This document shows positions 1-64,000 of a stretch of DNA of 64,000 nt, one piece after another. The first letter of the stretch is position 1, and every line of letters starts with the position of its first letter. The translations under genes and the position numbers were made by a program. Under the pieces are notes generated by a model. That model was not told the origin of the DNA. It saw only the letters and a list, made by a program, of their open reading frames with translations, and did no database searches. The stretch is from NCBI RefSeq assembly GCF_001278805.1, contig NZ_CP012602.1:4189501-4253500 (forward strand). Direction: 5' to 3'. Source of the stretch: Bacillus sp. FJAT-18017. Lineage in GTDB: Bacteria; Bacillota; Bacilli; Bacillales; Cytobacillaceae.

Positions 1-1
1 G

Positions 2-712
2 ATACTCTCGGTCATTGCCAAAGGGGTTCGTAATATACCAGGCATATCTTTTCAAAGGTATTACAATCAAACCATTAAATATGTAGGAAATGTTGGACAG
101 GATTTCGCGGAGTCGATTTTTTCTTTCGTCCAGTATAAACCAATACCGGTTACCCAGTTGGTTCAAGCTTTTATATCGAATACCACTCTAAATCAAGAAG
201 GAGTTGTTAACTTAGGCTGGCGAGGATGGGAGGGTGCTTTCCCTACGCCGATTATAAGGAGCTGCCCTGCAAATCCGACAATTGATGAAAAAACAGTCGC
301 TTTTTATAATGATGCAGTGAATACCTCAACGAAGCGTCTGCCGCCATTAACGACTTATTTTCATAAAGATTCCCGGCCTGGTAAATTTGCAGGAACCGCT
401 CTTACAGGAGTCCAAGGCTATATGGGGAGAACAATCCCGGAATTAACCGGAAGTGTTATATTTACCGATTTTGTTAGAAAGCAAGAATCTCAAGCAGCTG
501 CTAGAGGGGTTTTAGCTTATACGAGGATACGAACTGACGGTAAATTGAATGATTATAGTGTTATAGAAACCGATTATAATTTCGGGTCCCAATCAGCTTA
601 TTATGTTAGCTTGGGAACGAATCTCAATCAAACCACACTCTATTTAGGGATTTATGGCTCATCGAGAGTAACTGATTTTAACCAAGGTACTGTTTTTGAA
701 ATTATTCCGTGA
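2..712 (+). CDS. PQQ-type glucose/sorbosone dehydrogenase-like beta-propeller protein, 3' part
   Basis: The frame is open from the window edge and ends in TGA at 710-712, so only the last 236 residues are present. The visible part resembles the C-terminal blades of soluble sugar (glucose/sorbosone) dehydrogenase-like propellers. These carry an RN-x-x-G motif (here RNIPG, near residue 11), a DVGQD-like turn (GNVGQD), a GW-x-x-x-EG motif (GWRGWEG) and a final blade with a GRTIPELTGSVIF segment, ending in a G-x-VFEI strand. In that family the propeller binds PQQ and Ca2+ and oxidises sugars outside the cytoplasm. No signal peptide can be checked because the 5' end is missing. The substrate is unknown, and a non-enzymatic propeller is possible. 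Confidence 0.5.
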   Translation: MLSVIAKGVRNIPGISFQRYYNQTIKYVGNVGQDFAESIFSFVQYKPIPVTQLVQAFISNTTLNQEGVVNLGWRGWEGAFPTPIIRSCPANPTIDEKTVAFYNDAVNTSTKRLPPLTTYFHKDSRPGKFAGTALTGVQGYMGRTIPELTGSVIFTDFVRKQESQAAARGVLAYTRIRTDGKLNDYSVIETDYNFGSQSAYYVSLGTNLNQTTLYLGIYGSSRVTDFNQGTVFEIIP

Positions 713-744
713 TAAAGCAGTAACAATAACCCCTTCCACTCAAC

Positions 745-774
745 GAGGATTAATCTCCTATTGGATTAATCCTC
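745..774. terminator. Hairpin between convergent genes
   Basis: A perfect 11-bp stem, GAGGATTAATC / GATTAATCCTC, with an 8-nt loop lies between the end of the dehydrogenase-like gene and the end of the ABC ATPase gene. There is no long U-run on either side. Its core is related to the ATCC-AAGAA-GGAT hairpins found after other minus-strand genes in the first 20 kb. Confidence 0.5.
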
Positions 775-805
775 CTGCATCACCTTGCGAATGGCTGACA
801 ATAAA

Positions 806-1564
806 TCAAATCCCTATATCCAACATTTTCGCTGTCACCGCTTCGACTCTGGAATCAATATCCGTGCCGTTAAATTTAGGAAGCTTCAACTCTTTTACAA
901 TTTTCCCGTCCTGCATAAACAGAATACGATCCGTCCGGGCTGCAACCTTCGCATCGTGAGTTACAAGCATAATCGCAGTACCATCCGCATTGATTTCGGA
1001 AAAAATGTCCATTATTTCATGAGCTGATTTTGAGTTGAGGGCACCGGTTGGCTCGTCGCCGAAGATAATTTTGGGACTGCTCATCAATGCTCTGCATATC
1101 CCTGCACGCTGAAGCTGCCCTCCAGAAACCTGGGTAATATCTCGGGTTTCAAGCTCTGCAATGCCTACCCTTTTTAGAAGCACTCTTGCCTTCTCCGAAA
1201 CTTTTGCGGTGTTTTTTCTGTTTCCCCGCATTGAAGGAAGAATGATGTTGTCGATTATATTAAGATTTTTCAGCATAGTCGGCTGTTGAAAAATAAATCC
1301 CATTTTTGTTCTTCGTAAATCTGAAAGCTCATCCTCCCCGACTGCCGATAAATCCTTGTCGTCAAAAACTACCTTTCCACCATCAATAATGTCAATTCCA
1401 CTTAAAGCAAACATTAACGTCGATTTCCCAGACCCCGAAGGCCCCATAACTGCAACAAACTCACCACTGTTTATTTCAACAGATACTCCCTCTAGAACAT
1501 TTTGACGTTCATCACCCACTCCAAAAGCTTTTACTATTTGATCACCGATAATAATTTTCTCCAT
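806..1564 (-). CDS. ABC transporter ATP-binding protein (MacB/LolD/BceA type)
   Basis: This is a 252-residue ATPase subunit. It has Walker [10 protein letters not shown] at residues 41-49, the signature SGGQLQRAGICRAL, Walker B IIFGDEPTGALNSKS with the MacB/LolD-type DEPTGALN sequence, and the H-loop LVTHD. It lies 13 bp downstream of an FtsX-type permease gene and is surely co-transcribed with it. ATPases of this family power mechanotransmission or export (antimicrobial peptides, lipoproteins, macrolides) through FtsX-type permeases rather than classical channel transport. The substrate cannot be read from the sequence. No two-component system of the BceRS type is adjacent. Confidence 0.93.
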   Translation of the reverse strand: MEKIIIGDQIVKAFGVGDERQNVLEGVSVEINSGEFVAVMGPSGSGKSTLMFALSGIDIIDGGKVVFDDKDLSAVGEDELSDLRRTKMGFIFQQPTMLKNLNIIDNIILPSMRGNRKNTAKVSEKARVLLKRVGIAELETRDITQVSGGQLQRAGICRALMSSPKIIFGDEPTGALNSKSAHEIMDIFSEINADGTAIMLVTHDAKVAARTDRILFMQDGKIVKELKLPKFNGTDIDSRVEAVTAKMLDIGI

Positions 1565-1577
1565 CTGGCTGCTCCTC

Positions 1578-3887
1578 CTACTCTTTTATATTTTCGGAAA
1601 TTTTTATGTGTCCCGCGCTCGATGTGCCAATCATAGTTGCAATTAACACTGTTACTATCATCATCAACGGACTTAGCAGATATGACGTAAGAGGATTAAC
1701 CGTGAAATTAAACGTCGACGCTCCAAAAGAAGAGATAAGCGCGCTCGCAAGGACTTCTCCGAGAGTGTTTGCGAGTAGTGTACCTAGAATGATTCCAATA
1801 ATCAGGACGAAAATTGAACGAGAAACATACTGCGTCCTAATATCAGAGTTTGTAAAACCAAGCGCCTTCATTACGGCAATGGAATATCTGTCCTTAGCCA
1901 CAAGCATTTTCATGAACAACAGTGTAACTAGTATCGTAATAATAAGCGCAACAGCAACTGCAGCGTATGAAGCTATTTCGACGGAACTAATTGTCGAGCC
2001 GAGTGTCTGAGAAACAAATTCATCGATGTCTGAAGTCTTAGCAAAATCAAATCGATCTGAGTACTCTCTAACCTTCTTATCAACTAGAGAACTATCTGAA
2101 AGTTGAACACATACGATGGTCCATATGACGCTGGCCGAGTTGTCGGTGAATACAGCCTTTGCGGTTTTGCCGCCATTTGTAACGTCGGAGTATAACCCGG
2201 TAACCGTAAGATCCTTCTCCTTCCCCTCAATCACTAGCCTAATCCCATCGTCTACCTTTTTGCTCAACTCATCAGCATTTATAACCGAAAGCGCAATTTC
2301 GTCATCATTTATAGGTGCTCTGCCCTCTGAATACTCTATTGGAAAGGCCGAATGGTCACCGAGTTCAACTTTTATATTTTCCTCTGATCCGTTATCTGTT
2401 CTTATTTTAAAAGTCTTTGTTGTCAGAACAGCATACTTGGAAACAGCACTGTCACTTTCTATCGCCCTTTCGATTTCAGCGGTTTTTTCAGATGTAGTGG
2501 TCTGAATGCGCAAGTCATAGTTTCCAATCCCCATATACTGAATAAAGCTTTTTGAGGAAATTGTGTTGTACAGGTTCTGAGGAACAATAATAATGAATGC
2601 CGAAATCACCAGAACCGCTAAGCTAGTGGCATAAAGCCTTTTTCTTGCGAGAACATCCTTAATTCCCAGAAAAACATTCGTGCTTAACAACCTGTTTGTC
2701 AGTAAGGAAAAACGCTTGGTGCTCGTCTTCTTCTCCTGGGAAATACCGAAGCGGATAGCTTCTGCAGCGGATATTTTTCGGAAGCGTTTCAGCACACCAT
2801 TTACATAGGCAATAATTGCGAGGAAAACGAGAAGGATACCGATAATCCCAAAAGCGATAGCATATGAAGCATTTTCGCTTTCACCCATAAAAAGCCGTAT
2901 ATTTTCTAGAAGTACACCTTGAAACATAACCGAGAGAATGAATCCAAGAAGACTGCCTATCGCTGCAACACTTAAGTATTTCACAAGATAGATTTGCTTT
3001 ATGTCGGAGATACGCATCCCTATTGCCTTCATTACACCAATTTCACGGTAGTCGTCCTCTATTTTCGCAAGGAGTGTAAAGCGGATGCACATAAAAGCAA
3101 CAGCAACGACAAGTGCGCTAACGAGAAGGATAACCGCGATCATCATCCCGTCTGAAAGGGCGTTCATCGTTTTGAAAAGCGTATAGGTAACAGTAGGCCC
3201 ATTTGCTTCAAGCCCAGCGGAAGCATAGGCCGTTTCAAATTCACCTATTTCCGAAAAATCCTTTAATCTAAACTCAATCAGATATTCAATAATTCCTTGG
3301 TCTTTTAATTCAGCAAAATCATTGTTGCTCACAAGAAATCGCTTTGACGCAGAGAGCGAGGAATTCATGGTCGAATCACGCAGAAATCCCGCAATGGTAA
3401 ACTCCTTCCCACTGATTATAGCCTTTTCACCGACCTTAACTGTGTTGTCCTTCATATAGGCTACTGGCACATAAAGCTCGCCATCACTTACATTTCTGAT
3501 GATGTTGCCGTTAAGGTCAAGAAGATAATCGAATTTTTCATTCTGTAAGCTCAAACCGTTATCCTGCACACTATTCGCAAGTGAATTTTCGCCTAATAGA
3601 ATCTGCGCGCCGTCTATGCCAAGAAACTCAACTACCTGATGTTCTTCAACATTGTCATTTTGCTCTGCAAACGATTTAAGACGGACGGTATCAATTTCAC
3701 CTGAATGCATTTGCATGAAATGCGGAGTTTCAGATTTTGTCATTAGCGTATCCAGCGCACCAGTAAGATTGACGACAAGTATCGCTGCGAGCGATACCAG
3801 CATAGAAGCTGCAGCTACAAATATCATGGTAGTGAATGTTATTGCTTTGCTCTTTAAAATATCATTGCGGATTATTCTGAAATACAT
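1578..3887 (-). CDS. FtsX-like ABC permease with two extracellular domains
   Basis: This 769-residue membrane protein is the partner of the downstream ATPase. The predicted topology has one helix at about residues 14-40, then a large outside domain of about 200 residues. A first FtsX core follows (helices near 245-270, 300-325 and 345-370). A further helix near 420-440 leads to a second outside domain and a second FtsX core (about 640-760). This duplicated FtsX arrangement is usual in Gram-positive MacB-like exporters with two half-repeats. A possible degraded small gene lies just upstream on the same strand, so the unit may once have been longer. Confidence 0.9.
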   Translation of the reverse strand: MYFRIIRNDILKSKAITFTTMIFVAAASMLVSLAAILVVNLTGALDTLMTKSETPHFMQMHSGEIDTVRLKSFAEQNDNVEEHQVVEFLGIDGAQILLGENSLANSVQDNGLSLQNEKFDYLLDLNGNIIRNVSDGELYVPVAYMKDNTVKVGEKAIISGKEFTIAGFLRDSTMNSSLSASKRFLVSNNDFAELKDQGIIEYLIEFRLKDFSEIGEFETAYASAGLEANGPTVTYTLFKTMNALSDGMMIAVILLVSALVVAVAFMCIRFTLLAKIEDDYREIGVMKAIGMRISDIKQIYLVKYLSVAAIGSLLGFILSVMFQGVLLENIRLFMGESENASYAIAFGIIGILLVFLAIIAYVNGVLKRFRKISAAEAIRFGISQEKKTSTKRFSLLTNRLLSTNVFLGIKDVLARKRLYATSLAVLVISAFIIIVPQNLYNTISSKSFIQYMGIGNYDLRIQTTTSEKTAEIERAIESDSAVSKYAVLTTKTFKIRTDNGSEENIKVELGDHSAFPIEYSEGRAPINDDEIALSVINADELSKKVDDGIRLVIEGKEKDLTVTGLYSDVTNGGKTAKAVFTDNSASVIWTIVCVQLSDSSLVDKKVREYSDRFDFAKTSDIDEFVSQTLGSTISSVEIASYAAVAVALIITILVTLLFMKMLVAKDRYSIAVMKALGFTNSDIRTQYVSRSIFVLIIGIILGTLLANTLGEVLASALISSFGASTFNFTVNPLTSYLLSPLMMIVTVLIATMIGTSSAGHIKISENIKE

Positions 3888-3957
3888 AAGTCACCTCTTA
3901 ACCGATTTCAGTTTAACTCACATCCTGCGAAGGAAATGAGCTTATCGTGTACCTTTG

Positions 3958-4220
3958 CTACTGTACGTACCGTTTTGTCAGCAGTACGCCGCCGTCAATA
4001 ATTAGTGGTGTGAAAACATAAACCGCAATGGCAACTAAAAGTGCATAAGCGACAACATATCCAAGCTGTGAACTAACCCACTATTTAAGCATCATGCTCA
4101 TTTCTGAACAAATGGCGAAAGCATGCTTCCTCTTGGTGAAATACATCAGACCACAGCAAAAGAAATCCCCATTATTTTTTCAGGGCTTTCGTTCATGCGT
4201 TCCTCTGCTTCACTTCTCAT
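3958..4220 (-). pseudogene. Degraded small membrane-protein gene upstream of the FtsX permease
   Basis: A strong ribosome binding site (AAGGGGGACC, complement of about 4221-4231) precedes an ATG at 4218-4220. That frame reads MRSEAEERMNESPEK and stops after 24 codons. In another frame, 3958-4080 encodes an uninterrupted hydrophobic tail (QLGYVVAYALLVAIAVYVF, then PLIIDGGVLLTKRY) ending in TAG. A start with a good RBS, an early stop and a coding-like membrane tail in a shifted frame suggest a recently broken gene for a small transmembrane protein. The family is not recognised. Confidence 0.4.
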
Positions 4221-4350
4221 TGGTCCCCCTTGATAAACCAACTATCTGTCGATGAAATAGTAACACACTATTATTAATTTTGATTAGAATATTTTGTGAA
4301 TTTTGTAAAGATTTCAAAATCAATTTCTATATTCGGAAAAGAATAACAAA

Positions 4351-4387
4351 AAAGATGCGTTAATCCTTCTTGGATCTACGCATCTTT
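4351..4387 (-). terminator. Terminator of the cupredoxin gene (ATCC-AAGAA-GGAT family)
   Basis: The stem AAAGATGCGT / ACGCATCTTT closes around the core ATCC-TTCTT-GGAT. On the minus strand it is followed by a U-run (the A-tract at 4348-4353). It follows the stop of the cupredoxin gene and belongs to the repeated hairpin family described in the findings. Confidence 0.75.
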
Positions 4388-4449
4388 ACCGTTTAAATAC
4401 AACATTAAATTAAGAGGAGCTATCATCGCAGCCTTTTTAGTATTACGTC

Positions 4450-4845
4450 TTATTTAACTACTACTTGACCAACCATTCCCATTTGCAAATGGTACCGACA
4501 TACTAGTTGATATGTACCTGGCATCTTCGGGGTCACGGTAATCGTTTTTTCATTTCCTGGCTGAACTTCGGCGTCAATTCCGAGCTTTTCCACTGTAAAT
4601 GTGTGCTCTTTCTTACCAGTGTTTTTCAATTTAATCGTTGTCGTTTTTCCATTCGGAATCGTAATAACCTTTGGATTAAAATAATCATCATTCAACTCAA
4701 CCTCAATCGCATTCACTTGCTCAATAGGCTGTGTGACAACGCCGGACTCCGCCATTGCACCTGCATTGATTGGGCCTGTAGTTGTCACAGCTGCTATCAT
4801 AGCAAGTAAAACGACCAATTCAGTTAACCTTTTTATCAAAGACAT
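4450..4845 (-). CDS. Secreted cupredoxin-domain (type 1 copper) protein
   Basis: This 131-residue protein has an N-terminal signal or anchor segment (basic start, then LVVLLAMIAAVTTTG) followed by one plastocyanin-like fold. The type-1 copper ligands can be placed as His in KKEHTF, Cys and His in LVCRYH, and Met in QMGM, in the order H...C-x2-H-x4-M. Such proteins carry electrons or bind copper outside the membrane. The ATG at 4845 is chosen over the GTG at 4851 because AAGGAGG is 8 nt from the former and too close to the latter. The gene stands alone, with its own terminator, and a 20-bp repeat array lies about 90 bp upstream. No copper regulator or oxidase is adjacent. Confidence 0.85.
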   Translation of the reverse strand: MSLIKRLTELVVLLAMIAAVTTTGPINAGAMAESGVVTQPIEQVNAIEVELNDDYFNPKVITIPNGKTTTIKLKNTGKKEHTFTVEKLGIDAEVQPGNEKTITVTPKMPGTYQLVCRYHLQMGMVGQVVVK

Positions 4846-4935
4846 ACGCACTCCCTCCTTTCCTAAGAGTATTTTTTTCTAACTTATAGGAAATTATTAA
4901 TAGTTTTTGATGTGCGGCGGCAGGAGTTTTGGTTT

Positions 4936-5033
4936 GGACCGATAAAAATTTTTCTGGACCGATAAATATCTAATTGGACCGATAATTTTTTTATTAGACC
5001 GATAAACCAGAAAATCGTTCTATTAAAAGAACA
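4936..5033. repeat. 20-bp GGACCGATAA array, copy A
   Basis: Four consecutive exact 20-bp units each begin (G/A)GACCGATAA and continue with 10 AT-rich bases. The last unit runs into ACCAGAAAAT, followed by a small inverted repeat GTTCT-attaaa-AGAAC and AAC. A second copy of the whole block lies at 61508-61606. There are no spacers, so it is not CRISPR-like. The function is unknown; possibilities are a protein-binding array or a mobile intergenic element. Confidence 0.8.
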
Positions 5034-5118
5034 ACCGGAACCCTAATCGTGTTATTTTGGTATGGTCACACCTGTTTCCAGCGATGAAAACTTTCAAAGG
5101 ATCTGCCATTACACATAA

Positions 5119-5156
5119 AAAAGGCTATCAATCCATGTACTGGACGATAGCCTTTT
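5119..5156 (-). terminator. Terminator of the nuclease gene
   Basis: An 11-bp stem, AAAAGGCTATC / GATAGCCTTTT, has a 16-nt loop and a U-run on the minus strand. It follows the stop codon at 5170 by about 15 bp. Confidence 0.8.
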
Positions 5157-5169
5157 CAGGTTCGTATTA

Positions 5170-6348
5170 TCAGCGCTCACACGCATAGTTGTCTTTGTCG
5201 CGGTCCATTTTTGCCTGGTAGGCTGAATGGCTGGACGGAACTCCATTTGGATAGACTTTACGAAGTTCTGTGCAGTTTGCGAAATTTTCCTGTCCACCTG
5301 TTGATGGTGCTGGCTGCTTGGCAGGTGCAGGTTGTTTAGCAGGTGCCGGCTGCTTGGATGCCGCTGGTTTACTCGAAGTCGATTTAGTCGAATCAAGATC
5401 GCCTTTTGTCGTACCTTCCGCACCATATGCCCATAGGCCTTTCCCAGACTGGCGTGCTTCACGTGCAAACTTCACGAAATAATCACTGTATTTTACATCT
5501 GGTGGATACGTTGATGGCTCAGCATATCCGTTCAATACTAAATCAGCATTGAACATTTTTGAGCGAATTTCTTTTTCACTCATGTCATTGGAAGGAACCG
5601 AAAGCCAAATTAACCGTAGTGAGCGTCCATAACGGTCTGTGTCGCTTACATCTTTTTGAATGTAGACAGTTTTGCCGTTAAGCTTTGACTTCGTATAGTT
5701 GCTTGCTTCTCTTCCGTATGTTTCATGCCTGTTTGTTGATTCTGGTGTGTTGACACCAACAAGACGAATTTTTCTTCCGTCGGTAAGTTCGACTGTATCT
5801 CCGTCGACTACGCGGCCGATGGTTACTTTTTCAAGGGCCATAGCGGCAATAGCTGCTTCGCTTGCCTTTTTCTCTGCTTTCGCTTTGGCCTCCGCCTTGG
5901 CTTTCGCTTCAGCCTCAGCTTTTGCTTTTGCTTCCGCCGCGGCTTTTGCTTTGGCCTCCGCTTCCTGTTTCTCTTTAGCTTCCGCCTCTGCTTGTGCCTT
6001 TGCTTCTTCTTCCGCTTTCGCTTTTTCCTCGGCTTCTTTCTTCGCCTCGGCTGCAGCAAGCTTTTCTTCTTCTCTATCTGCTTTCTTTTCTTCTACTTTC
6101 GGTTTTGCGGATGCTTCCTCAGAAACTGGTTCCGCAAAGCTTCCTATCATAATGAACGTGGTAATTACGCCAGCTGTTATTAAAAGCCATGGCCGTTTAA
6201 AAAAGATCTTGCCTTTTCCCTTCTGGATGCTGGCCCATGCACCAATCGCATAAATAAGTACTCCGATGAAAGCCATCGGAACCGCAATGGCCATTAGCAA
6301 CAAGAACAGCAGGACCACTATCATGATGATGGTCTTAAACGTTTTCAA
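5170..6348 (-). CDS. Membrane-anchored thermonuclease (SNase) with excalibur domain
   Basis: This is a 392-residue protein. Two membrane helices (about residues 5-35 and 52-70) lead to a long Lys/Glu/Ala coiled coil (about 77-165). A staphylococcal-nuclease domain follows (about 172-300: VDGDTVEL, IRLVGVNTPES, DRYGRSLRL). Next come three KQPAPA repeats and a C-terminal excalibur Ca-binding domain (FANCTEL ... DRDKDNYACE). Relative to micrococcal nuclease, the Arg35, Glu43 and Arg87 equivalents are present, and the Asp40 Ca-ligand position reads Asn (VNTPE). The coil probably holds the nuclease away from the membrane. The start is TTG, supported by GGGGGAG 7-8 nt upstream. The likely role is degradation of outside DNA or RNA. 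Confidence 0.9.
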   Translation of the reverse strand: MKTFKTIIMIVVLLFLLLMAIAVPMAFIGVLIYAIGAWASIQKGKGKIFFKRPWLLITAGVITTFIMIGSFAEPVSEEASAKPKVEEKKADREEEKLAAAEAKKEAEEKAKAEEEAKAQAEAEAKEKQEAEAKAKAAAEAKAKAEAEAKAKAEAKAKAEKKASEAAIAAMALEKVTIGRVVDGDTVELTDGRKIRLVGVNTPESTNRHETYGREASNYTKSKLNGKTVYIQKDVSDTDRYGRSLRLIWLSVPSNDMSEKEIRSKMFNADLVLNGYAEPSTYPPDVKYSDYFVKFAREARQSGKGLWAYGAEGTTKGDLDSTKSTSSKPAASKQPAPAKQPAPAKQPAPSTGGQENFANCTELRKVYPNGVPSSHSAYQAKMDRDKDNYACER

Positions 6349-6484
6349 TTCTTTCTCCCCCTTAAAGTTTCACATTTACAATTATAACAATTATTACAAA
6401 CATGTTAAAAGGAAAAATCCTCCTGCTATAGCTGCTATGGCATAGAACATAACTCTTGGCCATATTTTGAGTGTAAAAAAATAA

Positions 6485-6515
6485 AACGATCAGAGACCTA
6501 TAATCTCTGATCGTT
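6485..6515 (-). terminator. Terminator of the MFS gene
   Basis: A perfect 12-bp stem, AACGATCAGAGA / TCTCTGATCGTT, has a 7-nt loop and is located 49 bp past the MFS stop codon. An A-tract (T on the minus strand) lies at 6477-6486. Confidence 0.75.
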
Positions 6516-6563
6516 AACTTATTTAAGTACATGCTTACTTAAACTAAAAACAAAGTATTTAAC

Positions 6564-7934
6564 CTATGGAGTATTGGCTGCTCGTTTTCCTTTTGTGACA
6601 TACAGTATTCCTGGCAATAAAATAACTGATACAACGATTAATATGATAGTCATCCAATTTTGGTTAGTATCGTTGACTCCAGTTGCAAACATCACGCCGA
6701 ATAAGCTGGAAGCGAGGATATTACCCAGAAATCTCGAGGTCATGAACAGACCTGACACCGTTCCAGTTTCCGCTACCGAAACAAATGAGTAGAGTAACGT
6801 TTGCAAACCTATATTTAAAATGCCATTACTCACTCCAATCGTCGACAACACGAAAAATATCCAGTAAAGCGGGGAGCCTTGATTGACTGTCAATAAGAGG
6901 ATAACCCCCGCTATACCGATAATACCCCCAGTAAGCAGGGGAATTCTCCATCCTGCCTTTTCAATAAAACGTGTTGCTATAGGTGTGATGATAATCCCAA
7001 ATATAGAAATAGAGAGCATCATGATGCCAGTTTGTTTGGAATCGAGCAATAATACTGACTGCAAATAGATCGGCATAGATAGCAGCATGGCAAAAAATAT
7101 CAAGGTAGATAAAATATACTGAACATACACAAATGTAACGTTGAGATTTTTCTTTAAGAAAACTACATCGATAAAAGGCTCAGCTTTCTTTTTTTCAAAG
7201 AAGTAAAATAATAAAGTTAACGCTATTGAACCAATCAATACCCATAGGTTTAAACCACTGTCCAATGTTTGGAAGAAGTACATCCAAATAGTGATTAGAA
7301 AACTGAATAATAAAATCCCAATGCCATCCAATCTGAAGTTTCCAGCTGTTCTCTTTTCATCCTTTGGTATAAAAATGACAGCTAGAATGGCTGAAATAAT
7401 GATAATAGGAAAGTTTATATAAAAAATTACATGCCAGCCGCCCTGCTGAATTAGCAGGCCGCTGATTGTCGGTCCAAAGGCTGCCGTGGTGGTTGCAAAA
7501 ACCGAAAGTGTAGCGATTACTCTATTTTGATTTTTTTCAATATAAGACCGCACAATTCCAATTCCAGCAGGATACAGAGCCGATGTACCGATTGCTTGTA
7601 TCGCTCTCATTGCCAACAGAAACGGCATATTCGGTGATAAAGGAGCTGTAAATGAAGAAATACCTACGAATAAAAGTCCAAGCAGGAAGATTTTTTTCCT
7701 TCCAAAAACGTCACTTATTTTACCTATAAGAGGCAAGAAAATAGCACTTATAATAAAGTAGGAAGCAATTAACCATGTAATATCTTTTGATGAGAGCATA
7801 AATTCATTTTTAATCTCTGGCAACGCAACTGTTATCATCGTCGTATTTAATGGGTTTAAGATTACACCTAAAGCGATAGCGACGATTAAAAAATTGCGAT
7901 TTTTAGCGAGAGAAAGATTCTTTGTTACTGACAT
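6564..7934 (-). CDS. MFS transporter, DHA2 (QacA/EmrB-like) drug exporter
   Basis: This 456-residue protein has about 14 hydrophobic segments. It has motif A in the first loop (LIGKISDVFGRKKIF) and a motif-C-like segment (FGPTISGLLIQQGGW). The N-terminal Asn/Thr-Met pattern (NTTMITVALPEI) is the DHA2 form of the QacA-type motif. These proton antiporters export drugs or metabolites. The ATG at 7934 is preferred over an upstream one because AGAGGAG lies about 12 nt before it and the upstream 14 residues are not family-like. It is monocistronic, and no regulator is adjacent. Confidence 0.88.
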   Translation of the reverse strand: MSVTKNLSLAKNRNFLIVAIALGVILNPLNTTMITVALPEIKNEFMLSSKDITWLIASYFIISAIFLPLIGKISDVFGRKKIFLLGLLFVGISSFTAPLSPNMPFLLAMRAIQAIGTSALYPAGIGIVRSYIEKNQNRVIATLSVFATTTAAFGPTISGLLIQQGGWHVIFYINFPIIIISAILAVIFIPKDEKRTAGNFRLDGIGILLFSFLITIWMYFFQTLDSGLNLWVLIGSIALTLLFYFFEKKKAEPFIDVVFLKKNLNVTFVYVQYILSTLIFFAMLLSMPIYLQSVLLLDSKQTGIMMLSISIFGIIITPIATRFIEKAGWRIPLLTGGIIGIAGVILLLTVNQGSPLYWIFFVLSTIGVSNGILNIGLQTLLYSFVSVAETGTVSGLFMTSRFLGNILASSLFGVMFATGVNDTNQNWMTIILIVVSVILLPGILYVTKGKRAANTP

Positions 7935-7997
7935 GAAACACACATTCTCCTCTAGTTGAGATAAAAGTATCATCAAAATCTTTTATCAATTAGTTTT

Positions 7998-8672
7998 TCA
8001 AAGTAATGCCAACTTTTTTCTAAATAATTCCGCCTGATCAATAAACCTCATTTGCTGGTGCCGAGATAGAAGGAATTCAGGATTGTCTTCGATGAGTTCC
8101 TTATATAATAATCCGAGTGAATAGATTCTCTGTTTAAATTGGTCCTCTTTCGCTCCCCATTGCTTTCTATAAAAGCTCGAAATAAACTTACTTTCTGGCA
8201 AAGACAAAGGTTTATCATTGTTTACTGCATCTATATATAGATCAATAACCTCTAGGGCAACATCTTGAAAACTGTGGTCTTTCTTAATCTTTTTAGTACT
8301 GGAAAAGTATTCAAAGTCATACATAAGGGCCAACACGAATATTACATGAACCATAATAAAAGAAATAATAAAAAATAAAATCTTTTTTGCGAAAGCTGGT
8401 AAAAAATCAGGAAAAACGACATTACTAATTTCCCCGATATTAAGTATAAAAAACAGAGGAATCATTAGAAGAATGAGTATAGGGTTCTTCTCTTTTGCCG
8501 TAAAAATAAGGATCAATGTTATTCCAAAAATTAACGCTGTTTTAGAGTAATGATTATTAATTAATATTATCATTGCCGCAATACTTAACCCAGCTAGCAG
8601 ATTTCCTGGCCAACTCGTTTTTTTCCGAGCACTGTGTTTTACACTTCTTTTCAATAACGGTTGTTCTTCCAT
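7998..8672 (-). CDS. Hypothetical membrane protein
   Basis: This 224-residue protein starts at an ATG with AGGGGAA upstream. It has a basic N-terminus (about 22 residues) and four hydrophobic helices between about residues 24 and 118. A soluble helical C-terminal half (about 125-224) is rich in charged residues and ends FIDQAELFRKKLALL. I do not recognise the family. It lies between the MFS gene and another small membrane-protein gene on the same strand, and the three could form one transcript. Confidence 0.7.
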   Translation of the reverse strand: MEEQPLLKRSVKHSARKKTSWPGNLLAGLSIAAMIILINNHYSKTALIFGITLILIFTAKEKNPILILLMIPLFFILNIGEISNVVFPDFLPAFAKKILFFIISFIMVHVIFVLALMYDFEYFSSTKKIKKDHSFQDVALEVIDLYIDAVNNDKPLSLPESKFISSFYRKQWGAKEDQFKQRIYSLGLLYKELIEDNPEFLLSRHQQMRFIDQAELFRKKLALL

Positions 8673-8733
8673 TACACTTCCCCTATCTGTTAAAAGAACT
8701 TTTCCGACAAAAAAGGGCTTCGTATTTCCTTGA

Positions 8734-8979
8734 TTAACGTACCCGTGCCCTTTTCTTTTTCTTGGATCTTCTTTTTGGCTTTGGCTTTATCCAGAAGAGA
8801 TAACGGTCATAGTCTCTTTTTTGCAAGACGACTATCCAAACAAAAGCGAATATCTCCCAAAGAACTGTAAAAACAAGAAATGCCAAACTAATGTACGCTA
8901 TCCATTTTAGAACGAATTCAAAAGGGGCCTCCAGATAATCGTCCTCCCTATGACCAGATTCCAACCTACAGATAAGCAT
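8734..8979 (-). CDS. Hypothetical small membrane protein with basic tail
   Basis: This protein has up to 81 residues. One long or two short hydrophobic helices (about residues 22-52) are followed by a strongly basic cytoplasmic tail ending KPKRRSKKKKRARVR. The ATG at 8979 has no clear ribosome binding site, so the true start may lie further in. No family is recognised. The basic tail could contact nucleic acid or lipid headgroups, which is only inference. Confidence 0.5.
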   Translation of the reverse strand: MLICRLESGHREDDYLEAPFEFVLKWIAYISLAFLVFTVLWEIFAFVWIVVLQKRDYDRYLFWIKPKPKRRSKKKKRARVR

Positions 8980-9045
8980 GATAAAAATAGCTCTAATTTC
9001 GTTTGGATATTCACTCAGTCTTCTGCCTTCTAATTTTATGCCTTC

Positions 9046-9106
9046 TTAAACTCCTGTTTGTTAGAAATTCAACAAAAAAGGCCGTTATCCTTCTGGAACA
9101 ACGCCT
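9046..9106 (-). terminator. Terminator-like repeat after the PAS-STAS gene
   Basis: The hairpin AGGC...GCCT with the core ATCC-TTCT-GGAA at about 9080-9106 is preceded by a conserved arm (ACTCCTGTTTGTT, then AGAAATTCAACAAAAAA). A nearly identical arm and hairpin occur at 19915-19979. On the minus strand it has a U-run and follows the PAS-STAS gene. Confidence 0.6.
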
Positions 9107-9255
9107 CCTGTGCTTACCTGCATGTACTCACATACTCATCTTCAGAATACTGTCCCGATTGGTCTAAACAAAAAGAATCACTAAAAAGTGCGCTTATCTT
9201 TCTAGACCCTCGACATAAAACCAATTTCACTGAACTGATCAATGAAAAACTTTTT

Positions 9256-10020
9256 TTATTTCGTCTCTTGAAGTTTCATAATATGTTTCAACCCAGTATG
9301 AGCATCACTAAATGTAGAAATATTATTTAGCTCCTGGATACTCACTGCTAATTTAGGTTTAATCCCAACAACTATACATTCAACCCCGAGCAGCCTTAAA
9401 CAATCATGTAATTTTTGTATCGTTTGCCTCACGCTGTCATCAAAATGGTTTACGCCTCTGAGGCTAACCATAACATATTCGATTCCTTTTGAAGCACATT
9501 CCTCCAACACACTAGATATGATTGTTTCTCCCCGATCCAGATCATATTCACCAACCAGGGTTATCGCGATGGTATTGTCCCAAATATTTAGGATCGGAGC
9601 GGATAACTCCCTGATTCTTTTCTCCATTTTATTTCGTTCTTCTGCTTGCGTCGTCACATCCATTAGCATGACCATATACCCCTCAATAGCTCCACTGTCA
9701 TCTGCCATGTTTCTAATTGGAGTGACCACAATATCAGCAATAAATTCACCTTTTATATTAATCCTGGCTCTATGTCCATCTTTCAATCCAGCCATTACTT
9801 TACGCTGGTGTGGCGGTTGCTTATGAAAATAATCCATGTTCAAGCCAATAAATTCATCCACACTGGCAATCCCATATAAAGGAGCTAGCAGCGCAAGAGT
9901 TTGCCTCGCCTTTAAATTTAACCAAATAATTGTATAGTCCGTATCAGCTATAATAATATTTTCACCAATGCTATTCAGAGCGTCTGTACCAGTTATATTA
10001 ATAGGTAATTTGCTATTCAA
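9256..10020 (-). CDS. PAS-STAS domain protein (stressosome-type regulator)
   Basis: This is a 254-residue cytosolic protein. An N-terminal PAS domain (about residues 10-125, with a typical ...IEGYMVMLMDVT end) is joined by a helical linker (EERNKMEKRIRELS) to a STAS domain (about 140-250). The layout matches YtvA/RsbR-type sensors that feed into the sigma-B stressosome. The PAS domain lacks the NCRFLQ cysteine motif of LOV photoreceptors. In the STAS domain the usual D-x-(S/T)-G-V phosphorylation motif reads SLRGV, with Arg at the acceptor position, so kinase control by an RsbT-like protein is doubtful. An RsbR paralogue lies divergently next door. Confidence 0.82.
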   Translation of the reverse strand: MNSKLPINITGTDALNSIGENIIIADTDYTIIWLNLKARQTLALLAPLYGIASVDEFIGLNMDYFHKQPPHQRKVMAGLKDGHRARINIKGEFIADIVVTPIRNMADDSGAIEGYMVMLMDVTTQAEERNKMEKRIRELSAPILNIWDNTIAITLVGEYDLDRGETIISSVLEECASKGIEYVMVSLRGVNHFDDSVRQTIQKLHDCLRLLGVECIVVGIKPKLAVSIQELNNISTFSDAHTGLKHIMKLQETK

Positions 10021-10498
10021 GATTTTCCCGCCTTTTTGTCATCATTTATGCTATTTACACGAGCCAACCTTTGTACCCGTATAGACTTTAATCTTATTAG
10101 GTTATTCCATATTTTACACTTAATTGAAAAAGGGCATTCTTTGAAGTCGCATGAGTATGTACTTCAAAGATTTCGCCCTATTTTAATTGTTGTTTATATT
10201 GTTTTGGTCGAGTCCCTGTAAGTATTGAGGAATCACTTCTTTTAGTAAGGGTGTCTCCAATTTTACTTGAATAATTGCTAGTTTAACACAACTGCTACTG
10301 ACATTTCCTCTAAAGCGAATAGGCTATCATTTTTCTAAGCATATTCTTACTTTGGGATACCCATGCATCAATGATGCAGGAAGAACTCAAAGTCTTTTGA
10401 TTTATTATTAAATTCTTCTTACTCGTAAAACCTATTCTTCCTATGGTAATATTTTTATAATCAAACTGGATCGAATTATTTACTTTTAGGGGGAAAAG
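10021..10498. other. Divergent intergenic region, no gene seen
   Basis: This is the shared upstream region of the PAS-STAS (minus) and RsbR-like (plus) genes. It contains one free-standing nested inverted repeat at 10131-10179 (AGGGC ... TCTTTGAAGT / ACTTCAAAGA ... GCCCT). This is not placed as the terminator of either gene. I see no credible open frame with a ribosome binding site and no sigma-B consensus promoter. Confidence 0.5.
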
Positions 10499-11350
10499 AT
10501 GAAAGAGCAATTAGCATTTTTGGGAGAAACGATTATTAATAAAAGGTATGACATCGCTAAAGAGGTGCATGATACAAGATTTTCAGGATTAAACCTAACC
10601 CCAGAACAAAGAAGGGAACTTCAAAAGATTGAACAGCAAATTATGGATATTAGAGCTGACTTTATTGAGATTTTTGGAAAAGCCCTCATTGATTACAATG
10701 ATGAACAACTATCTATTGATCGTGTAAAAAAATGGGGAGAATCTTCGGGTGGTTTCGTTTTTAATCTGGGGGTACCTTTAGATGAGGCATTGAAAGACAC
10801 CAATTATTACAGAAAAGTGATTTGGAAAGTTATAGAAGAAGTTAGTACAGAAATGAACTTGTCCGCAGATTTTATTTTTAAAATCATTTCAATAATAGAC
10901 CCACTACTTGACAAAGCCGTCTATTACTTTAGCCTCACCTTCGTCAATCATTACCAGCAATCCTTAAACAACGCCAAGAATGCCTTTATGGAGTTATCAG
11001 TTCCAATTGTCCCGCTTATACCAGGTGTAGGTGTTCTTCCATTGATAGGCAACATCGATACGGAAAGAGCAGCGATGTTAATGGAAAAAACACTAGAACA
11101 ATCAAGCAAATTAAATTTGAGCCATTTAATATTGGATGTGTCAGGGGTCCTGATTATTGACACGATGGTTGCCAATCAATTGCTAAAAGTAATAAGTGCT
11201 TTATCACTAATTGGCGTGAAAACCATCTTTACCGGAATCCGTCCAGAAGTAGCCCAAACGATTGTAAGCCTTGGACTAGATCTTCGCCAATTAACAATTA
11301 AATCCAACCTCCATCAAGCATTTACAGAAATACAATTGATCAGGCAGTAA
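10499..11350 (+). CDS. RsbR-family stressosome protein (STAS domain)
   Basis: This 283-residue protein starts at an ATG with AGGGGG 6 nt upstream. The N-terminal half (about 1-150) is the helical, globin-like RsbR sensor domain. The C-terminal STAS domain (about 160-278) has the canonical phospho-motif LDVSGVLIIDTMVANQLLK and the IRPEVAQTIVSLG segment typical of RsbRA-RD. Such proteins co-assemble with RsbS and release RsbT on stress to activate sigma-B. No RsbS or RsbT gene is near, so this is an orphan paralogue, as is usual for RsbRB-RD. A second one is at 38297-39127. Confidence 0.92.
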   Translation: MKEQLAFLGETIINKRYDIAKEVHDTRFSGLNLTPEQRRELQKIEQQIMDIRADFIEIFGKALIDYNDEQLSIDRVKKWGESSGGFVFNLGVPLDEALKDTNYYRKVIWKVIEEVSTEMNLSADFIFKIISIIDPLLDKAVYYFSLTFVNHYQQSLNNAKNAFMELSVPIVPLIPGVGVLPLIGNIDTERAAMLMEKTLEQSSKLNLSHLILDVSGVLIIDTMVANQLLKVISALSLIGVKTIFTGIRPEVAQTIVSLGLDLRQLTIKSNLHQAFTEIQLIRQ

Positions 11351-11420
11351 ATCGGGGAAAAATGACGTTCCCTTAATTTGCGCTCCACAAAGGCTTTTTA
11401 AATCTTTTGTGGAACTTAAA

Positions 11421-11458
11421 AAGACCATCAAATTTAACTGCATTTGATGGTCTTTTTT
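11421..11458 (+). terminator. Strong terminator after the RsbR-like gene
   Basis: A perfect 13-bp stem, AAGACCATCAAAT / ATTTGATGGTCTT, with an 8-nt loop is followed by TTTT. It probably works in both directions, because the stem begins with A-rich DNA and the next gene is convergent. Confidence 0.9.
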
Positions 11459-11539
11459 ATTGAGGTATTTACTTTTGCTTATGAATTTTAACACTTTGGA
11501 ATGAACTTAGTTGCTTCCTGTAAGCCTGTTAGCTTAACT

Positions 11540-11989
11540 TTAAAGATCCATAAAGTGACTTGAGTTTGGATATAGATTTCCCTTTGAAAATCCAACTGAA
11601 GTATAAAATTTATCAGCCTGTTCGGTATCTGTATGAAGTACCAAAATTTTATAATTTCTTTTTGCTTCGTCAATTAGCCTCTTTACCAAAAGGCTTCCTA
11701 TCCCGTTTCTCCTGTACTCCTTACTGACATAAAACCTTCTTAACCTGCCAATATATTGTTCGTTTGAAAATGGGTCTTGATTTAATCCGCCAATCGCAAC
11801 AAGGACACCTTCTTCATTAAATACCCCAAATAAACCTTCTCCAAGACGATTGAAAGTATTACTGCCATTTTTATAATCACTTATTAATCTCTCTACAAAA
11901 CGAAACCCCTCTTCTTTGCTTTGAGTCACTAAATGATCCATATCATAGTTCATCAGATTATTTATTTGCTTAACCTTGTATTTTTCCAT
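11540..11989 (-). CDS. GNAT family N-acetyltransferase
   Basis: This 149-residue protein has a single GNAT fold. The acetyl-CoA pyrophosphate loop is RRNGIGSLLVKRL (consensus Q/R-x-x-G-x-G/A) and follows the beta4 strand RFYVSKEY. The C-terminal strand ILVLHTD and the helix around FYTSVGF are also typical. The start is placed at 11989 because GAGGAG lies 4-5 nt upstream. The ten extra residues of a longer frame lack one. The acceptor substrate is unknown. Confidence 0.88.
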   Translation of the reverse strand: MEKYKVKQINNLMNYDMDHLVTQSKEEGFRFVERLISDYKNGSNTFNRLGEGLFGVFNEEGVLVAIGGLNQDPFSNEQYIGRLRRFYVSKEYRRNGIGSLLVKRLIDEAKRNYKILVLHTDTEQADKFYTSVGFSKGNLYPNSSHFMDL

Positions 11990-12097
11990 TCTCTCTCCTC
12001 TAATTGTGTAATTCTTCACCTGAACAAATTCTTAACTTTCCTATTTCCAACTGTACCAAATAGTTATAATTAAATTACCATTTTTTATAAAAATAAT

Positions 12098-12126
12098 TGA
12101 AACCTATCATACCGCTTATGTATCTA
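12098..12126 (+). promoter_or_regulatory. Candidate ECF sigma autoregulatory promoter
   Basis: TGAAAC at 12098-12103, a 17-bp spacer and TATCTA at 12121-12126 lie about 30 bp before the sigma start. TGAAAC is the typical -35 of extracytoplasmic-function sigma factors in Bacillus. The -10 is less typical (no CGTC). Confidence 0.45.
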
Positions 12127-12155
12127 ACAGTCAGAAAAGAAAGAAAGGAGCGTGC

Positions 12156-12698
12156 GTGGTGAATCTTATTAAAGAAGTGAAGAAAGCAATCAAAGGAAAT
12201 AGTTCTTCCTTTGAAATGCTGATTGTTACACATAAATTAATGATGTATCGAGTTGCTCGAACGATTCTTTCACGTGATGAGGATTGTGCCGATGCGATAC
12301 AGGAGGCAATTATGAAGGCCTTTCAAAACATTCATAACTTAAAAGAACCGCGCTATTTTAAAACCTGGCTGATACGGATTCTCCTCAATGAATGTCATCA
12401 ACTTCATAGGAAAAGAAAGAATCTTGTTTCAATCGATGAATTGGCTGAACCATCTTCAATGGAGAATGGATACGAGAAAATTGAGGTCGAACAATTGCTT
12501 GATATGCTTCCGTTAGAAGAAAAACAACTTTTAAAACTATTTTATATTGAAGACCTCTCGATTCACGATTTATCCCTTATTTTAGATATTCCTGAAAATA
12601 CGGTGAAAACGAAATTACGGCGCGCCCGTGAGAAAATGCAGAAAACACTCGCGAAAGATACGGAGGTTAAACAATGGAAAAATGGGAACAGCTACTAA
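12156..12698 (+). CDS. ECF RNA polymerase sigma factor (SigV/SigM-like)
   Basis: This 180-residue protein has the two ECF domains. Region 2 is at about residues 20-90 (DEDCADAIQEAIMKAFQNI, FKTWLIRILLNECH) and region 4 at about 115-165, with a helix-turn-helix (IHDLSLILDIPENTVKTKL). It starts GTG-GTG; the second GTG (12159) is better spaced (8 nt) from AAGGAG. It overlaps the downstream anti-sigma gene by 25 bp, so the two are translationally coupled. A TGAAAC-type promoter upstream suggests autoregulation. Confidence 0.93.
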   Translation: MVNLIKEVKKAIKGNSSSFEMLIVTHKLMMYRVARTILSRDEDCADAIQEAIMKAFQNIHNLKEPRYFKTWLIRILLNECHQLHRKRKNLVSIDELAEPSSMENGYEKIEVEQLLDMLPLEEKQLLKLFYIEDLSIHDLSLILDIPENTVKTKLRRAREKMQKTLAKDTEVKQWKNGNSY

Positions 12699-13975
12699 AA
12701 AATGATGTAAACCGCCCGCTGCCAAACATTATCGATAAAACTGTAGAAGATACGCTGAAACAACTCCCAAGAAAAAGACCAAAACGGAAAATTTATTACG
12801 GACTTGCTGCAGCAATTGCTTTCCTTTCATTGACCTTTGGTTTTTCGCTAATCTCCCCTGCGTTTGCAAACACCATAAAAGATATTCCTGTTATTGGCTC
12901 AGCGTTTGAATTTGTTGGTAATATTGGCGTAAAAAAAGGAAAAGAAGAAAGCTTAACGACGGAACTAGGAGAACAAGTTGAAGTAGATGGGCAGTTAATA
13001 ACGTTTACTGAAACCCTTTATGATGGGGGGGAAATTCATATTGGCTATATCAGGGAAGTAAATAAAAGTAATAAAAGCTCCCATTTCATGGACAATCTTA
13101 TCCTACAAATTGATAGCAAGCCGATCGGCAGTTATGGAATGGGGGGAAATGAATCAGAAATTGAAAAGGGACTGTATGCAGGAACGTTTAGTGTTCGTGT
13201 CCGTGAGGAAATCCCCGAATCATTTGTACTTAGTCTTCGCTCACGTGAAGGAAAATCATGGTCTGTAGAGTTGCCAGTTGAAAAGAAGGGAAATCACCAA
13301 TCCTTTCTTGTCAATAAGATGGAGAATCGAAAGGATCTTACAATTCTATATGATAAAATCACCTTCTTACCTACTTCAACTGAGATTTCACTTCGCTTAT
13401 TGATGGATGAGAAGGCCTTCACTGCTAATAAGTATATGATGCTCGATTATCAAGTAATAGATGATCAGGGCCGTGTATTACAGCCATTTAGTGGAGGCGG
13501 TGGCGGTGGTGGACCAACTAACGGGAAAGTTCTTCACAAATTCGAACAGTATTATGAACCATTTAAAATAATCCCAAACTCCTTAACCATTAAGCCTTAT
13601 CTAACTGATATAGATGAAACTCCACCGAAAATAGAAAGGATAAAATGGGCAGGAGAAAAAACCACCCTTTCTCAAGGAAAAATCGGGCACTTAACCATTT
13701 TGGATTCAAAAGCGGAGAATGGCGTGACGACTTTTACGTATAAAGTTGAAGGCGATGATTTATATAGTCAAGCAAACGCACTATGGCTTGAAGATTCAGC
13801 CGGGAATCGGTATGATTCCGATCAGCCTGCGGTACGAGTTGACGGCTCCATCAATCAATACCAGACCTCCTTTTCAGCAACACCGCCATCCAACGATTTA
13901 TATATTGTAACCGTATCAATGACACCTCCGAATTTTCTGGAGGAGCTTGAAGTAACGATTGATTTAAAAGAATAG
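12674..13975 (+). CDS. DUF4179 membrane anti-sigma factor
   Basis: This is a 433-residue protein encoded directly after, and overlapping, the ECF sigma gene. Its GGAGGT ribosome binding site is inside the sigma frame. About 40 cytoplasmic residues that would hold the sigma factor are followed by one membrane helix (about 42-60). A DUF4179-type segment comes next (NTIKDIPVIGSAFEFVGN is characteristic), then a large extracellular beta-rich region of the DUF5643 kind. A run of seven Gly occurs near residue 275. The cytoplasmic part shows no zinc H-x3-C-x2-C motif, so binding differs from ZAS anti-sigmas. The likely role is to release the sigma factor in response to an envelope signal. Confidence 0.85.
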   Translation: MEKWEQLLKNDVNRPLPNIIDKTVEDTLKQLPRKRPKRKIYYGLAAAIAFLSLTFGFSLISPAFANTIKDIPVIGSAFEFVGNIGVKKGKEESLTTELGEQVEVDGQLITFTETLYDGGEIHIGYIREVNKSNKSSHFMDNLILQIDSKPIGSYGMGGNESEIEKGLYAGTFSVRVREEIPESFVLSLRSREGKSWSVELPVEKKGNHQSFLVNKMENRKDLTILYDKITFLPTSTEISLRLLMDEKAFTANKYMMLDYQVIDDQGRVLQPFSGGGGGGGPTNGKVLHKFEQYYEPFKIIPNSLTIKPYLTDIDETPPKIERIKWAGEKTTLSQGKIGHLTILDSKAENGVTTFTYKVEGDDLYSQANALWLEDSAGNRYDSDQPAVRVDGSINQYQTSFSATPPSNDLYIVTVSMTPPNFLEELEVTIDLKE

Positions 13976-14006
13976 CTACAGTATTTGATGATGCTGTTTA
14001 AAATCC

Positions 14007-14037
14007 AGGGGCCGCCGACAATGGGGGCCTCTTCTTT
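14007..14037 (+). terminator. Terminator of the sigma/anti-sigma operon
   Basis: The GC-rich stem AGGGGCC / GGCCTCT (one G-T pair) is followed by TCTTT, 32 bp past the stop codon. Confidence 0.6.
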
Positions 14038-14084
14038 AGTGACTTTCTTGATAGTAAGATTCCGAAATTACTTCTTTTAAAGAA

Positions 14085-14116
14085 TAAAAAGGGCGTTAAT
14101 CCAAGATCAACGCTCT
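14085..14116 (-). terminator. Terminator of the methyltransferase pair
   Basis: The stem AGGGCGTT / AACGCTCT has the core ATCC-AA-GAT. Read on the minus strand it ends in a U-run and follows the methyltransferase stop by about 22 bp. It belongs to the same hairpin family as 4351-4387. Confidence 0.65.
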
Positions 14117-14137
14117 CGTCATATAAATAATACTTTA

Positions 14138-14839
14138 TTAATTATTTGCCTTCATTAAACTTACCCATAAAAAATCTTCCCCTAACACAGAGCTTGGTTG
14201 AGGGATTTTTTTCATTTCCCTAAATTCAAGGATCGTAAAATGATTTGCAAATACTCTTTTCAATCGCTCTTCGGAATACCCTATTCCCCTTTTTAAACTG
14301 CCTTCTTTATATACTTCCCAATCCGATGTATCTAAAGCACCCTTTGTATTGAAGCAGACTATACCGAAATGTCCATCCTTCTTTAAAGCTTTCTTAATCG
14401 TTTCTATATAGGTTAATCTCCGATGAGGGGCTAAATGGTGAAATAGCCCGCAATCGTATATAAAATCATATGTATGTGGCTCAAATTCAAACTCAAAGAG
14501 AGATTGACAATGGAAATCTATTTGAACTCCCTCTTCACTTGCCCTTTCTTTTGCCCATTGAATTGCATTGTCGGCAATATCCAACGCATCTACCTTACAG
14601 CCTTTTTTAGCCATATAAACTGCATTTCTCCCTGGCCCGCATCCCACTTCCAACACTCGATTCGGAGCAAGGCCATTATTAAAGTACTCTACTAAATTTT
14701 CATCTGGTCCTTTAATCTTAAAGAATGGGATGTCTTTAGTTTTATCCTTGTAAAAACTCTCCCAGAATTCCTTTGGCTCTCTTAAAAAGTCATCTAACAT
14801 TACTAGTAAATCATCGTAGTTTAAGATTGCTTTATCCAA
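14138..14839 (-). CDS. Class I SAM-dependent methyltransferase
   Basis: This 233-residue Rossmann-fold methyltransferase has motif I VLEVGCGPGRNA, motif II VDALDIAD, motif III FHCQSLF and a motif-IV-like segment YDFIYDCGLFHHL. It starts with TTG after GGGGGAAG. Proteins with the CGLFHHL segment are close to tellurite/thiopurine-type small-molecule methyltransferases, but the substrate is not known. A second, unrelated methyltransferase gene ends 11 bp upstream, so the two probably form a transcript. Confidence 0.85.
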   Translation of the reverse strand: MDKAILNYDDLLVMLDDFLREPKEFWESFYKDKTKDIPFFKIKGPDENLVEYFNNGLAPNRVLEVGCGPGRNAVYMAKKGCKVDALDIADNAIQWAKERASEEGVQIDFHCQSLFEFEFEPHTYDFIYDCGLFHHLAPHRRLTYIETIKKALKKDGHFGIVCFNTKGALDTSDWEVYKEGSLKRGIGYSEERLKRVFANHFTILEFREMKKIPQPSSVLGEDFLWVSLMKANN

Positions 14840-14850
14840 CCAACTTCCCC

Positions 14851-15609
14851 CTAAGAAGATTTTTTTGCCTTAAAAATAATAGTAGTCGGAAACTTCCTGG
14901 CCTTGTATAAGGAATAGTAGCGACCAGATACTTCCTCACTTACTTCATCAAATTGCGATGAAACTTCACTTTCAATGACAGCATCAATTGTAAACCCTGC
15001 TTTTATTAACTCATTTATATACGTTGCTATCTTTCTTTTAGGAATAACAACTGGAGCTTCTTCGCCCTTAAATTTCGGATAGTTAATTTCCCCTTCTTCC
15101 TGATATGAACCATCAAGGTAAATTTGGCCTTTCCGGCTTTTCAAATGTGCGTAAAGTGGATGATCCCAACTGAATACAAAGGAACCACCAGGCTTTAAAT
15201 AGGAATAAATTAGTTCAAATGTGGCAGTAAGATTTGTCGTCCACCCAATTGCATATATTGAATAAACCACATCGAAATACTGCTTGGGTATTCCACTATC
15301 AATCTCCATTGGTGAACAAATTAAATTGGCTTTTAGATCCTGAAGCGTTTCTTTTGCGGTTTGGATTTGGGCCTGAGACAAGTCAATTCCCCATAATTCT
15401 TTTGCCCCTTTATTTGCCATATATCTCAAAGAATGCCCGCTTCCACAGCCAACATCTAGGACAGTTTTATTCGTCATTTCACCAAGCAGTCCTAACTCAT
15501 CTTCGGTTTGTGCAAATGGCCCGTAACTAGGCAATGCATCCACGCCATTAAAATGATGAGCTACCTTATCCCAGCTTTTTTTATTTTGTTTAATAATTTC
15601 GGTGAACAA
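14851..15609 (-). CDS. Class I SAM-dependent methyltransferase
   Basis: This 252-residue protein has motif I VLDVGCGSGHSLRYMANKG, the acidic loop WGIDLSQAQI at the end of beta2 and the late motif YLKPGGSFVFSWDHP. The SWDHP segment is common in the ubiE/YcgJ-like group of Bacillus methyltransferases that act on small molecules. The start is TTG with GGGGGAA upstream. It is followed by a second methyltransferase gene after 11 bp. The acceptor is unknown. Confidence 0.86.
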   Translation of the reverse strand: MFTEIIKQNKKSWDKVAHHFNGVDALPSYGPFAQTEDELGLLGEMTNKTVLDVGCGSGHSLRYMANKGAKELWGIDLSQAQIQTAKETLQDLKANLICSPMEIDSGIPKQYFDVVYSIYAIGWTTNLTATFELIYSYLKPGGSFVFSWDHPLYAHLKSRKGQIYLDGSYQEEGEINYPKFKGEEAPVVIPKRKIATYINELIKAGFTIDAVIESEVSSQFDEVSEEVSGRYYSLYKARKFPTTIIFKAKKSS

Positions 15610-15693
15610 TATATTTCCCCCATTATAAGTTAAGTCTGTTTACACCCACACCCCAAGTGTTAGCGAAATCTCATTTAACAAGAGACAAATCTC

Positions 15694-16152
15694 CTATTTA
15701 AGCTTATACGTCTCTCCTTTTTCATCAAATGCGTGCTTAAAGTCAAATGCAAAAGGAGTGGACCCATGCTGAAGATAATAGTTGTATCTCTTGAAAGCTT
15801 CCTCCCACGATACATCCTTAACATTTTCTGACCACCACACTACGTATGGAAAATGCTTCTCTTGATATTGCTCAACCCATCTGCTCCTATTTCGCAGCGC
15901 TTGACTGTGTTTACCTGAATATGTAAAGCGATATAAGGCATCAAGGTTTTTCCATACTGTCAGTGTCAATACAGGGTAACCTTTAGTTTCTTCAGGGAAA
16001 GATACTCTATCGGATGAAAATTCCTCAATAAGATATCCTGAAACATATGCCTGACGCATTACTTTATATCCCATTTCATAAAAATCGCGAGATGCAGGAT
16101 GATCATAGGGGTGATTCAGCTTGCCATAAGTAAAAATTGAAATTAAAGCCAT
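15694..16152 (-). CDS. DUF3291 domain-containing protein
   Basis: This is a 152-residue soluble protein of the DUF3291 family, a dimeric alpha/beta-barrel (monooxygenase-like) fold. Supporting segments are the N-terminal strand ALISIFTYGKLNH, the central TLTVWKNLDALYRFTYSGKHSQAL and the Trp-rich FPYVVWWSE. The start has AAGGAGGG upstream. The function is unknown. It stands alone between the methyltransferases and a long gene-free gap. Confidence 0.82.
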   Translation of the reverse strand: MALISIFTYGKLNHPYDHPASRDFYEMGYKVMRQAYVSGYLIEEFSSDRVSFPEETKGYPVLTLTVWKNLDALYRFTYSGKHSQALRNRSRWVEQYQEKHFPYVVWWSENVKDVSWEEAFKRYNYYLQHGSTPFAFDFKHAFDEKGETYKLK

Positions 16153-16616
16153 GAACAGCCCTCCTTTTAAAGTCTTTATCTAGATATATTCCAATAAGAT
16201 GAGACTTAAGACTTCTAGTTGGCATGTACAAAATCGGCAAGCGCATTGAGCTAATTCTTCATATTATTCGAAAGTTAATGAAAAGCCGATTACAATCCCA
16301 TGGCTTTCTGCTTTCAGAGCTCATAGCGATTTATATATATTCTCCTCCTAATGATTCTTTTCCTTCAAAGTATTCTATTAACCTCACATTCATTAACGGG
16401 GAGTATATATTATCGTTTCACTACAGAAAGACAAGTATTTCAGCTTTACAATAACAGCAGCAGTTTAGTCGGTTATGGACTCCATAATCTGTCTATGACA
16501 TTGCAAATGGGTAAAGGTCTAAAAACGCACCGACAATTTACGTAGTTCAATTTATAAGACGAATTATATATAATAAAATATAAAATTATCCCATTAAATA
16601 GAGAGGTGAAATTTTA
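16153..16616. other. Gene-free region before the LysE gene
   Basis: About 460 bp with only short open frames that lack ribosome binding sites and coding character. A GAGAGGTGA site for the LysE start is at the right end, and AT-rich TATATATAAT DNA around 16565-16590 probably contains its promoter. Nothing else is seen. Confidence 0.5.
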
Positions 16617-17249
16617 ATGGAAAACTTCTATCTGTTTGTCCTAATGTGTATTCTTCTTATTATTTTACCCGGACCCGATACTGCAATTGCCACAAAGAAC
16701 ACTGTGGCGGCAGGGAGTATTGGAGGTTTTAAAACAGCCTTAGGTACATGCTGCGCCCTCCTTATCCATACATCAGCTGCTGTATTAGGCCTTTCAGCGA
16801 TTATTGTGAAATCGGCGTTATTATTTTCTTTCTTCAAATATGTAGGTGCTATTTACTTAATTTATCTGGGTGTTAAGACATTATCGTCTTTGAAGAAAAA
16901 GGAGAAATCATCAAGTGTTGAGATGAACACAAAAAGGCATTTTGTAAACACATCTTGTTTTAAACAGGGATTCCTTACAAATATCCTAAATCCCAAAGTT
17001 GCTGTGTTTTTCTTAACCTTTTTGCCTCAGTTTGTTGACCCTGGAAGCCATACCCTTTTACCGTTTCTTATAATGGGGATCACTTATACTTTATTGACTG
17101 CCGTCTGGTTTTTCCTTTATGTTTATTTAATTCACCAGATTAGTGCCTTTATGAAAAAACCTAAAACCCAAACTTTTATTGAAGGAATTACAGGTACAAT
17201 CCTAATAGGGTTTGGTTTCAAACTAGCTTTTGAAAAAGCGCAAAATTAG
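16617..17249 (+). CDS. LysE/RhtB family amino-acid exporter
   Basis: This 210-residue protein has six membrane helices and the family signature in the first helix and loop (LIILPGPDTAIATKNTVAAG). A conserved GFLTNILNPKVAVFF segment in the middle is typical of RhtB-type exporters of neutral amino acids or homoserine lactones. It is monocistronic, with an RBS (GAGAGGTGA) before the ATG and its own terminator at 17261-17300. No regulator of the LysG type lies next to it. Confidence 0.92.
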   Translation: MENFYLFVLMCILLIILPGPDTAIATKNTVAAGSIGGFKTALGTCCALLIHTSAAVLGLSAIIVKSALLFSFFKYVGAIYLIYLGVKTLSSLKKKEKSSSVEMNTKRHFVNTSCFKQGFLTNILNPKVAVFFLTFLPQFVDPGSHTLLPFLIMGITYTLLTAVWFFLYVYLIHQISAFMKKPKTQTFIEGITGTILIGFGFKLAFEKAQN

Positions 17250-17260
17250 CTTACCTATTT

Positions 17261-17300
17261 GACCCTGGGTTATCATTAAATCGAAGGGTCTTATTTTTTT
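17261..17300 (+). terminator. Terminator of the LysE gene
   Basis: The stem GACCCT / AGGGTC is followed by TTATTTTTTT, 12 bp past the stop codon. Confidence 0.8.
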
Positions 17301-17487
17301 CTGCATGAAGAAATCTTTTTAAATACCATGCGTTCTTTGACAAATTTTTCATATAATTCAATGTTATGCTTGAATCAGCAGTAGCTGAATAGATTAGTAT
17401 GATGCCCTGTTGTACCACTTCTTCACAAAGTAACTTAGGGAGTTACTGGTTTAGGATGAAGAATTACACTGAGTAGAATGGGGTGCT

Positions 17488-18123
17488 GTGTTGGAAAAAG
17501 AACATTTTAAAATAACAAATCACCTTAAAAACCTTACAGAGGGACATATCTTATATATTTTCGAGAACATAGAGGATTATATAAGACATATAGAGGACTT
17601 TGTTATGTACGGTCTGGAACAGAATCAATATCCCATAATTATCGAAAATGATCGGATCAATCTACTATTGAGAAAAAGTCTTGCAGCGATTTTGAGCAAA
17701 AGCCAATCAAATAAAGTAATCATCATCAACAACTTTGATTTTTATTATGCTAAGGGAGATTTTCAATGTAATTCAATCTTCGAGTATCTGCCGAGATTAA
17801 TTGAAGGTTATTCAGATGAGGTTGTCGTGCGGACTTGGGCTCACGTCGAGTGGGGAGATGAGCGTGACGTACATAAAAAATTATCAATCTCTGAAAAAGA
17901 AGCGGATGTGATTGTTAGTCATAAAAAACTTCTTTCTGTTTGTGCCTACGACGCCTATAGGGTCAATGATGAACTTAAAGAAAACCTTTTAAATAGGCAT
18001 AACTTCCTTCTGAAGGATCTGGATGCATTGCCAGAAAATGATGAAGAAAGAATGCAGCAGCTGCTGGATAGAAGAGCTTTTAGAGAAGAATATTATAAAA
18101 CACTTGCTAAGAAGTGGCATTAA
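17488..18123 (+). CDS. Stand-alone MEDS (DcmR sensory) domain protein
   Basis: This 211-residue cytosolic protein matches the MEDS domain, a RecA/KaiC-related fold first seen in the DcmR regulator. It begins with GHILYIFENIEDYIRHIEDF, has the strand-loop QYPIIIEND, and carries the characteristic LLSVCAYDAYRV near residues 150-160. There is no HTH or kinase domain, so it must act through a partner. The start is GTG (17488) with a weak GGGG site. The C-terminal 40 residues are helical and charged. The signal and partner are unknown. Confidence 0.78.
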   Translation: MLEKEHFKITNHLKNLTEGHILYIFENIEDYIRHIEDFVMYGLEQNQYPIIIENDRINLLLRKSLAAILSKSQSNKVIIINNFDFYYAKGDFQCNSIFEYLPRLIEGYSDEVVVRTWAHVEWGDERDVHKKLSISEKEADVIVSHKKLLSVCAYDAYRVNDELKENLLNRHNFLLKDLDALPENDEERMQQLLDRRAFREEYYKTLAKKWH

Positions 18124-18348
18124 AGGAGGATATCTAATGGTTTCCTCCTTTATTTCTTTTGATAATATTGGAAGTACAAAGTTAGAATTAACAGTGCTTC
18201 TCGCATAGTGTTTTGCATTCGAACCTACAAGAAATTCGGGAAGTGTATTTACAAGAAAAAAGGCTCCGAGCAAGGGTCTCTAAGCATTTTTTACAGTAAT
18301 CCCCTTAAAGATAAGGATCCCCGCTAAATAAGAGGAAGATTATTTTAA

Positions 18349-19230
18349 TTATAGAAACCATTCGCCCTGAGCAATTTTTTCTACTTTTCCTCCCACATAT
18401 ACTATTATTTCGCCGTTTTCATTACTTGCCTTTAAAAACAATAAAGATCGTCTTTTAATTTCATATCCTTGTTCTACACGAATATTAATTTCGCTTTTAC
18501 CAAAATACCGATATTTAACTAAGTAAGCAGCCAAACAACCATTAGAACTTCCAGTAGCAGCATCTTCTGGAATACCAAAATAATCTGCAAAGTCTCGAAC
18601 GTTCAAATGATTATCTACACTATATGTTTCAGGGGAGAAGACCATAATTGCTTTTGCATCAGTATGCTCGATTAATTCAAAGTATTTTTCTTTATTAATT
18701 CTAACTTTTTTAACAGCTTCTAAAGATTTTAAAGGTACAACAATCACAGGAAGTCCTGTTGAGACCTCCTGGATAGGAAATCTATCATCTATGTAGTCTT
18801 TATTTACATTTAAAACAGCAGAAACCTTATTTATATCTAAAATTCGGCCAAAAGTGGGGGTATTTTGTTTCATCCAAAGTATTTGTTCTTGTTTATCGAA
18901 CGAAACGGGTATCTGTCCGGTTTTAAAATTTAGAATAAGCTTATCTATTGGTTCCCCTATTATTTCATTTTGAATGATAAATGCAGTTCCTAAGGTGGGG
19001 TGTCCAGCAAAAGGAACCTCTTCATTAGGTGTAAAAATACGAACATCATAACCATCATCTTTTTGTGTATCTGATAAAATAAAAGTGGTCTCTGAATAAT
19101 TAATCTCTTTGGCTATTTGTTGCATTTTATTATCCGAAATATTTTCTGCATTCTTAAAAACAGCAAGTTGATTTCCTGTATATTTCCCTTGTGAAAAAAC
19201 ATCCACAATTGAAAAAATAATTTTCCCCAT
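18349..19230 (-). CDS. PhzF family isomerase
   Basis: This is a 293-residue protein of the phenazine-biosynthesis PhzF / diaminopimelate-epimerase-like fold. It has two pseudo-symmetric halves, the catalytic Glu in NYSETTF (E47), the PFAGHPTLGTAF segment and the second-half motif EDAATGSSNGCLAAYL. A real phenazine operon is absent, as usual for Bacillus PhzF proteins, so the substrate is unknown. The RBS is GGTGGAGG. It is followed on the same strand by nothing, and a separate acetyltransferase gene lies upstream. Confidence 0.93.
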   Translation of the reverse strand: MGKIIFSIVDVFSQGKYTGNQLAVFKNAENISDNKMQQIAKEINYSETTFILSDTQKDDGYDVRIFTPNEEVPFAGHPTLGTAFIIQNEIIGEPIDKLILNFKTGQIPVSFDKQEQILWMKQNTPTFGRILDINKVSAVLNVNKDYIDDRFPIQEVSTGLPVIVVPLKSLEAVKKVRINKEKYFELIEHTDAKAIMVFSPETYSVDNHLNVRDFADYFGIPEDAATGSSNGCLAAYLVKYRYFGKSEINIRVEQGYEIKRRSLLFLKASNENGEIIVYVGGKVEKIAQGEWFL

Positions 19231-19384
19231 TATTTCTATACCTCCACCTTGACTGTAGAATTTTTATAACTTGCTATTTATTTTCTTTTTAAGATTCAGG
19301 ATTGCTGCTCCGTCTTTACAATAAGGATTCAAGTAAAAGCTGTTAACCATCTTGGATTCAAAGACCGTTTTAGTTGAAGTAATT

Positions 19385-19846
19385 TTACTGTTCATACGGA
19401 TTTTTAAGTACCTTTTGCATAAATAGTTCGGGATTATTAATCTGTTCAAAACCATATTGGCTATATAATGAATGTGCATCATTTGTAGCTAACATAAATC
19501 TGCGAACTCCGTGTAATTCGGAATGGTTTGTGATAAAATCCATTAACCATTTTGATAGCCCTATTTTCCGATAATCAAGCAATATAAACACATCACAAAG
19601 ATAAGCGAACGTTGCTAAATCAGTGATTACCCTCGCAAAACCGACTTGTTCAAAATCTTCTTTACCTGCATCACCTTTATAAACCCCAAAACATAGCGGA
19701 GAATTTTCTATTGCCTTTTTTACAGTTTGAACGGGTATACCTTTTGACCAGTATGCTTCTTGAGATAAGTAGTTATGTATTAATGGTAAATCTAAATACT
19801 CTTTATTTGTAGAAATCGAAAATCCTTTATTAGTCCATATATCCAA
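19385..19846 (-). CDS. GNAT family N-acetyltransferase
   Basis: This 153-residue protein belongs to the Bacillus GNAT group beginning with FSISTNKEYLDLPLIHNYLS, followed by AYWSKGIPVQTVKKAIENS. It has the core strand-loop CDVFILLDYRKIGLSKWLM. The usual R-x-x-G-x-G loop is reduced to YRKIGLS. The C-terminal LYSQYGFEQ fits the fold. The start is TTG with GGGGGAA upstream. The substrate is unknown. Confidence 0.85.
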   Translation of the reverse strand: MDIWTNKGFSISTNKEYLDLPLIHNYLSQEAYWSKGIPVQTVKKAIENSPLCFGVYKGDAGKEDFEQVGFARVITDLATFAYLCDVFILLDYRKIGLSKWLMDFITNHSELHGVRRFMLATNDAHSLYSQYGFEQINNPELFMQKVLKNPYEQ

Positions 19847-19914
19847 TTTAATTCCCCCAAATTTTTCACATGTTCTGTAATCAATTTAAACTTTTAATTA
19901 AGAGTTAATCAACA

Positions 19915-19979
19915 AAACTCCCGTTTGTTCAATAAGAAATTCAACAAAAAGGTGCGTAATCCTTACTGGATTATCGCAC
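19915..19979 (-). terminator. Terminator-like repeat after the 48-residue membrane protein gene
   Basis: The arm ACTCCCGTTTGTT, then AAGAAATTCAACAAAAA, leads into the hairpin TGCGTAATCC-TTACT-GGATTATCGCA (19953-19978). This is the close relative of 9046-9106. Read on the minus strand it has a U-run and lies about 20 bp past the stop at 19997. Confidence 0.7.
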
Positions 19980-19996
19980 ACGTAAATTCAATAAAA

Positions 19997-20143
19997 TTAC
20001 TGAAACAACCTTACTATCCAAACAATCAGATACATGGGAGCAGCAACAATAATCATCCCCGCCAGTAAATAACTAATTGACCTTATGATAAACTTAAAGA
20101 CATCATATATAGCTCCCGCCAAGTCATCAACAAACTTCTTCAT
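19997..20143 (-). CDS. Small membrane protein, 48 residues
   Basis: An ATG with an ideal GGAGGT site 7 nt upstream opens a 48-codon frame ending TAA. The protein begins MKKFVDDLAGAIYDVFKFI and contains one membrane helix (about residues 24-45, LLAGMIIVAAPMYLIVWIV). A family hairpin terminator follows directly. The combination of RBS, hydrophobic helix and terminator makes this a probable real gene. The function is not recognised. Confidence 0.65.
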   Translation of the reverse strand: MKKFVDDLAGAIYDVFKFIIRSISYLLAGMIIVAAPMYLIVWIVRLFQ

Positions 20144-20266
20144 TAATTAAACCTCCAACGGCTAAAACTTGTTAGTTTAATTTTACCATCGATCCCCTTG
20201 GAAAAATCAAAATATTGAATATCTTTAATGGCCTTCTTAAACGCTACTCCCCCTTTAGCGCAAAAA

Positions 20267-20297
20267 GGTGCTTTAATCCTTCTTGGATTAAAGCACC
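20267..20297 (-). terminator. Terminator (perfect member of the hairpin family)
   Basis: The perfect 13-bp stem GGTGCTTTAATCC / GGATTAAAGCACC has the loop TTCTT, and the minus-strand U-run comes from the A-tract at 20262-20266. It follows the stop of the gene at 20316. Confidence 0.85.
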
Positions 20298-20315
20298 ATT
20301 AGTTATTAAGATTAT

Positions 20316-20801
20316 TTAAAGTTCATTAATAACATTAATCTCTTTGGAAACAGGTAACCCGAAATATTTGTACTTTATCGTAATGAATTCAATTGGTTGC
20401 TTAAAGTTCTTAATTCTAATGCCGTATTGAATAGGAGTGTTTTCTTTTTTATTGAGGGCATCTATTACCTGATCACTTGAGAGTCTGGGATTAACAAATT
20501 CTTCCCCAAAATCAACAAATTTTATCGACTCGTTATCCGTCCCGCTTTGTACAATATGTGAAGTATCATAACTAATCCCTAAGTCCACCTTGCCAACTTG
20601 GTTATTTATTAGTACCTCTTTTATTAGCACCTTACTAATTCCTTCGTTATCTAAATGAAATACAATCTCTTTGTTCCCGTTCATATCTTCATAAGTTGAA
20701 CTTCCGTTTATAGTAATTGGATTACTAAAGTAAATCAAACCAAGAAACACAACGAGTGTGCCAGTTAACATAATTGATAGTACAGTAAGACTTTTTTTCA
20801 A
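20316..20801 (-). CDS. Hypothetical membrane-anchored extracytoplasmic protein
   Basis: This 161-residue protein has an N-terminal anchor (VLSIMLTGTLVVFLGLIYF, residues 7-25) followed by a beta-rich outer domain without cysteines. The TTG start follows AGGGGGAAAAG. No family is recognised. The outer part (ITINGSSTYED ... FITIKYKYFGLPV) looks like a single Ig-like or jelly-roll domain, which is inference. A small two-helix membrane protein is encoded just upstream on the same strand. Confidence 0.65.
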   Translation of the reverse strand: MKKSLTVLSIMLTGTLVVFLGLIYFSNPITINGSSTYEDMNGNKEIVFHLDNEGISKVLIKEVLINNQVGKVDLGISYDTSHIVQSGTDNESIKFVDFGEEFVNPRLSSDQVIDALNKKENTPIQYGIRIKNFKQPIEFITIKYKYFGLPVSKEINVINEL

Positions 20802-20899
20802 AAGCTTTTCCCCCTAAAGCTTAATATTCATTCTTGGTAAACTAAACGGCACCGCTTAGCAATTTTATTTTTTTGCTAACCTACCTTATTTTTATTACC

Positions 20900-21073
20900 T
20901 CATTTTATGTATCTTTTAGCTATTAAACATCCCACCAACGAAACTGCAATCGCTATAAATGGAATATAAACCGTACTTTCCGTGTACAACGTTACAAAAT
21001 AACCCAATATAGGCAACAAGATTATTAGTAGAATTATGACAAAAATTGATTGCCGAGTAGTTAATTTCAGCAA
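20900..21073 (-). CDS. Small membrane protein, 57 residues
   Basis: A frame from TTG (21073) to TGA encodes a basic start (LLKLTTRQS), two hydrophobic helices (FVIILLIILLPILGYFVTL and YIPFIAIAVSLVGCLIA) and a KRYIK end. GGTGGTGA lies about 12 nt before the TTG, so the start is uncertain. The amphipathic, two-helix composition argues for a real gene. The family is unknown. Confidence 0.5.
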   Translation of the reverse strand: MLKLTTRQSIFVIILLIILLPILGYFVTLYTESTVYIPFIAIAVSLVGCLIAKRYIK

Positions 21074-21418
21074 AATTCACTTATTTCACCACCATTTTCC
21101 ACGCCCGATATTTGAGTAAGCCTCCTTAATTTTAACATAAATAACCAATTAATCTTTTATAAATTTCAGTACATCCTTTTACCATATCAATCAAATTTCC
21201 ACGGTGACAATAACTATTGTTAATGTGTCAACAAGGTAGCGATTGCTATGTGAAGTCACCGTTCATTTATATAAAATAAAGAAGCAGTCTAATTAATTAA
21301 ATTGGACTGCTAATTGGAGTGCTGATTTAGTTTTTGTACTAAAATACAGAACCATTTACTTTTTTATAGCCGGTGATATCAACGGAAGTGCCCATTTGTT
21401 CATACTACATTGATTTAC
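21074..21418. other. Intergenic region with one hairpin
   Basis: About 345 bp of AT-rich DNA. The only structure is the inverted repeat AGCAGTC...GACTGCT at 21283-21311 (with AATT/AATT inside), probably the terminator of the DUF4386 gene on the minus strand. No credible gene is seen. Confidence 0.5.
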
Positions 21419-22150
21419 TTAAGTTACGGTTATTACACCGTTTTGTTTGGTAACTGAAATGGAAGCAAGCGCCTGTTCATTAAAGCCTTTAGAGATCAGC
21501 CATACTGCTAAGATCATTTCATTAGCTGCTACTGGCAGAGCCAAAATGCCGCCCCACACAGAAATTTGCTCAATGACGCCGAACATGACCAGTAAGGAAC
21601 ATACAAATACAGAGATTGCACCTGTAATACCAAGGATGGATAGCGGTCTTGGAACGAGCCTGGTTTTATAAAATATATAGCTGTACATGATGGTGTTGAG
21701 TCCTAGCATGAAAAGCGGGCCAAGCATGAAGGTCCAGTCGTGAATTGCTTTTAACAAAATTCCTGAACTTTGGTAGGAGGCAATATCCGGGGCTCCTGCC
21801 GATACAAATTCACGGCTCAAAGTTAGAAGGGAAAGAACACTAATTACTCCAACTGTGATGACAATTGCTTCGAGAAACCGGAAGCAAACATGCCATATGG
21901 CGATTGTTTCGTTGTATTTCCTTAATATCGGGAACATGACTGTTGCAGTGCCAATTGCTGAAACGACAAGGAACAGTTCCATAACAGCGCCAAGTACAAT
22001 CTGGCTTCCATGTTCAGCGCCATTCATAAGGTAGTCTGGACCTATTAGGATTGGATCGTACAATTTCAGGCCGATAACTGCCGTGACCGCAGCGAGAATA
22101 AACAATACCCCTACAAGTTTTGCCGCTTTTCTGTTTGAATTCAATTCCAT
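21419..22150 (-). CDS. DUF4386 family membrane protein
   Basis: This 243-residue protein has six or seven membrane helices and matches DUF4386. It has the N-terminal AAKLVGVLFILAAVTAVIG, the central LKAIHDWTFMLGPLFMLGLN and the C-terminal AVWLISKGFN characteristic of the family. The start is ATG with TAGGGG upstream. It follows an XRE regulator gene (gap 23 bp) and a DUF2178-like membrane gene, so the three are likely one operon under the XRE repressor. The function is unknown. Confidence 0.88.
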   Translation of the reverse strand: MELNSNRKAAKLVGVLFILAAVTAVIGLKLYDPILIGPDYLMNGAEHGSQIVLGAVMELFLVVSAIGTATVMFPILRKYNETIAIWHVCFRFLEAIVITVGVISVLSLLTLSREFVSAGAPDIASYQSSGILLKAIHDWTFMLGPLFMLGLNTIMYSYIFYKTRLVPRPLSILGITGAISVFVCSLLVMFGVIEQISVWGGILALPVAANEMILAVWLISKGFNEQALASISVTKQNGVITVT

Positions 22151-22173
22151 CCCCTACTTTCCTAAATTCAAGC

Positions 22174-22398
22174 TTACTCTTTTGGATCGTTCCCATAAAA
22201 GAATACTTCTTCCAACGGCAAGTTAAAGGCGAGAGCGATACGGAAGGCCAGTTCCAAAGATGGGGAGTAATTTCCCTTTTCAAGAGCTACGATTGTTTGT
22301 CTAGTTACACCTACCTTGTCAGCGAGCTGCTGCTGTGTCATTTCATTATGGTTGAAGCGTAGTTTGCGAATATGGTTGCCGACAAGATTCTTACTCAC
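22174..22398 (-). CDS. XRE-family (YozG-like) transcriptional regulator
   Basis: This 74-residue protein is almost wholly an HTH_3 domain. It has the recognition region TQQQLADKVGVTRQTIVALEKGNYSPSLELAFRI and the tail LPLEEVFFY. Regulators of this size in Firmicutes commonly repress a neighbouring small membrane-protein gene. The start is GTG after AAGGAG. It sits between a DUF2178-like gene (2-bp gap) and a DUF4386 gene. A palindrome TTTACA-AAG-TGTAAA upstream of the operon is a likely operator. Confidence 0.92.
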   Translation of the reverse strand: MSKNLVGNHIRKLRFNHNEMTQQQLADKVGVTRQTIVALEKGNYSPSLELAFRIALAFNLPLEEVFFYGNDPKE

Positions 22399-22400
22399 GG

Positions 22401-22847
22401 CTATACTCCTTTCCGATAGTGATAAAGTTTTGTAATCGAACCAGCCAGATCCGAGATGAATCCTGCCAGGATCAGGATGATGAACATCGCCTGTGACGGC
22501 TGATAAAAGACCAGCGAGCCCATTGCGAACAGGAAGCCGCTAACAAACAGAAAGAATGAATTCCGGAATGCTTTCAATCCAATTAATTTATCGAGTTCAT
22601 CCTCGAAACTTGGTTCCTTTTCTCTAGTCGTTATCCGATAGTAGATGTTAAAAATAATGCTGATTATAATATGTGCGACTACGGAGAATAAAGTCAGGAT
22701 GAGGACGAAGGAGCCCCAGTATTGAAAGGTTGCAGCGGATTCGAGGCCTCCTCCTGGATGCCTCGGGTACATGTACAAGCAATAGCCAATAAAAATGAGG
22801 ATTGTGCTGAACAGAGAAACGATGCTTTTCTTTTCTTGATACGTCAA
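22401..22847 (-). CDS. DUF2178-like membrane protein
   Basis: This 148-residue protein has four hydrophobic helices (about 8-26, 42-68, 95-113 and 118-140) and a charged middle loop (REKEPSFEDELDKLIGLKAFRNS). The loop EDELDKLIGLKA is typical of the membrane proteins paired with short XRE regulators. The start is TTG with AGGAGGTG. It is the first gene of the operon that includes the regulator. The function is unknown. Confidence 0.75.
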   Translation of the reverse strand: MTYQEKKSIVSLFSTILIFIGYCLYMYPRHPGGGLESAATFQYWGSFVLILTLFSVVAHIIISIIFNIYYRITTREKEPSFEDELDKLIGLKAFRNSFFLFVSGFLFAMGSLVFYQPSQAMFIILILAGFISDLAGSITKLYHYRKGV

Positions 22848-22871
22848 ATTTGCACCTCCTGTATGCTTTGT

Positions 22872-22908
22872 TTTACAAAGTGTAAAGTTTTATATACTTA
22901 ATGTAAAG
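22872..22908 (-). promoter_or_regulatory. Putative operator of the XRE operon
   Basis: A perfect 15-bp palindrome, TTTACA-AAG-TGTAAA (22872-22886), is followed by a second TGTAAAG half-site 21 bp further on (22902-22908). Both lie 25-60 bp before the first gene of the operon, where a short XRE repressor would be expected to bind. Confidence 0.5.
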
Positions 22909-23047
22909 CAAACTATACATAGAGTCAATAAAAAGTTTCAGAAAATTAAGCCTATTTTACAGAGCTAGCTCCAATAGCCATTCTTGTTGGTTTTCTTTGG
23001 TGGGAATGGTGGGCGAAGTGAATGTGGTTGCCGCTTTGGTCGTAGGT

Positions 23048-23068
23048 GCCGGCGCAGGCCGGCTTTTT
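23048..23068 (+). terminator. Orphan terminator hairpin
   Basis: The GC-rich stem GCCGG / CCGGC is followed by TTTTT. Just upstream, 22970-23020 reads PIAILVGFLWWEWWAK and stop in one plus frame. This could be the last piece of a lost gene that the terminator once served. Confidence 0.4.
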
Positions 23069-23122
23069 CCAAAAAGAAGGTTGTTGTGAAAAAAGCTATG
23101 ATAAAATGAAGGGACTATTTGG

Positions 23123-23605
23123 TTGGTTATTGGGGTGAATGGTTTGGGAGAGGACGATAAATCGTTTAAGGAAGAGTCGTTTGGTACAAAGGTAGTTATT
23201 ATCATTGCTATTGCAGTACTGATTATGGGTGCTGTTGGATTTGCTTTTGGAGTTTACTATTTTGGGCTTTTGGGGATTTTCAACCTGGTGGGAGTTCAAT
23301 ATGATTCTTTGTTTTCATTCTTTTTATTTGTTGTATTGTTTTTCCTTTTAGGAATTCCGGGAGAGCTTGTTGTTAAGGTCTTTGAGGTCTTGCTGTCGTT
23401 TCTTTCTGCAGATAACATTTCGACGAGGTTTTTAATAAACGGGTTGGTTAATTGGTCGATTTTATCGTTGGCGGACTTTTTTATGGATTCTATTTATATC
23501 AGCCAGCCGACATTGCTTGGTATTGCTTGTATTATCGCGATCATTGAAACAGTCCTGGATAAGGATGAGAAACGGGGCTCTCAGGTGAAAAAGCAGCAGC
23601 AGTGA
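23123..23605 (+). CDS. YrvL-family membrane protein
   Basis: This 160-residue protein has four membrane helices. It resembles YrvL of B. subtilis: a charged N-terminus with FGTKVVIIIAIAVLIMGAV, then FGLLGIFNLVGVQYDSLFS, a LSLADFFMDSI segment and a charged tail. YrvL is known there as a negative regulator linked to SigO/RsoA and oxalate decarboxylase. That partner system is not present here, so the role is uncertain. The start is TTG (23123) with AAGGG 9 nt upstream. A GTG at 23135 is an alternative. Confidence 0.72.
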   Translation: MVIGVNGLGEDDKSFKEESFGTKVVIIIAIAVLIMGAVGFAFGVYYFGLLGIFNLVGVQYDSLFSFFLFVVLFFLLGIPGELVVKVFEVLLSFLSADNISTRFLINGLVNWSILSLADFFMDSIYISQPTLLGIACIIAIIETVLDKDEKRGSQVKKQQQ

Positions 23606-23624
23606 TAAATACTAAAGAAAGCAA

Positions 23625-23660
23625 AAGCGGCTTGGCCTTATGAATAGGCTATAGCCGCTT
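23625..23660. terminator. Hairpin between convergent genes
   Basis: The stem AAGCGGCT / AGCCGCTT with an inner GCC/GGC lies between the YrvL-like and acetyltransferase genes. It is likely bidirectional. Confidence 0.6.
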
Positions 23661-23690
23661 ACCATTTTTATGGTCAATTATTGTTAAGTC

Positions 23691-24251
23691 CTAGAGTTCA
23701 ATCTCTTTAATGATTCTTGCCGGGTTCCCGCCTACTACTACATTATCTGGTACATCTTTCGTAACGACGGCACCTGAGGCGATTACGACATTGTCTCCTA
23801 CCGTTACCCCAGGGTTTATTATTGCGCTTCCCCCAATCCAGACATTGTTTCCAAACGTAATCGGCTTGGCATATTCTTTACCGGAATTACGTTCAGTTGG
23901 ATGAAGTGGATGTGTTGCCGTATAGATTTGGACTCCTGGTGCCAGCATGCAATTATCCCCAAATCGCACTTCACAAACATCTAAAATCGTGCAATCAAAG
24001 TTTGCATAAAAGTTTTCGCCTACGTGCGTGTTATAGCCATAATCAAAGCGGATATTTGGCTCAATATACACGTTTTCCCCAGTGGAACCGAGTAATTCCT
24101 TCAGTAACTGGGTTCTCAGTTCGCCTTCAGATTCTTTTGTTAGGTTATAGACCCTGACCTTGCGCCTTGCTTCCTCACGATCCTTTAGCAATACAGGGTC
24201 AGCGGGGTTATACATTTCTCCTGCGATCATTTTTTCTTTTTCGGTTTTCAT
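23691..24251 (-). CDS. maa: Maltose O-acetyltransferase (left-handed beta-helix)
   Basis: This 186-residue protein starts [19 protein letters not shown], the standard Maa start. AGTAGG lies about 9 nt before this ATG (24251), so an upstream extension of 26 residues is not used. The hexapeptide-repeat beta-helix follows, with the active-site His in [10 protein letters not shown] and the C-terminal [10 protein letters not shown]. The family transfers acetyl from acetyl-CoA to maltose or glucose. The gene is monocistronic. Confidence 0.93.
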
Positions 24252-24553
24252 CGTATGACCTACTTTCAATGGATTTGAAGTATATCCAAACTGATAAACC
24301 CTCTTTGTGTTTCTCAGTGAATGGACCATTTTTTTCTAACAGCTACTATACAAACTCTGCAAACCTACTCTATGTATTTATCCTATTGATCATAAGTTCA
24401 AGTCCAAGGCTTTGTAAACCAACAAATAATCTTGCTGCCAATTTTCTCAACTACCGGCAGTAAAAACTGGCCTTGAGGTATTCTTTTAAATCAAGCTGTC
24501 GAACAGCTCATAACCTGGTAATAAAAAATCTGGTCGAAAAAGGATGTCGATTT

Positions 24554-25003
24554 TTAAGTTCTTACTAGCAAAGTTACTAATTCCTCTGGTACCAATCTTA
24601 GTTTATTGTCTGCAAATGAATTAAGCGGCTTCCAGGATAGTTTAATTCTTTGGCCATTATCCTCAATCCCTATAAAAGTTGATTTTTCATAGAATGATTT
24701 ATCAACAAATTCAGCGTCATACACAAAAACGATTTCATGGCCCAGGTCACCGTTATAGGTAAAAATATTTTCAATTGTCCCTAAGTGTTTTATGTTAATG
24801 ATGTTCGCGCCGATTTCTTCGAGCACTTCTCTTTCCAATGCTTCTGAACTTGTTTCCCCATATTCGATTCCTCCGCCAATGGGACGATAATAATAATCTT
24901 GCTTTACCTGGTCAAAGCCTTCACAGACCAGGATTGAATCGCCTTTTTTAAAACACAGATTGATATTGCCCGAATTTCTCCTTTTCTCATCTTTTTCCTC
25001 CAC
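24554..25003 (-). CDS. NUDIX hydrolase
   Basis: This 149-residue protein contains a complete Nudix box at about residues 43-65. It starts GGGIEYGETSSEALEREV and continues LEEIGA, with all catalytic Gly, Glu and Arg residues present. The sequence before the box (YYYRPIGG) is typical of the YjhB/MutT-like group acting on nucleoside diphosphate derivatives. The annotated GTG start overlaps its own GGAGG, so the true start may be slightly downstream. The gene is monocistronic. Confidence 0.92.
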   Translation of the reverse strand: MEEKDEKRRNSGNINLCFKKGDSILVCEGFDQVKQDYYYRPIGGGIEYGETSSEALEREVLEEIGANIINIKHLGTIENIFTYNGDLGHEIVFVYDAEFVDKSFYEKSTFIGIEDNGQRIKLSWKPLNSFADNKLRLVPEELVTLLVRT

Positions 25004-25057
25004 TCCCTGATGACTCCATTAGATGATACTGGTCCTTATAAACGCAACTTGTAAAAG

Positions 25058-25161
25058 GTGTGTTTTACTCGACATTTCTGTTCTCCGGAGGCGGCAAAAC
25101 GTCTAGAAAGTGTGGTTTTCTCGACGTTTCTGTTCTCTGAAGATAGCAAAACGTCTAGAAA
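25058..25161. repeat. Two tandem 52-bp repeats containing inverted repeats
   Basis: The units 25058-25109 and 25110-25161 are about 85% identical. Each begins GTGTG and ends AAAACGTCTAGAAA. In unit 2 GACGTTT and AAACGTC form a stem around a 17-nt loop. Unit 2 runs a few bases into the end of the next minus-strand gene. Confidence 0.75.
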
Positions 25162-25481
25162 ATGTTATTATTTGACTTTTTCTTTTTAGAAAAGCTAAGT
25201 ATTCCGATTATCAAAAATACCATACTCAAGGCCCAGGCAATCCCAGACATCGCTATCCGAAGGGATATTTCTTCGGATGCCATCGGATGAATATAATTAA
25301 AGGAAATAGCTTGTAGAAAGAAATATATTGCTACCGAAAATATAACAAAATGTAAGACTACCCAAGCGTATGCAGCACGTTTATCTCTGATCCATACCAG
25401 CAGGACAACCAGAAATGCAACTCCCATTACAATAGAGAAACCGCTAATTAGTAAGCTTATTACTTCCTGTTCTAAAGGCAT
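25155..25481 (-). CDS. Hypothetical three-helix membrane protein
   Basis: This 108-residue protein has three hydrophobic helices (about residues 8-28, 37-60 and 76-96) and the tail FSKKKKSNNNIF. The start is ATG with GAGGAGG. Its last codons overlap the second 52-bp repeat unit, so the repeat may have replaced the original 3' end. No family is recognised. Confidence 0.7.
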   Translation of the reverse strand: MPLEQEVISLLISGFSIVMGVAFLVVLLVWIRDKRAAYAWVVLHFVIFSVAIYFFLQAISFNYIHPMASEEISLRIAMSGIAWALSMVFLIIGILSFSKKKKSNNNIF

Positions 25482-25650
25482 CTATCCTACCTCCTCAAAT
25501 TCGGATGATTTAATTCCTTTTATTTACTTCTAATTTCGACAAAAAGCCACGGTTTCCTTTAAGAAGCTCTTTTCCAAACCAACAATTCTTCCATATTTCA
25601 TAAGGACTTTGTTTTAAGAATACTTCTCCTGTTATGGATTAGGTCCAAAC

Positions 25651-25682
25651 AAAAAAACGAATCGGGGAACTTCCCCGATTCG
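25651..25682 (-). terminator. Terminator of wrbA
   Basis: A near-perfect GC-rich stem, CGAATCGGGGA / TCCCCGATTCG, has a U7 run on the minus strand. It begins only 8 bp past the stop. Confidence 0.9.
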
Positions 25683-25689
25683 CAGTTAC

Positions 25690-26307
25690 TTATTGGTTAC
25701 TTTTTTTAATCATTTCCGCCACTGAGACTGTACGTTTTGCTTGATGTTTTACAGCGGCTTCCGCCTGTGGCATGTCCTTCATTTTGCCATCTTCACCGAC
25801 GGTAACGCTGGTTCCGTATGGGTTGCCGCCAGCCCCGAACAGAACTGGATCTGTGTATCCCGGCGGTACGATGATCGCACCCCAGTGCATCATTGATGTG
25901 TATAGTGCCAAAATTGTTGCTTCCTGTCCGCCATGCGGATTCTGTGCGGAGGTCATTGCACTGACGACTTTGTTAACTGTTTTGCCGGTTGCCCAAAGTC
26001 CGCCCTGAGTATCCAGAAACTGCTTCATTTGGGATGCAACGTTACCAAATCTGGTTGGAGTACTGAAGATAATTGCATCGGCCCACTCCAGGTCATCAGA
26101 TGAAACGACTGGAATATCCTTCATTGCATCTGTTGTCTTTTTCCATACTTCATTTCCTTGAACAACGGATTCAGGTGCCAGCTCTTCGACTTTCAACACC
26201 CTAACTTCTGCACCGGCTTCACGTGCGCCTTCTTCAGCCCATTTTGCCAGCTGAAGATTTGTACCACCCATACTGTAAAATACAACTGCCAGATTTACGT
26301 TTGCCAT
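25690..26307 (-). CDS. wrbA: NAD(P)H:quinone oxidoreductase, WrbA type
   Basis: This 205-residue flavodoxin-fold protein has the FMN phosphate loop FYSMGGTNLQLAK, the WrbA signature STPTRFGNVASQMKQFLD and the loop TSAQNPHGGQEAT. WrbA is a tetrameric FMN enzyme that reduces quinones by two electrons and protects against redox cycling. The ATG at 26307 has AAGGAG 9 nt upstream and gives the family's usual length. A GTG 18 codons earlier is also open (GFFSRLFGRSTKK) and cannot be excluded. Confidence 0.92.
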   Translation of the reverse strand: MANVNLAVVFYSMGGTNLQLAKWAEEGAREAGAEVRVLKVEELAPESVVQGNEVWKKTTDAMKDIPVVSSDDLEWADAIIFSTPTRFGNVASQMKQFLDTQGGLWATGKTVNKVVSAMTSAQNPHGGQEATILALYTSMMHWGAIIVPPGYTDPVLFGAGGNPYGTSVTVGEDGKMKDMPQAEAAVKHQAKRTVSVAEMIKKSNQ

Positions 26308-26486
26308 TTGCTTCATCTCCTTTTTCGTTGATCTTCCAAATAATCTAGAAAAGAAACCCACTCGGATTCACCACCAATATATTGATACCTTTCCTTCAAT
26401 CTCCTTAAACAGGATTATTATGGCTTTAACCCATTTGCTTTATGCAAAAGACCTCTTTTGCGCTAGAGTCGATAGGCGGGGATTTT

Positions 26487-26707
26487 ACCTCTTCGCCCAT
26501 TTTTTTAGCGGCTGCTTTGCATAATCAATATCGAACCCCACAAGATTGTTCTTTTCATCCCGGAAGCCGAGTGGTGCGAATTTATCGTCAATGAAAATTA
26601 CCAATACTTTGCATTTTGGCCTCGGTCCTGATGGTAGAGCTTGAGCAGGCTGTAAGTACAGAGAATACAGCTGCAATTATTAAAACAGGAAACTTGCTAA
26701 CCTTCAC
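26487..26707 (-). pseudogene. Remnant of an amino-acid ABC transporter substrate-binding lipoprotein
   Basis: From a GTG at 26707 the frame reads a lipoprotein signal (VSKFPVLIIAAVFSVLTACSS, lipobox LTAC) and soon stops. In a shifted frame it continues IDDKFAPLGFRDEKNNLVGF and DIDYAK, the conserved start of family-3 solute-binding proteins, and stops after KKWAKR. The remaining 170 or so residues, and any permease or ATPase, are missing. This is a dead 5' fragment. Confidence 0.75.
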
Positions 26708-26776
26708 ATTTTCAACTAAACCACCTTTTTATCAATTGGATTTTAGTACGTTTACATATTCATTGCTGTAAATAAA

Positions 26777-26809
26777 AAGAGCCCCTTCCGATAATTGGAG
26801 AGGGCTCTT
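26777..26809 (-). terminator. Terminator of the X-Pro dipeptidyl-peptidase gene
   Basis: The stem AAGAGCCC...TCC / GGA...GGGCTCTT has a U-run on the minus strand and lies about 35 bp past the stop. Confidence 0.85.
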
Positions 26810-26843
26810 GGTCTTATTCTATTAAGATAGTTTCATATTTTAG

Positions 26844-28745
26844 TTATGGATGAAACGCATTTTTCCCGCCAACAATTGGCAGGGTTATTTCGCTGCGTGT
26901 TGGGGTTACTGTGATTTTAGTTCCGGCGCTAGGACGAAGGGTGTAGTCGAAATCGCTGGCTATTAGCACAATGCCGATTTTGTGCCCAGCTTTAAAAATA
27001 TAATCCTTCGGCTCCATTGCCCACTCAAACGTATAATCTCTTCCTGGGACTAGTGATTCTGAGCGATCCACCGAATGAAGATTTTGCGGATCAACCCAGC
27101 CGCGCGAAACGATAACAGGTGCCCCACTGCTATAATCGACGAGCAATGCTGTTAAGTTCGCGGCTGGGCGGTCAATGCTGGCACGGATACTGACTTTAGG
27201 TGTTCCGCTGATCCGTACTTCACCGGTTAATTCCTGTGTTACATAGGCTAAGCGGTTCGGAGAATTAAGGTCAGGGTTAGCAATTAAAACATTTGCCTTC
27301 GTCTTCGGGTCATCAATTAATGATTGCTTATCGTGCGGCTGATTTGGAACCGGATTTAAAACCATTGCCCCAAAATCATTTCCCGAACCTGTTAAATGAA
27401 GTTTTGTGGAAACAGAACCAGGTGCTGGCCAACTGGCTTCTTTCTTCCAGGTTTTGTCTTCGCGCTGAATATCTACGGCTGGTTCATTCATCACTCCGTT
27501 TTCAATTCCATAAAGATAATAGTCAAACCACTTGTTCCGTAATTGCGGCCAGTTATTCCCGGACGGGCTTGAATGTCCGCCCTGATGCAGCCACAATCTG
27601 CGCGGAACATCATTTTCCCCTAATGCTTCCCACCACTGGGCGAATTGCTTTGTCTTGACGTTCCAATCATTCAATCCATGAACAACGAGAACACTCGCCT
27701 TGACTTTATCCGCATCTTTGACATAATCGCGATACGCCCAGAACTCGCTGTAATCTCCTGATTCGCGGTCTTGATCACGTTTAAGTTCGGCAATTACCTC
27801 TTTACACACCTCTGGATTTTTTCGCGTTAATACTGCTTCCGCGAGGTTGTCAGCATCTTCACCTTGATAACCGCCTGGGGCGATAACGGCTCCGTTGGCA
27901 CGATAATAATCATACCAGCTGCTGATGGCTGCTACTGGAATAATCGTCTTCAAACCCTCGACACCTGTTGCTGCTACGGCATTCGGCAATGTCCCATTGT
28001 AGGAAGTACCCGTCATCCCGACATTCCCAGTCGACCAATCGGCATTGACCTCTTTTCCATCCTCAGTGAAGGCATTCGCACGGCCGTTCAGCCAATCAAT
28101 GACAGCCTTCGTTCCGAGAATTTCCCTCTCATCGCCAGTTGTTGGACAGCCATCGGATTTCCCCGTCCCGATACTTTCAGCAAGAATCACACCGTACCCG
28201 CGGGGAACATAGTAATTTCCTAAAGAACCTAGATTGGCAGCCTGTCCTTGTGCATTTGCATAGGGCTTACCACCGCGTCCATAGCCATTGCCGGGGTGTG
28301 AGACCGGTATTAAGTCGACATCTACATTAAACACAGGCACATTTAGAATACCGGAGCGATACGGACTCATTTCATAAATGACAGGTACCTTAACTCCAGG
28401 ATTCGTTTTTGGACGGTGGATTGTGATGGAAACCCGATCGCGCTTACCGTCTCTATCACTATCTATTTCTGTTTCAACAAATAATTTTTCTGTGATTGCC
28501 TCATCGGTGGAGTAAATCGGTTTCGTCATGCCATTTTCGAGTTCAATTTTTGTAGCGTCTGAGGCTGTTTCCGGAATTAAACCATTCAGCGGGATTCCCT
28601 TCCACTCCATACCCTTATCATTGTCATAAGTTTGGACCGCCTGACTCTTCTTACTTTCGGCATTAACCATCCACGGATTTGCGCTTGCCAATAGTGATAG
28701 CGAAAGAACAGAGCACAAACCGGCGGATAAGACCTTTTTCCTCAT
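26844..28745 (-). CDS. Secreted Xaa-Pro dipeptidyl-peptidase (S15, CocE/NonD family)
   Basis: This 633-residue protein has a signal peptide (LSAGLCSVLSLSLLASANP, cleavage near residue 30). The alpha/beta-hydrolase core has the nucleophile in GMTGTSYNG, the acid in VHGLNDWNV and the His in LHQGGHSSP. The C-terminal jelly-roll (about 430-633) is the X-Pro peptidase C-terminal domain. The family removes X-Pro dipeptides from peptides or, in CocE relatives, hydrolyses esters. Being secreted, it probably feeds on Pro-rich peptides. It is monocistronic with its own terminator. Confidence 0.93.
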   Translation of the reverse strand: MRKKVLSAGLCSVLSLSLLASANPWMVNAESKKSQAVQTYDNDKGMEWKGIPLNGLIPETASDATKIELENGMTKPIYSTDEAITEKLFVETEIDSDRDGKRDRVSITIHRPKTNPGVKVPVIYEMSPYRSGILNVPVFNVDVDLIPVSHPGNGYGRGGKPYANAQGQAANLGSLGNYYVPRGYGVILAESIGTGKSDGCPTTGDEREILGTKAVIDWLNGRANAFTEDGKEVNADWSTGNVGMTGTSYNGTLPNAVAATGVEGLKTIIPVAAISSWYDYYRANGAVIAPGGYQGEDADNLAEAVLTRKNPEVCKEVIAELKRDQDRESGDYSEFWAYRDYVKDADKVKASVLVVHGLNDWNVKTKQFAQWWEALGENDVPRRLWLHQGGHSSPSGNNWPQLRNKWFDYYLYGIENGVMNEPAVDIQREDKTWKKEASWPAPGSVSTKLHLTGSGNDFGAMVLNPVPNQPHDKQSLIDDPKTKANVLIANPDLNSPNRLAYVTQELTGEVRISGTPKVSIRASIDRPAANLTALLVDYSSGAPVIVSRGWVDPQNLHSVDRSESLVPGRDYTFEWAMEPKDYIFKAGHKIGIVLIASDFDYTLRPSAGTKITVTPTRSEITLPIVGGKNAFHP

Positions 28746-29042
28746 GATTTTTCCTCCTTGTTTCTACTAATTTGGTTTGCACCAATCTTAAGTATATAAC
28801 TTAATATTCAAAATTTTAAGTAAATTGTATCTAATGAAAAGAAGTATTTTTAAACTAGTAAAATAGGCGGAGGGAATCCCTAAAGAAATGATATAGTCCA
28901 GGACCTTTAGAGCAGCAGGAGATTCTTTGACCGCTGCAAATTATTTTTAAGTAATGATAGCTAATGGGAAGATGAAGTCTTTAAGAGACTTTAAAGAAAT
29001 GCCGCTAATTGCTCAAAACGGTAGAACGGGCCTACAAAAAAA
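28746..29042. other. Gene-free region upstream of the S15 peptidase gene
   Basis: About 300 bp containing the peptidase promoter region on its left side. No frame with a ribosome binding site is seen. A short stretch near 28915-28950 could read AAGDSLTAANYF, reminiscent of a LysR N-terminus, but it is too short to call. Confidence 0.4.
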
Positions 29043-29062
29043 AGCCCCCAAGGCTGGGGGCT
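29043..29062 (-). terminator. Terminator of the gntP-hydroxybutyrate dehydrogenase operon
   Basis: The stem AGCCCCCA / TGGGGGCT with a 4-nt loop has a U-run on the minus strand (A-tract 29036-29042). It lies 13 bp past the stop. Confidence 0.9.
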
Positions 29063-29075
29063 GGTAGAAATAGAA

Positions 29076-29852
29076 TTATTGTGCTGTATAGCCGCCGTCA
29101 ATTACAACAGCTTGGCCAGTCACACTCTTCGCTTTATCACTTGCTAGGAACAATGCATAATCTGCAATTTCACTTACATCAAGCAGACGTTTTTGCGGAA
29201 CGAGTGGCAGTAGTACTTCAGCCAATACATCTTCAAGAGGTACATTGCGTGTTTTTGCCAGGTCGGCCATTTGCCCGCGTACCAGCGGTGTATCAACATA
29301 TCCTGGTGCAATTGCGTTTACTGTAATACCGTGCTCTGCACCTTCAAGTGCAGCCACTTTTGTAAGACCAATGACGCCATGCTTGGCACTATTGTAAGCC
29401 GCCTTGCCAGCAAATCCGATTAGACCGTTAATTGATGCGATATTAAGAATACGCCCGAACTTTTGCTCCTTCATGATAGGGAATACATGCTTGGTCATGA
29501 TGAATGGTGCAACAAGCATGATTTTTTGCATCAATTCGAACTTAGCTGTTGGGAAATCTTCAATTGGCGACACATGCTGCAAACCAGCGTTATTGATGAC
29601 GATGTCAACAGTGCCATAGGTTTCTTTTGCAACTTTGATTAAATTGACGATTTCTTCTTCACTTGTTACATCAGCTTTCACGCCGATCGCTTCATATCCT
29701 TCTTTTTTAAGGGTTTCAGCTGCTTCCTTTACTTGTTCCTCGTTGATATCCGAAAGAACAACCTTTGCACCTGCTGCGGCAAAGTGTTTGCCAATTTCAA
29801 AACCAATCCCGCGTGCTGAACCTGTAATTATAGTTACTTTGTTTTCAACCAT
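29076..29852 (-). CDS. 3-hydroxybutyrate dehydrogenase (SDR)
   Basis: This 258-residue short-chain dehydrogenase has the NAD motif TGSARGIG (residues 11-18), NNAG, the catalytic Ser in NIASINGL, YNSAK (Y-x-x-x-K) and PGYVDTPLV. The insert with LEDVLAEVLLPLVPQKRLLD and the end VIDGGYTAQ is typical of D-3-hydroxybutyrate dehydrogenases. It converts 3-hydroxybutyrate to acetoacetate with NAD. It lies 29 bp downstream of a GntP-type permease gene on the same strand, which supports a 3-hydroxybutyrate uptake and oxidation unit. The RBS is GGAGGGG. Confidence 0.92.
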   Translation of the reverse strand: MVENKVTIITGSARGIGFEIGKHFAAAGAKVVLSDINEEQVKEAAETLKKEGYEAIGVKADVTSEEEIVNLIKVAKETYGTVDIVINNAGLQHVSPIEDFPTAKFELMQKIMLVAPFIMTKHVFPIMKEQKFGRILNIASINGLIGFAGKAAYNSAKHGVIGLTKVAALEGAEHGITVNAIAPGYVDTPLVRGQMADLAKTRNVPLEDVLAEVLLPLVPQKRLLDVSEIADYALFLASDKAKSVTGQAVVIDGGYTAQ

Positions 29853-29881
29853 TATAAATCCCCTCCAAATGTTTTTATATA

Positions 29882-31168
29882 TTAAACCAATCCGATAGCG
29901 CCCATGATAATCCCAACAATCATAGCGAGTGTAGGAATCAGCAAGGCTACCACAAATACATACTTATAGGTTTCCCGGTGACTCAATCCTGTTACCGCAA
30001 GCAGCGTTAATAACGCGCCATTGTTAGGAAGAATCGATGCACCAGATGCTACAGCAGCCATCCTGTGGAAAACTTCAGGGCTGATTCCTGTCGTTTGTGA
30101 CAATTGGGCGAAGGATTCACCCAGAGTGGACAGGGCAATCCCCATCCCGCCTGAAGCGGAACCTGTAATCATCGCCATAATCTGAACTGCCAATGATTCT
30201 GCGACCAATGGGTTATCGGAAAGGTTAAATAACCAGGTAGTTATTTCATCAAATGCAGGTACCACGGCTATAACCGCTCCAAAACCTACAGCTGCACTTG
30301 TATTCAAAATCGCCATAACTGACCCTTTTCCACCTTCGTTTATTGAGCTTACAAACTTCTTGCGATCCTTAAGGTTAAGAATCATAATGCTGAGCACCCC
30401 AATGATCAATGCATAGAGGGCCTCGATTTTAACAACGTTAAGTAAAATAACGACGACGATTAAAGGAATTATAGAAAGAATCCAGTTTGGAACATCATCT
30501 TCATCCTTGTCTGATGATGCCGGGCCTTTAGCCGGCTCAGTAAATACCTCGCCTTTTGCCGTAAGCTTTTTCTGGCTATGGGCAAGAAAAAGATAACCGC
30601 CAACTGCCATTATGAGTGTCGTCACAATCCCGATTACAGGACCCGCCATAGGAGTCGTATTAAAGTAATCCATTGGAATCAAGTTTTGAATTTGCGGTGT
30701 TCCAGGAACGGATGTCATTGTGAACGTAAACGCCCCTAGCGCAAAAGTTGGAACAAGTAATTTACGGGAAATATTAGCTTCCCTGAACAATTCCAGTGCA
30801 ATTGGATATATCGCAAATACGACTACAAACAAACTTACTCCGCCATATGTTAAAACGGCCGCGGCAATAAGCACTCCAAGGAGAGCTCTTTTCTTGCCAA
30901 TCAGTTCCGTAATTTTTTTGGCGACTGACCTCGCCGCGCCTGTTACTTCCATTAGCTTTCCAAAGATAGCTCCTAATAGAAAGATTGGAAACCAGCTTTT
31001 AACAAAGCCAACAAGTCCGTCCATATACGTTTGTGTATAGGTTTCAAATACATTTAATCCGCTTAGTAACGCTACAACCCCGGCTGCCAGCGGTGCAACC
31101 CAAATAATCGACCAGCCAAGATAAGCTAATCCGACTAACAAAAGCAAACCAACAATAATACTTAGCAC
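29882..31168 (-). CDS. GntP-family permease (probable 3-hydroxybutyrate uptake)
   Basis: This 428-residue transporter has about 12 hydrophobic segments and the family signature ALGAFTFTMTSVPGTPQIQN. The late motif SASGGMGIALSTLGESF is also present. GntP-family members take up gluconate and other small hydroxy-acids. Co-transcription with 3-hydroxybutyrate dehydrogenase points to 3-hydroxybutyrate as substrate. The start is GTG with GGGGTGA. A second, related permease gene is divergently placed beyond a 428-bp region. Confidence 0.9.
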   Translation of the reverse strand: MLSIIVGLLLLVGLAYLGWSIIWVAPLAAGVVALLSGLNVFETYTQTYMDGLVGFVKSWFPIFLLGAIFGKLMEVTGAARSVAKKITELIGKKRALLGVLIAAAVLTYGGVSLFVVVFAIYPIALELFREANISRKLLVPTFALGAFTFTMTSVPGTPQIQNLIPMDYFNTTPMAGPVIGIVTTLIMAVGGYLFLAHSQKKLTAKGEVFTEPAKGPASSDKDEDDVPNWILSIIPLIVVVILLNVVKIEALYALIIGVLSIMILNLKDRKKFVSSINEGGKGSVMAILNTSAAVGFGAVIAVVPAFDEITTWLFNLSDNPLVAESLAVQIMAMITGSASGGMGIALSTLGESFAQLSQTTGISPEVFHRMAAVASGASILPNNGALLTLLAVTGLSHRETYKYVFVVALLIPTLAMIVGIIMGAIGLV

Positions 31169-31493
31169 CGGAGATCACCCCTTTTCATTATGAATTTCTT
31201 TCGTGCTGCCATCCCTTTTTAATCCAGTGCTCTATTAACTATTTCAGTACATCAACCCCTTGTGTTCATTTCGAAACCTAAAGAATTATGAATTTAAACT
31301 TTATAAAATCATAAATCTCATCTTCGAGACATAACTTTAAACCCCCGTTTTATCTCTTGTCAATTTATCTGTTTTTCCTTTTTTGAAATAGCTTGCTAAC
31401 TACTTCTTTACCATTCACTTAACTAGTTCCACTGTATAAGGAAAATAAACCTCTTATGGTTTTTACTATATTTTTAGTGGAAAAACAGAAAAG

Positions 31494-31522
31494 TTGACAC
31501 AAAATCGTCACAAGTTTAAAGT
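31494..31522 (+). promoter_or_regulatory. Sigma-A promoter of the second GntP gene
   Basis: TTGACA at 31494-31499, a 17-bp spacer and TAAAGT at 31517-31522 lie 75 bp before the ATG. The -35 is perfect and the -10 weak, which fits an activated or regulated promoter. Confidence 0.6.
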
Positions 31523-31596
31523 TATCTCGAATTAAAGATTAAGTGATTAATATTATCTTGAAAAATCTTCTACTAACTAACAAAGGGGGAATTGTA

Positions 31597-33015
31597 ATGG
31601 ATTTAGTGATTATTCTTTTAGCTCTGGGATTGTTGATGTTTGCAGCTTATCGGGGTTTCTCGGTAATCCTGTTTGCCCCGATAGCCGCCTTACTTGCAGT
31701 CTTACTCATCGAGCCAGCTAATTTATTTCCCTTCTATTCAGGGGTATTCATGGAGAAAATGGCGGGATTCATAAAGGATTACTTCCCTGTATTCCTGCTC
31801 GGGGCTATTTTTGGAAAAATAATTGAAATGTCAGGAATAGCAGAATCAATAGCTAAGACGATTGTAAAGCTGATAGGCGCAAAACAGGCCATGCTTACAA
31901 TTGTCCTTCTCGGAGCCATTCTGACTTATAGCGGTGTCAGTTTATTCGTAGCTGTTTTTGCTATCTATCCATTTGCTGTTCAATTGTTTAAACAAGCGGA
32001 TATACCTAAAAGGCTGATGCCTGCTACCATTGCACTTGGTGCTTTTACATTTACAATGGATGCTTTGCCGGGTACACCGCAAATCCAGAATGTTATCCCT
32101 ACCACTTTTTTCGGAACTGATATTTATGCAGCACCAGTACTTGGGATCCTTGGGGCACTTGTCGTATTAGGTCTTGGGATGGCTTACCTGGAAATGCGAA
32201 AGAGGAAGGCAAAGCAAGCTGGGGAAGGCTATTATGGATTTAAAGCTGGAAGTGAAGTTACCGAAGAAGAGGAAACTTCTGTTTCGTTGGATACAAAAGA
32301 ATCCGTGTTCAAACAAATACTAGCATTCGTCCCTCTTATTCTTGTTGCTGTGATGAATAGTTATTTAACGAAAGCTATTCCGGCCTGGTATCCAAATGGA
32401 TTCGACTTTGCGGAGCTGGGCCTGGGCCAATATACAGTTGATGTAGCAAAATCAGCTTCGATTTGGGCGGTTGAAGCCGCATTGGTTGCGGGAATTGTCA
32501 CTGCGATAGCTTTTAACTGGAAGAGAACAATGCAAAACTTTAAGGAAGGGATAAACAAGAGCATTAGCGGTTCGCTGCTTGCCGTCATGAACACAGGTTC
32601 TGAATACGGCTTTGGCGGAATTATCGCGGCTCTTCCCGGCTTTTCCAAAATCAGTGATGGGATTTCCGGCGTCTTTTCAAATCCTCTCGTCAACGGAGCC
32701 GTCACGACAAGTACACTTGCAGGCATCACTGGGTCTGCATCCGGGGGTATGGGAATTGCGTTAAGCGCAATGGCTGATCAATATAACAAAGCTATCGAAG
32801 CAGCCAATATTCCTCCAGAGGTCATGCACCGGGTCGTCGCCATGGCATCAGGGGGTATGGATACTCTCCCGCATAACGGAGCGGTGATTACCTTGCTTGC
32901 TGTAACAGGCTTAACCCATAAACAATCGTATAAGGATATTTTTATGATTACGATTATTAAAACGGTGGCTGTATTTGTCATAATTGCTTTGTATACCTGG
33001 TTTGGACTTGTTTAA
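31597..33015 (+). CDS. GntP-family permease, second paralogue
   Basis: This 472-residue relative of the divergent permease has FLLGAIFGKIIEMSG, ALGAFTFTMDALPGTPQIQN and SASGGMGIALSAMADQ in the same order. It carries a longer central cytoplasmic loop (about residues 200-235, Glu/Lys-rich). The ATG at 31597 is used because AAGGGGGA is 7 nt upstream. The region before it has no homology. It is monocistronic, with a terminator at 33023. The substrate is probably also a hydroxy-acid. Confidence 0.9.
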   Translation: MDLVIILLALGLLMFAAYRGFSVILFAPIAALLAVLLIEPANLFPFYSGVFMEKMAGFIKDYFPVFLLGAIFGKIIEMSGIAESIAKTIVKLIGAKQAMLTIVLLGAILTYSGVSLFVAVFAIYPFAVQLFKQADIPKRLMPATIALGAFTFTMDALPGTPQIQNVIPTTFFGTDIYAAPVLGILGALVVLGLGMAYLEMRKRKAKQAGEGYYGFKAGSEVTEEEETSVSLDTKESVFKQILAFVPLILVAVMNSYLTKAIPAWYPNGFDFAELGLGQYTVDVAKSASIWAVEAALVAGIVTAIAFNWKRTMQNFKEGINKSISGSLLAVMNTGSEYGFGGIIAALPGFSKISDGISGVFSNPLVNGAVTTSTLAGITGSASGGMGIALSAMADQYNKAIEAANIPPEVMHRVVAMASGGMDTLPHNGAVITLLAVTGLTHKQSYKDIFMITIIKTVAVFVIIALYTWFGLV

Positions 33016-33022
33016 AGTCAGC

Positions 33023-33054
33023 GGCAACACCCTTTTGCGGGTATTGCCGTTTTT
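33023..33054 (+). terminator. Terminator of the second GntP gene
   Basis: The stem GGCAACACCC / GGGTATTGCC has a 6-nt loop and is followed by GTTTTT. Confidence 0.9.
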
Positions 33055-33080
33055 CTCTATATAGCGGGATTATCCATTCC

Positions 33081-33140
33081 AAAAAATTAGGCCGGAATCG
33101 TTTAAAGTGCGGAGGAGTGCGGGATGGGATGACTCCGGCC
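33081..33140 (-). terminator. Terminator of the regulator-hydrolase operon
   Basis: GGCCGGA (33090-33096) and TCCGGCC (33134-33140) pair around a 37-nt loop. The minus strand continues TAATTTTTT. It lies after the hydrolase stop at 33217. Confidence 0.55.
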
Positions 33141-33216
33141 CTTTCTTCATGTTAAGTCGCATTCATTTCTAAGAATGCCTTAAAGTAGCTCTTGACAAGT
33201 CCTCAGTTTGAATTAA

Positions 33217-34185
33217 TCAGCCTGCATTTTCTTTCTTTTTGTTTTGATCAAGAAAATGAGCCTTCAGCCAGTTTTCAATTTTCCCAAGGGCGTCCGGATG
33301 AAGCGGACGTCTTAGAATGTCTTTGAATCTCTTATTCGCTTTTAAAATGCTGAGATCTTCTGTCTGGATCCGGAGTCCGTGTTCCATGTCCTTTATAATC
33401 GCAATTTCAGCTTCTCCCTGAACCAGTGCCGGCAGCTCGGAAAGAACATCCTTGTCAGCCAGAGCGTCTTTATCACCAATTACAGCGAGGACAGGACAGC
33501 TAAAAGATTTTAAGGCCTCCCGAGTATGGAATTCGTCATGCTCTCTGAACCATTTTGCAGGCTGTTTAAAAAATAACTGGATTTTTACAATGTCTTCATT
33601 TGCCTGTTTGAATTTCTTCATTATTTTGGCAGCCTGCTTTTCACTTTTTTCTTCTACCTTCATCAGCTTAAGCAACTTGCCGAGAACCGGTTTTTCAAGT
33701 AATGCTTTATTTCCTAGCTCACGCTGTTTCCGCAGTGCTTCAGACATGTTATCAACCCCGCCTGATAAGAAGAGTGCTCCAGCAATTGGGATCGATGCAC
33801 CCAAAGCAGTCGCAATAATCGTTCCTTCACTATGACCTGCCACAATCACTCTTTCACTATCGACATTTGGATGAACCTGAAGGTATTCTGTGGCAATACG
33901 TGCATCCTCCACGAGGTCGGATAGCCCCGCAGCCATCCAGTCACCGCTCCGCTTACCCGTCCCCCGCTTGTCATAGCGGAGCGTCACAAATCCGAGTTCC
34001 GTGAAGAAATCAGCAAGTTCCTTATAAAGATTTGTAGTCGGTTTACCTTTTGGACCGTTCCCATCTCGGTCTAGCGGCCCAGAACCCGCGATTAATAGAA
34101 TGGCCGGGTGTACCCCTTCACCCGCCGGCATTGCCAAAGTTCCATAGATAGGATTTTTCTCCCCAAACATTACTTCTTTTTCCAT
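33217..34185 (-). CDS. Alpha/beta hydrolase
   Basis: This 322-residue protein has the oxyanion segment IAGSGPLDRDGNG, RYDKRGTGKR, the nucleophile elbow VAGHSEGTI, the acid in VIGDKDALAD and the His in MEHGL. A helical cap (about 170-235, Lys-rich) is inserted after the nucleophile domain. It looks like a cytosolic esterase or acyl-peptide hydrolase-like enzyme, with unknown substrate. The ATG at 34185 follows GAGGGGA by 5 nt, which is better than the ATG at 34200. It is the second gene after an ArsR-like regulator. Confidence 0.88.
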   Translation of the reverse strand: MEKEVMFGEKNPIYGTLAMPAGEGVHPAILLIAGSGPLDRDGNGPKGKPTTNLYKELADFFTELGFVTLRYDKRGTGKRSGDWMAAGLSDLVEDARIATEYLQVHPNVDSERVIVAGHSEGTIIATALGASIPIAGALFLSGGVDNMSEALRKQRELGNKALLEKPVLGKLLKLMKVEEKSEKQAAKIMKKFKQANEDIVKIQLFFKQPAKWFREHDEFHTREALKSFSCPVLAVIGDKDALADKDVLSELPALVQGEAEIAIIKDMEHGLRIQTEDLSILKANKRFKDILRRPLHPDALGKIENWLKAHFLDQNKKKENAG

Positions 34186-34210
34186 CCCATTCCCCTCCAT
34201 TTACCTAATA

Positions 34211-34732
34211 CTATTGATTTTCTGGAATGATGATTGTCGCAAAATTACGCGGTTTCCGATCAGCGGATGGCTCATTCATCATAGCCTCGCTTATCAAGCC
34301 GCCCATCTTTTGAATCAATTCCATAAACTCTTTATCCGTCAAATGCATTCTTGCTACACGGAAAGAAACCCCGTCCCGAACCAAGTCGTAATCTTCACTC
34401 GAAAGATATTCCTCATAGCTCCCCATTAATTGCGCCAAAAACGTAAAAAACAACTCCAAATGCTGCTCTTTGCTTATCGAGTCTAGCGGCGCCGGCTCGA
34501 TTTGTTTTAAGGCATATACCTTCTCGACCGTCCCCCTAATTTGATTCTCCTGAACCACTTCAATGAATCCGGCTTCGAGCAACTTGTTCAAATGGCGATA
34601 TAGTGTTGCCTGAGGAACCTCCTTGAGGTGGTCAAGCAACTTGAAGGCTGTGAGCTTTCTGCCATTTACCAGTGCCTGGAGAATTTTCATGCGGACTGGG
34701 TGTAAGATAAGTTTAGTACGATCAAAATCCAT
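34211..34732 (-). CDS. ArsR-like winged-helix transcriptional regulator
   Basis: This 173-residue protein has an N-terminal winged HTH (about residues 8-80). It reads LILHPVRMKILQALVNGRKLTAF and VPQATLYRHLNKLLEAGFIEVV. A C-terminal helical region of about 90 residues follows, as in the YdfF-like group. There are no cysteine metal-binding motifs, so an organic effector or protein partner is more likely than a metal. It is co-transcribed with the alpha/beta hydrolase (26-bp gap). An inverted repeat upstream is a probable operator. Confidence 0.88.
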   Translation of the reverse strand: MDFDRTKLILHPVRMKILQALVNGRKLTAFKLLDHLKEVPQATLYRHLNKLLEAGFIEVVQENQIRGTVEKVYALKQIEPAPLDSISKEQHLELFFTFLAQLMGSYEEYLSSEDYDLVRDGVSFRVARMHLTDKEFMELIQKMGGLISEAMMNEPSADRKPRNFATIIIPENQ

Positions 34733-34758
34733 ATGATTAACCCCCCTAAGATGATTTT

Positions 34759-34820
34759 ATTATCAAAGTTGAGAACAATTCCGCAAAAAAACACTGTTTA
34801 TTATTTTCACTTTTGATAAT
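34759..34820 (-). promoter_or_regulatory. Putative operator of the ArsR-like operon
   Basis: ATTATCAAAGT (34759-34769) and ACTTTTGATAAT (34809-34820) form an inverted repeat whose arms are identical except for one extra T. They lie 27-88 bp before the regulator start, suggesting autoregulation. Confidence 0.5.
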
Positions 34821-34872
34821 AATACCTAGAGGTGAGAATGTCAACTCCCTTATAACTCAAGAATAAAGAAAA

Positions 34873-34897
34873 CCACTTGCTCCTGCGCGGCAAGTGG
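34873..34897 (-). terminator. Terminator of the VanW gene
   Basis: The stem CCACTTGC / GCAAGTGG has a 9-nt loop with TTTTC on the minus strand, about 75 bp past the VanW stop. Confidence 0.7.
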
Positions 34898-34970
34898 CTT
34901 CGTAAAGTTTTTAGCTTGTAAAAATTTAAGCCGACAAGCGATTGTAACCAATATCAGTTTCAACTATTGG

Positions 34971-35972
34971 CTACACTCCTTTTTTTACAAGCTCTTTAAA
35001 TTTTTTTGCGGTCCTAATTTCCACAGTCAAGGATCCTTTTTTCATTACAGTTTTCACCAGAATCGGTGCCCCGCTTGTGTTTAGAAACCGGAAATCAAGT
35101 CCTCCATAGGATACGGTTGCGTCTCTTCCCTTCGGAACATAGCCGACCCCAAGGGAATGATGGTGCCACTCAACATACTCGACTCCCAGTTGGTCCACTG
35201 CATTGAAAAGGGTGGAGGATGTTTGGCAAATGCCTCCTCCGATTCCCATGACCAGCTTTTTGTTGACGATTTCCTGTGCCGGCTGGTAACCGTGCGCCTC
35301 GTCGCTAGGCCCAACCTGGGTATTGAACGAAAAATGATCTCCAGCACCGACAATCACATTGTCGATCGCTTTTGCCGATAGCTCGATATTTTTGTTCCTG
35401 CCCTTGACACTCGGATCAAAGTAAGTCGTATAAGATGCAACTAATTGTTCACTCAAGTGCACTGCGTCTTCGGCCATATAGCTATTTGCTGATGAAACTA
35501 ATGGCAGGATGACATCCCCGCCTTTCTCTGAAGCCTTGAGGATCATTTCCACCAATTGTGCCTCTTCCAAAATCACCCGTGGTTCTCCCTTAATAATTTG
35601 TCCATCGGGCCCAAGCTTGTCGAGATAGCCACGCTTGTCGTAACCGGGTTTCTTATCGGTTCCAGCAGCAAGTTCCCTTGCCCACTTTTCAAGCTTCTTC
35701 TTGTATTCCTCATTGTTTTTACCATATCCCATTTCTTTAGGGATAAAAGTTTGGATGGCATTGCTCAGAGCTGGATCCTTTATATTAACGACTACAGGCT
35801 GTGGCACGATTTCCTTTACAGGTTCAACCGGCTTCTGTTTGGTTTGTTTGTCTGCAGCCTTTGCTGTTTTCGTTTCTGCTTGTTTGCTCACTTCCACTCC
35901 ATCAGTACATCCTGCCAAGCCTATGAAACTGCAAATCAACAACACTGATATTCCTTTTGTTAGCTTCAACAT
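34971..35972 (-). CDS. VanW-family lipoprotein
   Basis: This 333-residue protein has a lipoprotein signal (LICSFIGLAGC, lipobox LAGC), a Lys/Thr-rich linker (about 25-60), a helical middle region and a C-terminal VanW domain (about 200-310). The VanW domain shows NIELSAKAIDNVIVGAGDHF, GGGICQTSSTLFNA and a His cluster (EWHHHSLGVGYVPKGRDAT). The conserved Cys, His and Asp place it among proteins now thought to act on or bind the cell wall; B. subtilis YoaR is a relative. The exact activity is unknown. It is monocistronic. Confidence 0.9.
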   Translation of the reverse strand: MLKLTKGISVLLICSFIGLAGCTDGVEVSKQAETKTAKAADKQTKQKPVEPVKEIVPQPVVVNIKDPALSNAIQTFIPKEMGYGKNNEEYKKKLEKWARELAAGTDKKPGYDKRGYLDKLGPDGQIIKGEPRVILEEAQLVEMILKASEKGGDVILPLVSSANSYMAEDAVHLSEQLVASYTTYFDPSVKGRNKNIELSAKAIDNVIVGAGDHFSFNTQVGPSDEAHGYQPAQEIVNKKLVMGIGGGICQTSSTLFNAVDQLGVEYVEWHHHSLGVGYVPKGRDATVSYGGLDFRFLNTSGAPILVKTVMKKGSLTVEIRTAKKFKELVKKGV

Positions 35973-36083
35973 AATCCCCCATACACTTTTTCTAGGCCCA
36001 TTTGTTTTATAAAAAGCCGCTTAGCTATTATATTCCGTTCTTGATAAAGTTTTCCTCTTTCTTTATACAAAACAAATTCCGAC

Positions 36084-36292
36084 AAGAAAAGCGGAAGCGC
36101 CTCGGTCAGCGCTGTATGGACTCCTCGAAAAAGCTATCACTTTTTCTTCGTGCGATGCTGATGCTGCCGAAGCCTTCCTTGTGGAGGGCCTCGAAGGAGA
36201 TAAAGGAAACACGATGAGCGCAAGCGAATCGATGTTGACTTATCGTAACGAGGGGACCGAAGTACACTAGGCGCTATGCGCGGGAGCTAGAC
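36084..36292. repeat. Large structured intergenic repeat, copy 1 (209 bp)
   Basis: It starts AAGAAAAGCGGAAGCGCC and ends GGCGCTATGCGCGGGAGCT followed by AGAC. A second copy lies at 62248-62512, and a mini-copy follows at once at 36296-36334. Ends that can pair (AGCGCC / GGCGCT) and several inner GC-rich inverted segments suggest a folded RNA or a MITE-like element. It has no credible coding content. Confidence 0.85.
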
Positions 36293-36295
36293 GGA

Positions 36296-36334
36296 AGAAA
36301 AGCGCAAGCGCCTTGGTCAGCGCTGTAGCTAGAC
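36296..36334. repeat. Mini-copy of the large intergenic repeat
   Basis: It keeps only the left end (AGAAAAGCGCAAGCGCC, then TTGGTCAGCGCTG) joined to the right end TAGCTAGAC. It looks like an internal-deletion derivative of the 209-bp element beside it. Confidence 0.7.
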
Positions 36335-36340
36335 AGGTAC

Positions 36341-36379
36341 AAAAAACCGTCTTCTTTTTAGGAAAACGGTTTTTATTTT
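36341..36379 (-). terminator. Terminator of the histidine kinase gene
   Basis: The stem AAAAAACCGT / ACGGTTTTT with a 15-nt loop has a U-run on the minus strand, about 25 bp past the kinase stop. Confidence 0.75.
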
Positions 36380-36403
36380 AGTTGTCGTTCACTACAAGTA
36401 TAT

Positions 36404-37660
36404 TTATTTTTCTAGTATTGGCATTGGAAAATGCAAAACAAAAGTAGTTCCTTGGCCTGGTTTGCTTTCAATTTGGACCTTGCCATTCATAGAATTAATA
36501 ATGCTATAAACAACCATCATTCCTAGACCCGTTCCATTTTTTCCTTTTAATGAAAAATATGGCTCTCCTAGTCTCTCTATTTGTTCACGGTTCATCCCAA
36601 CCCCAGTATCAGAAATGTAAATTTCAGTACTCTCTCCCTTGATTTGAGATACAACTGTTAATGTGCCACCGTTTTCCTCCATTGCTTCTATAGCATTCTT
36701 AACAATATTTAAGATGCATTGATGGAATAAATGACGTTCACCATTCAGTTTTACGTCTTGGACAAGATTGGTATTTATGAGTACAGAATTCATATTTGCG
36801 AGGGGATGAATCATCTCAATAATATACTTTAATTCTTCATATACATCCAAGATTTCCAATTTATTCGGCGCCGGTTTAGCGAACGTAAGATAATCAGTAA
36901 TGATTCTTTCTGCACGTTCCAGTTCGGTTTTCGCCAATAAGATGAATTCCCTCTTTTTATCAACTGGATAATCTTCGCTTTCCAGGATCTGCAGAAACCC
37001 CTTTGTTACTGTTAAAGGATTCCGGATTTCGTGTGAAATAGATGCAGCGAGGTGGCTTACAATTTCAAGTTTTTCAGAGCGTTGAATTCTTTTCTTAATA
37101 GCAATTGAATTCCGTACCCATTCAAGAGCGTATATTAAGATGAGGATACTAGCTCCATAAAAAGAAACAATTAAAAAATCATAACCCGTTGTGAAATTAA
37201 AGATATAGTGTATTAATTTCATCCCGGAATATCCTACTACTATGACAGTGCTGAATATAAGTGCCAGTTTCTTGCGAAGCCGCCATTTATGGTAGTGTTT
37301 GGATAAAATATAAATCACACTGGTTTCAATCATGACCATAATTGTATTTGCCATGGCTTCGTCGGGTGAATAAATCATGATATATCCAATTGTACATGCC
37401 GATAAAAATGGCAAGGTCAAACTGCCCCCATATAGCCCACCAATCAGAATCACCGTATGGCGCAAATCCATCATAAATTCCCCATTAATTCGTACACTAA
37501 AGATAAAATTCACGCATAATGCAAGAGCAAACGAAATGGTATAAACAATATTTCTTCGTCGTTTTGAGTATTCCTTGGTATCCAGTAACATCTCCGTAAA
37601 GACGGTTATCAGCAAGACAAAAAGAAGGTCAATCATCAGAATCTCGATAGTATTGAACAT
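36404..37660 (-). CDS. KinB-like sensor histidine kinase
   Basis: This 418-residue kinase has six hydrophobic helices in the first 185 residues, resembling the 5TM-LYT/KinB sensor. A HisKA domain follows with His210 in SHEIRNPLTVTKGFLQ, then a HATPase domain with NIVKNAIEAME, DTGVGM, the LGEPYFSLKGKNGTGLGM lid and G3. No response regulator is adjacent, and the closest relatives are orphan sporulation phosphorelay kinases (KinB/KinD type). A role feeding Spo0F is therefore a reasonable inference. The start follows CAGGGG, and a CCTATATAGG palindrome sits in the upstream region. Confidence 0.9.
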   Translation of the reverse strand: MFNTIEILMIDLLFVLLITVFTEMLLDTKEYSKRRRNIVYTISFALALCVNFIFSVRINGEFMMDLRHTVILIGGLYGGSLTLPFLSACTIGYIMIYSPDEAMANTIMVMIETSVIYILSKHYHKWRLRKKLALIFSTVIVVGYSGMKLIHYIFNFTTGYDFLIVSFYGASILILIYALEWVRNSIAIKKRIQRSEKLEIVSHLAASISHEIRNPLTVTKGFLQILESEDYPVDKKREFILLAKTELERAERIITDYLTFAKPAPNKLEILDVYEELKYIIEMIHPLANMNSVLINTNLVQDVKLNGERHLFHQCILNIVKNAIEAMEENGGTLTVVSQIKGESTEIYISDTGVGMNREQIERLGEPYFSLKGKNGTGLGMMVVYSIINSMNGKVQIESKPGQGTTFVLHFPMPILEK

Positions 37661-37871
37661 AAAGGGGTCCCCTGCTGTAAATTATTTTCTATTTATATTA
37701 TATTGCCTATATAGGCATCCAGAAAGTGGGAATGTAACATTTAGAAAAAAATAACCAATTCTCTATTTCGATTATCTTACAGAGGAACCATTTTTAATTA
37801 ATAGAGCATTGTTGGTTTCGAGAACGCTTGGACTAATTGCTTTTGAAGATTGGAACCGGCTCCCAAGAATT

Positions 37872-37899
37872 AAAAAAACATCTTTCCGGAGAAAGATGC
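37872..37899 (-). terminator. Terminator of the 41-residue gene
   Basis: The stem CATCTTTC / GAAAGATG with a 4-nt loop is followed on the minus strand by U7. It starts 19 bp past the small gene's stop, which supports that gene. Confidence 0.85.
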
Positions 37900-37917
37900 A
37901 TCATTACTTGTCTATGT

Positions 37918-38043
37918 TTATTGTTTTTTTTCCTCAATGACCTGGACCAGCTGCTCAATAATGTCGTTAAGCCTCATACTGCTTGTGTTTCTGCCCAAAA
38001 TTGCCGACGTCTTTTCAACTAATACTTTTTCTTGCTCTGTCAT
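37918..38043 (-). CDS. Small acidic protein, 41 residues
   Basis: The ATG at 38043 follows GGAGGGT by 3-4 nt. The 41-codon frame begins MTEQEKVLVEKTSAILGRNT and ends QLVQVIEEKKQ, entirely helical and amphipathic. A strong terminator follows at once, so a real short transcript unit is likely. It is near the size of Spo0E-type phosphatases but lacks the SQELD motif. It sits upstream of the KinB-like kinase gene on the same strand. The function is unknown. Confidence 0.65.
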   Translation of the reverse strand: MTEQEKVLVEKTSAILGRNTSSMRLNDIIEQLVQVIEEKKQ

Positions 38044-38296
38044 GATACCCTCCAAGATATTAAAGCTGCCTTACAAAGTAATATTTTCCCATAAAATATT
38101 GATTTTGTATAGAGGTTTTTGTCGCTTTTTGTAGAAAAAAATATTTCACTTGGTTTACGCTGCATAAAAGCCGGGTAATGTAATAAGTCTGCAATTTAAA
38201 AATAAGACAATGTTCAACAAAATCTCTCATATCCATTTTTTTCATAAAAAGCTATAATATTTTTAGATTTTGAAAAACTTGTAAAGGTGGTTAAAT

Positions 38297-39127
38297 GTGA
38301 AATCAGCATTTGAAGTATGTCTTCAAGAGATAGTCGATGAAGTTACAAGCCAAAAAGAAAGCCTCGCACAGCAAAGATTTGATGTCGATGTTAATACCTA
38401 TTCCCCATATGTGAATTCGGCTTTAAGAGACTGGCGGGAGAATTTGATTTCAATCTTTGCTCAATCGATCTTTACTAGTTTGGAAGATACCTACGGTGAA
38501 CTGAAGTCCTGGGGTTCTGAAAGCGTCAACCTTCTTGTCAACCTTGAACTGCCATTGGATATCGCTGTTGAAGAGGTCCGTTTTTACCGGAATACGATTG
38601 GTGAGATTATTAAAAATGAAGCTATCAAACATGAGTTTTCGATATCGGAATTCTATGACATCATTTCACGGTTCGATTCTGTTGTTGACCGAGCCGTCCA
38701 TTGGCTCAGTTTGTCTTATTCCGAGACATATGCCGCCCGTATTACCGCAGCCGAGCTAACTGCACTGGAGCTTTCAATCCCGATTGTTCGCATAACCGAA
38801 AGAATTGGTATCCTGCCTTTGGTTGGTGATATCGATACAAAGCGTTCCCAGGAGCTAATGGAAAAAGCGCTTAAACATGGGACAGATCTTGGACTGAGCC
38901 ATATTATAATTGATTTGTCCGGTGTCCCGATCATTGATACGATGGTTGCAAACCATCTTTTCAAGGTAATTGATGCTCTTAAATTGGTTGGAATCGAATC
39001 AATTTTGACCGGTATCCGCCCGGAAATTGCCCAGACGATGATTAACCTTGGCATAAAAATCAGCGGCATTTCCACATTTGCAAGTCTTCATAACGCAGTC
39101 AAATACCTACAGCCAAACATTGAGTAA
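38297..39127 (+). CDS. RsbR-family stressosome protein (STAS domain), second paralogue
   Basis: This 276-residue protein has the helical globin-like N-terminal sensor (about 1-150) and a STAS domain with LSHIIIDLSGVPIIDTMVA and IRPEIAQTMINLG. Both phospho-acceptor regions of RsbR paralogues are intact. It shares the C-terminal half closely with the protein at 10499-11350, while the sensor halves differ strongly, so the two probably sense different signals. It is monocistronic, with a GTG start after AAAGGTGG and a strong terminator. Confidence 0.92.
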   Translation: MKSAFEVCLQEIVDEVTSQKESLAQQRFDVDVNTYSPYVNSALRDWRENLISIFAQSIFTSLEDTYGELKSWGSESVNLLVNLELPLDIAVEEVRFYRNTIGEIIKNEAIKHEFSISEFYDIISRFDSVVDRAVHWLSLSYSETYAARITAAELTALELSIPIVRITERIGILPLVGDIDTKRSQELMEKALKHGTDLGLSHIIIDLSGVPIIDTMVANHLFKVIDALKLVGIESILTGIRPEIAQTMINLGIKISGISTFASLHNAVKYLQPNIE

Positions 39128-39130
39128 GCC

Positions 39131-39160
39131 AGTACATTCCTACGAATGTACTTATATTTT
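39131..39160 (+). terminator. Terminator of the second RsbR paralogue
   Basis: The perfect stem AGTACATTC / GAATGTACT with a 4-nt loop is followed by TATATTTTTT. Confidence 0.9.
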
Positions 39161-39257
39161 TTATTTCGACAAATTCAGCAATGTATGTATGATATACTAG
39201 CTGGAAATACAGGGATACCTGAATTTTCTTGGTCCTCCCTCAAGGAGGTAATACTAG

Positions 39258-39632
39258 TTGGAAAAAATAAGTGTATTTCTTGATGATTATCGCCAGCCAC
39301 CCACCGGATATGTGCTTGTAAAAACAATCGATGAATGTATCGAGTTATTAGAGAGATATCCTATTCACCATCTGTCGCTTGACCACGATTTGACTGATAA
39401 GAGAAGAAATGGTTTGATGCTCGTCCAGCATATGGTGAGAAAAGGTTTGTTTGCCGGGCGCATTACCATCCACTCGGCCAATTCAGTCGGCGGCAAAGCT
39501 ATGTATAATCATTTAAAAACCGCTCAGGCAAACTTTTCCTGGCCCTCACATGTCGTCCTTTCCATGAGACCTCTCCCCCTTGAATCCTACCCCCTCCGGA
39601 CACTCAAGTATTATGTGGAAACCTACCAATAG
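39258..39632 (+). CDS. Cyclic-phosphate processing receiver (cREC) domain protein
   Basis: This 124-residue single-domain protein has a receiver-like fold with the acidic pair VFLDDYRQPP at the N-terminus. A second motif, HLSLDHDLTDKRRNG, is followed by ITIHSANSVGGKAM. The DHD and HSAN motifs are those of the domain proposed by comparative genomics to process cyclic phosphate nucleotides or RNA ends. It is not a phospho-relay receiver. The start is TTG after AAGGAGG. It is monocistronic and no partner gene is adjacent. Confidence 0.8.
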   Translation: MEKISVFLDDYRQPPTGYVLVKTIDECIELLERYPIHHLSLDHDLTDKRRNGLMLVQHMVRKGLFAGRITIHSANSVGGKAMYNHLKTAQANFSWPSHVVLSMRPLPLESYPLRTLKYYVETYQ

Positions 39633-39658
39633 AATATCCATAACAGAAGGATTACAAG

Positions 39659-39690
39659 ACAGGTCTGGCGCATTTGCCAGGCCTGTTTAG
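39659..39690. terminator. Hairpin with CAGGCCTGG core
   Basis: ACAGGTCTGGC / GCCAGGCCTGT lies between convergent genes. It belongs to a second hairpin family also seen at 41440, 49881 and 50601. Confidence 0.65.
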
Positions 39691-39731
39691 TTAGTTGTTT
39701 GTCTTTTACACCGACAACATTTTTCTTTTAG

Positions 39732-39869
39732 TTAGTCCTTTAGCTTGGAGATTTTCTTATTAAGTTCATTTATTTCCTTCTCGACATCGTAGAGATTTTT
39801 CTGGATCCGATCCCTTCTAGCTGTTAGCACGCTAAGCTGCTGCTTAAGTTCTTCTTTCTTTTCTGCCAT
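39732..39869 (-). CDS. Small coiled-coil protein, 45 residues
   Basis: The best start is the ATG at 39869, 8 nt after AATGGAGG. A longer frame from 39923 lacks a site. The protein (AEKKEELKQQLSVLTARRD ... NELNKKISKLKD) is one continuous charged heptad coiled coil. The function is unknown. It might dimerise or cap another coil. The neighbouring gene upstream is the YitT-family gene on the same strand. Confidence 0.65.
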   Translation of the reverse strand: MAEKKEELKQQLSVLTARRDRIQKNLYDVEKEINELNKKISKLKD

Positions 39870-40025
39870 TAACCTGTCCTCCATTGGTGGTCCTTTATTA
39901 AGAAATCCTTCTTTATTTTGCATTTTACGGTCAATTTTTATGAACAGCCTATGTGTTATTTAATTGGGATTTTCCAAAAAAATAAGTGTTAATCATATTC
40001 CAATTAACACAGCCAAATCGTTTTA

Positions 40026-40898
40026 TTAATGAATATCACGCTTTCGGAAATTTCCTCCTTTTACTTCCGCAACATCGTATACTGTGACAAAAGCCTGTGG
40101 ATCAATTTCATTAATAATATCCTTCATCTTACTATCTTCAAGCCGATTGATGACACATGTGATTTCTTTAAACTTCTCGTTCGAATATCCACCTTCCACT
40201 ACTTTCAAGGTTGAGCCGCGCCCGAGGCGGTCACGGATTGTTTCCACCATTTCTTCGGGCTTATTGGTAATAACTTTAAAGGTTTTCGCTCCGCTTAAAC
40301 CTTCTTCAACAATATGTATGACTTTAGATGCAATGTAATAGGCAATACCTGATAAAAATGCACCCTTCAGGCCGAATACCGTTGAAACAATAATGAAAAC
40401 AAACAGATTTAAGAATAAAATGAAGTCGCTCGTTCCAAATGGCAGCCTTCTGGCCAGCAGGACGGCCAGCATATCAATACCATCGAGGGCACCGCCATTA
40501 CGCAATGCCAACCCCATCCCAAAACCAATGATGATTCCACCCACTACTGTTATTAATAGCGTATCTCCCTGGATAATGGTTGGTATGTGGTGCATGACAC
40601 TGGTCCCCACTGCAAGAGAGGCAATCCCTATTACCGATTTTATAGCAAAGCTTTTGCCAATTTGTTTATACCCTAAATAGACGAACGGGATGTTTAGTAG
40701 TGCGATTAATACCCCCAGCTGAATTCCTGTTAGTTGTGAACCGACAATGCTAATTCCGGTCACCCCGCCATCAGACACATTATTGGGGATTAATACAGCC
40801 TCCAGTCCGTACGCTGTAATGAAGCCGCCAATTATAATCATTAATATCCGTACTATCTTTAGTAATTTTCTTGGTTGTTGCATCGTTTCCGAACTCAA
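40026..40898 (-). CDS. YitT-family membrane protein (DUF161 + DUF2179)
   Basis: This protein has about 290 residues. Five or six membrane helices (about 15-195) contain IPNNVSDGGVTGISI and LRNGGALDGIDMLAV, the duplicated YitT signatures. A cytoplasmic DUF2179 domain follows (about 205-275: TFKVITNKPEEMVETI ... DPQAFVTVYDVAEVKG). The family is universal in Bacillus, and transport has been suggested but is unproved. The TTG at 40898 has GGGAGG 8 nt upstream. An ATG at 40928 would add 10 residues but has only a weak site. Confidence 0.92.
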   Translation of the reverse strand: MSSETMQQPRKLLKIVRILMIIIGGFITAYGLEAVLIPNNVSDGGVTGISIVGSQLTGIQLGVLIALLNIPFVYLGYKQIGKSFAIKSVIGIASLAVGTSVMHHIPTIIQGDTLLITVVGGIIIGFGMGLALRNGGALDGIDMLAVLLARRLPFGTSDFILFLNLFVFIIVSTVFGLKGAFLSGIAYYIASKVIHIVEEGLSGAKTFKVITNKPEEMVETIRDRLGRGSTLKVVEGGYSNEKFKEITCVINRLEDSKMKDIINEIDPQAFVTVYDVAEVKGGNFRKRDIH

Positions 40899-41006
40899 TT
40901 TATTTTCCTCCCACCTGTGGTCCTGCATAATTTTTCTCTTAAAAGACTACCAATAATATCGTTTTCGTTCAACGGTATGGTTTTGCAGAAATTAGTTAAT
41001 TTTTCT

Positions 41007-41431
41007 CTACTTTAACTTGAGCATCGGAGGTCGCTTCCTTGCCTGGATAGTAAGGCGTTGAGGATAAGTCTCAGCCAACTTTCCGCTTGGGTTGTAGGTT
41101 CCAAGCAGGATTTCCCTAGTACCTTATGCGGTTGCCGCCTCCTGCTCCCCCCCGAGATAGCTGTACAGGATTGCTTTTACGTCGTTCACGAAAGGTATTT
41201 CGATTGCACACCCACCTGATAGAACCACGATAATGTTTTCGTGGCGGGCGCCCGATCGCGAACAAGTTCCAGCTGATTGCTTCGGAGCTTTATGTACTTC
41301 CTGTCGATGCCTTCTGCCTCGCAGCTTTCATCCAAGCCCAGGAATAAGAGGATTACATCGGATTTTCCTGCCAACTCAATGACCTTTTTTTTCAAAGAAG
41401 GGCTTTGGTCTCCAAATCGTTTATCCCACAC
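41007..41431 (-). pseudogene. Beta-glucosidase (GH3) C-terminal fragment, frameshifted
   Basis: The first frame reads AGKSDVILLFLGLDESCEAE and GIDRKYIKLRSNQLELV, the glycoside hydrolase family 3 C-domain segment. After a frameshift the sequence continues IIVVLSGGCAIEIPFVNDVK, AILYSYLGGEQEAATA and, beyond an in-frame stop, YNPSGKLAETYPQRL, again matching GH3 in the right order. The catalytic N-terminal domain is absent. This is a decayed internal piece of about 140 codons. Confidence 0.85.
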
Positions 41432-41439
41432 TCAATAAA

Positions 41440-41473
41440 ACAGGCCTGGTGCTATCGATAGCACCAGGCCTGT
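41440..41473 (-). terminator. Terminator of the DUF421 gene, perfect 34-bp palindrome
   Basis: The arms ACAGGCCTGGTGCTATC and GATAGCACCAGGCCTGT are fully complementary with no spare bases in the loop. It lies 42 bp past the stop at 41515 on the minus strand. Confidence 0.8.
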
Positions 41474-41514
41474 ATCCTGGAAACCTTTCTCCTACTTCTC
41501 TAGAGGAACTGCCT

Positions 41515-42198
41515 TTATTCATTATCATTCTTCAAATCGATATAGAGAGTCCCGTCCGGTTGGACTTCTGCGTAAAACACATCCTTTATAGAGTTTACAC
41601 CCGCGTTATTGAGATGCCTGGTTAGCCAATCTTCATTAGGGCTAAGGCTTGCGAGGTTCTCTTCGTTTAGCTTTCCCTCCTGGATGACTCCGGTGGATAA
41701 AGGGAAAATAGGTGCCTTAATCTTGGATGACTGTTGGATGTCTTGTTTCTTAACGACAGAAAGACTCCCATCAAGTTCCAGAATGGCGGATTCCACATCA
41801 ACTAGAGACGTAATATTTTTCCCTCTAAGCAGGCCTCTTAGTGAATTTATATCTATTGCTGTCTTGCCTAAGGTTTTTTCCATGATTTTTCCTTTGTATA
41901 TGATTAGCTTTGGCTCGCCTTCAATAATTTTACGGGCTATGACGGATTTAAGGCTGATATAACCTAGTAAGATTGTAAGCAAACCCCAGCCCACAACGCT
42001 GAAGACACCGTGTCCAATTTTTAGAGTCCGGTCAGTGACGAGGCTGGCGGCAATATTTCCAATTGTAATAGCGGTAATAAAAGTAAAAACATTTAACTTT
42101 CCTATTTCCTTTTTTCCCATAACCCGTGTAAGAACAAGCATTATGAAAAAGGCCAGTATGAGTCGAATGGCTACTTCAGTGTATGTCATGCGGGCCAT
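41515..42198 (-). CDS. DUF421 (YetF-like) membrane protein
   Basis: This 227-residue protein has three membrane helices in the first 95 residues (RLILAFFIMLVLTRVMGKKE, FTFITAITIGNIAASLVTD) and a cytoplasmic YetF-type domain. The domain has GEPKLIIYKGKIMEKTLGK, an R-G-L-L-R segment and the VESAILELDGSLSVVKK strand pair. DUF421 proteins are common in sporeformers (YetF, YrbG, YkjA, YdfR), some tied to spore germination or stress. AAGGAGG lies just before; the ATG at 42198 or 42189 could be used. Confidence 0.9.
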   Translation of the reverse strand: MARMTYTEVAIRLILAFFIMLVLTRVMGKKEIGKLNVFTFITAITIGNIAASLVTDRTLKIGHGVFSVVGWGLLTILLGYISLKSVIARKIIEGEPKLIIYKGKIMEKTLGKTAIDINSLRGLLRGKNITSLVDVESAILELDGSLSVVKKQDIQQSSKIKAPIFPLSTGVIQEGKLNEENLASLSPNEDWLTRHLNNAGVNSIKDVFYAEVQPDGTLYIDLKNDNE

Positions 42199-42556
42199 CA
42201 ACCTCCTTACTAACTCCGTAATATCTTTACTTCGTGTCAAAAAACATTTTAAGCTTGTGGTCGCATTGGTAGCTTATCCCTATTGTTAGATTATTTTAGT
42301 GGAATAATTCTTTAAAAGGTTGATTGCGATTCACAGGGATATCGCTTTAGGAGAAAAGGAATGGATTCTATAACTATTTACATAGAAACCATAGATTTCC
42401 CCCTTTGTATTTTTCGGAATTTTTTTAAAATAGTTTTATCCTCGAGGGAATAGGGTAGAAGAAAATATTATTCGACAATCTTCTTGGATTCGATAGACAT
42501 TAGGCCAGTCAATCCGACATTGTCGAGAACTTTTAACTTTTTAAAAAGGGTGGGAT
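42199..42556. other. Divergent intergenic region before the alanine symporter
   Basis: About 360 bp with no convincing gene. A 30-codon frame at 42361-42453 has a fair ribosome binding site (GGAGAAAAGGA) but no coding character. A weak CodY-like sequence (ATTTTTCGGAATTTT, 11 of 15) lies at 42409-42423. Confidence 0.4.
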
Positions 42557-44041
42557 TTGGTGGAAGACCTGGTAACTTGGCTGAATGGATATGTTTGGAG
42601 TTCATGGCTGGTTTTTGCATTTTTAGGTATAGGCTTGCTTTACACGATTTTAACCCGTTTTGTCCAAATTCGATATTTTAAAGATATGATAAAGCTGACC
42701 TTTGAAGGTGGCGGGTCTAAAGCCGGTGTTTCTTCCTTCCAGGCATTAGCAATGTCATTAGGAAGCAGGGTCGGTACAGGGAATATAGCGGGCGTTGCCA
42801 CTGCAATCGCATTCGGCGGACCTGGAGCTGTCTTTTGGATGTGGGTCGCCGCCCTATTGGGAAGTGCCACTTCATTTATTGAAATCACTCTCACACAAGT
42901 GTACAAAAGGAAAATAGATGGCCAGTATCGTGGAGGGACACCATTTTACATAGAAAAAGGATTGAAGTTAAAGTGGTTTGCAGGTGTCTCAGCCGTGTTA
43001 ACATTAATCGTTATGAGTTGTTTATGGCCAGGTATCCAGGCGAATACGGTCGCTTTAACAATGGATAACACGTTTGGAATACCACCCGCAGTTACTGGGG
43101 CGTTAATCGTTGTGTTACTGGCAGTCATTATATTCGGCGGTGTGAAGCGAATAGCGAAAGCTGCCGAGGTCATGGTGCCGTTCATGGCGATCGGTTACAT
43201 ATTAATGTCACTAATCATCATTGGCTTAAATTATTCACAACTACCCGATGTTCTCTCACTTATTTTTACAAGTGCTTTTAACTTGAACTCGACTTTCGGT
43301 GGACTGATGGGTTCTGCGATTGCCTGGGGGGTTCAAAGAGGCGTTTATTCGAATGGAGCAGGGCTAGGCAGTGAAACATTCGAAGCGGGTGCCGCAGAGG
43401 TTTCTCACCCAGCAAAACAAGGACTTGTACAGGCTTTCAGTGTGTATATTGATACTCTTATCATTTGCCCGGCTACGGCTTTCATGATTCTGATTACCGG
43501 AATGTATGATGTGAAGCCGGAAGGAATGGCTCCGATTACAAATAAACTTGGGAATACTGAACCTTCTGTTTATACACAGCTTGCTGTCGATTCAGTACTG
43601 CCTAGATTTGGATTAACCTTCCTGGCTATCGCATTGTTCTTTTTCTGTTTTACAACTCTTTTGTCCTACTATTATAAAGCGGAGACTAACCTCGCATTTC
43701 TTACACGCCATAAAAAGTTGAAATCAAATTGGCCGAATTATCTTTTAAAAATTGTCATATTAGCGGCTGCATTTTATGGCAGTGTCAAATCAGCATCTGC
43801 TGTATGGGCAATTGGCGACTTAGGCATGGGAACGATGGCCTGGGTGAACTTAACTGTGATCCTGCTATTGACCAAACCTGCTTTGAAAGTCCTCAAAGAC
43901 TATGTCAGGCAGAGAAAAGCAGGGAAAGATCCTGTGTTCAAGCCTGAAACAGTCGGAATCGAAGGCGCAGACTTCTGGGAAGAAAAATATAAAGAGCCCA
44001 AGCACCCTAAACTTGATAATAGGAAAACTGTTTCGATTTAA
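42557..44041 (+). CDS. Alanine/glycine:cation symporter (AGCS family)
   Basis: This 494-residue transporter has 10-11 helices. The family signature GTGNIAGVATAIAFGGPGA lies near residue 75, followed by FWMWVAALLGSATSF. GGTPFYIEKGL and QRGVYSNGAGLGSE complete the AGCS pattern. It takes up alanine, glycine or glutamine with Na+. The start is TTG or GTG (42557/42560) behind AAAGGGTGG. The gene is monocistronic with a hairpin at 44118-44150. Confidence 0.95.
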   Translation: MVEDLVTWLNGYVWSSWLVFAFLGIGLLYTILTRFVQIRYFKDMIKLTFEGGGSKAGVSSFQALAMSLGSRVGTGNIAGVATAIAFGGPGAVFWMWVAALLGSATSFIEITLTQVYKRKIDGQYRGGTPFYIEKGLKLKWFAGVSAVLTLIVMSCLWPGIQANTVALTMDNTFGIPPAVTGALIVVLLAVIIFGGVKRIAKAAEVMVPFMAIGYILMSLIIIGLNYSQLPDVLSLIFTSAFNLNSTFGGLMGSAIAWGVQRGVYSNGAGLGSETFEAGAAEVSHPAKQGLVQAFSVYIDTLIICPATAFMILITGMYDVKPEGMAPITNKLGNTEPSVYTQLAVDSVLPRFGLTFLAIALFFFCFTTLLSYYYKAETNLAFLTRHKKLKSNWPNYLLKIVILAAAFYGSVKSASAVWAIGDLGMGTMAWVNLTVILLLTKPALKVLKDYVRQRKAGKDPVFKPETVGIEGADFWEEKYKEPKHPKLDNRKTVSI

Positions 44042-44117
44042 TTAGTAAGATGATTTACCGAATAACAGTCTCCCTTTAAAGTAACGGGTTCGAAATGCAA
44101 AGAAAATCAGCACAATG

Positions 44118-44150
44118 GAAGCTTAGGGCTTATAGCTCTGAGCTTTCTTT
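44118..44150 (+). terminator. Imperfect terminator of the symporter gene
   Basis: GAAGCTTAGGGC pairs with GCTCTGAGCTTTC around a short loop, with TTT following. The pairing is imperfect. Confidence 0.45.
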
Positions 44151-44292
44151 GTGTAAGCACATCATTTAAAAGAACTCGTAACATGAGGTCCCTAAAGAGG
44201 ATAATGCTTGTTACCACAATGGTAAAGGTTGCTAGTCCCCCGCCACTTCTTTAATATAAATATAAAGTTAGTATGTAAAAGGAGGCAAAAAA

Positions 44293-44664
44293 ATGAAACT
44301 AGGGGCATTTTCTATAAGTTTAAACGTAAAAGACATTAATGTTTCAAAGGCATTTTACGAAAAACTAGGATTTCAATCTTTTGGAGGTGACATTACTCAA
44401 AATTGGCTCATTATGAAGAATGAGAATTGTATAATTGGTTTATTCCAAGGAATGTTTGAAAAGAACATTCTTACCTTTAATCCAGGATGGAATGAAAATG
44501 CCGAAAATCTTGAATCATTTACAGATATTCGGGAAATTCAAAAACAACTTAAGGCAGAAGGAATAACCATGCTCTCTGAAGCAGATGAAGCAACTACTGG
44601 ACCCACACATTTTATTATTGAAGATCCAGATGGCAATCAGATCCTTGTTGATCAACATCGATAG
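44293..44664 (+). CDS. VOC (glyoxalase/bleomycin resistance) family protein
   Basis: This 123-residue single VOC domain has two beta-alpha-beta-beta-beta units. It starts FSISLNVKDINVSKAFYEKL and ends with the metal-site strand GPTHFIIEDPDGNQILVDQH. Possible metal ligands are the Glu/His near the strand ends (FIIEDPDGN). The enzyme type cannot be told from the sequence. The RBS is AAAAGGAGG, and the gene is monocistronic. Confidence 0.88.
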   Translation: MKLGAFSISLNVKDINVSKAFYEKLGFQSFGGDITQNWLIMKNENCIIGLFQGMFEKNILTFNPGWNENAENLESFTDIREIQKQLKAEGITMLSEADEATTGPTHFIIEDPDGNQILVDQHR

Positions 44665-44807
44665 TTAACGGAATCACTTATGACCTTTTAGGCAGCAGGA
44701 TACTTATCAGTAATGCCCTTTATAAAGCCTTTCTCCTATGATTAGTACATAACTAAATTGGGTGAAAGGCTTTTAGATTCCCAGTTGTTAAACAAGAGAT
44801 ATTGGAA

Positions 44808-45272
44808 TTACTCCTTTTCTGCTATATTTTTCAAATTCATAATGAAATAATAATTTCCTAATAAACTGAGATATAAAAGTGGATACACTAAGGCAGAATA
44901 CAATAGATTCCAGTCACTATGATAAAAAAGATCTGTCTTTACTGCGATCCATTCATAAAAAACAGCCAAGGCAGAACATATAACTATATACATACCCTTT
45001 TTCAAAAGAGTTTGATGAATTGGGTATAAGTTAAGAAACATGATATTTACAGCTGGATATATCCCAAAGGTAACACCCAACATCTCCCAATTTACAACTT
45101 TCGGTTCGAAATATCCGTATAACCCATATTTCACGTCCAAAAACATATCAACTAGTAAATGTAATCCTATTGCAAATAATGATGTGGTGTACATATCTAC
45201 TTTCAAAAGTCTCTTCGGAATAAAGTAAACGATGCTGTTGAATATTAATATCGAGATAATCATAAGTAACAT
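44808..45272 (-). CDS. Hypothetical four/five-helix membrane protein (CBO0543-like)
   Basis: This 154-residue protein has five hydrophobic segments. The sequence LLVDMFLDVKYGLYGYF with nearby TFGIYPAVNIMFLNLYP is a pattern common to uncharacterised Bacillus membrane proteins of the CBO0543-like group. The start has only a weak site (GGCGGAAAG). The function is unknown. A possible distant relative lies at 53922-54401. Confidence 0.65.
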   Translation of the reverse strand: MLLMIISILIFNSIVYFIPKRLLKVDMYTTSLFAIGLHLLVDMFLDVKYGLYGYFEPKVVNWEMLGVTFGIYPAVNIMFLNLYPIHQTLLKKGMYIVICSALAVFYEWIAVKTDLFYHSDWNLLYSALVYPLLYLSLLGNYYFIMNLKNIAEKE

Positions 45273-45544
45273 AAAAGGCTTTCCGCCCTTCTGGATAGTT
45301 TATGTAATAGTATGTTTTCCTCAAATTCATATAGTATTAATACTATCCTTAAATCTTTAATCGATATCCCCCCTTCAGCTATAATTTTTCACCGAACCTT
45401 CCTACTTCAGTTTTAACCTTCATTAAATATTATCGTACATTTTAATATAATTTTATTATTTGGACATTTATAGCTGACCCTGAAACAGATACTAAAGTAC
45501 CGGGTACAATTGTAAATATTTCTGTGGATAAACTCCTACATTTA

Positions 45545-45609
45545 TTCACACATTTTTCCTCATCTCTCTACATCTGCTTAATAAGGTATTTACATCTCTC
45601 TTTTATACT
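45545..45609 (+). promoter_or_regulatory. PhoP-box-type promoter of the GlpQ-like gene
   Basis: Hexamers TTCACA (45545), TTCCTC (45556), TCTACA (45567), TTAATA (45578) and TTTACA (45589) follow one another at exactly 11-bp steps. They resemble the TT(A/C/T)A(C/T)A-N5 repeats of Bacillus PhoP boxes. A -10 TATACT is at 45604-45609, so the box would span about -71 to -22, the place used by PhoP as activator. Two of the five hexamers are imperfect. Confidence 0.65.
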
Positions 45610-45645
45610 GGTCATGTAAGCAAATAAGGGTTGAAGGAGATGAAG

Positions 45646-46485
45646 ATGATGATGAAGAAATTGATTAAACCATTGGTTGGGTTAGGAATTGGCTTGACGC
45701 TATTTTTACCGGCAAATCAGGGAGCTTATGCAGCTGAAACAATTGGGGAATTACGGAAGGTAGACAATGTTGCTCACCGGGGAGCATCCGGCTATGCGCC
45801 TGAAAACACGATTGCGGCGTTTGACAAGGCTGTTGACATGAAGGCGGACTACATAGAGATTGATGTCCAAATGAGTAAGGACGGCGAACTTGTGATTATT
45901 CACGACACCACTGTTGACCGGACAACCGATGGTACCGGCAAGGTTAAGGATTTAACATTTGAAGAACTTAGGAGCCTTGATGCCGGCAGCTGGAAGTCAC
46001 CAGAATTTAGTGGCGAGAAGATCCCTACTTTTGATGAAATTCTCGACCGCTACCGCGGGAAAATTGGTGTTTTAATAGAATTGAAAGCCCCTGAGCTTTA
46101 TCCTGGAATCGAAGAAAAAGTGGCAATCGAGCTTATTGAAAGAAACTTGAACAAGCCGCAAAATGAAAAAATCATCATCCAATCCTTTAACTTTGAATCA
46201 ATGAAAAAAATGGATAAATTGCTTCCTACAATACCAATTGGTGTTCTAACGTCTTCAGCGAAACACACGACCGAGCAGGCATTGCAGGAATTCGCCCAAT
46301 ATGCCGAGTACTTCAACCCTAGCTATGGACTCGTTTCCAAGGAATTAGTGTCCAATGTCCATGCCCTTGATATGAAGATTGGTTCTTGGACGGTCAGGAG
46401 CCAAGAGGCGGCTGACTTCCTGCTTGAGATGGATGTTGATGCCATCATCACAGACTTCCCTGATTATGTGGATCCGAGAAATTAG
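45646..46485 (+). CDS. glpQ: Secreted glycerophosphodiester phosphodiesterase
   Basis: This 279-residue protein has a signal peptide (KKLIKPLVGLGIGLTLFLPA ... GAYA-AE). The GDPD TIM barrel has the catalytic HRGASGYAPENT, EIDVQMSKDGELVIIHD (Glu, Asp, His) and the C-terminal IGSWTVRSQEAADFL / AIITDFPD. It hydrolyses glycerophosphodiesters, and possibly teichoic acid, to glycerol-3-phosphate. The start at 45646 is chosen because AAGGAG (45634-45639) is inside the longer frame. A PhoP-box-like array lies upstream, in line with Pho-regulated glpQ of B. subtilis. A decayed partial duplicate lies at 48396. Confidence 0.92.
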   Translation: MMMKKLIKPLVGLGIGLTLFLPANQGAYAAETIGELRKVDNVAHRGASGYAPENTIAAFDKAVDMKADYIEIDVQMSKDGELVIIHDTTVDRTTDGTGKVKDLTFEELRSLDAGSWKSPEFSGEKIPTFDEILDRYRGKIGVLIELKAPELYPGIEEKVAIELIERNLNKPQNEKIIIQSFNFESMKKMDKLLPTIPIGVLTSSAKHTTEQALQEFAQYAEYFNPSYGLVSKELVSNVHALDMKIGSWTVRSQEAADFLLEMDVDAIITDFPDYVDPRN

Positions 46486-46557
46486 TTATCAAAAGAAAGG
46501 CCCGGCGGCTTAGCAACGGATTTTGTTTTCGGGGGCTTTCTTATTAAAAGACACCAG

Positions 46558-46591
46558 AAAGGACGTATGAATTGACATACGTCCTTTCTTT
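46558..46591 (+). terminator. Terminator downstream of the GlpQ-like gene
   Basis: The perfect stem AAAGGACGTATG / CATACGTCCTTT with a 6-nt loop is followed by CTTTATTTAT. Confidence 0.8.
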
Positions 46592-46779
46592 ATTTATCAA
46601 GGTTTATAGGAATTTCGATTAACTTTGGTAGAGCAATGACATCATCATTATGATGGTCAATAAGTATTGTACAATGCAGTGCTGATTTGAGTGCCAATTT
46701 TATTGATCTTTGGAAAAGCTGTTGATTCCAACATTTAGAAATAACAGGGTCCACACTTATCCGTTGAAGAGTCAGGTTA

Positions 46780-46990
46780 AGCTCCGAGCAGATAAATAGA
46801 CGGAAAAATTCCGCTTAATTAGTAATTATGATTAGAAAAAGCTTAAATAGATGGAGAGAATCCGTCTATTTACTCAAAACACATAAAAATGTGGGCTTTT
46901 ATTTAGAATAACCGGAAAATCTCCGCTTAACATACACCGATACGAGCTCCGTTCGCCGTCTAAGCGGAAAATCTCCGCTTATTTTATTTT
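46780..46990. repeat. Cluster of CGGAAAA-(A/T)(T/C)-TCCGCTTA repeats
   Basis: Three copies of a 17-bp element stand at 46801-46817, 46913-46929 and 46965-46981. Around the first copy, AAATAGACGGA and TCCGTCTATTT (46794-46870) form a longer inverted repeat. The 46486-47025 interval otherwise contains no gene. Confidence 0.7.
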
Positions 46991-47025
46991 CGCTGGTTAC
47001 CTCTAGACAGTATCAATGTCACAAT

Positions 47026-48195
47026 TTAATTCTCCCTGTTAGTAACGGGCTGCTTCCAAAACATCGTGATTCCTACTCCAATAAAAATCACCACGGTTGC
47101 AAAGTAGTATGGGTAGTTAATATCGATATCAAATAACATCCCCCCTAGAATTGGACCGGTTATGTTAGCCAAGCTGGTAAACATTGAGTTCATCCCGCCA
47201 ATAAATCCTTGCTCATTCCCCGCGATATTCGATAGATAGGACGTTATTGCTGGACGGAATAAGTCGAACCCCACAAAAACAATAAAGGTTACAAGTAAAA
47301 TCGAGAAGTAAGAGTGAACAACGGTCATTAAAAAGACAAGAATAGCTGATACAATCAGACTATAGCGAATCAGTTTTATTTCACCCCAAATACGGGTTAA
47401 CTTATCAAACAAAATGACCTGCGCGATAGCACCAAAAATGGCGCCGCCAGTAATGACTATAGCTATATCAGCAGGTGTAAACTGAAATTTATGATCTACA
47501 TACAAACTAAAAAATGATTCAAATGCTGCCAAACCGAAGGAAGCTATAAAAATCAAGATAAAGGCAAAGAAATAGTTGGGTTCAAGAATAAGTTTGAATC
47601 CACCTTTTCTTTTACCAGTTTGTTCAGTAGTACTTTCCGGACGTGCTGGCTCAGTTAATACTATAAGGGAAAGAACAGCAGCGAATGTGCCAAGGGCACC
47701 CGCAAAGAAGAATGGTACCCGTACTCCAATCTCAGCTAAAAAGCCTCCTATCCCCGGTCCAATAATAAACCCCGTACTGATGGCTGCAGACATATAACCA
47801 AGAGCTTTGGGACGTGTTGCCGGGGTCGTAATATCTGCTATGAAGGCTGTCACTGCCGGCATAATCAGGGCGGCACTTATTCCTCCCATTATTCGCGAAA
47901 TAAATAGCACTTCTATTTCCCGCCCTAATCCGAATAAAAATTCAGATAAGCCGAAAATAAATAAGCCGATTACGATTATGATTTTCCTGCCAAACCTATC
48001 CACGGCTTTCCCCGCAAACGGAGAAACAATAAGCTGGGCAATCGCAAAGGCTGCTGTTAAATATCCTATTGTTGTACCGGTAATACCCAGCTCATTCATA
48101 AGAGTTGGCATTACCGGAATAATAAGTCCAATTCCTAAAAATGCAATAAATAAATTGAGAAGTAATAATCCCAAGGTGAATTTACTATTTTTCAT
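47026..48195 (-). CDS. MFS multidrug exporter (Bmr/Blt/NorA-like)
   Basis: This 389-residue protein has 12 helices. It has the DHA1 signatures FIAFLGIGLIIPVMP at the N-terminus, motif A GKAVDRFGRKIII and the motif-C-like GFIIGPGIGGFLAE. The sequence is close in style to Bmr, Blt and NorA, proton-driven exporters of dyes and fluoroquinolones. It is monocistronic, with AAGGAG 11 nt before the ATG. The promoter region contains an imperfect dyad around 48240-48262, as found for MerR-type regulators, but no such regulator gene is adjacent. Confidence 0.92.
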   Translation of the reverse strand: MKNSKFTLGLLLLNLFIAFLGIGLIIPVMPTLMNELGITGTTIGYLTAAFAIAQLIVSPFAGKAVDRFGRKIIIVIGLFIFGLSEFLFGLGREIEVLFISRIMGGISAALIMPAVTAFIADITTPATRPKALGYMSAAISTGFIIGPGIGGFLAEIGVRVPFFFAGALGTFAAVLSLIVLTEPARPESTTEQTGKRKGGFKLILEPNYFFAFILIFIASFGLAAFESFFSLYVDHKFQFTPADIAIVITGGAIFGAIAQVILFDKLTRIWGEIKLIRYSLIVSAILVFLMTVVHSYFSILLVTFIVFVGFDLFRPAITSYLSNIAGNEQGFIGGMNSMFTSLANITGPILGGMLFDIDINYPYYFATVVIFIGVGITMFWKQPVTNREN

Positions 48196-48395
48196 TCTTC
48201 CACATGCTCCTTCAACCCCACTGCGTTTTACTGCAACTTTATATAGCTACTATACAGTTAGTAATGAAGCTAAACAAATGAATAAGAACAATAGAGGTTT
48301 ATTTTTTCTATTGCGAACAATTTGAATGTACTCATTCGATTTTCGTGTGAATTTGTAATAATTTTCTATTACAATCAACATGCTTTGACAACACC

Positions 48396-48506
48396 GCAAT
48401 CTATCAACTTGCTTCCAAGGAACTGGTATCCAATGTCCATACTCTTATGAAAATTGGTTTTATACGGTCAGGCCCCAAGAGGTGGCCAGCTTTCTGTTTT
48501 AAATAA
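48396..48506 (+). pseudogene. Fragment of a glycerophosphodiester phosphodiesterase gene
   Basis: Thirty-six codons before TAA translate to a stretch with LASKELVSNVHTLMKIGF, close to LVSKELVSNVHALDMKIGS of the intact enzyme at 45646-46485. The match continues as decayed IRSGPKRWPAF. DNA identity is high, but no part of the active site is present. It is a 3'-end remnant of a duplicated gene, separated from the parent by the MFS gene. Confidence 0.8.
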
Positions 48507-48599
48507 AAAAATACTGATACCCAGAACAATTTTAACTGCAGGAACATAATCACCGCTGTTTCATAAAATAAACCAAAACTTTGCCAGGGGTTGTGGACC

Positions 48600-48989
48600 A
48601 TGATGAACCAGCTACCAGTTAACAATGAGAAAAGCGCAGAGATCCTGCGGCTTGAAAAAGAAGTGGCCCTGGGGTTATGGGTTCAGGTAGTCGGCCACAT
48701 TATTGAAATAAAAGGCTTAACCGGGCTCCTTCAATCGGAGAAAGATGAGAGTCTAACAGGTGAACAACAAATACTGACTGGTGTCTGGATTAAAACAATT
48801 GGACACATACTGGAGGCTATTTCAGTAACGAGGCAAATATATGAAACAGACATTTTGAAATTGATACAGGAACAAAAAATTGCGATTACCGGAGACATTC
48901 TTACGGCAATTGGATCAGTAGTTGAAGCAGATGGGGGAATTCAGGTGCTTAATGAAGAAAACTTAGAAGTTACCCGGATTATCCCATAG
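48600..48989 (+). CDS. Repetitive hypothetical protein (DUF6944-like)
   Basis: This 129-residue protein is made of three related segments of about 35 residues: LGLWVQVVGHIIEIKGLT, LTGVWIKTIGHILEAISVT and ITGDILTAIGSVVEADGGI. The pattern G-x-W-(V/I)-x-x-(V/I)-GH-(I/L)-(I/L)-E suggests amphipathic or semi-buried helices that may stack or insert in membranes. It resembles Bacillus repetitive proteins classed as DUF6944. The ATG at 48600 follows AGGGG by 9 nt. The function is unknown. Confidence 0.7.
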   Translation: MMNQLPVNNEKSAEILRLEKEVALGLWVQVVGHIIEIKGLTGLLQSEKDESLTGEQQILTGVWIKTIGHILEAISVTRQIYETDILKLIQEQKIAITGDILTAIGSVVEADGGIQVLNEENLEVTRIIP

Positions 48990-49135
48990 TCATCATCAAG
49001 AAGAGCTTGTTGCATTGAAGCAGCAAGTTTTTTCGCCTTTTTTAACATATAATTCCACCCCTTTGCAGGATAACCTACCCTTTAAAAAGAACTTAACAAC
49101 GTAGTAGGTCATGCAAAATATAAGGGGGTATTCGA

Positions 49136-49858
49136 ATGTGGCCTTTTAAGAAAAGACAAAAGGTGTCGGGGTCTGGGGCACCGGTATATAAGTACGAATC
49201 GAAGGAAACGAAATTCGAAGGGGTAAGGGATTATGATTTCGAGGCTAAGGAAAAATTCGAGCATCATATTGAGACATACATAGGAAAAATCAATGGCGTT
49301 TTTCATGAGATTGTTTCAAATCTAGTCCATCTTGATGTCTATCATGTTGCACCAACCCCTGAAAAGCCATTTCATACACTTGTGACTCATGGGATGAGTG
49401 ACCTGGCAATGGACGTTCCTCCAGGGGCTGAAGATTGGAGGTTTGCTGAATTGGTATGCTTTTTGCCGAAGGAATATGATATATCGGATGATGCCTTCCA
49501 GGATGACCGCAATTATTGGCCGATTGGGAACTTGAAGTTTTTAGCAAGATTTCCCCATGAGTACAATACATGGCTTGCCTATGGCCATACCCTTCAGAAC
49601 GGCAACCCAATCCAACCCTTCACTAGCGGGACAAAGTTGTGCGCGTCTCTCTTGATTCCGCCGACCATTGTTGATGGCAAGTTTTTTTCATTGAAAGTTA
49701 GAGATGACAAGAACATCTTCATCTACAATGTCATGCCGATTTACAAGGAAGAGATGGACTACAAGATGGAACATGGCGTCGATAATCTATGCGAGCGATT
49801 CGACTTGTTTGGGGTGAATGATATTTATAATTTAAACAGGATGAATACGTGTAAATAG
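49136..49858 (+). CDS. Suppressor-of-fused (SUFU) domain protein
   Basis: This 240-residue protein has a short basic start followed by a bacterial SUFU domain. Supporting segments are VHLDVYHVAPTPEKPFHTL, VTHGMSDLAMDVP and RFAELVCFLPKEYD, with a C-terminal LKVRDDKNIFIYNVMPIYKE. Bacterial SUFU proteins often act as immunity or scaffold proteins in polymorphic-toxin settings, but no toxin gene is near. The RBS is AAGGGGG. It is monocistronic with a terminator at 49881. Confidence 0.9.
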   Translation: MWPFKKRQKVSGSGAPVYKYESKETKFEGVRDYDFEAKEKFEHHIETYIGKINGVFHEIVSNLVHLDVYHVAPTPEKPFHTLVTHGMSDLAMDVPPGAEDWRFAELVCFLPKEYDISDDAFQDDRNYWPIGNLKFLARFPHEYNTWLAYGHTLQNGNPIQPFTSGTKLCASLLIPPTIVDGKFFSLKVRDDKNIFIYNVMPIYKEEMDYKMEHGVDNLCERFDLFGVNDIYNLNRMNTCK

Positions 49859-49880
49859 CATGACGGAGTGAAGACAAACG

Positions 49881-49920
49881 GGCCTGGAACTTTTAAATGG
49901 TGCCAGGCCTGTTTGGTTTT
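49881..49920 (+). terminator. Terminator of the SUFU gene (CAGGCCTGG family)
   Basis: GGCCTGG...ACC-type stem: GGCCTGG (49881-49887) pairs with CCAGGCC (49903-49909), with inner AC/GT, and is followed by TGTTTGGTTTTT. Confidence 0.8.
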
Positions 49921-49935
49921 TCGGATGAAAAAGTG

Positions 49936-50490
49936 CTATCTAATCCACTTAGTCACGTTCTGAAACGGGTTCCTCTTCCCCTCAGGAAGAGCCCGTTTCG
50001 GATAGCCAATATAAAGAAATCCGAGAACCTCACCATTCTCTGACAAACCGAAAAATTCTTTCATCAACGGGTCATACGTTGGTGCACCTGTCCGCCAGTA
50101 TCCCGCCAGACCCAGGCTATGGGCGGCCAAAAACATATTTTGAATGCACGCATAAACCGCTCCGTATTCTTCGAGCTGAACTACTTTCGGATCCGTTGCC
50201 GGTTCAGCTGCCACTGCGATAACAACTGGGGCGCGATAAGGCTTTTTTAATTCCTTATCGAGTTTGGCTGCATCGGCCTCCCCATTTTTTTCTGCAATTT
50301 TTACAAAGACCTCTGCCAGTTGTTTTCTCCCCTCTTCCACCAGGACAAAGAAGCGCCAAGGCTCTGTCCTGAAATGGCTTGGAGCCCAAGTTCCAGCTTC
50401 AAGAATTTGTTCAATAAGTGATTCCGGCACCGCCTCATCCTTCACAAGCCCAAAACTTCTCCTAGTTTTAATTGCTTCCAGAACATCCAT
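49936..50490 (-). CDS. Nitroreductase family protein (YdjA-like)
   Basis: This 184-residue FMN oxidoreductase has the N-terminal Arg-rich FMN loop KTRRSFG, WAPSHFRTEPWRFFVLV and AAHSLGLAGYWRTG. The C-terminal GFLYIGYPKRA is also typical. The short length and WAPSH segment match the YdjA subgroup, which uses NAD(P)H to reduce nitro compounds or unknown natural substrates. It is monocistronic; GGGAGGAG precedes the ATG. Confidence 0.92.
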   Translation of the reverse strand: MDVLEAIKTRRSFGLVKDEAVPESLIEQILEAGTWAPSHFRTEPWRFFVLVEEGRKQLAEVFVKIAEKNGEADAAKLDKELKKPYRAPVVIAVAAEPATDPKVVQLEEYGAVYACIQNMFLAAHSLGLAGYWRTGAPTYDPLMKEFFGLSENGEVLGFLYIGYPKRALPEGKRNPFQNVTKWIR

Positions 50491-50600
50491 CCGTTTCTCC
50501 TCCCTCTTTCATAGTCGTTCAGGATCCTAATACAAGTGTATTTTTAATAGGTAAAGAATTATTCTTTCGTCACTCTAAAAAACTATCAATATTCCCAACG

Positions 50601-50634
50601 AAAAAAGCTTGGTACTTATCAAAAGCACCAAGCC
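50601..50634 (-). terminator. Terminator of the amino-acid ABC operon
   Basis: AGCTTGGT (50606-50613) pairs with ACCAAGCC (50627-50634), and the minus strand continues in U6. It lies 37 bp past the ATPase stop and belongs to the CAGGCCTGG-like family. Confidence 0.8.
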
Positions 50635-50671
50635 TGTATAATCTGATTCCCCCGGCAAACCAGAACCTTCC

Positions 50672-51394
50672 CTACAGCACTTTCCCAAGAAAGGCTTTGG
50701 TTCGTTCGTGCTGGGGGCTGCCGAAGAGGTCTTCGGGTTTGCCCTGTTCGACAATGTAGCCGCCATCCATGAAGACGACACGGTCGGCAACTTCACGTGC
50801 GAATCCCATTTCGTGGGTAACGACGACCATGGTCATGCCTTCTTTTGCAAGCTGCCTCATAACATCTAGTACCTCTTTGACCATTTCAGGATCGAGAGCG
50901 GAAGTAGGTTCGTCAAACAACATGATTTTCGGCCTCATTGCTAGCGCCCGGGCGATAGCGACACGCTGCTGCTGGCCGCCTGACAGCTGTTCAGGATAGT
51001 TGTCTGCTTTCTCAAGCACCCCAACTTTCTCAAGCAGTTCAAGTGCGAGTTTCTCCGCTTCCTTTTTGGGCGTTTTTCGGATAAGCATTGGCGCCATAAT
51101 AACATTCTCGAGAATCGTCATATGAGGGAACAGGTTGAATTGCTGAAACACCATCCCAACCTCAGTCCGGATGTCATTGATATCCGTATCCGGGTCGTTT
51201 ACTTTCATCCCTTCCACATAAACGCTGCCATCGGTGATTTCCTCTAGCAAATTGATGCAGCGCAGGAAGGTACTTTTTCCAGATCCTGAAGGGCCGATTA
51301 CACAGACAACTTCCTTTTCATGGACATGGTAATCAATGCCCTTCAACACTTCCAATTTACCAAAATACTTATGCAGGTTTTCCACTTTGATCAT
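50672..51394 (-). CDS. Polar amino-acid ABC transporter ATP-binding protein
   Basis: This 240-residue ATPase starts [20 protein letters not shown], has Walker [10 protein letters not shown], the signature [17 protein letters not shown] and Walker [21 protein letters not shown]. This is the classic GlnQ/HisP type. The start at 51394 overlaps the permease gene end by 26 bp, and an upstream extension of 24 residues is not family-like. It is the third gene of the operon after the binding protein and permease. Confidence 0.96.
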
Positions 51395-52109
51395 TCGCCA
51401 AAACCTGCCTTTCTGTTCTTTTGCGAGGGTTATAGTGATTGCTGGTCCGCTTCTCCACATAAGCAACCAATTTTGTCACGAGATAGGTAAGCATCAAGTA
51501 AAGTGCTGCCGCGACCAGGTATGGCTCCCAGAAGCGCTGGTATGCCCCTGCCACAATCTTGCTGGCATAGAGAATATCATTTGCAGCAATGACCGTAACC
51601 AGTGAAGAATCCTTCAGCAAGGCAATAAATTCATTGCCAAGCGGCGGAATCATCCGGCGGAACGCCTGAGGCAATATAATTTTTCGCATCGCTTGATTGT
51701 GAGTCAGCCCCAAGGAACGGGCCGCCTCCATCTGCCCTTTATCAATCGACTGGATACCGGCGCGGATGATTTCAGCGTTGTACGCGGCACAATTAAGGAC
51801 AAGTGCCGTAATCCCTGATACCATATATCCGAACGATTGTCCGAAAACCGCCGGGATGACCGCGAGATGGATAATTAAAATTTGCACGAGCATTGGGGTG
51901 CCCCGGAATAGGTCGACATAAAGCTTCGACGGCCAGTAAATTAGCTTTCGTTTCGATGTCTCACCAAGGCCGATTAGTACTCCTAATACAATGCCCCCAA
52001 TATAACCGCTAACTGTTAAGACAATCGTAACCCAGATACCACGTATGAAAAAGTCACGGTAGTTCCAGATCATGTCCCAGCGAAAATCAAGGATGTCCAA
52101 CTGAAACAC
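51369..52109 (-). CDS. Polar amino-acid ABC transporter permease
   Basis: This 246-residue protein has five helices, the N-terminal [20 protein letters not shown] and the conserved [12 protein letters not shown]. The EAA loop is [20 protein letters not shown], followed by [24 protein letters not shown]. This is the HisM/GlnP family. The start is GTG with GGGAGC. It sits between the binding protein (8-bp gap) and the ATPase. Confidence 0.95.
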
Positions 52110-52117
52110 GCTCCCGC

Positions 52118-52894
52118 CTATTCAAGTTTTTGTCCAGTAATTTCTTCTAGCTTTCCGTTTTCCTTGATTTTCTTAAGGCCTTCATTTAAAAGATCCAATA
52201 CTTCCTTGTTGCCTTTCTTAACCATGATGCCGTAGAATTCTTTCTCGAAGCTAGGATCTTCAATAACTTTCAGTTTGGCATTTTTATTGTTTTTCAAATA
52301 TTCATAGACAACCGCGTTGTCACCGATAGCGGCTTCCGTTGAACCATTAATGACCTCCTGCATTGCTGCCGGCTGGCTTTCATAAGCGAGAATGTCCGGG
52401 TTGCTTTGACCGAGTGCCTTCTGCGCGGCTTTGTGTCCTGTTGTATTAATTTGTACGGAAACCTTCTTGCCTTTAAGGTCTGCGACTGATTGAACGGCAG
52501 AATCCTCTTTAACAACAATGACAAGGTTAGCCTGATAGTATGGCTCCGTAAAATCATACGTTTCTTTCCGTTCGTCTGTAATCGTAATGCCTGAAACACC
52601 AAAGTCGAGCTCACCATTGGTGATTTGCTGGAATAGCGGCTCCCAGCCAACATTGTTCAATTCGTACTCAAAACCCGCCTCTTCGGCGATGGCCTTAAGC
52701 ACGTCCACATCGATTCCGACGATTTCCCCTTTGTCATTCATCGATTCAAATGGTGCGAAAGCGGCTTCTGTTCCACCAGACAGCTTCTTTTTACCGCCAG
52801 AACCGGATGTAGCTGACTCCTTGGTTCCACACGCAGCCAAAATCAGTGATATTGCCAGCAAAATGGTTAATAGTATTCCTCTCTTTTTGGACAT
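52118..52894 (-). CDS. Amino-acid ABC transporter substrate-binding lipoprotein
   Basis: This 258-residue protein has a lipoprotein signal (LLAISLILAACG, lipobox LAAC). The family-3 binding fold shows FAPFESMNDKGEIVGIDVDV, FGVSGITITDERKETYDFT and PYYQANLVIVVKEDS. The pattern fits basic or polar amino-acid binders (Arg, Gln or His group), and the exact ligand cannot be read. It is the first gene of the operon, with AAGGGGGA before the ATG and a near-consensus promoter containing a CodY-like box. Confidence 0.95.
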   Translation of the reverse strand: MSKKRGILLTILLAISLILAACGTKESATSGSGGKKKLSGGTEAAFAPFESMNDKGEIVGIDVDVLKAIAEEAGFEYELNNVGWEPLFQQITNGELDFGVSGITITDERKETYDFTEPYYQANLVIVVKEDSAVQSVADLKGKKVSVQINTTGHKAAQKALGQSNPDILAYESQPAAMQEVINGSTEAAIGDNAVVYEYLKNNKNAKLKVIEDPSFEKEFYGIMVKKGNKEVLDLLNEGLKKIKENGKLEEITGQKLE

Positions 52895-52951
52895 GAAGAT
52901 CCCCCTTGTTTTCGTATTGTTTCAGTTTATGACATTTTAGTTCATGTTAGA

Positions 52952-52980
52952 ATTATACAAATTTCAGAATATTATTTCAA
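52952..52980 (-). promoter_or_regulatory. Sigma-A promoter with CodY box in the spacer
   Basis: On the minus strand TTGAAA (52980-52975) and TATAAT (52957-52952) are 17 bp apart. The spacer 52959-52973 reads AAATTTCAGAATATT, differing from the CodY consensus AATTTTCWGAAAATT at only two of 15 positions. Binding there would block RNA polymerase, so starvation-induced expression of the amino-acid transporter is predicted. Confidence 0.7.
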
Positions 52981-53164
52981 TGTATAGTATTCGGAATTAT
53001 TAAATTATTTTAAAAATATTTTGGTGTTTTGCAGTTTTCACACCGGAAGATGCACACAGGCCAGGTATGTGTGCGGCACAGCCAATTTGAAAAGCGGTAG
53101 TGAAGGTATTGTGGGAATAATCGGACAGTGCCTGCCACTCCCCGCTTTTTCTTATTTCACGAAT

Positions 53165-53198
53165 AAAAAAAGACAGGTGGTTTCCCCTGTCTTTTTTG
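53165..53198 (-). terminator. Terminator of the DUF1801 gene
   Basis: AAAAAGACAGG pairs with CCTGTCTTTTT around a short loop, with U-runs on both strands. It lies about 50 bp past the stop at 53251. Confidence 0.8.
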
Positions 53199-53250
53199 CC
53201 TTAATATTCCTGAATTTGGTTTGACAGCTGATTTTTCGGAATAAATTCGC

Positions 53251-53673
53251 TTACTGCTCCGGATATGTTTCTTTTAAAAACTTTACAGATTCAGTAATTA
53301 GTTCTTTTAACACATCCGTGTTAATATCAGCGACTTTGTTTATGTACACGCATGCTTTCCCGGATGTATGTTTACCGAATTTTCCAAGCAGTTCATCACG
53401 CTTCGTTTCACCAGGCGCGAAATAGAGGCTGATTTTTGCTTTACGCGGCGAGAAGCCGACGAGTGGTGCATCGCCCTCATGACCAGTTGCGTATTTATAA
53501 TGATACATCCCAAAGCCAATGATGCTCGGGCCCCACATCTTTGCTTCATGACCAGTCGTTTCTGTGAAAATGTCGAGAAGTTTATATGCATCCTCGCGTT
53601 TTTTCATATTGTCGACGGCTTCAATGAATTCAATGACACTGCTATCCGTTTCTTTCGTTTTAAGCTCGTACAC
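53251..53673 (-). CDS. DUF1801 domain-containing protein
   Basis: This 140-residue YdhG/DUF1801 protein has EFIEAVDNMKKREDAYKLLD, the conserved KMWGPSIIGFGMYHYKYATG and KISLYFAPGETKRDELLG, and a late KHTSGKACVYINKVADI. The fold is frataxin-like and the function is unknown. The GTG start follows AAAGGAGG. It is monocistronic. Confidence 0.9.
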   Translation of the reverse strand: MYELKTKETDSSVIEFIEAVDNMKKREDAYKLLDIFTETTGHEAKMWGPSIIGFGMYHYKYATGHEGDAPLVGFSPRKAKISLYFAPGETKRDELLGKFGKHTSGKACVYINKVADINTDVLKELITESVKFLKETYPEQ

Positions 53674-53921
53674 GTGCCCAACCTCCTTTTATTCTTCTCT
53701 TTTCAGATGTATATAGGAATCTATTCCTTCAAAGTAGTTTGATAATACATTTCTTCGACTATTTTATTTATCGATATCGGTCTTTCCTACTGGATGACCT
53801 TCCATTTTTAATTTGAACTTGATAATATGTAACACGATTTTTACACAACTAACCAATCAATAAAGTATTCACATAGAAATTGGACACTCTATACTTAAAA
53901 CATGTTAAAGGAGAATACAAA

Positions 53922-54401
53922 TTGAAAAAGAAATATGAAATCACCTTCCTTAAAACACTGATTGTGTTTGGGATAGCTTTTTTTTTCAATATTTTAAGGA
54001 AACCGCCAATTAAAGACTGGCTGATTGTATTCTTCCTAAAAGGATATATTTCTTCATTCCTGGACGTTATCGTAGTAAAGAAAGGCTACGTGGCCTATCC
54101 TGTAAATCTTTTTAAGGCCTTTAACATAAGTGTTGTTTTCAGCTACCTACTCTATCCTGTTATTTGCGTATATTTTAACAAGGCAACCAAACAGTCGAAT
54201 ATTTTAGTTGTTCTTTTTAAAAATGTACTGTTCACAACCCCAATGGTACTAGCGGAAACATGGCTCGAAAAACACACAAATCTGATCAAATACAAAAAAG
54301 GCTGGAACTGGCGGCATTCATACGCATCCATCTTCGGCACCTTCCTTGCCGTACGAACAATCGCCTACATCATAAACACGATTGCTCGCAAAAAGATTTA
54401 G
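53922..54401 (+). CDS. CBO0543-family membrane protein
   Basis: This 159-residue protein has four or five helices and contains the recurring pattern RKPPIKDWLIVFFLKGYISS. It continues FLDVIVVKKGYVAYPVN and ends with ETWLEKHTNLIKYKKGW, found in many Bacillus membrane proteins of this family. The function is unknown. The TTG at 53922 has AAAGGAG 8 nt upstream, so an earlier TTG at 53880 is not used. Confidence 0.8.
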   Translation: MKKKYEITFLKTLIVFGIAFFFNILRKPPIKDWLIVFFLKGYISSFLDVIVVKKGYVAYPVNLFKAFNISVVFSYLLYPVICVYFNKATKQSNILVVLFKNVLFTTPMVLAETWLEKHTNLIKYKKGWNWRHSYASIFGTFLAVRTIAYIINTIARKKI

Positions 54402-54414
54402 GGGTCTGACCCCT
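54400..54414. repeat. Short palindrome AGGGGTC-T-GACCCCT
   Basis: A perfect 15-bp palindrome lies directly over the stop of the preceding gene, in the 30-bp gap between convergent genes. A simple terminator-like or spacer repeat is likely, but there is no U-run. Confidence 0.4.
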
Positions 54415-54430
54415 ACCCCAATGGGTATTC

Positions 54431-54934
54431 CTATTCATGAAGCCATGTTTCTGCTTTTTGTTTGATTTTTTCTTGGAGGTTTGCGGAATGCATGACGTCA
54501 TTGCTGGCGAGCCTTACGTAGGCGGATGGAAAGAGTTTTTTCAAGGATGAGTAGTAATAGGTCCCGTCCTCTGGTTCCTTGTAATCCGTTACACTATACT
54601 TGTTTCCCTGTTTTTTCAGCTTGATTAATGCGGGCAGGGAATGGCCAGCCTGTCCTTCGCTGCCAGTCGCTTTGTTAAAGCCCTCGTATAGCGACCACAT
54701 ATAGACATGTGTGATTCCGCCCACTTCCCTTGTACCATAAATTTTATGGACTTCAAACTGTTTTTCGGTATCCAAATAGACAGAGGTATATTTTTTCACG
54801 ATGTACTCCGATATCACTTCATGCATTTCTTCCGTAACGTGTGCATCCCCGTTAATAATAGCCCCTTTACTGCTGCCGGTAAGAATTAAAAACGAAAAGA
54901 TAAGGACTAACATTTTTAAACTTATTGCTCTCAC
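54431..54934 (-). CDS. Hypothetical secreted protein
   Basis: This 167-residue protein has an N-terminal signal segment (SLKMLVLIFSFLILTGSSKG). The mature part (about 140 residues) has a helical start (EEMHEVISEYIVKKYTSVY) and a beta-rich centre (ITHVYMWSLYEGFNKATG). It has no cysteines. The GTG start follows GGAGGA. The family is not recognised. The gene lies downstream of an acetyltransferase gene on the same strand. Confidence 0.7.
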   Translation of the reverse strand: MRAISLKMLVLIFSFLILTGSSKGAIINGDAHVTEEMHEVISEYIVKKYTSVYLDTEKQFEVHKIYGTREVGGITHVYMWSLYEGFNKATGSEGQAGHSLPALIKLKKQGNKYSVTDYKEPEDGTYYYSSLKKLFPSAYVRLASNDVMHSANLQEKIKQKAETWLHE

Positions 54935-54970
54935 AGTAACCCATCCTCCTATAGATTTTTGCGGGTCGGT

Positions 54971-55432
54971 TCATATTAGTTGTTTATGTTTAATCATAAC
55001 ATGGCGAGGGTCGCCATTCTGGTCGGCTTCGTTTCGGAGGATTTCATAGCCGTTCCTCAAATAAAAGGAGACTGCCCCGTAATTTATGCCGCTAGCCTGG
55101 AGAACGAGATATCCTGGTGCATCCAGGCCTTGCTCAAAGTGATCGAGCAGCGTTTTTCCGTACCCTTTCCCCCGCAGCTCTTTTGCTACATACATTTGTG
55201 ACAAATAAGCACTAGAATCCTTGTACTGGGCAAGGTAAAACCCGGATACCCCGCCCTCTTCTAAAAGGACATAGGATCGCCACTCCGAATTGAATAAGGC
55301 TTCCTCATACCAAGATAGGATAATATCGTAAAACTCATTATCAAAAACCATATTCCTAAAGTTAATTCTGTAAAGTTCTTTTTGGGCCTGGAGGATTTTC
55401 GGTAAGTATGAGATGTCCAAGGGTGCAATCAT
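54971..55432 (-). CDS. GNAT family N-acetyltransferase
   Basis: This 153-residue GNAT protein has the strand YLSQMYVAKELRGKGYGKTL, containing the R-G-K-G-Y-G acetyl-CoA loop, followed by SGINYGAVSFYLRNGYEIL. The start is ATG with AAAGGAG. The substrate is unknown. It is followed on the same strand by the gene of a secreted protein 36 bp away. Confidence 0.9.
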   Translation of the reverse strand: MIAPLDISYLPKILQAQKELYRINFRNMVFDNEFYDIILSWYEEALFNSEWRSYVLLEEGGVSGFYLAQYKDSSAYLSQMYVAKELRGKGYGKTLLDHFEQGLDAPGYLVLQASGINYGAVSFYLRNGYEILRNEADQNGDPRHVMIKHKQLI

Positions 55433-55494
55433 ATAAGGAATCTCCTTTAACTATGTAGTTTCGTTGTTTGTATGAACCTAGAGTCTGCACGTTG

Positions 55495-55956
55495 TTACAT
55501 TACAACAGGCTGATTCTCCTCTGCAGCTTTTTTAACTCGTTCAACAAATTCGACGACAACCTTATCACTAGAAAATAGCAAGAACAGCTTAACAAACCAC
55601 TTGAGTGGATCATTCGTGGTTGTGTATGTAAACGAAGTCCGGTCCCTATCGAGTTTTTTCAATTCATAAGCTGCGGTAATGTCAAACATGTTTCCTAGAT
55701 TGAAACCAACCTTCAGCCTTTTGTGGTCTGCGGTATTCTTGTATTCCAGGGTCGTCACGTCGTATTCCATGACCCGCTTTCCTTCCTTATACTTTTGGCG
55801 GTAAACGCTCCCTACACCTTCTTCAGTGACCTTAATTGGCGTATTCTCGACCACCTGGGGCATAATTTTTTGCATGTCTTCCAGGGACCCGTTCAGGAAT
55901 GACCAAACATGCTCTATTGGCGCATTAATTTCGATAGATTTTGTCCAGCTTTTCAT
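55495..55956 (-). CDS. SRPBCC family protein
   Basis: This 153-residue START/Bet v1-like (SRPBCC) protein begins KSWTKSIEINAPIEHVWSFL and contains VGSVYRQKYKEGKRVMEYDV. A C-terminal helix (SDKVVVEFVERVKKAAEE) closes the hydrophobic cavity. Such proteins bind lipids or polyketides. The ATG at 55956 follows GAGGTG by about 9 nt. It is divergent from a VOC gene. Confidence 0.88.
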   Translation of the reverse strand: MKSWTKSIEINAPIEHVWSFLNGSLEDMQKIMPQVVENTPIKVTEEGVGSVYRQKYKEGKRVMEYDVTTLEYKNTADHKRLKVGFNLGNMFDITAAYELKKLDRDRTSFTYTTTNDPLKWFVKLFLLFSSDKVVVEFVERVKKAAEENQPVVM

Positions 55957-56046
55957 TGCCATCACCTCTTCTAAAAGTATGATACCATTGGATACAGCTT
56001 GTTAATGTAAGTATAATATATATGTACATCCTGGGAGGGAATTATT

Positions 56047-56409
56047 ATGATAAAACAAATTGCAACAGTTGCTGTGTACGTTGAAGACCAGCAGAGGGCA
56101 AAATCATTTTGGTCCGAAAAAGCCGGCTTTGATATTATTGCCGAACATCCCATGGGGCCAAACGCATTCTGGCTTGAGGTTGCCCCTAAAGGTGCCGAAT
56201 CCCGCCTAGTCATTTATCCAAAATCGATGATGAAGGGTTCAGAATCCATGAAAGCATCGATTGTCTTCCAATGCGACGATATCACATCCACCTATGAAAC
56301 AATGAAAGCGAACGGCGTCGAGTTTCTTGGCGAGCCCCAAACAATGCAATGGGGCACCTTCGTATCCTTCAAGGACGAAGACGATAACGAATATTTATTA
56401 AGGCAATAA
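56047..56409 (+). CDS. VOC family protein
   Basis: This 120-residue single VOC domain begins IKQIATVAVYVEDQQRAKSF and has FWLEVAPKGAESRLVIYP. It ends WGTFVSFKDEDDNEYLLRQ. The FWLEVAP and DDNEYLL strands resemble dioxygenase-like or glyoxalase-like small proteins of Bacillus. The ATG is preceded by GGGAGG. The reaction is unknown. Confidence 0.9.
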   Translation: MIKQIATVAVYVEDQQRAKSFWSEKAGFDIIAEHPMGPNAFWLEVAPKGAESRLVIYPKSMMKGSESMKASIVFQCDDITSTYETMKANGVEFLGEPQTMQWGTFVSFKDEDDNEYLLRQ

Positions 56410-56484
56410 CCGTTATAGCAGCAGGTTCCTGGATGGGCCCGCTGTTTGTTTGTTTCGAATTGTTTCCTGTGATGTGTGGCAGTT

Positions 56485-56514
56485 TGCATAGTTTGCCAAA
56501 TCTTGCACACGCTA
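56485..56514 (+). promoter_or_regulatory. Sigma-G/F-like promoter 1
   Basis: TGCATA (56485-56490), a 17-bp spacer and CACGCTA (56508-56514) compare with the sigma-G consensus TGAATA-N17/18-CATACTA at 5/6 and 5/7 positions. The -10 ends 20 bp before the ATG of the Gly/Asn-rich gene. The neighbouring gene has the same layout. Confidence 0.45.
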
Positions 56515-56534
56515 TTGACGTGGAGGTGATTGAG

Positions 56535-56708
56535 ATGGCAAACGGACAAAATCGCCAGGGCGGCGGACAAGGAAATGGCAATAACGGCCAAAATGGCGGA
56601 CTAATGGATAAGATGCGCCAGGGCTTTGAAAATGTCGTCGACGCAATTACAGGTGACGATGAAAACAAAGGCGGCGGACAAAAGAACCGCAACAACCAAA
56701 ACCGCTAA
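56535..56708 (+). CDS. Small Gly/Asn/Gln-rich protein (57 residues), candidate forespore protein
   Basis: The ATG at 56535 has GGAGGTG 6 nt upstream. The protein opens MANGQNRQGGGQGNGNNGQN, has one helical core (LMDKMRQGFENVVDAIT, then GDDENKGG) and ends with an Asn/Arg-rich tail. It is hydrophilic and lacks Cys. The low-complexity composition, small size, sigma-G/F-like promoter and a tandem partner with a similar start suggest an SASP-like or other spore-core protein. No known family fits. Confidence 0.7.
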   Translation: MANGQNRQGGGQGNGNNGQNGGLMDKMRQGFENVVDAITGDDENKGGGQKNRNNQNR

Positions 56709-56723
56709 GCGGTTTAACAAAAG

Positions 56724-56744
56724 CGCCACTGAGTGGCGTTTTTT
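56724..56744 (+). terminator. Terminator after the first Asn-rich gene
   Basis: CGCCAC-TGA-GTGGCG is followed by TTTTTT, 15 bp past the stop codon. Confidence 0.9.
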
Positions 56745-56747
56745 GTT

Positions 56748-56777
56748 GGAATATTAATTCGGAATTTACACAACCTA
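56748..56777 (+). promoter_or_regulatory. Sigma-G/F-like promoter 2
   Basis: GGAATA (56748-56753), a 17-bp spacer and CAACCTA (56771-56777) match TGAATA / CATACTA at 5/6 and 5/7 positions. The -10 ends 21 bp before the next ATG, the same geometry as promoter 1. Confidence 0.45.
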
Positions 56778-56798
56778 CCAGTATCAGGAGGTGAAGTT

Positions 56799-57005
56799 AT
56801 GGCGAACCAACAGAACAAAGGAAATCAGGACAATCAAGTTGCTGAAGGAATCAAAAATACGGCTGGGGCTGCTTTCCATGCTGCCCACAATGCACTTGAA
56901 ACAACCGAGGATGCAGCAATGAATGCAGTAGATGCTACTGCCAACGCGGTTAACAATACTGCCGAAAACGCACGAAACATGATGAGAAACAACAACGAAC
57001 AGTAA
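56799..57005 (+). CDS. Small Ala/Asn-rich protein (68 residues), candidate forespore protein
   Basis: The ATG at 56799 has AGGAGGTGA upstream. After MANQQNKGNQDNQ the protein forms a long Ala-rich amphipathic helix with spaced Asn, Glu and Thr residues (GIKNTAGAAFHAAHNALET ... ANAVNNTAENARNMM). This is a pattern seen in LEA-like or SASP-like proteins that fold on a partner. The start MANQQN resembles MANGQN of the gene just upstream. The terminator at 57010 follows. No known family is recognised. Confidence 0.72.
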   Translation: MANQQNKGNQDNQVAEGIKNTAGAAFHAAHNALETTEDAAMNAVDATANAVNNTAENARNMMRNNNEQ

Positions 57006-57009
57006 AAGA

Positions 57010-57033
57010 CGCCTTTTAAAGGCGTTTTTTTAT
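57010..57033. terminator. Bidirectional terminator
   Basis: ACGCCTTT-TAAAGGCGT closes a short hairpin with T7 on the plus strand. It sits between the end of the Ala/Asn-rich gene and the convergent lipoprotein gene. Confidence 0.85.
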
Positions 57034-57452
57034 TTATCTTCCAGTTTTTCACCGGTGAAGATTTCGTAAAGCTCAGCTGATTCACTTGCAGGCAGGTGAA
57101 CGTACTTGCTTGAATCGGTTGTCAGTTCTAGCCTGTCATTGCCTGGGCTGATCCAAACCATATAGGCTTGCACTTTCGCATCAACATTATCATATTCGAA
57201 GGCAAACATGTAGTCAGCAGGGCGGACCATGCTGACTTTGGCATTCTCCCAATCTGCTTCATCAAGTATTTCCCTCGCCTTTTTTACTTTTTCGCTTTCA
57301 GATTCTTCTCTAAAGTTCTCATAGGCAGAGTCAATCTCTCCATCTGCGTGCTTAAGAACATCAATCCTTTTTTCCTCCAGGAAGGCTTCCCTGAGGCAAC
57401 CGCCCAGTATTAACAGGAGCATTGTTATGATAGCAGCTTTTCCATATTGCAT
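57030..57452 (-). CDS. Hypothetical lipoprotein
   Basis: This 140-residue protein has a lipoprotein signal (IITMLLLILGGC, lipobox LGGC). A charged helical segment (about 25-70) is followed by a small beta domain (MVRPADYMFAFEYDNVDAKV). No family is recognised. The RBS is AGGAGGG. A DUF4275 gene lies 24 bp upstream on the same strand, so the two may be co-transcribed. Confidence 0.75.
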   Translation of the reverse strand: MQYGKAAIITMLLLILGGCLREAFLEEKRIDVLKHADGEIDSAYENFREESESEKVKKAREILDEADWENAKVSMVRPADYMFAFEYDNVDAKVQAYMVWISPGNDRLELTTDSSKYVHLPASESAELYEIFTGEKLEDK

Positions 57453-57476
57453 ATAATCCCTCCTGCTTTTATAGAC

Positions 57477-57911
57477 TCACTCATTGCTTTTGAAAAAGTA
57501 AGGTCCAAGCCAGCCGGTTTCATGGGTTTTTACATATGTCCAGCTGAAATCCTTATCGACTACATAGACGTCGTATTCATTTTTCAAATCGTCAGCGCTA
57601 AGACGCTTTGCATTTTTTAATATGAGTCCCTCGTCCGAGTTCTGATAAAATACATAGCAGGCATATTTCCGCACAGCATTGAAGGCTTCCTCAGCTGGGC
57701 GGCCTTCCAGGCAAGCTTTTTTTCCATAGCTGAAAACATGCCAGAGAAAGCCGCTTGAATTGCCTTTGTCGTACAAATGAATAGAGCGTTTTTCTTGTAA
57801 GCTTAAATGTCCGGCAAACTGTTCCTCCCAGCGCTTCCGCAGCAGATTCCCCATGTCTTCAGCTTCCTCAACTTCAACATCCTTATAAATTAATCTCGTT
57901 AATAATTCCAT
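57477..57911 (-). CDS. DUF4275 family protein
   Basis: This 144-residue soluble protein matches DUF4275. Its segments are LLRKRWEEQFAGHLSLQEK, LYDKGNSSGFLWHVFSYGK, a central ACYVFYQNSDEGLIL and the end FSWTYVKTHETGWLGPYFF. The function is unknown. The ATG follows GGGGGCATATTTAG. Confidence 0.88.
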   Translation of the reverse strand: MELLTRLIYKDVEVEEAEDMGNLLRKRWEEQFAGHLSLQEKRSIHLYDKGNSSGFLWHVFSYGKKACLEGRPAEEAFNAVRKYACYVFYQNSDEGLILKNAKRLSADDLKNEYDVYVVDKDFSWTYVKTHETGWLGPYFFKSNE

Positions 57912-57975
57912 CTAAATATGCCCCCATTCTGCTTTCCCGAGATGGACCGTGGTTTCTGTCTATCGATATAAGACG

Positions 57976-58497
57976 TCAGTTTACTAACCTATACATGAGG
58001 ACATCATCTACATAAGTGGTTTCATCCATCTTGTATTCTTTGATCTTTCGTCCTTCCTCAATAAAGCCCATGCTTCTGTAAAGAGAGATAGCCCGGTAGT
58101 TTGTTGAAAAAACCGCTAAACAAACTTTTTCAATCATTGGGTTCTGTTCGGCCCAGTCGAGCAGCGCTTTGACGAGCATCTTACCTATGCCAAGATTTCG
58201 GTAGCCGTCCTGGATCACAATTCCCATATAGCCGGTATGTGCCATGCGCTTTCTTTGATGGGCATAAAAGACCACCCAGCCTACCACCTTTCCAGCGGCT
58301 TCGGCAACGATCATAATTTCCCGGTCACTGGCAACGAGCTTCCTCAGACTATCCCTCTGCTCTTCTACCGTTCTTGTAAACTCATCGGAAACAGGCGTAA
58401 GATAGAGTCCTTCTGCGATAACGGATTTATGTATGTTAAGGACTGTTTCCGCATCCTCTAGTTTGGCAGGACGGATGATGATTTTCGGTTCCATCAA
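57976..58497 (-). CDS. GNAT family N-acetyltransferase
   Basis: This 173-residue GNAT protein of the L-amino-acid/ribosomal-protein type has IVIQDGYRNLGIGKMLVKAL, with the acetyl-CoA loop R-N-L-G-I-G. It continues with KVCLAVFSTNYRAISLYRSM. The start is ATG with GGAGGAG. The substrate is unknown. A small membrane-protein gene ends 37 bp upstream. Confidence 0.93.
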   Translation of the reverse strand: MMEPKIIIRPAKLEDAETVLNIHKSVIAEGLYLTPVSDEFTRTVEEQRDSLRKLVASDREIMIVAEAAGKVVGWVVFYAHQRKRMAHTGYMGIVIQDGYRNLGIGKMLVKALLDWAEQNPMIEKVCLAVFSTNYRAISLYRSMGFIEEGRKIKEYKMDETTYVDDVLMYRLVN

Positions 58498-58533
58498 ATA
58501 CTCCTCCAGACTTTCATTTGGAATCTAAAATTA

Positions 58534-58788
58534 TTAAGCTCCCTCTTTCTTGACTTTCGTATCCTTTTTAATACTTTTCGAAAGCATACGTATATCCCAT
58601 AGCTCTTTTTTTATAAAATTTATCATGTATATCAAAACAGTTAAAATCGCTGTAAGCAGCAGGATGATAATGACGCCCAAAAAGAAAGCTTCGTCTCCAC
58701 CTCCGCCACCAAACATTACCCCAATAGCAAACCCTAAAATATTTATGCCGAATAATATCCCCAAAAAAATAGCTATGTATTTCCCCAT
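58534..58788 (-). CDS. Small membrane protein with Gly loop
   Basis: This 84-residue protein has two hydrophobic helices (about 4-26 and 34-58) separated by GGGGGDEAFF. A Lys-rich cytoplasmic tail (SIKKDTKVKKEGA) follows. The family is not recognised. The RBS is AAAGGAG. It lies upstream of the acetyltransferase gene on the same strand. Confidence 0.65.
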   Translation of the reverse strand: MGKYIAIFLGILFGINILGFAIGVMFGGGGGDEAFFLGVIIILLLTAILTVLIYMINFIKKELWDIRMLSKSIKKDTKVKKEGA

Positions 58789-59050
58789 TAAACTTCACTC
58801 CTTTACGTTGTTTAGATGTTTTGAACTCTCTTAAAATGAAGGCAGCGCCTTATAAAAAGTACGTACGCAAAATTGACTGCTCCAAAATCCGGTATCACGC
58901 AGGAAAACAACGAACCAGCCTTCCCCTGAACAATAAAACTGCCTTTACTTTCCTTTATTCAGAAAATAGTGAACTTTCTTCCAAGATACCATGAATTGGA
59001 TTATAATGGAATATGGTACGAAATGTTTTGCTTCCCGGGGGAGGAACGTG

Positions 59051-60844
59051 ATGAATAAGATCGTAAACAGATACATAGGGATGATTGTGGTTGCTGCCCT
59101 ATTTGCAGCAGGGATGATGTTTTTAAATAAAGAAGCAGAGGAAGTAGCCGGGAAGCCAGCAATAGACAAGCAACTTGAGAATATCGAAGCATTTGGGAGG
59201 CTGTATGGTGCTGTCCGCTTTTTCCATCCCAGCGATGAAGCAGCGGCGATTGATTGGACCCGATTTGCAATATATGGTGTAGGCAAAGTGAAGGTTGCCG
59301 GGAACGAAAAACAGCTGAAGGAAGCACTTGAAGAACTGTTCTTGCCAATTGCGCCGACACTTGTTATCTATGAAAAAGGGAAAAAGCCCGTGCATCCCAA
59401 AATAAAGAAATCGATCCAGGTCCTTGCCTGGCAGCATTATGGCCCACCAGGTCTTGATACCACGCATTTCTCGAGTATGCGTGTACCTGCCGTAATTTCT
59501 GAAGGTGAACCTGTGACAGGTGATAATAAGCTGTTTGAAGAATATCCGCCTATCAATAAAAAAATTGACCGACGGCTCAGTGAGGGACTGCGTTACTCGC
59601 TGCCCGTCGTCCTTTATCAGAAGGATGGTAAGACAGTCGGAAGTACGACCAAGAGCAGTCAGGGTTTCGAAAACTTGAAGAATAAAATCGATGATATGGA
59701 CCCAAACATGACAAGTGCTGATGAGGATGTCCGCTTGGCCGGTGTAGTTGTGACCTGGAATCAGCTCAGTTACTTCCATCCGCACGTCGGAAGAGCTGCT
59801 GGGAATCTCGAGGATTTCGGCATAGCCCTTAAGGAGGCCTTTGACGACAAGACACGAGCGGACTATCTCACAACGTTAGCCCAGTTGATGGAGCTTACCG
59901 AGGATGGTCACGCGATGTCTTCTCTTGTTCAGTCCAGGATTGTCGGTTCACGGATTCCATTGGAATTAGAAATTGTAGAGGGGGAACTTACGATTACTGC
60001 CGCCAGTGATGGTATTGACTTAAAAGCTGGGGACATTGTTGAAACAGTCAATGGCCATGAGGCAATCCCCTTTATCGAAAAAGAAGCTGCCAAATTACCA
60101 GGCTCCCCCCAGTTCAAGCAATGGATGGCGATGGACTCCCTCCTGTTCCTTGAAGAGCTTAAAATGACCGTTAACCGTAATGGGGCAATCCATGAAACGG
60201 CTGTCAGCTCAGGAAATGGCGGTTTTGTCGATGAATACGGGCACAATCCCTTTCAGGAACTCGAGCCTGGTATCTTTTATATTCACCTTGCGGGCAATGT
60301 TTTCCATGAAATTGAGCAGAACCTGGATGAATTGAGCAAAGCAAAAGGCATTGTATTTGATGCACGCGGAGGAATTTTCCTCGAAGATAAATTGAAGGAT
60401 CTTATTGGCCACCTGACCATAAACCCAGTTCAAGGCCCTAAGTGGAAGATTCGCCAAACGACCGTTCCCGGTGAGAATATGGCAACATTTGATGGTGGCC
60501 ATGATACCATCCAGCCGTTGAAGCCATTTTTCCAAGGGAAACTCATCTTCCTAGCATCAAAGAAATCCTATGGTCCCACAGAGCAACTGCTTTCCTTTGT
60601 AAAAAATAACAGGCTCGCTAAAATTGTCGGGGAGCAAACTGCCGGGATGCCTGGGGAAGTTCAAACTTATCCTATCCCCGGAAATATTAAAGGAATTATG
60701 ACTGGCGTTGAAATCAGCCAGGCTGACGGGACACCAATTTATGGAGTCGGGATTAAAGAAGACATAACGGTCACCCGGACTTTTATAGACGTCAAAGCCG
60801 GAACCGATGAATATTTGCAAACAGCAATGGGGTTGATTCGATGA
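59051..60844 (+). CDS. S41-like (C-terminal processing/tricorn-type) protein, catalytic residues missing
   Basis: This 597-residue protein has one N-terminal membrane anchor (YIGMIVVAALFAAGMMFL). A long N-terminal domain begins FGRLYGAVRFFHPSDEA, a PDZ-like segment contains LKAGDIVETVNGHEAI, and an S41 catalytic domain ends the protein. In the S41 domain the nucleophile position of S-x-x-E reads GPTE (SYGPTEQLL), and the Lys expected 25 residues later is Met (TAGMPGE). It is thus probably a pseudoenzyme with a binding or scaffold role, unless it uses a different residue. The ATG at 59051 follows GGGAGG. Its stop overlaps a NUDIX remnant by ATGA. Confidence 0.85.
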   Translation: MNKIVNRYIGMIVVAALFAAGMMFLNKEAEEVAGKPAIDKQLENIEAFGRLYGAVRFFHPSDEAAAIDWTRFAIYGVGKVKVAGNEKQLKEALEELFLPIAPTLVIYEKGKKPVHPKIKKSIQVLAWQHYGPPGLDTTHFSSMRVPAVISEGEPVTGDNKLFEEYPPINKKIDRRLSEGLRYSLPVVLYQKDGKTVGSTTKSSQGFENLKNKIDDMDPNMTSADEDVRLAGVVVTWNQLSYFHPHVGRAAGNLEDFGIALKEAFDDKTRADYLTTLAQLMELTEDGHAMSSLVQSRIVGSRIPLELEIVEGELTITAASDGIDLKAGDIVETVNGHEAIPFIEKEAAKLPGSPQFKQWMAMDSLLFLEELKMTVNRNGAIHETAVSSGNGGFVDEYGHNPFQELEPGIFYIHLAGNVFHEIEQNLDELSKAKGIVFDARGGIFLEDKLKDLIGHLTINPVQGPKWKIRQTTVPGENMATFDGGHDTIQPLKPFFQGKLIFLASKKSYGPTEQLLSFVKNNRLAKIVGEQTAGMPGEVQTYPIPGNIKGIMTGVEISQADGTPIYGVGIKEDITVTRTFIDVKAGTDEYLQTAMGLIR

Positions 60845-61053
60845 AAATGGTCTTTGCCGTCAAAGGTGTGATCGTCCATGATAACAAGGTGCTGATTGTC
60901 CAGCGTTCAGCATATGACGAGGCAGGCGCGGGGACGTGGGAATGCGGAGAAGAATGATTTAGCAGAATTGCTCTCGCCTGGCATCCTAAATGATTTTTAT
61001 AAAAATAATGTTCTTGATGAAATTTGGAGGAGCGATAAATATGCAGTATAAAA
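60841..61053 (+). pseudogene. NUDIX hydrolase remnant with lost Nudix box
   Basis: The ATG overlaps the stop of the previous gene. The frame reads KMVFAVKGVIVHDNKVLIVQ and RSAYDEAGAGTWE, the start of a NUDIX domain, then hits a stop after CGEE. In the next frame DLAELLSPGILNDFYKNN is a plausible C-terminus. The Nudix box between them is missing. An internal deletion of about 250 bp best explains it. Confidence 0.75.
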
Positions 61054-61439
61054 CATCATTGGAGGGAATCACTCCGGACATGATTGGCGGATTTTTCGTC
61101 GGCTGGCCAAATCCGCCGGCAGTGCCGACTTTTTTAAAATTGCTCGAGAATAGCTACCGGGTTGTCGTGGCTATTGATGAGGGCCAAGTGGTCGGGTTCA
61201 TAACCGCCATTAGCGATGGAGTTTTATCAGCCTATATTCCGCTTCTGGAAGTTTTGCCTGACTATCAGGGACATGGGATTGGCAAGGAATTGGTCAAGCG
61301 GATGCTGGAAGAGCTTGGTGAGATTTATATGATCGATTTGCTTTGTGATCCGGAACTGCAGCCATTTTATGAATCGGCTGGAATGAGGCGGGCAACCGGA
61401 ATGATGGTGCGAAATTACAATAGGCAGTCCGGGGTATAG
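61041..61439 (+). CDS. GNAT family N-acetyltransferase
   Basis: This 132-residue GNAT protein has IPLLEVLPDYQGHGIGKELV, with the acetyl-CoA loop Q-G-H-G-I-G, and the end LLCDPELQPFYESAGMRRA. The start at 61041 follows GGAGGAGCGATAAAT. It overlaps the tail of a NUDIX remnant. The substrate is unknown. Confidence 0.92.
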   Translation: MQYKTSLEGITPDMIGGFFVGWPNPPAVPTFLKLLENSYRVVVAIDEGQVVGFITAISDGVLSAYIPLLEVLPDYQGHGIGKELVKRMLEELGEIYMIDLLCDPELQPFYESAGMRRATGMMVRNYNRQSGV

Positions 61440-61461
61440 TGATCTTCCAATAATTTTTGAG

Positions 61462-61488
61462 GCACCGCTGCTTGCTGCGGTGCTTTTT
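61462..61488 (+). terminator. Terminator of the acetyltransferase gene
   Basis: The stem GCACCGC / GCGGTGC is followed by TTTTT, 22 bp past the stop. Confidence 0.9.
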
Positions 61489-61507
61489 AAATGTGTGGGC
61501 TGTGGTT

Positions 61508-61606
61508 GGACCGATAAATTTCTAATTAGACCGATAAAAATTTTCCTGGACCGATAAATTTTTTATTAGACCGATAAACCAGAAAAATGTTCTATTAAAA
61601 GAACAA
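61508..61606. repeat. 20-bp GGACCGATAA array, copy B
   Basis: Four 20-bp units begin (G/A)GACCGATAA; the last runs into ACCAGAAAAA and the inverted repeat GTTCT-attaaa-AGAAC. It is homologous to 4936-5033 over its full length, but the AT-rich parts of units 1 and 2 appear in exchanged order between the copies. Confidence 0.8.
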
Positions 61607-61621
61607 TTAGACCCCCTCCAT

Positions 61622-61783
61622 GATTTGCTGAAACGGTTTACGAATGAAACCAAAGCGGAAATAAGGTACTGAGGCAACTGACTTTAAGAATTGTAGATTG
61701 TTGGAGACTCGGGTACAGTTGCCCGCTATGGAGGCGAGGAATTTGTCATCCTGCTGCAAGACGCAACGAACCGGGCTCACCTA
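61622..61783 (+). pseudogene. GGDEF (diguanylate cyclase) domain remnant
   Basis: In shifting frames the DNA encodes LLKRFTNETK, then NKVLRQLTLRIVD, then GTVARYGGEEFVILLQDA and TNRAHLY. These are three ordered conserved blocks of a diguanylate cyclase domain, including the GGEEF active-site motif. The sequence between the last two blocks is shortened, and there are stops and frameshifts. It is a dead fragment of about 55 codons. Confidence 0.8.
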
Positions 61784-62230
61784 TACTGTTATCTCCCAAA
61801 ACTCCCGATCCTCGAGTACCAAATCATATGGGTCCTTCAGGTCCGTCCAGCGAACGGATCTTCTTTTCTCTAACGGCTTATTCTCCCACCCATTCAGGGA
61901 TGTGAAATATTCCAGAGTGCCGCTTGTTTGAATTGCTTTTTCCATATAATCATACAGAATCCTCAGGCACTTCTCTTCGCCTGGCGTCCCCTTCAATCGG
62001 TATTTAAAAGGAATATGATTTGCATAGGCGGCCACCTGATAGTCGTAGGAAAAGTACTGGCTGTATGAAAACTTTTGCTTCAGTCTGGGGTCATAATTGT
62101 TCTCAAAGGCTAAATGGATGAAATCCAGTTCAGTCCTAAAGATGATAGGATTTCCCGGATAAACGGGGTTTTGGCCATAAGAACCCTGGGGCAGCTTTAC
62201 CGGTGAGGCTAAATAAATGTATTGAGTCAT
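61781..62230 (-). CDS. Hypothetical protein (149 residues)
   Basis: This soluble protein begins MTQYIYLASPVKLPQGSYGQ and contains the aromatic-rich FSYSQYFSYDYQVAAYANHI and FTSLNGWENKPLE. I do not recognise a Pfam family, though similar LASP-x-LP-x-G-S-(F/Y)-G proteins are known from Bacillus genomes. The RBS is AAAGGAG. It overlaps the end of the GGDEF remnant by 3 bp. Confidence 0.75.
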   Translation of the reverse strand: MTQYIYLASPVKLPQGSYGQNPVYPGNPIIFRTELDFIHLAFENNYDPRLKQKFSYSQYFSYDYQVAAYANHIPFKYRLKGTPGEEKCLRILYDYMEKAIQTSGTLEYFTSLNGWENKPLEKRRSVRWTDLKDPYDLVLEDREFWEITV

Positions 62231-62247
62231 GAAACGCCACTCCTTTC

Positions 62248-62512
62248 AAGAAAAGCGCAAGCGCCTGGTCAGCGCCGTATGGACTCCTCGAAAATCCTCA
62301 TTACGCTATCGCGTAATTTCGTGCGATGTATTTTCGGGGGAGCTTTCCTTGTGCTATCACTTTTTCTTCGTGCGATGCTGATGCTGCCGAAGCCTTCCTT
62401 GTGGAGGGCCTCGAAGGAGATAAAGGAAACACGATGAGCCTAAGCGAATCGATGTTGCCTTATCGTAACGAGGGGACCGAAGTACACTAGGCGCTAGGCG
62501 CTGGAGCTAGAC
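62248..62512. repeat. Large structured intergenic repeat, copy 2 (265 bp)
   Basis: It matches copy 1 at 36084-36292 from AAGAAAAGCG to GGAGCTAGAC with few changes, plus an extra 56 bp after CCTCGAAAA. The extra part is itself a diverged tandem duplication of the next module (CTATC...TTCGTGCGATG ... TTCCTTGTG). It lies in the minus-oriented gap between two genes, as copy 1 does. Confidence 0.85.
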
Positions 62513-62516
62513 AATT

Positions 62517-63026
62517 TTAAAAATATTCCCCTACCTCTTTTGAACCCTTTACCACTAATACCTTTTCTTTATATCTGGCATATTTGGTGAAAAAGTTCGG
62601 TTTTCCAACCGCTTCGAAGTGTTTATTCCATTTAAACATCTTGAAATAAATTTCCCATGTCGGTGTGTAATGAGATTGTTCCAGCCTAAGCTTTTGCCGG
62701 GCGAATCTTTTAGTTATTCTCCATTTTTTAACCATGTTGGAAGGGTCTAAAAAGATAATCACTTCCGCCCGTTCGAAACTCTCAGATACCCAGTCCTCAT
62801 TATGAACACCTTCCACTATCCATGTATCGTGTTGTTGGATTTCTCGTAAAATATCTTTTGCTTCTGCTGCAGAACGCCTTCGGTCACCAGCTGGGCTCCT
62901 CTCGTGTACTACATTATCAAGTTCATAGAATGGAATGTTTAACTTCCGAGATAACTTTTTAGCTAAAGTCGTTTTTCCGCTCCCTACCGAACCGATAATA
63001 TGAATCTTTCGTGGGACCTCTCTCAT
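62517..63026 (-). CDS. P-loop kinase-like ATPase (FlaR/DNA-topology-modulation type)
   Basis: This 169-residue protein has a Walker A loop IIGSVGSGKTTLAKKLSRKL, followed by LNIPFYELDNVVHERSPAGD and WIVEGVHNEDW. This is the pattern of small adenylate-kinase-like ATPases usually named 'DNA topology modulation protein FlaR-like'. The natural substrate is unknown. The RBS is GGAGGG. A repeat element stands at its 3' end. Confidence 0.88.
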   Translation of the reverse strand: MREVPRKIHIIGSVGSGKTTLAKKLSRKLNIPFYELDNVVHERSPAGDRRRSAAEAKDILREIQQHDTWIVEGVHNEDWVSESFERAEVIIFLDPSNMVKKWRITKRFARQKLRLEQSHYTPTWEIYFKMFKWNKHFEAVGKPNFFTKYARYKEKVLVVKGSKEVGEYF

Positions 63027-63105
63027 GGCGACCCTCCGGAACTATTTTAATTTTTCGTCAATTATACTAAACTAGAAATAACAAGGAAACGTCCAGGAGG
63101 AAAAA

Positions 63106-63384
63106 ATGAAACAAGTATTTCGCGCTCTCGTTTGGTCAGCGGTTTTACATCTGCTATTTTTTGCAGGAGTAATTGCCGTCGGTTACCTAAAAACAATATC
63201 CCATCAACCTGACATTGCGGCTAAGTATGATGATGTAATATTTTTACAAAATAATATCACCTTTGGCAGCACGATCTCTCCGCTGTTTTTCCTGGCAAGC
63301 TATCTCTCGCTGGCGGCCGGACTCGCGGTTCTTCTTTTTATAAGAAAAAGGTTAATGGATTCCCTTCCCTATCGTAATCATTAA
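63106..63384 (+). CDS. Hypothetical small membrane protein
   Basis: This 92-residue protein has two hydrophobic segments (about residues 8-27 and 58-80) connected by a polar loop (QPDIAAKYDDVIFLQNN). It ends with a basic tail (IRKRLMDSLPYRNH). The start has AGGAGGAAAA. The family is not recognised. It lies 40 bp before an alpha/beta-hydrolase gene on the same strand. Confidence 0.7.
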   Translation: MKQVFRALVWSAVLHLLFFAGVIAVGYLKTISHQPDIAAKYDDVIFLQNNITFGSTISPLFFLASYLSLAAGLAVLLFIRKRLMDSLPYRNH

Positions 63385-63424
63385 CATTGCATTTAAATAC
63401 GGGACTTTATAAGAGGTGAACTGC

Positions 63425-64000
63425 TTGAATTTACATTATCAAGAGTATGGCGATAAGAAAGCTCCATTACTAGTATTTTTGCACGGCGGTGGAGTATCCA
63501 GCTGGATGTGGGATAACCAAATACACTATTTCAGTCATTTTCATTGCATTACAATAGACTTGCCAGAACAAGGGAAAAGCAATTTAACTGAACACTTTTC
63601 TATTCAAAAAAGTGCACAACGAATAAATGATTTCATTGAAAAAATAGCAAACGGTAAAACCGTAACTGTTATTGGATTTTCATTGGGTGCGCAAGTAACA
63701 ATTCAAATGTTAAGTTTGAATCCGAATTTGGTTGATTATGCCGTCATAAACAGTGCATTAGTCAGACCAAATTCCTTTTTTAAAAAAATGATCAGACCGT
63801 CTATTAAATTAACTTTTCCATTAATTAAAAATAAATCTTTTTCAAAACTTCAAGCAAAAACACTCTATATTGATGAAAAATACTTTGAAACCTATTACAA
63901 AGAAAGTTCTCAAATGAAACCAGATACACTTATTAGAATTTTAGAGGAAAATATGTCGTTTGAAATACCAAATGATTTAAATAAGGCAACCGGCAAGATT
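63425..64000 (+). CDS. Alpha/beta hydrolase, 5' part
   Basis: From a TTG at 63425 (AAGAGGTGA 6 nt upstream) the frame is open to the window end (192 codons). It has the oxyanion segment LVFLHGGGVSSWMWDNQI, DLPEQGKSNL and the nucleophile elbow VIGFSLGAQVTIQM. The acid and His would lie beyond the window. The lid region is Phe/Lys-rich. The substrate is unknown. It might be co-transcribed with the small membrane-protein gene before it. Confidence 0.88.
   Translation, partial: MNLHYQEYGDKKAPLLVFLHGGGVSSWMWDNQIHYFSHFHCITIDLPEQGKSNLTEHFSIQKSAQRINDFIEKIANGKTVTVIGFSLGAQVTIQMLSLNPNLVDYAVINSALVRPNSFFKKMIRPSIKLTFPLIKNKSFSKLQAKTLYIDEKYFETYYKESSQMKPDTLIRILEENMSFEIPNDLNKATGKI

Follow-up and report, generated by a model that had tools for sequence, protein, structure and literature searches.

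Two unnamed families of putative SASP-like spore proteins behind sigma-G-type promoters in Bacillus sp. FJAT-18017 and related spore formers

The locus and its two small genes

The window, i.e. the whole stretch of 64,000 nucleotides that was analysed, corresponds to bases 4189501-4253500 of the complete genome of Bacillus sp. FJAT-18017 (5,265,381 bases). Two neighbouring small genes of this window, P0001 (gene 1) and P0002 (gene 2), and their flanking elements were the subject of the analysis.

56486..56490, + strand: -35-like element of gene 1, GCATA
56508..56514, + strand: -10-like element of gene 1, CACGCTA
56522..56526, + strand: ribosome binding site of gene 1, GGAGG
56535..56708, + strand: gene 1 (P0001), 57 amino acids starting with MANGQN; rich in N, G, and Q and containing a short amphipathic helix that is conserved
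56724..56744, + strand: terminator between P0001 and P0002, CGCCAC-TGA-GTGGCG hairpin followed by T6
56749..56753, + strand: -35-like element of gene 2, GAATA
56771..56777, + strand: -10-like element of gene 2, CAACCTA (with the two preceding bases, CACAACCTA)
56786..56793, + strand: ribosome binding site of gene 2, AGGAGGTG
56799..57005, + strand: gene 2 (P0002), 68 amino acids starting with MANQQN; N-rich at the start, followed by a single long amphipathic helix
57004..57030, + strand: terminator of P0002, from the consensus scanner and folding

The frames of 57 and 68 codons reported in a preliminary description of this DNA, with products starting with MANGQN and MANQQN, are present, each with GGAGG upstream. 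The terminator placed there between the two genes folded far better than shuffled sequences (56706-56750; -17.7 kcal/mol, z -3.76). The hairpin 3' of P0002 gave -13.0 kcal/mol and z -4.32 against shuffles (57003-57040), and was the only one of the two hairpins listed on the + strand by the consensus terminator scanner.

The coding status of both genes was supported by dN/dS ratios, which are consistent with purifying selection. Among the window's genome (G000), Bacillus sp. FJAT-27225 (G005), and Bacillus sp. EB01 (G007), the ratio was 0.06-0.08 for P0002 and 0.14-0.17 for P0001. Other unsaturated pairs gave 0.33-0.41 for P0002 (three very close pairs with few changes) and 0.04-0.45 for P0001.

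Distribution and arrangement of the two families

The reach of both families was determined by genome scans. P0002 relatives were found in 11 of 61 related genomes and in 34 of the 348 genomes of an order sample, representing 21 of 127 genera. The 53 named loci with P0002 belonged to Neobacillus, Mesobacillus, Aquibacillus, Thalassobacillus, Paraliobacillus, Anaerobacillus, Heyndrickxia, Pseudalkalibacillus, Rossellomorea, Natronobacillus, Peribacillus, one Paenibacillus, and others. P0001 was searched for in the 61 relatives along with 193 genomes from its family; it was found in all eight genus genomes and in 16 of the 193 family genomes (5 of 25 genera). Each of the 34 order-sample genomes with P0002 contained a sigma-G gene (E <= 4.4e-137). 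P0002 occurred in none of 14 genomes read as sigma-G-less, one of which (G238) is 80% complete and may contain a partial sigma-G gene; as about 1.4 positives would be expected in such a set given 34 of 348, this absence is weak evidence. The preliminary description had proposed a homologue search to see whether the genes are limited to spore formers, and P0002 has so far appeared only in spore-former lineages, with all 53 named loci in Bacillota. Judged from these scans, P0002 is spread widely among Bacillaceae-type spore formers.

No match to P0002 was found in plasmid or phage records. Inspection by eye of the open reading frames at 22 P0002 loci (two of which, L041 and L086, coincide) revealed no neighbour common to most of them. 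The neighbourhoods in L041 and L089 contained a DoxX-like gene and those in L008 and L025 an Rrf2-like gene, these names being given by eye.

The two genes had been described as a tandem pair, which holds for their position in the window but not for the idea of a unit. Comparison of family against family by hhalign detected no similarity between P0001 and P0002, and the genes therefore represent a neighbouring rather than a duplicated pair. They adjoin in three of the eight genus genomes (G000, G005, and G007) and lie apart in Bacillus sp. FJAT-27245 (G002), Neobacillus notoginsengisoli (G004), and Neobacillus piezotolerans (G006), while in the search of the eight genus genomes G001 and G003 yielded P0001 and not P0002. 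The P0001 relative of G002 (L016/L106; G002:C1:2230393-2230557) has an in-frame TGA and has kept its promoter-like site; it is either a decayed copy or the product of a sequencing error. In G004, the intact P0002 is accompanied, at a distance of about 1 kb, by a second copy that is short and degenerate and has no good promoter of its own (L012; G004:C32:31621-31722).

Promoter-like sites and the sigma factor

Both promoter-like sites have an N17 spacer, and their -10 elements end 20 bp (P0001) and 21 bp (P0002) before the ATG, which confirms the geometry first described. The upstream DNA of relatives was mostly dissimilar, yet GHATA-N17/18-CANNCTA recurred at a near-constant distance. This motif was scored out of 10 in a range whose end lay 12-40 bases ahead of the start codon. 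For P0002, duplicates were collapsed to 76 distinct last-60-base upstream sequences, leaving out L102 (no usable start), L012, and five matches without loci (G359, G349:C20, G313, G095, and G140); for P0001, 16 distinct sequences remained after the partial L115 was dropped. Scores of at least 8 were obtained in 73 of 76 P0002 upstreams (dinucleotide shuffles 9.8%) and 14 of 16 P0001 upstreams (5.0%), and scores of at least 9 in 61 of 76 (1.2%) and 10 of 16 (0.5%). These counts largely remove the initial doubt that promoters matching at only 5/6 and 5/7 had arisen by chance.

The exceptions in P0002 were L003 of G005 (6/10), L065, and L078 (both 7/10). In G005 the pair is adjacent, and this P0002 copy, with no good site upstream, may depend on read-through from P0001. 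L112 and L116 of P0001 scored 7 and are among several relatives outside the genus with no clean -35. The -10 of P0001 showed frequencies of C.93, A 1.0, C.93, T 1.0, and A 1.0 at positions 1, 2, 5, 6, and 7, which are upper values from the 14 sites scoring at least 8, each picked by best score. Across genera, the -10 of P0002 kept A-x-x-CTA (1.0,.90, 1.0, and.99), with the T of CATA in 53% only. The L010/L081 relatives of P0002 have CATTCTA at N17/18. Thalassobacillus relatives (L068, L067, L069, and L071) have CAAACTA, a variant also seen in many tlp promoters, where others show CATAACCTA.

The control sets comprised 30 loci each of alpha/beta SASP and spoIIR genes (one without a start in each) and 30 spoIVA loci giving 27 distinct sequences, in which the promoter was hard to locate by eye. 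The sigma dependence of fin, spoIIR, spoIID, spoIVA, tlp, ykwD, ymfJ, and yuzL is that in B. subtilis. Motif scores of at least 8 were also raised in the sigma-G controls, namely 15 of 29 alpha/beta SASP (shuffled 8.6%) and 18 of 30 tlp upstreams (5.6%), and were not raised in the sigma-E controls spoIID (3/30; 6.8%) and spoIVA (4/27; 16%). The sigma-F control spoIIR was raised at this threshold (17/29; 4.6%) but not at 9 or more (1/29), where the other controls gave 7/29 (SASP), 10/30 (tlp), 1/30 (spoIID), and 0/27 (spoIVA). The motif is incomplete as a marker, because 14 of 29 alpha/beta SASP and 12 of 30 tlp upstreams scored below 8.

Since the motif was derived from the P0001 and P0002 families themselves, this test is partly circular, and we therefore repeated it with the published consensus forms of the sigma factors E, F, G, K, and A. 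The upstream sequences are related to each other, which makes the counts non-independent. The sigma-G consensus is GHATR-N17/18-CATNHTA, and both genes of the window have a sigma-G-type promoter by this form. At a score of at least 10 of 11, it was found in 32 of 76 P0002 (shuffled 4.2%) and 9 of 16 P0001 upstreams (2.5%); the controls gave 12/29 (SASP), 7/30 (tlp), 0/30 (spoIID), 1/27 (spoIVA), and 1/29 (spoIIR). The sites in the window lack the T of CAT (CAC and CAA), as do some SASP sites. Alpha/beta SASP promoters of these genomes share such -10 variants, e.g. CACACTCTA, CACAATCTA, and CACATTCTA, and the -10 of P0002 in the window differs by one letter from the CACAATCTA present at the alpha/beta SASP genes L127 and L136.

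The company of the motif was assessed by one genome-wide pattern search, in which GGAGG was required within 4-20 bases of the motif. This combination occurred at 39 places in the eight genus genomes, compared with 4 for a reversed-pattern control. The 5.27-Mb window genome had five of these places, at P0001 and P0002, at fin, at a gene of the DUF3243 family, and at an unnamed gene of 55 codons. The full list comprised fin (7), YkwD-family LysM/CAP (5), DUF3243 (3), SspP (2), YuzL (1), and Gin-like (1), together with P0001 (7), P0002 (2), two unnamed genes of 55 codons (6) and 52 codons (1), CoA-transferase (2), TPP-enzyme-like (1), and one place without a frame. Thirty of the 39 were assigned from fetched sequence and nine by matched letters or position, the Gin-like and TPP-enzyme-like assignments being made by eye; Pfam and NCBIfam models were searched with eight proteins, a single member from each class tested. 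The fin, YkwD, DUF3243, and YuzL classes have forespore links. Because of this tally, in which the forespore assignment comes from papers for SspP, a SASP (PMC3533761), and for csfB/Gin, and from general background for the other classes, the motif appears to mark mostly forespore-type genes in the genus, with some false matches.

Two side products of this search are small genes. The gene of 54-55 codons (MAKRTKKNDPQQKNKQGF...) has GAATA-N17-CATACTA and GGAGG in six of the eight genus genomes (G000:C1:224585-224628 for L282:1329-1493:-; also L271, L278, L288, and L292), five copies having been fetched and that of G002 being known from matched letters; its TEFGKEFG stretch is reminiscent of gamma-type SASP. 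The 52-codon gene of G001 (L280:1549-1704:+) is N/Q/G-rich and has GAATA-N17-CACACTA and GGAGG upstream. Neither L282 nor the L280 gene matched a Pfam or NCBIfam model at E <= 0.01.

Taken as a whole, sigma-G fits best and is the most likely factor for both genes, with sigma-E/K as a live rival for P0002. The initial view of forespore-type promoters holds in that the motif is kept in relatives and rare in the genome. Under the mother-cell alternative, P0002 would be read by sigma-E or sigma-K and encode a coat- or cortex-associated peptide, and P0001 alone would be a forespore gene, which we regard as improbable. In C. difficile, whose sigma rules are stated to resemble those of B. subtilis, sigma-E and sigma-K have similar -10 elements and ATA or AC at the -35 (PMC3789822). 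P0002 relatives have ATA at the -35, and their -10 in many other genera, CATAACCTA or CATATCCTA, also fits the mother-cell CATANNNTA. The sigma-K pattern reached at least 7/8 in 40 of 76 P0002 upstreams (shuffled 11.6%), with no clear rise in tlp (5/30; 7.0%) or SASP (3/29; 12.9%), and the sigma-E pattern reached at least 12/15 in 27 of 76 (4.1%). However, the sigma-G control tlp was also raised for the sigma-E pattern (10/30; shuffled 2.0%), so that the sigma-E rise in P0002 does not count against sigma-G. Furthermore, CACAACCTA, the -10 in the window and also in G007, the relative nearest to it, is without CATA; the letters kept across P0002 are those of A-x-x-CTA rather than the T of CATA; the CAAACTA and CATTCTA variants of P0002 relatives stand at N17/18; and the sigma-G score was not raised in spoIID or spoIVA.

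Transcription of the two genes early in the forespore by sigma-F, or by sigma-F and sigma-G in common, likewise seems improbable. The motif also finds fin and the Gin-like gene, which are sigma-F dependent, and spoIIR reached scores of at least 8. One promoter read by both polymerases is described for csfB (Gin) (PMC4383634). Against this, the sigma-F pattern (at least 10/12), found in 29 of 29 spoIIR upstreams, was not raised in P0002 (7/76; shuffled 7.0%) or P0001 (0/16; 3.4%). The TA at the end of the -10 and the conserved C of CANNCTA favour sigma-G over sigma-F. By the C. difficile rules, a G upstream of the -10 is conserved in sigma-F promoters, and an A at the downstream end of the -10 in sigma-G promoters (PMC3789822); the sites studied here, without the upstream G and with the final A, fall on the sigma-G side. 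Finally, the possibility that both the frames and their promoter matches arose by chance, to which only the modest first promoter scores point, is refuted as far as sequence can refute it by purifying selection on both genes, relatives in 21 of 127 genera, conservation of the promoter-like sites, and the rarity of the motif with GGAGG, leaving this explanation next to no probability.

Protein families, proposed function, and comparison with known systems

Neither P0001 nor P0002 matched a Pfam or NCBIfam model above its cut-off. Scanning of family members gave scattered matches in 2 of 66 P0002 proteins (best E 0.0003) and none in 15 P0001 proteins; the P0002 alignment (A3) held 66 of 76 proteins (distinct, with an M start), and the P0001 alignment (A4) was made without L016. 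As the preliminary description had supposed, no known SASP family fitted: SASP models of both databases were unmatched at E <= 0.01 in all 66 and 15 proteins. In a literature search by indirect terms, the families being nameless, no paper describing them was recognised. Both families appear to be unnamed in Pfam and NCBIfam.

Six residues of P0002 (K19, A22, F26, E37, M41, and D45) were invariant in 66 sequences. The AlphaFold model of P0002 was a single helix of residues 9-66 with moderate confidence (mean pLDDT 76, pTM 0.36), and no solved structure matched by sequence or fold. That of P0001 had a helix of residues 21-38 between N/G/Q-rich low-confidence tails (mean pLDDT 57, low). Both helices were strongly amphipathic; in each family, 1 of 5000 column shuffles gave as high a value. 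The hydrophobic moment of P0002 peaked at 98 degrees (0.342 at 98.2, 0.323 at 100, and 0.191 at 102.9). Column self-similarity of P0002 was 0.363 at lag 11 (1/2000 shuffles); an 11-residue repeat is only suggested, because lag 15 is higher (0.496) and 14 of 2000 shuffles attained that value at some lag. The proteins had been called low-complexity, but the conserved amphipathic helix of each speaks against mere low complexity. W was absent, and C and Y were nearly so (1 and 4 of 76 P0002; 0 of 16 P0001). The GPR protease site of alpha/beta and gamma SASP is E[IF][AG][ST]E; it occurred in 0 of 76 P0002 and 0 of 16 P0001 proteins.

We consider it probable that P0001 and P0002 represent two separate, unnamed families of SASP-like spore proteins, which are encoded in one-gene sigma-G forespore units and serve to fill or protect the dormant spore, perhaps through shielding helices. 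The sequence features strongly support that each gene is transcribed on its own in the forespore, by RNA polymerase carrying sigma-G, and both proteins would then accumulate there. P0002 would be largely flexible when wet and form its long amphipathic helix upon water loss from the core or contact with the inner membrane; this helix might shield membrane or proteins in LEA-type fashion. A comparable surface binding, by a short amphipathic helix with two N/G/Q-rich tails, may be conceivable for P0001. Both proteins would be degraded or diluted at germination. Location in the spore core is likely, and the two proteins are most likely unnamed minor SASP-like spore proteins. Their kind, that of minor small proteins of the forespore, is already known; the P0001 and P0002 families are new by the searches above.

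Both proteins might instead be SASPs that serve as an amino-acid reserve or as filler; like gamma-type SASPs in function, they would be made under sigma-G, have no specific partner, and be degraded on germination. The sigma-G-type promoters and the small size and N/Q/A-rich composition, with W absent and C and Y almost so, agree with this possibility, which we nevertheless hold to be doubtful: the GPR-type motif is missing from all 76 and 16 proteins, and the invariant P0002 core together with the strong amphipathicity suggests a surface and not composition alone. The more specific proposal that P0002 is a LEA-like dry-state shield of the inner membrane or core proteins, distinct from DNA-binding SASPs, with P0001 as a lineage-limited second player, is unlikely as it stands.

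Spore resistance and germination have been studied in few model species, and minor SASPs vary between lineages (PMC3533761). Two added forespore gene families, one of them across many Bacillaceae-type genera, would indicate that the set of small forespore proteins is incompletely named. The scan for the motif and a ribosome binding site is a cheap finder of such genes and also yielded the two other unnamed small genes.

Among known systems, the 11-residue helices of LEA_4, perilipin, and phasin proteins resemble P0002 in its modelled single long helix and 98-degree moment peak, and perilipin and phasin models each matched 2 of 66 P0002 proteins weakly (best E 0.0055 and 0.0034). In contrast, P0002 matched no LEA_4 model, and its moment at 100 degrees was almost equal to that at the peak (0.323 vs 0.342). 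Alpha/beta- and gamma-type SASPs share with P0001 and P0002 a MANNN-like N-terminus, richness in N and Q, and a sigma-G-type promoter, whereas the two families differ from them in their helix pattern and in having neither a PF00269 match nor E[IF][AG][ST]E. SASPs are sigma-G dependent, and the minor ones are narrowly distributed (PMC3533761). From the minor SASPs (SspG to SspP and Tlp), P0001 and P0002 differ in leaving the SASP models unmatched. They resemble them in being small and hydrophilic, in the sigma-G-type promoter, whose motif is also found in the alpha/beta SASP (15/29) and tlp (18/30) genes of these genomes, in forming one-gene units with their own terminators, and in their patchy occurrence within Bacillaceae.
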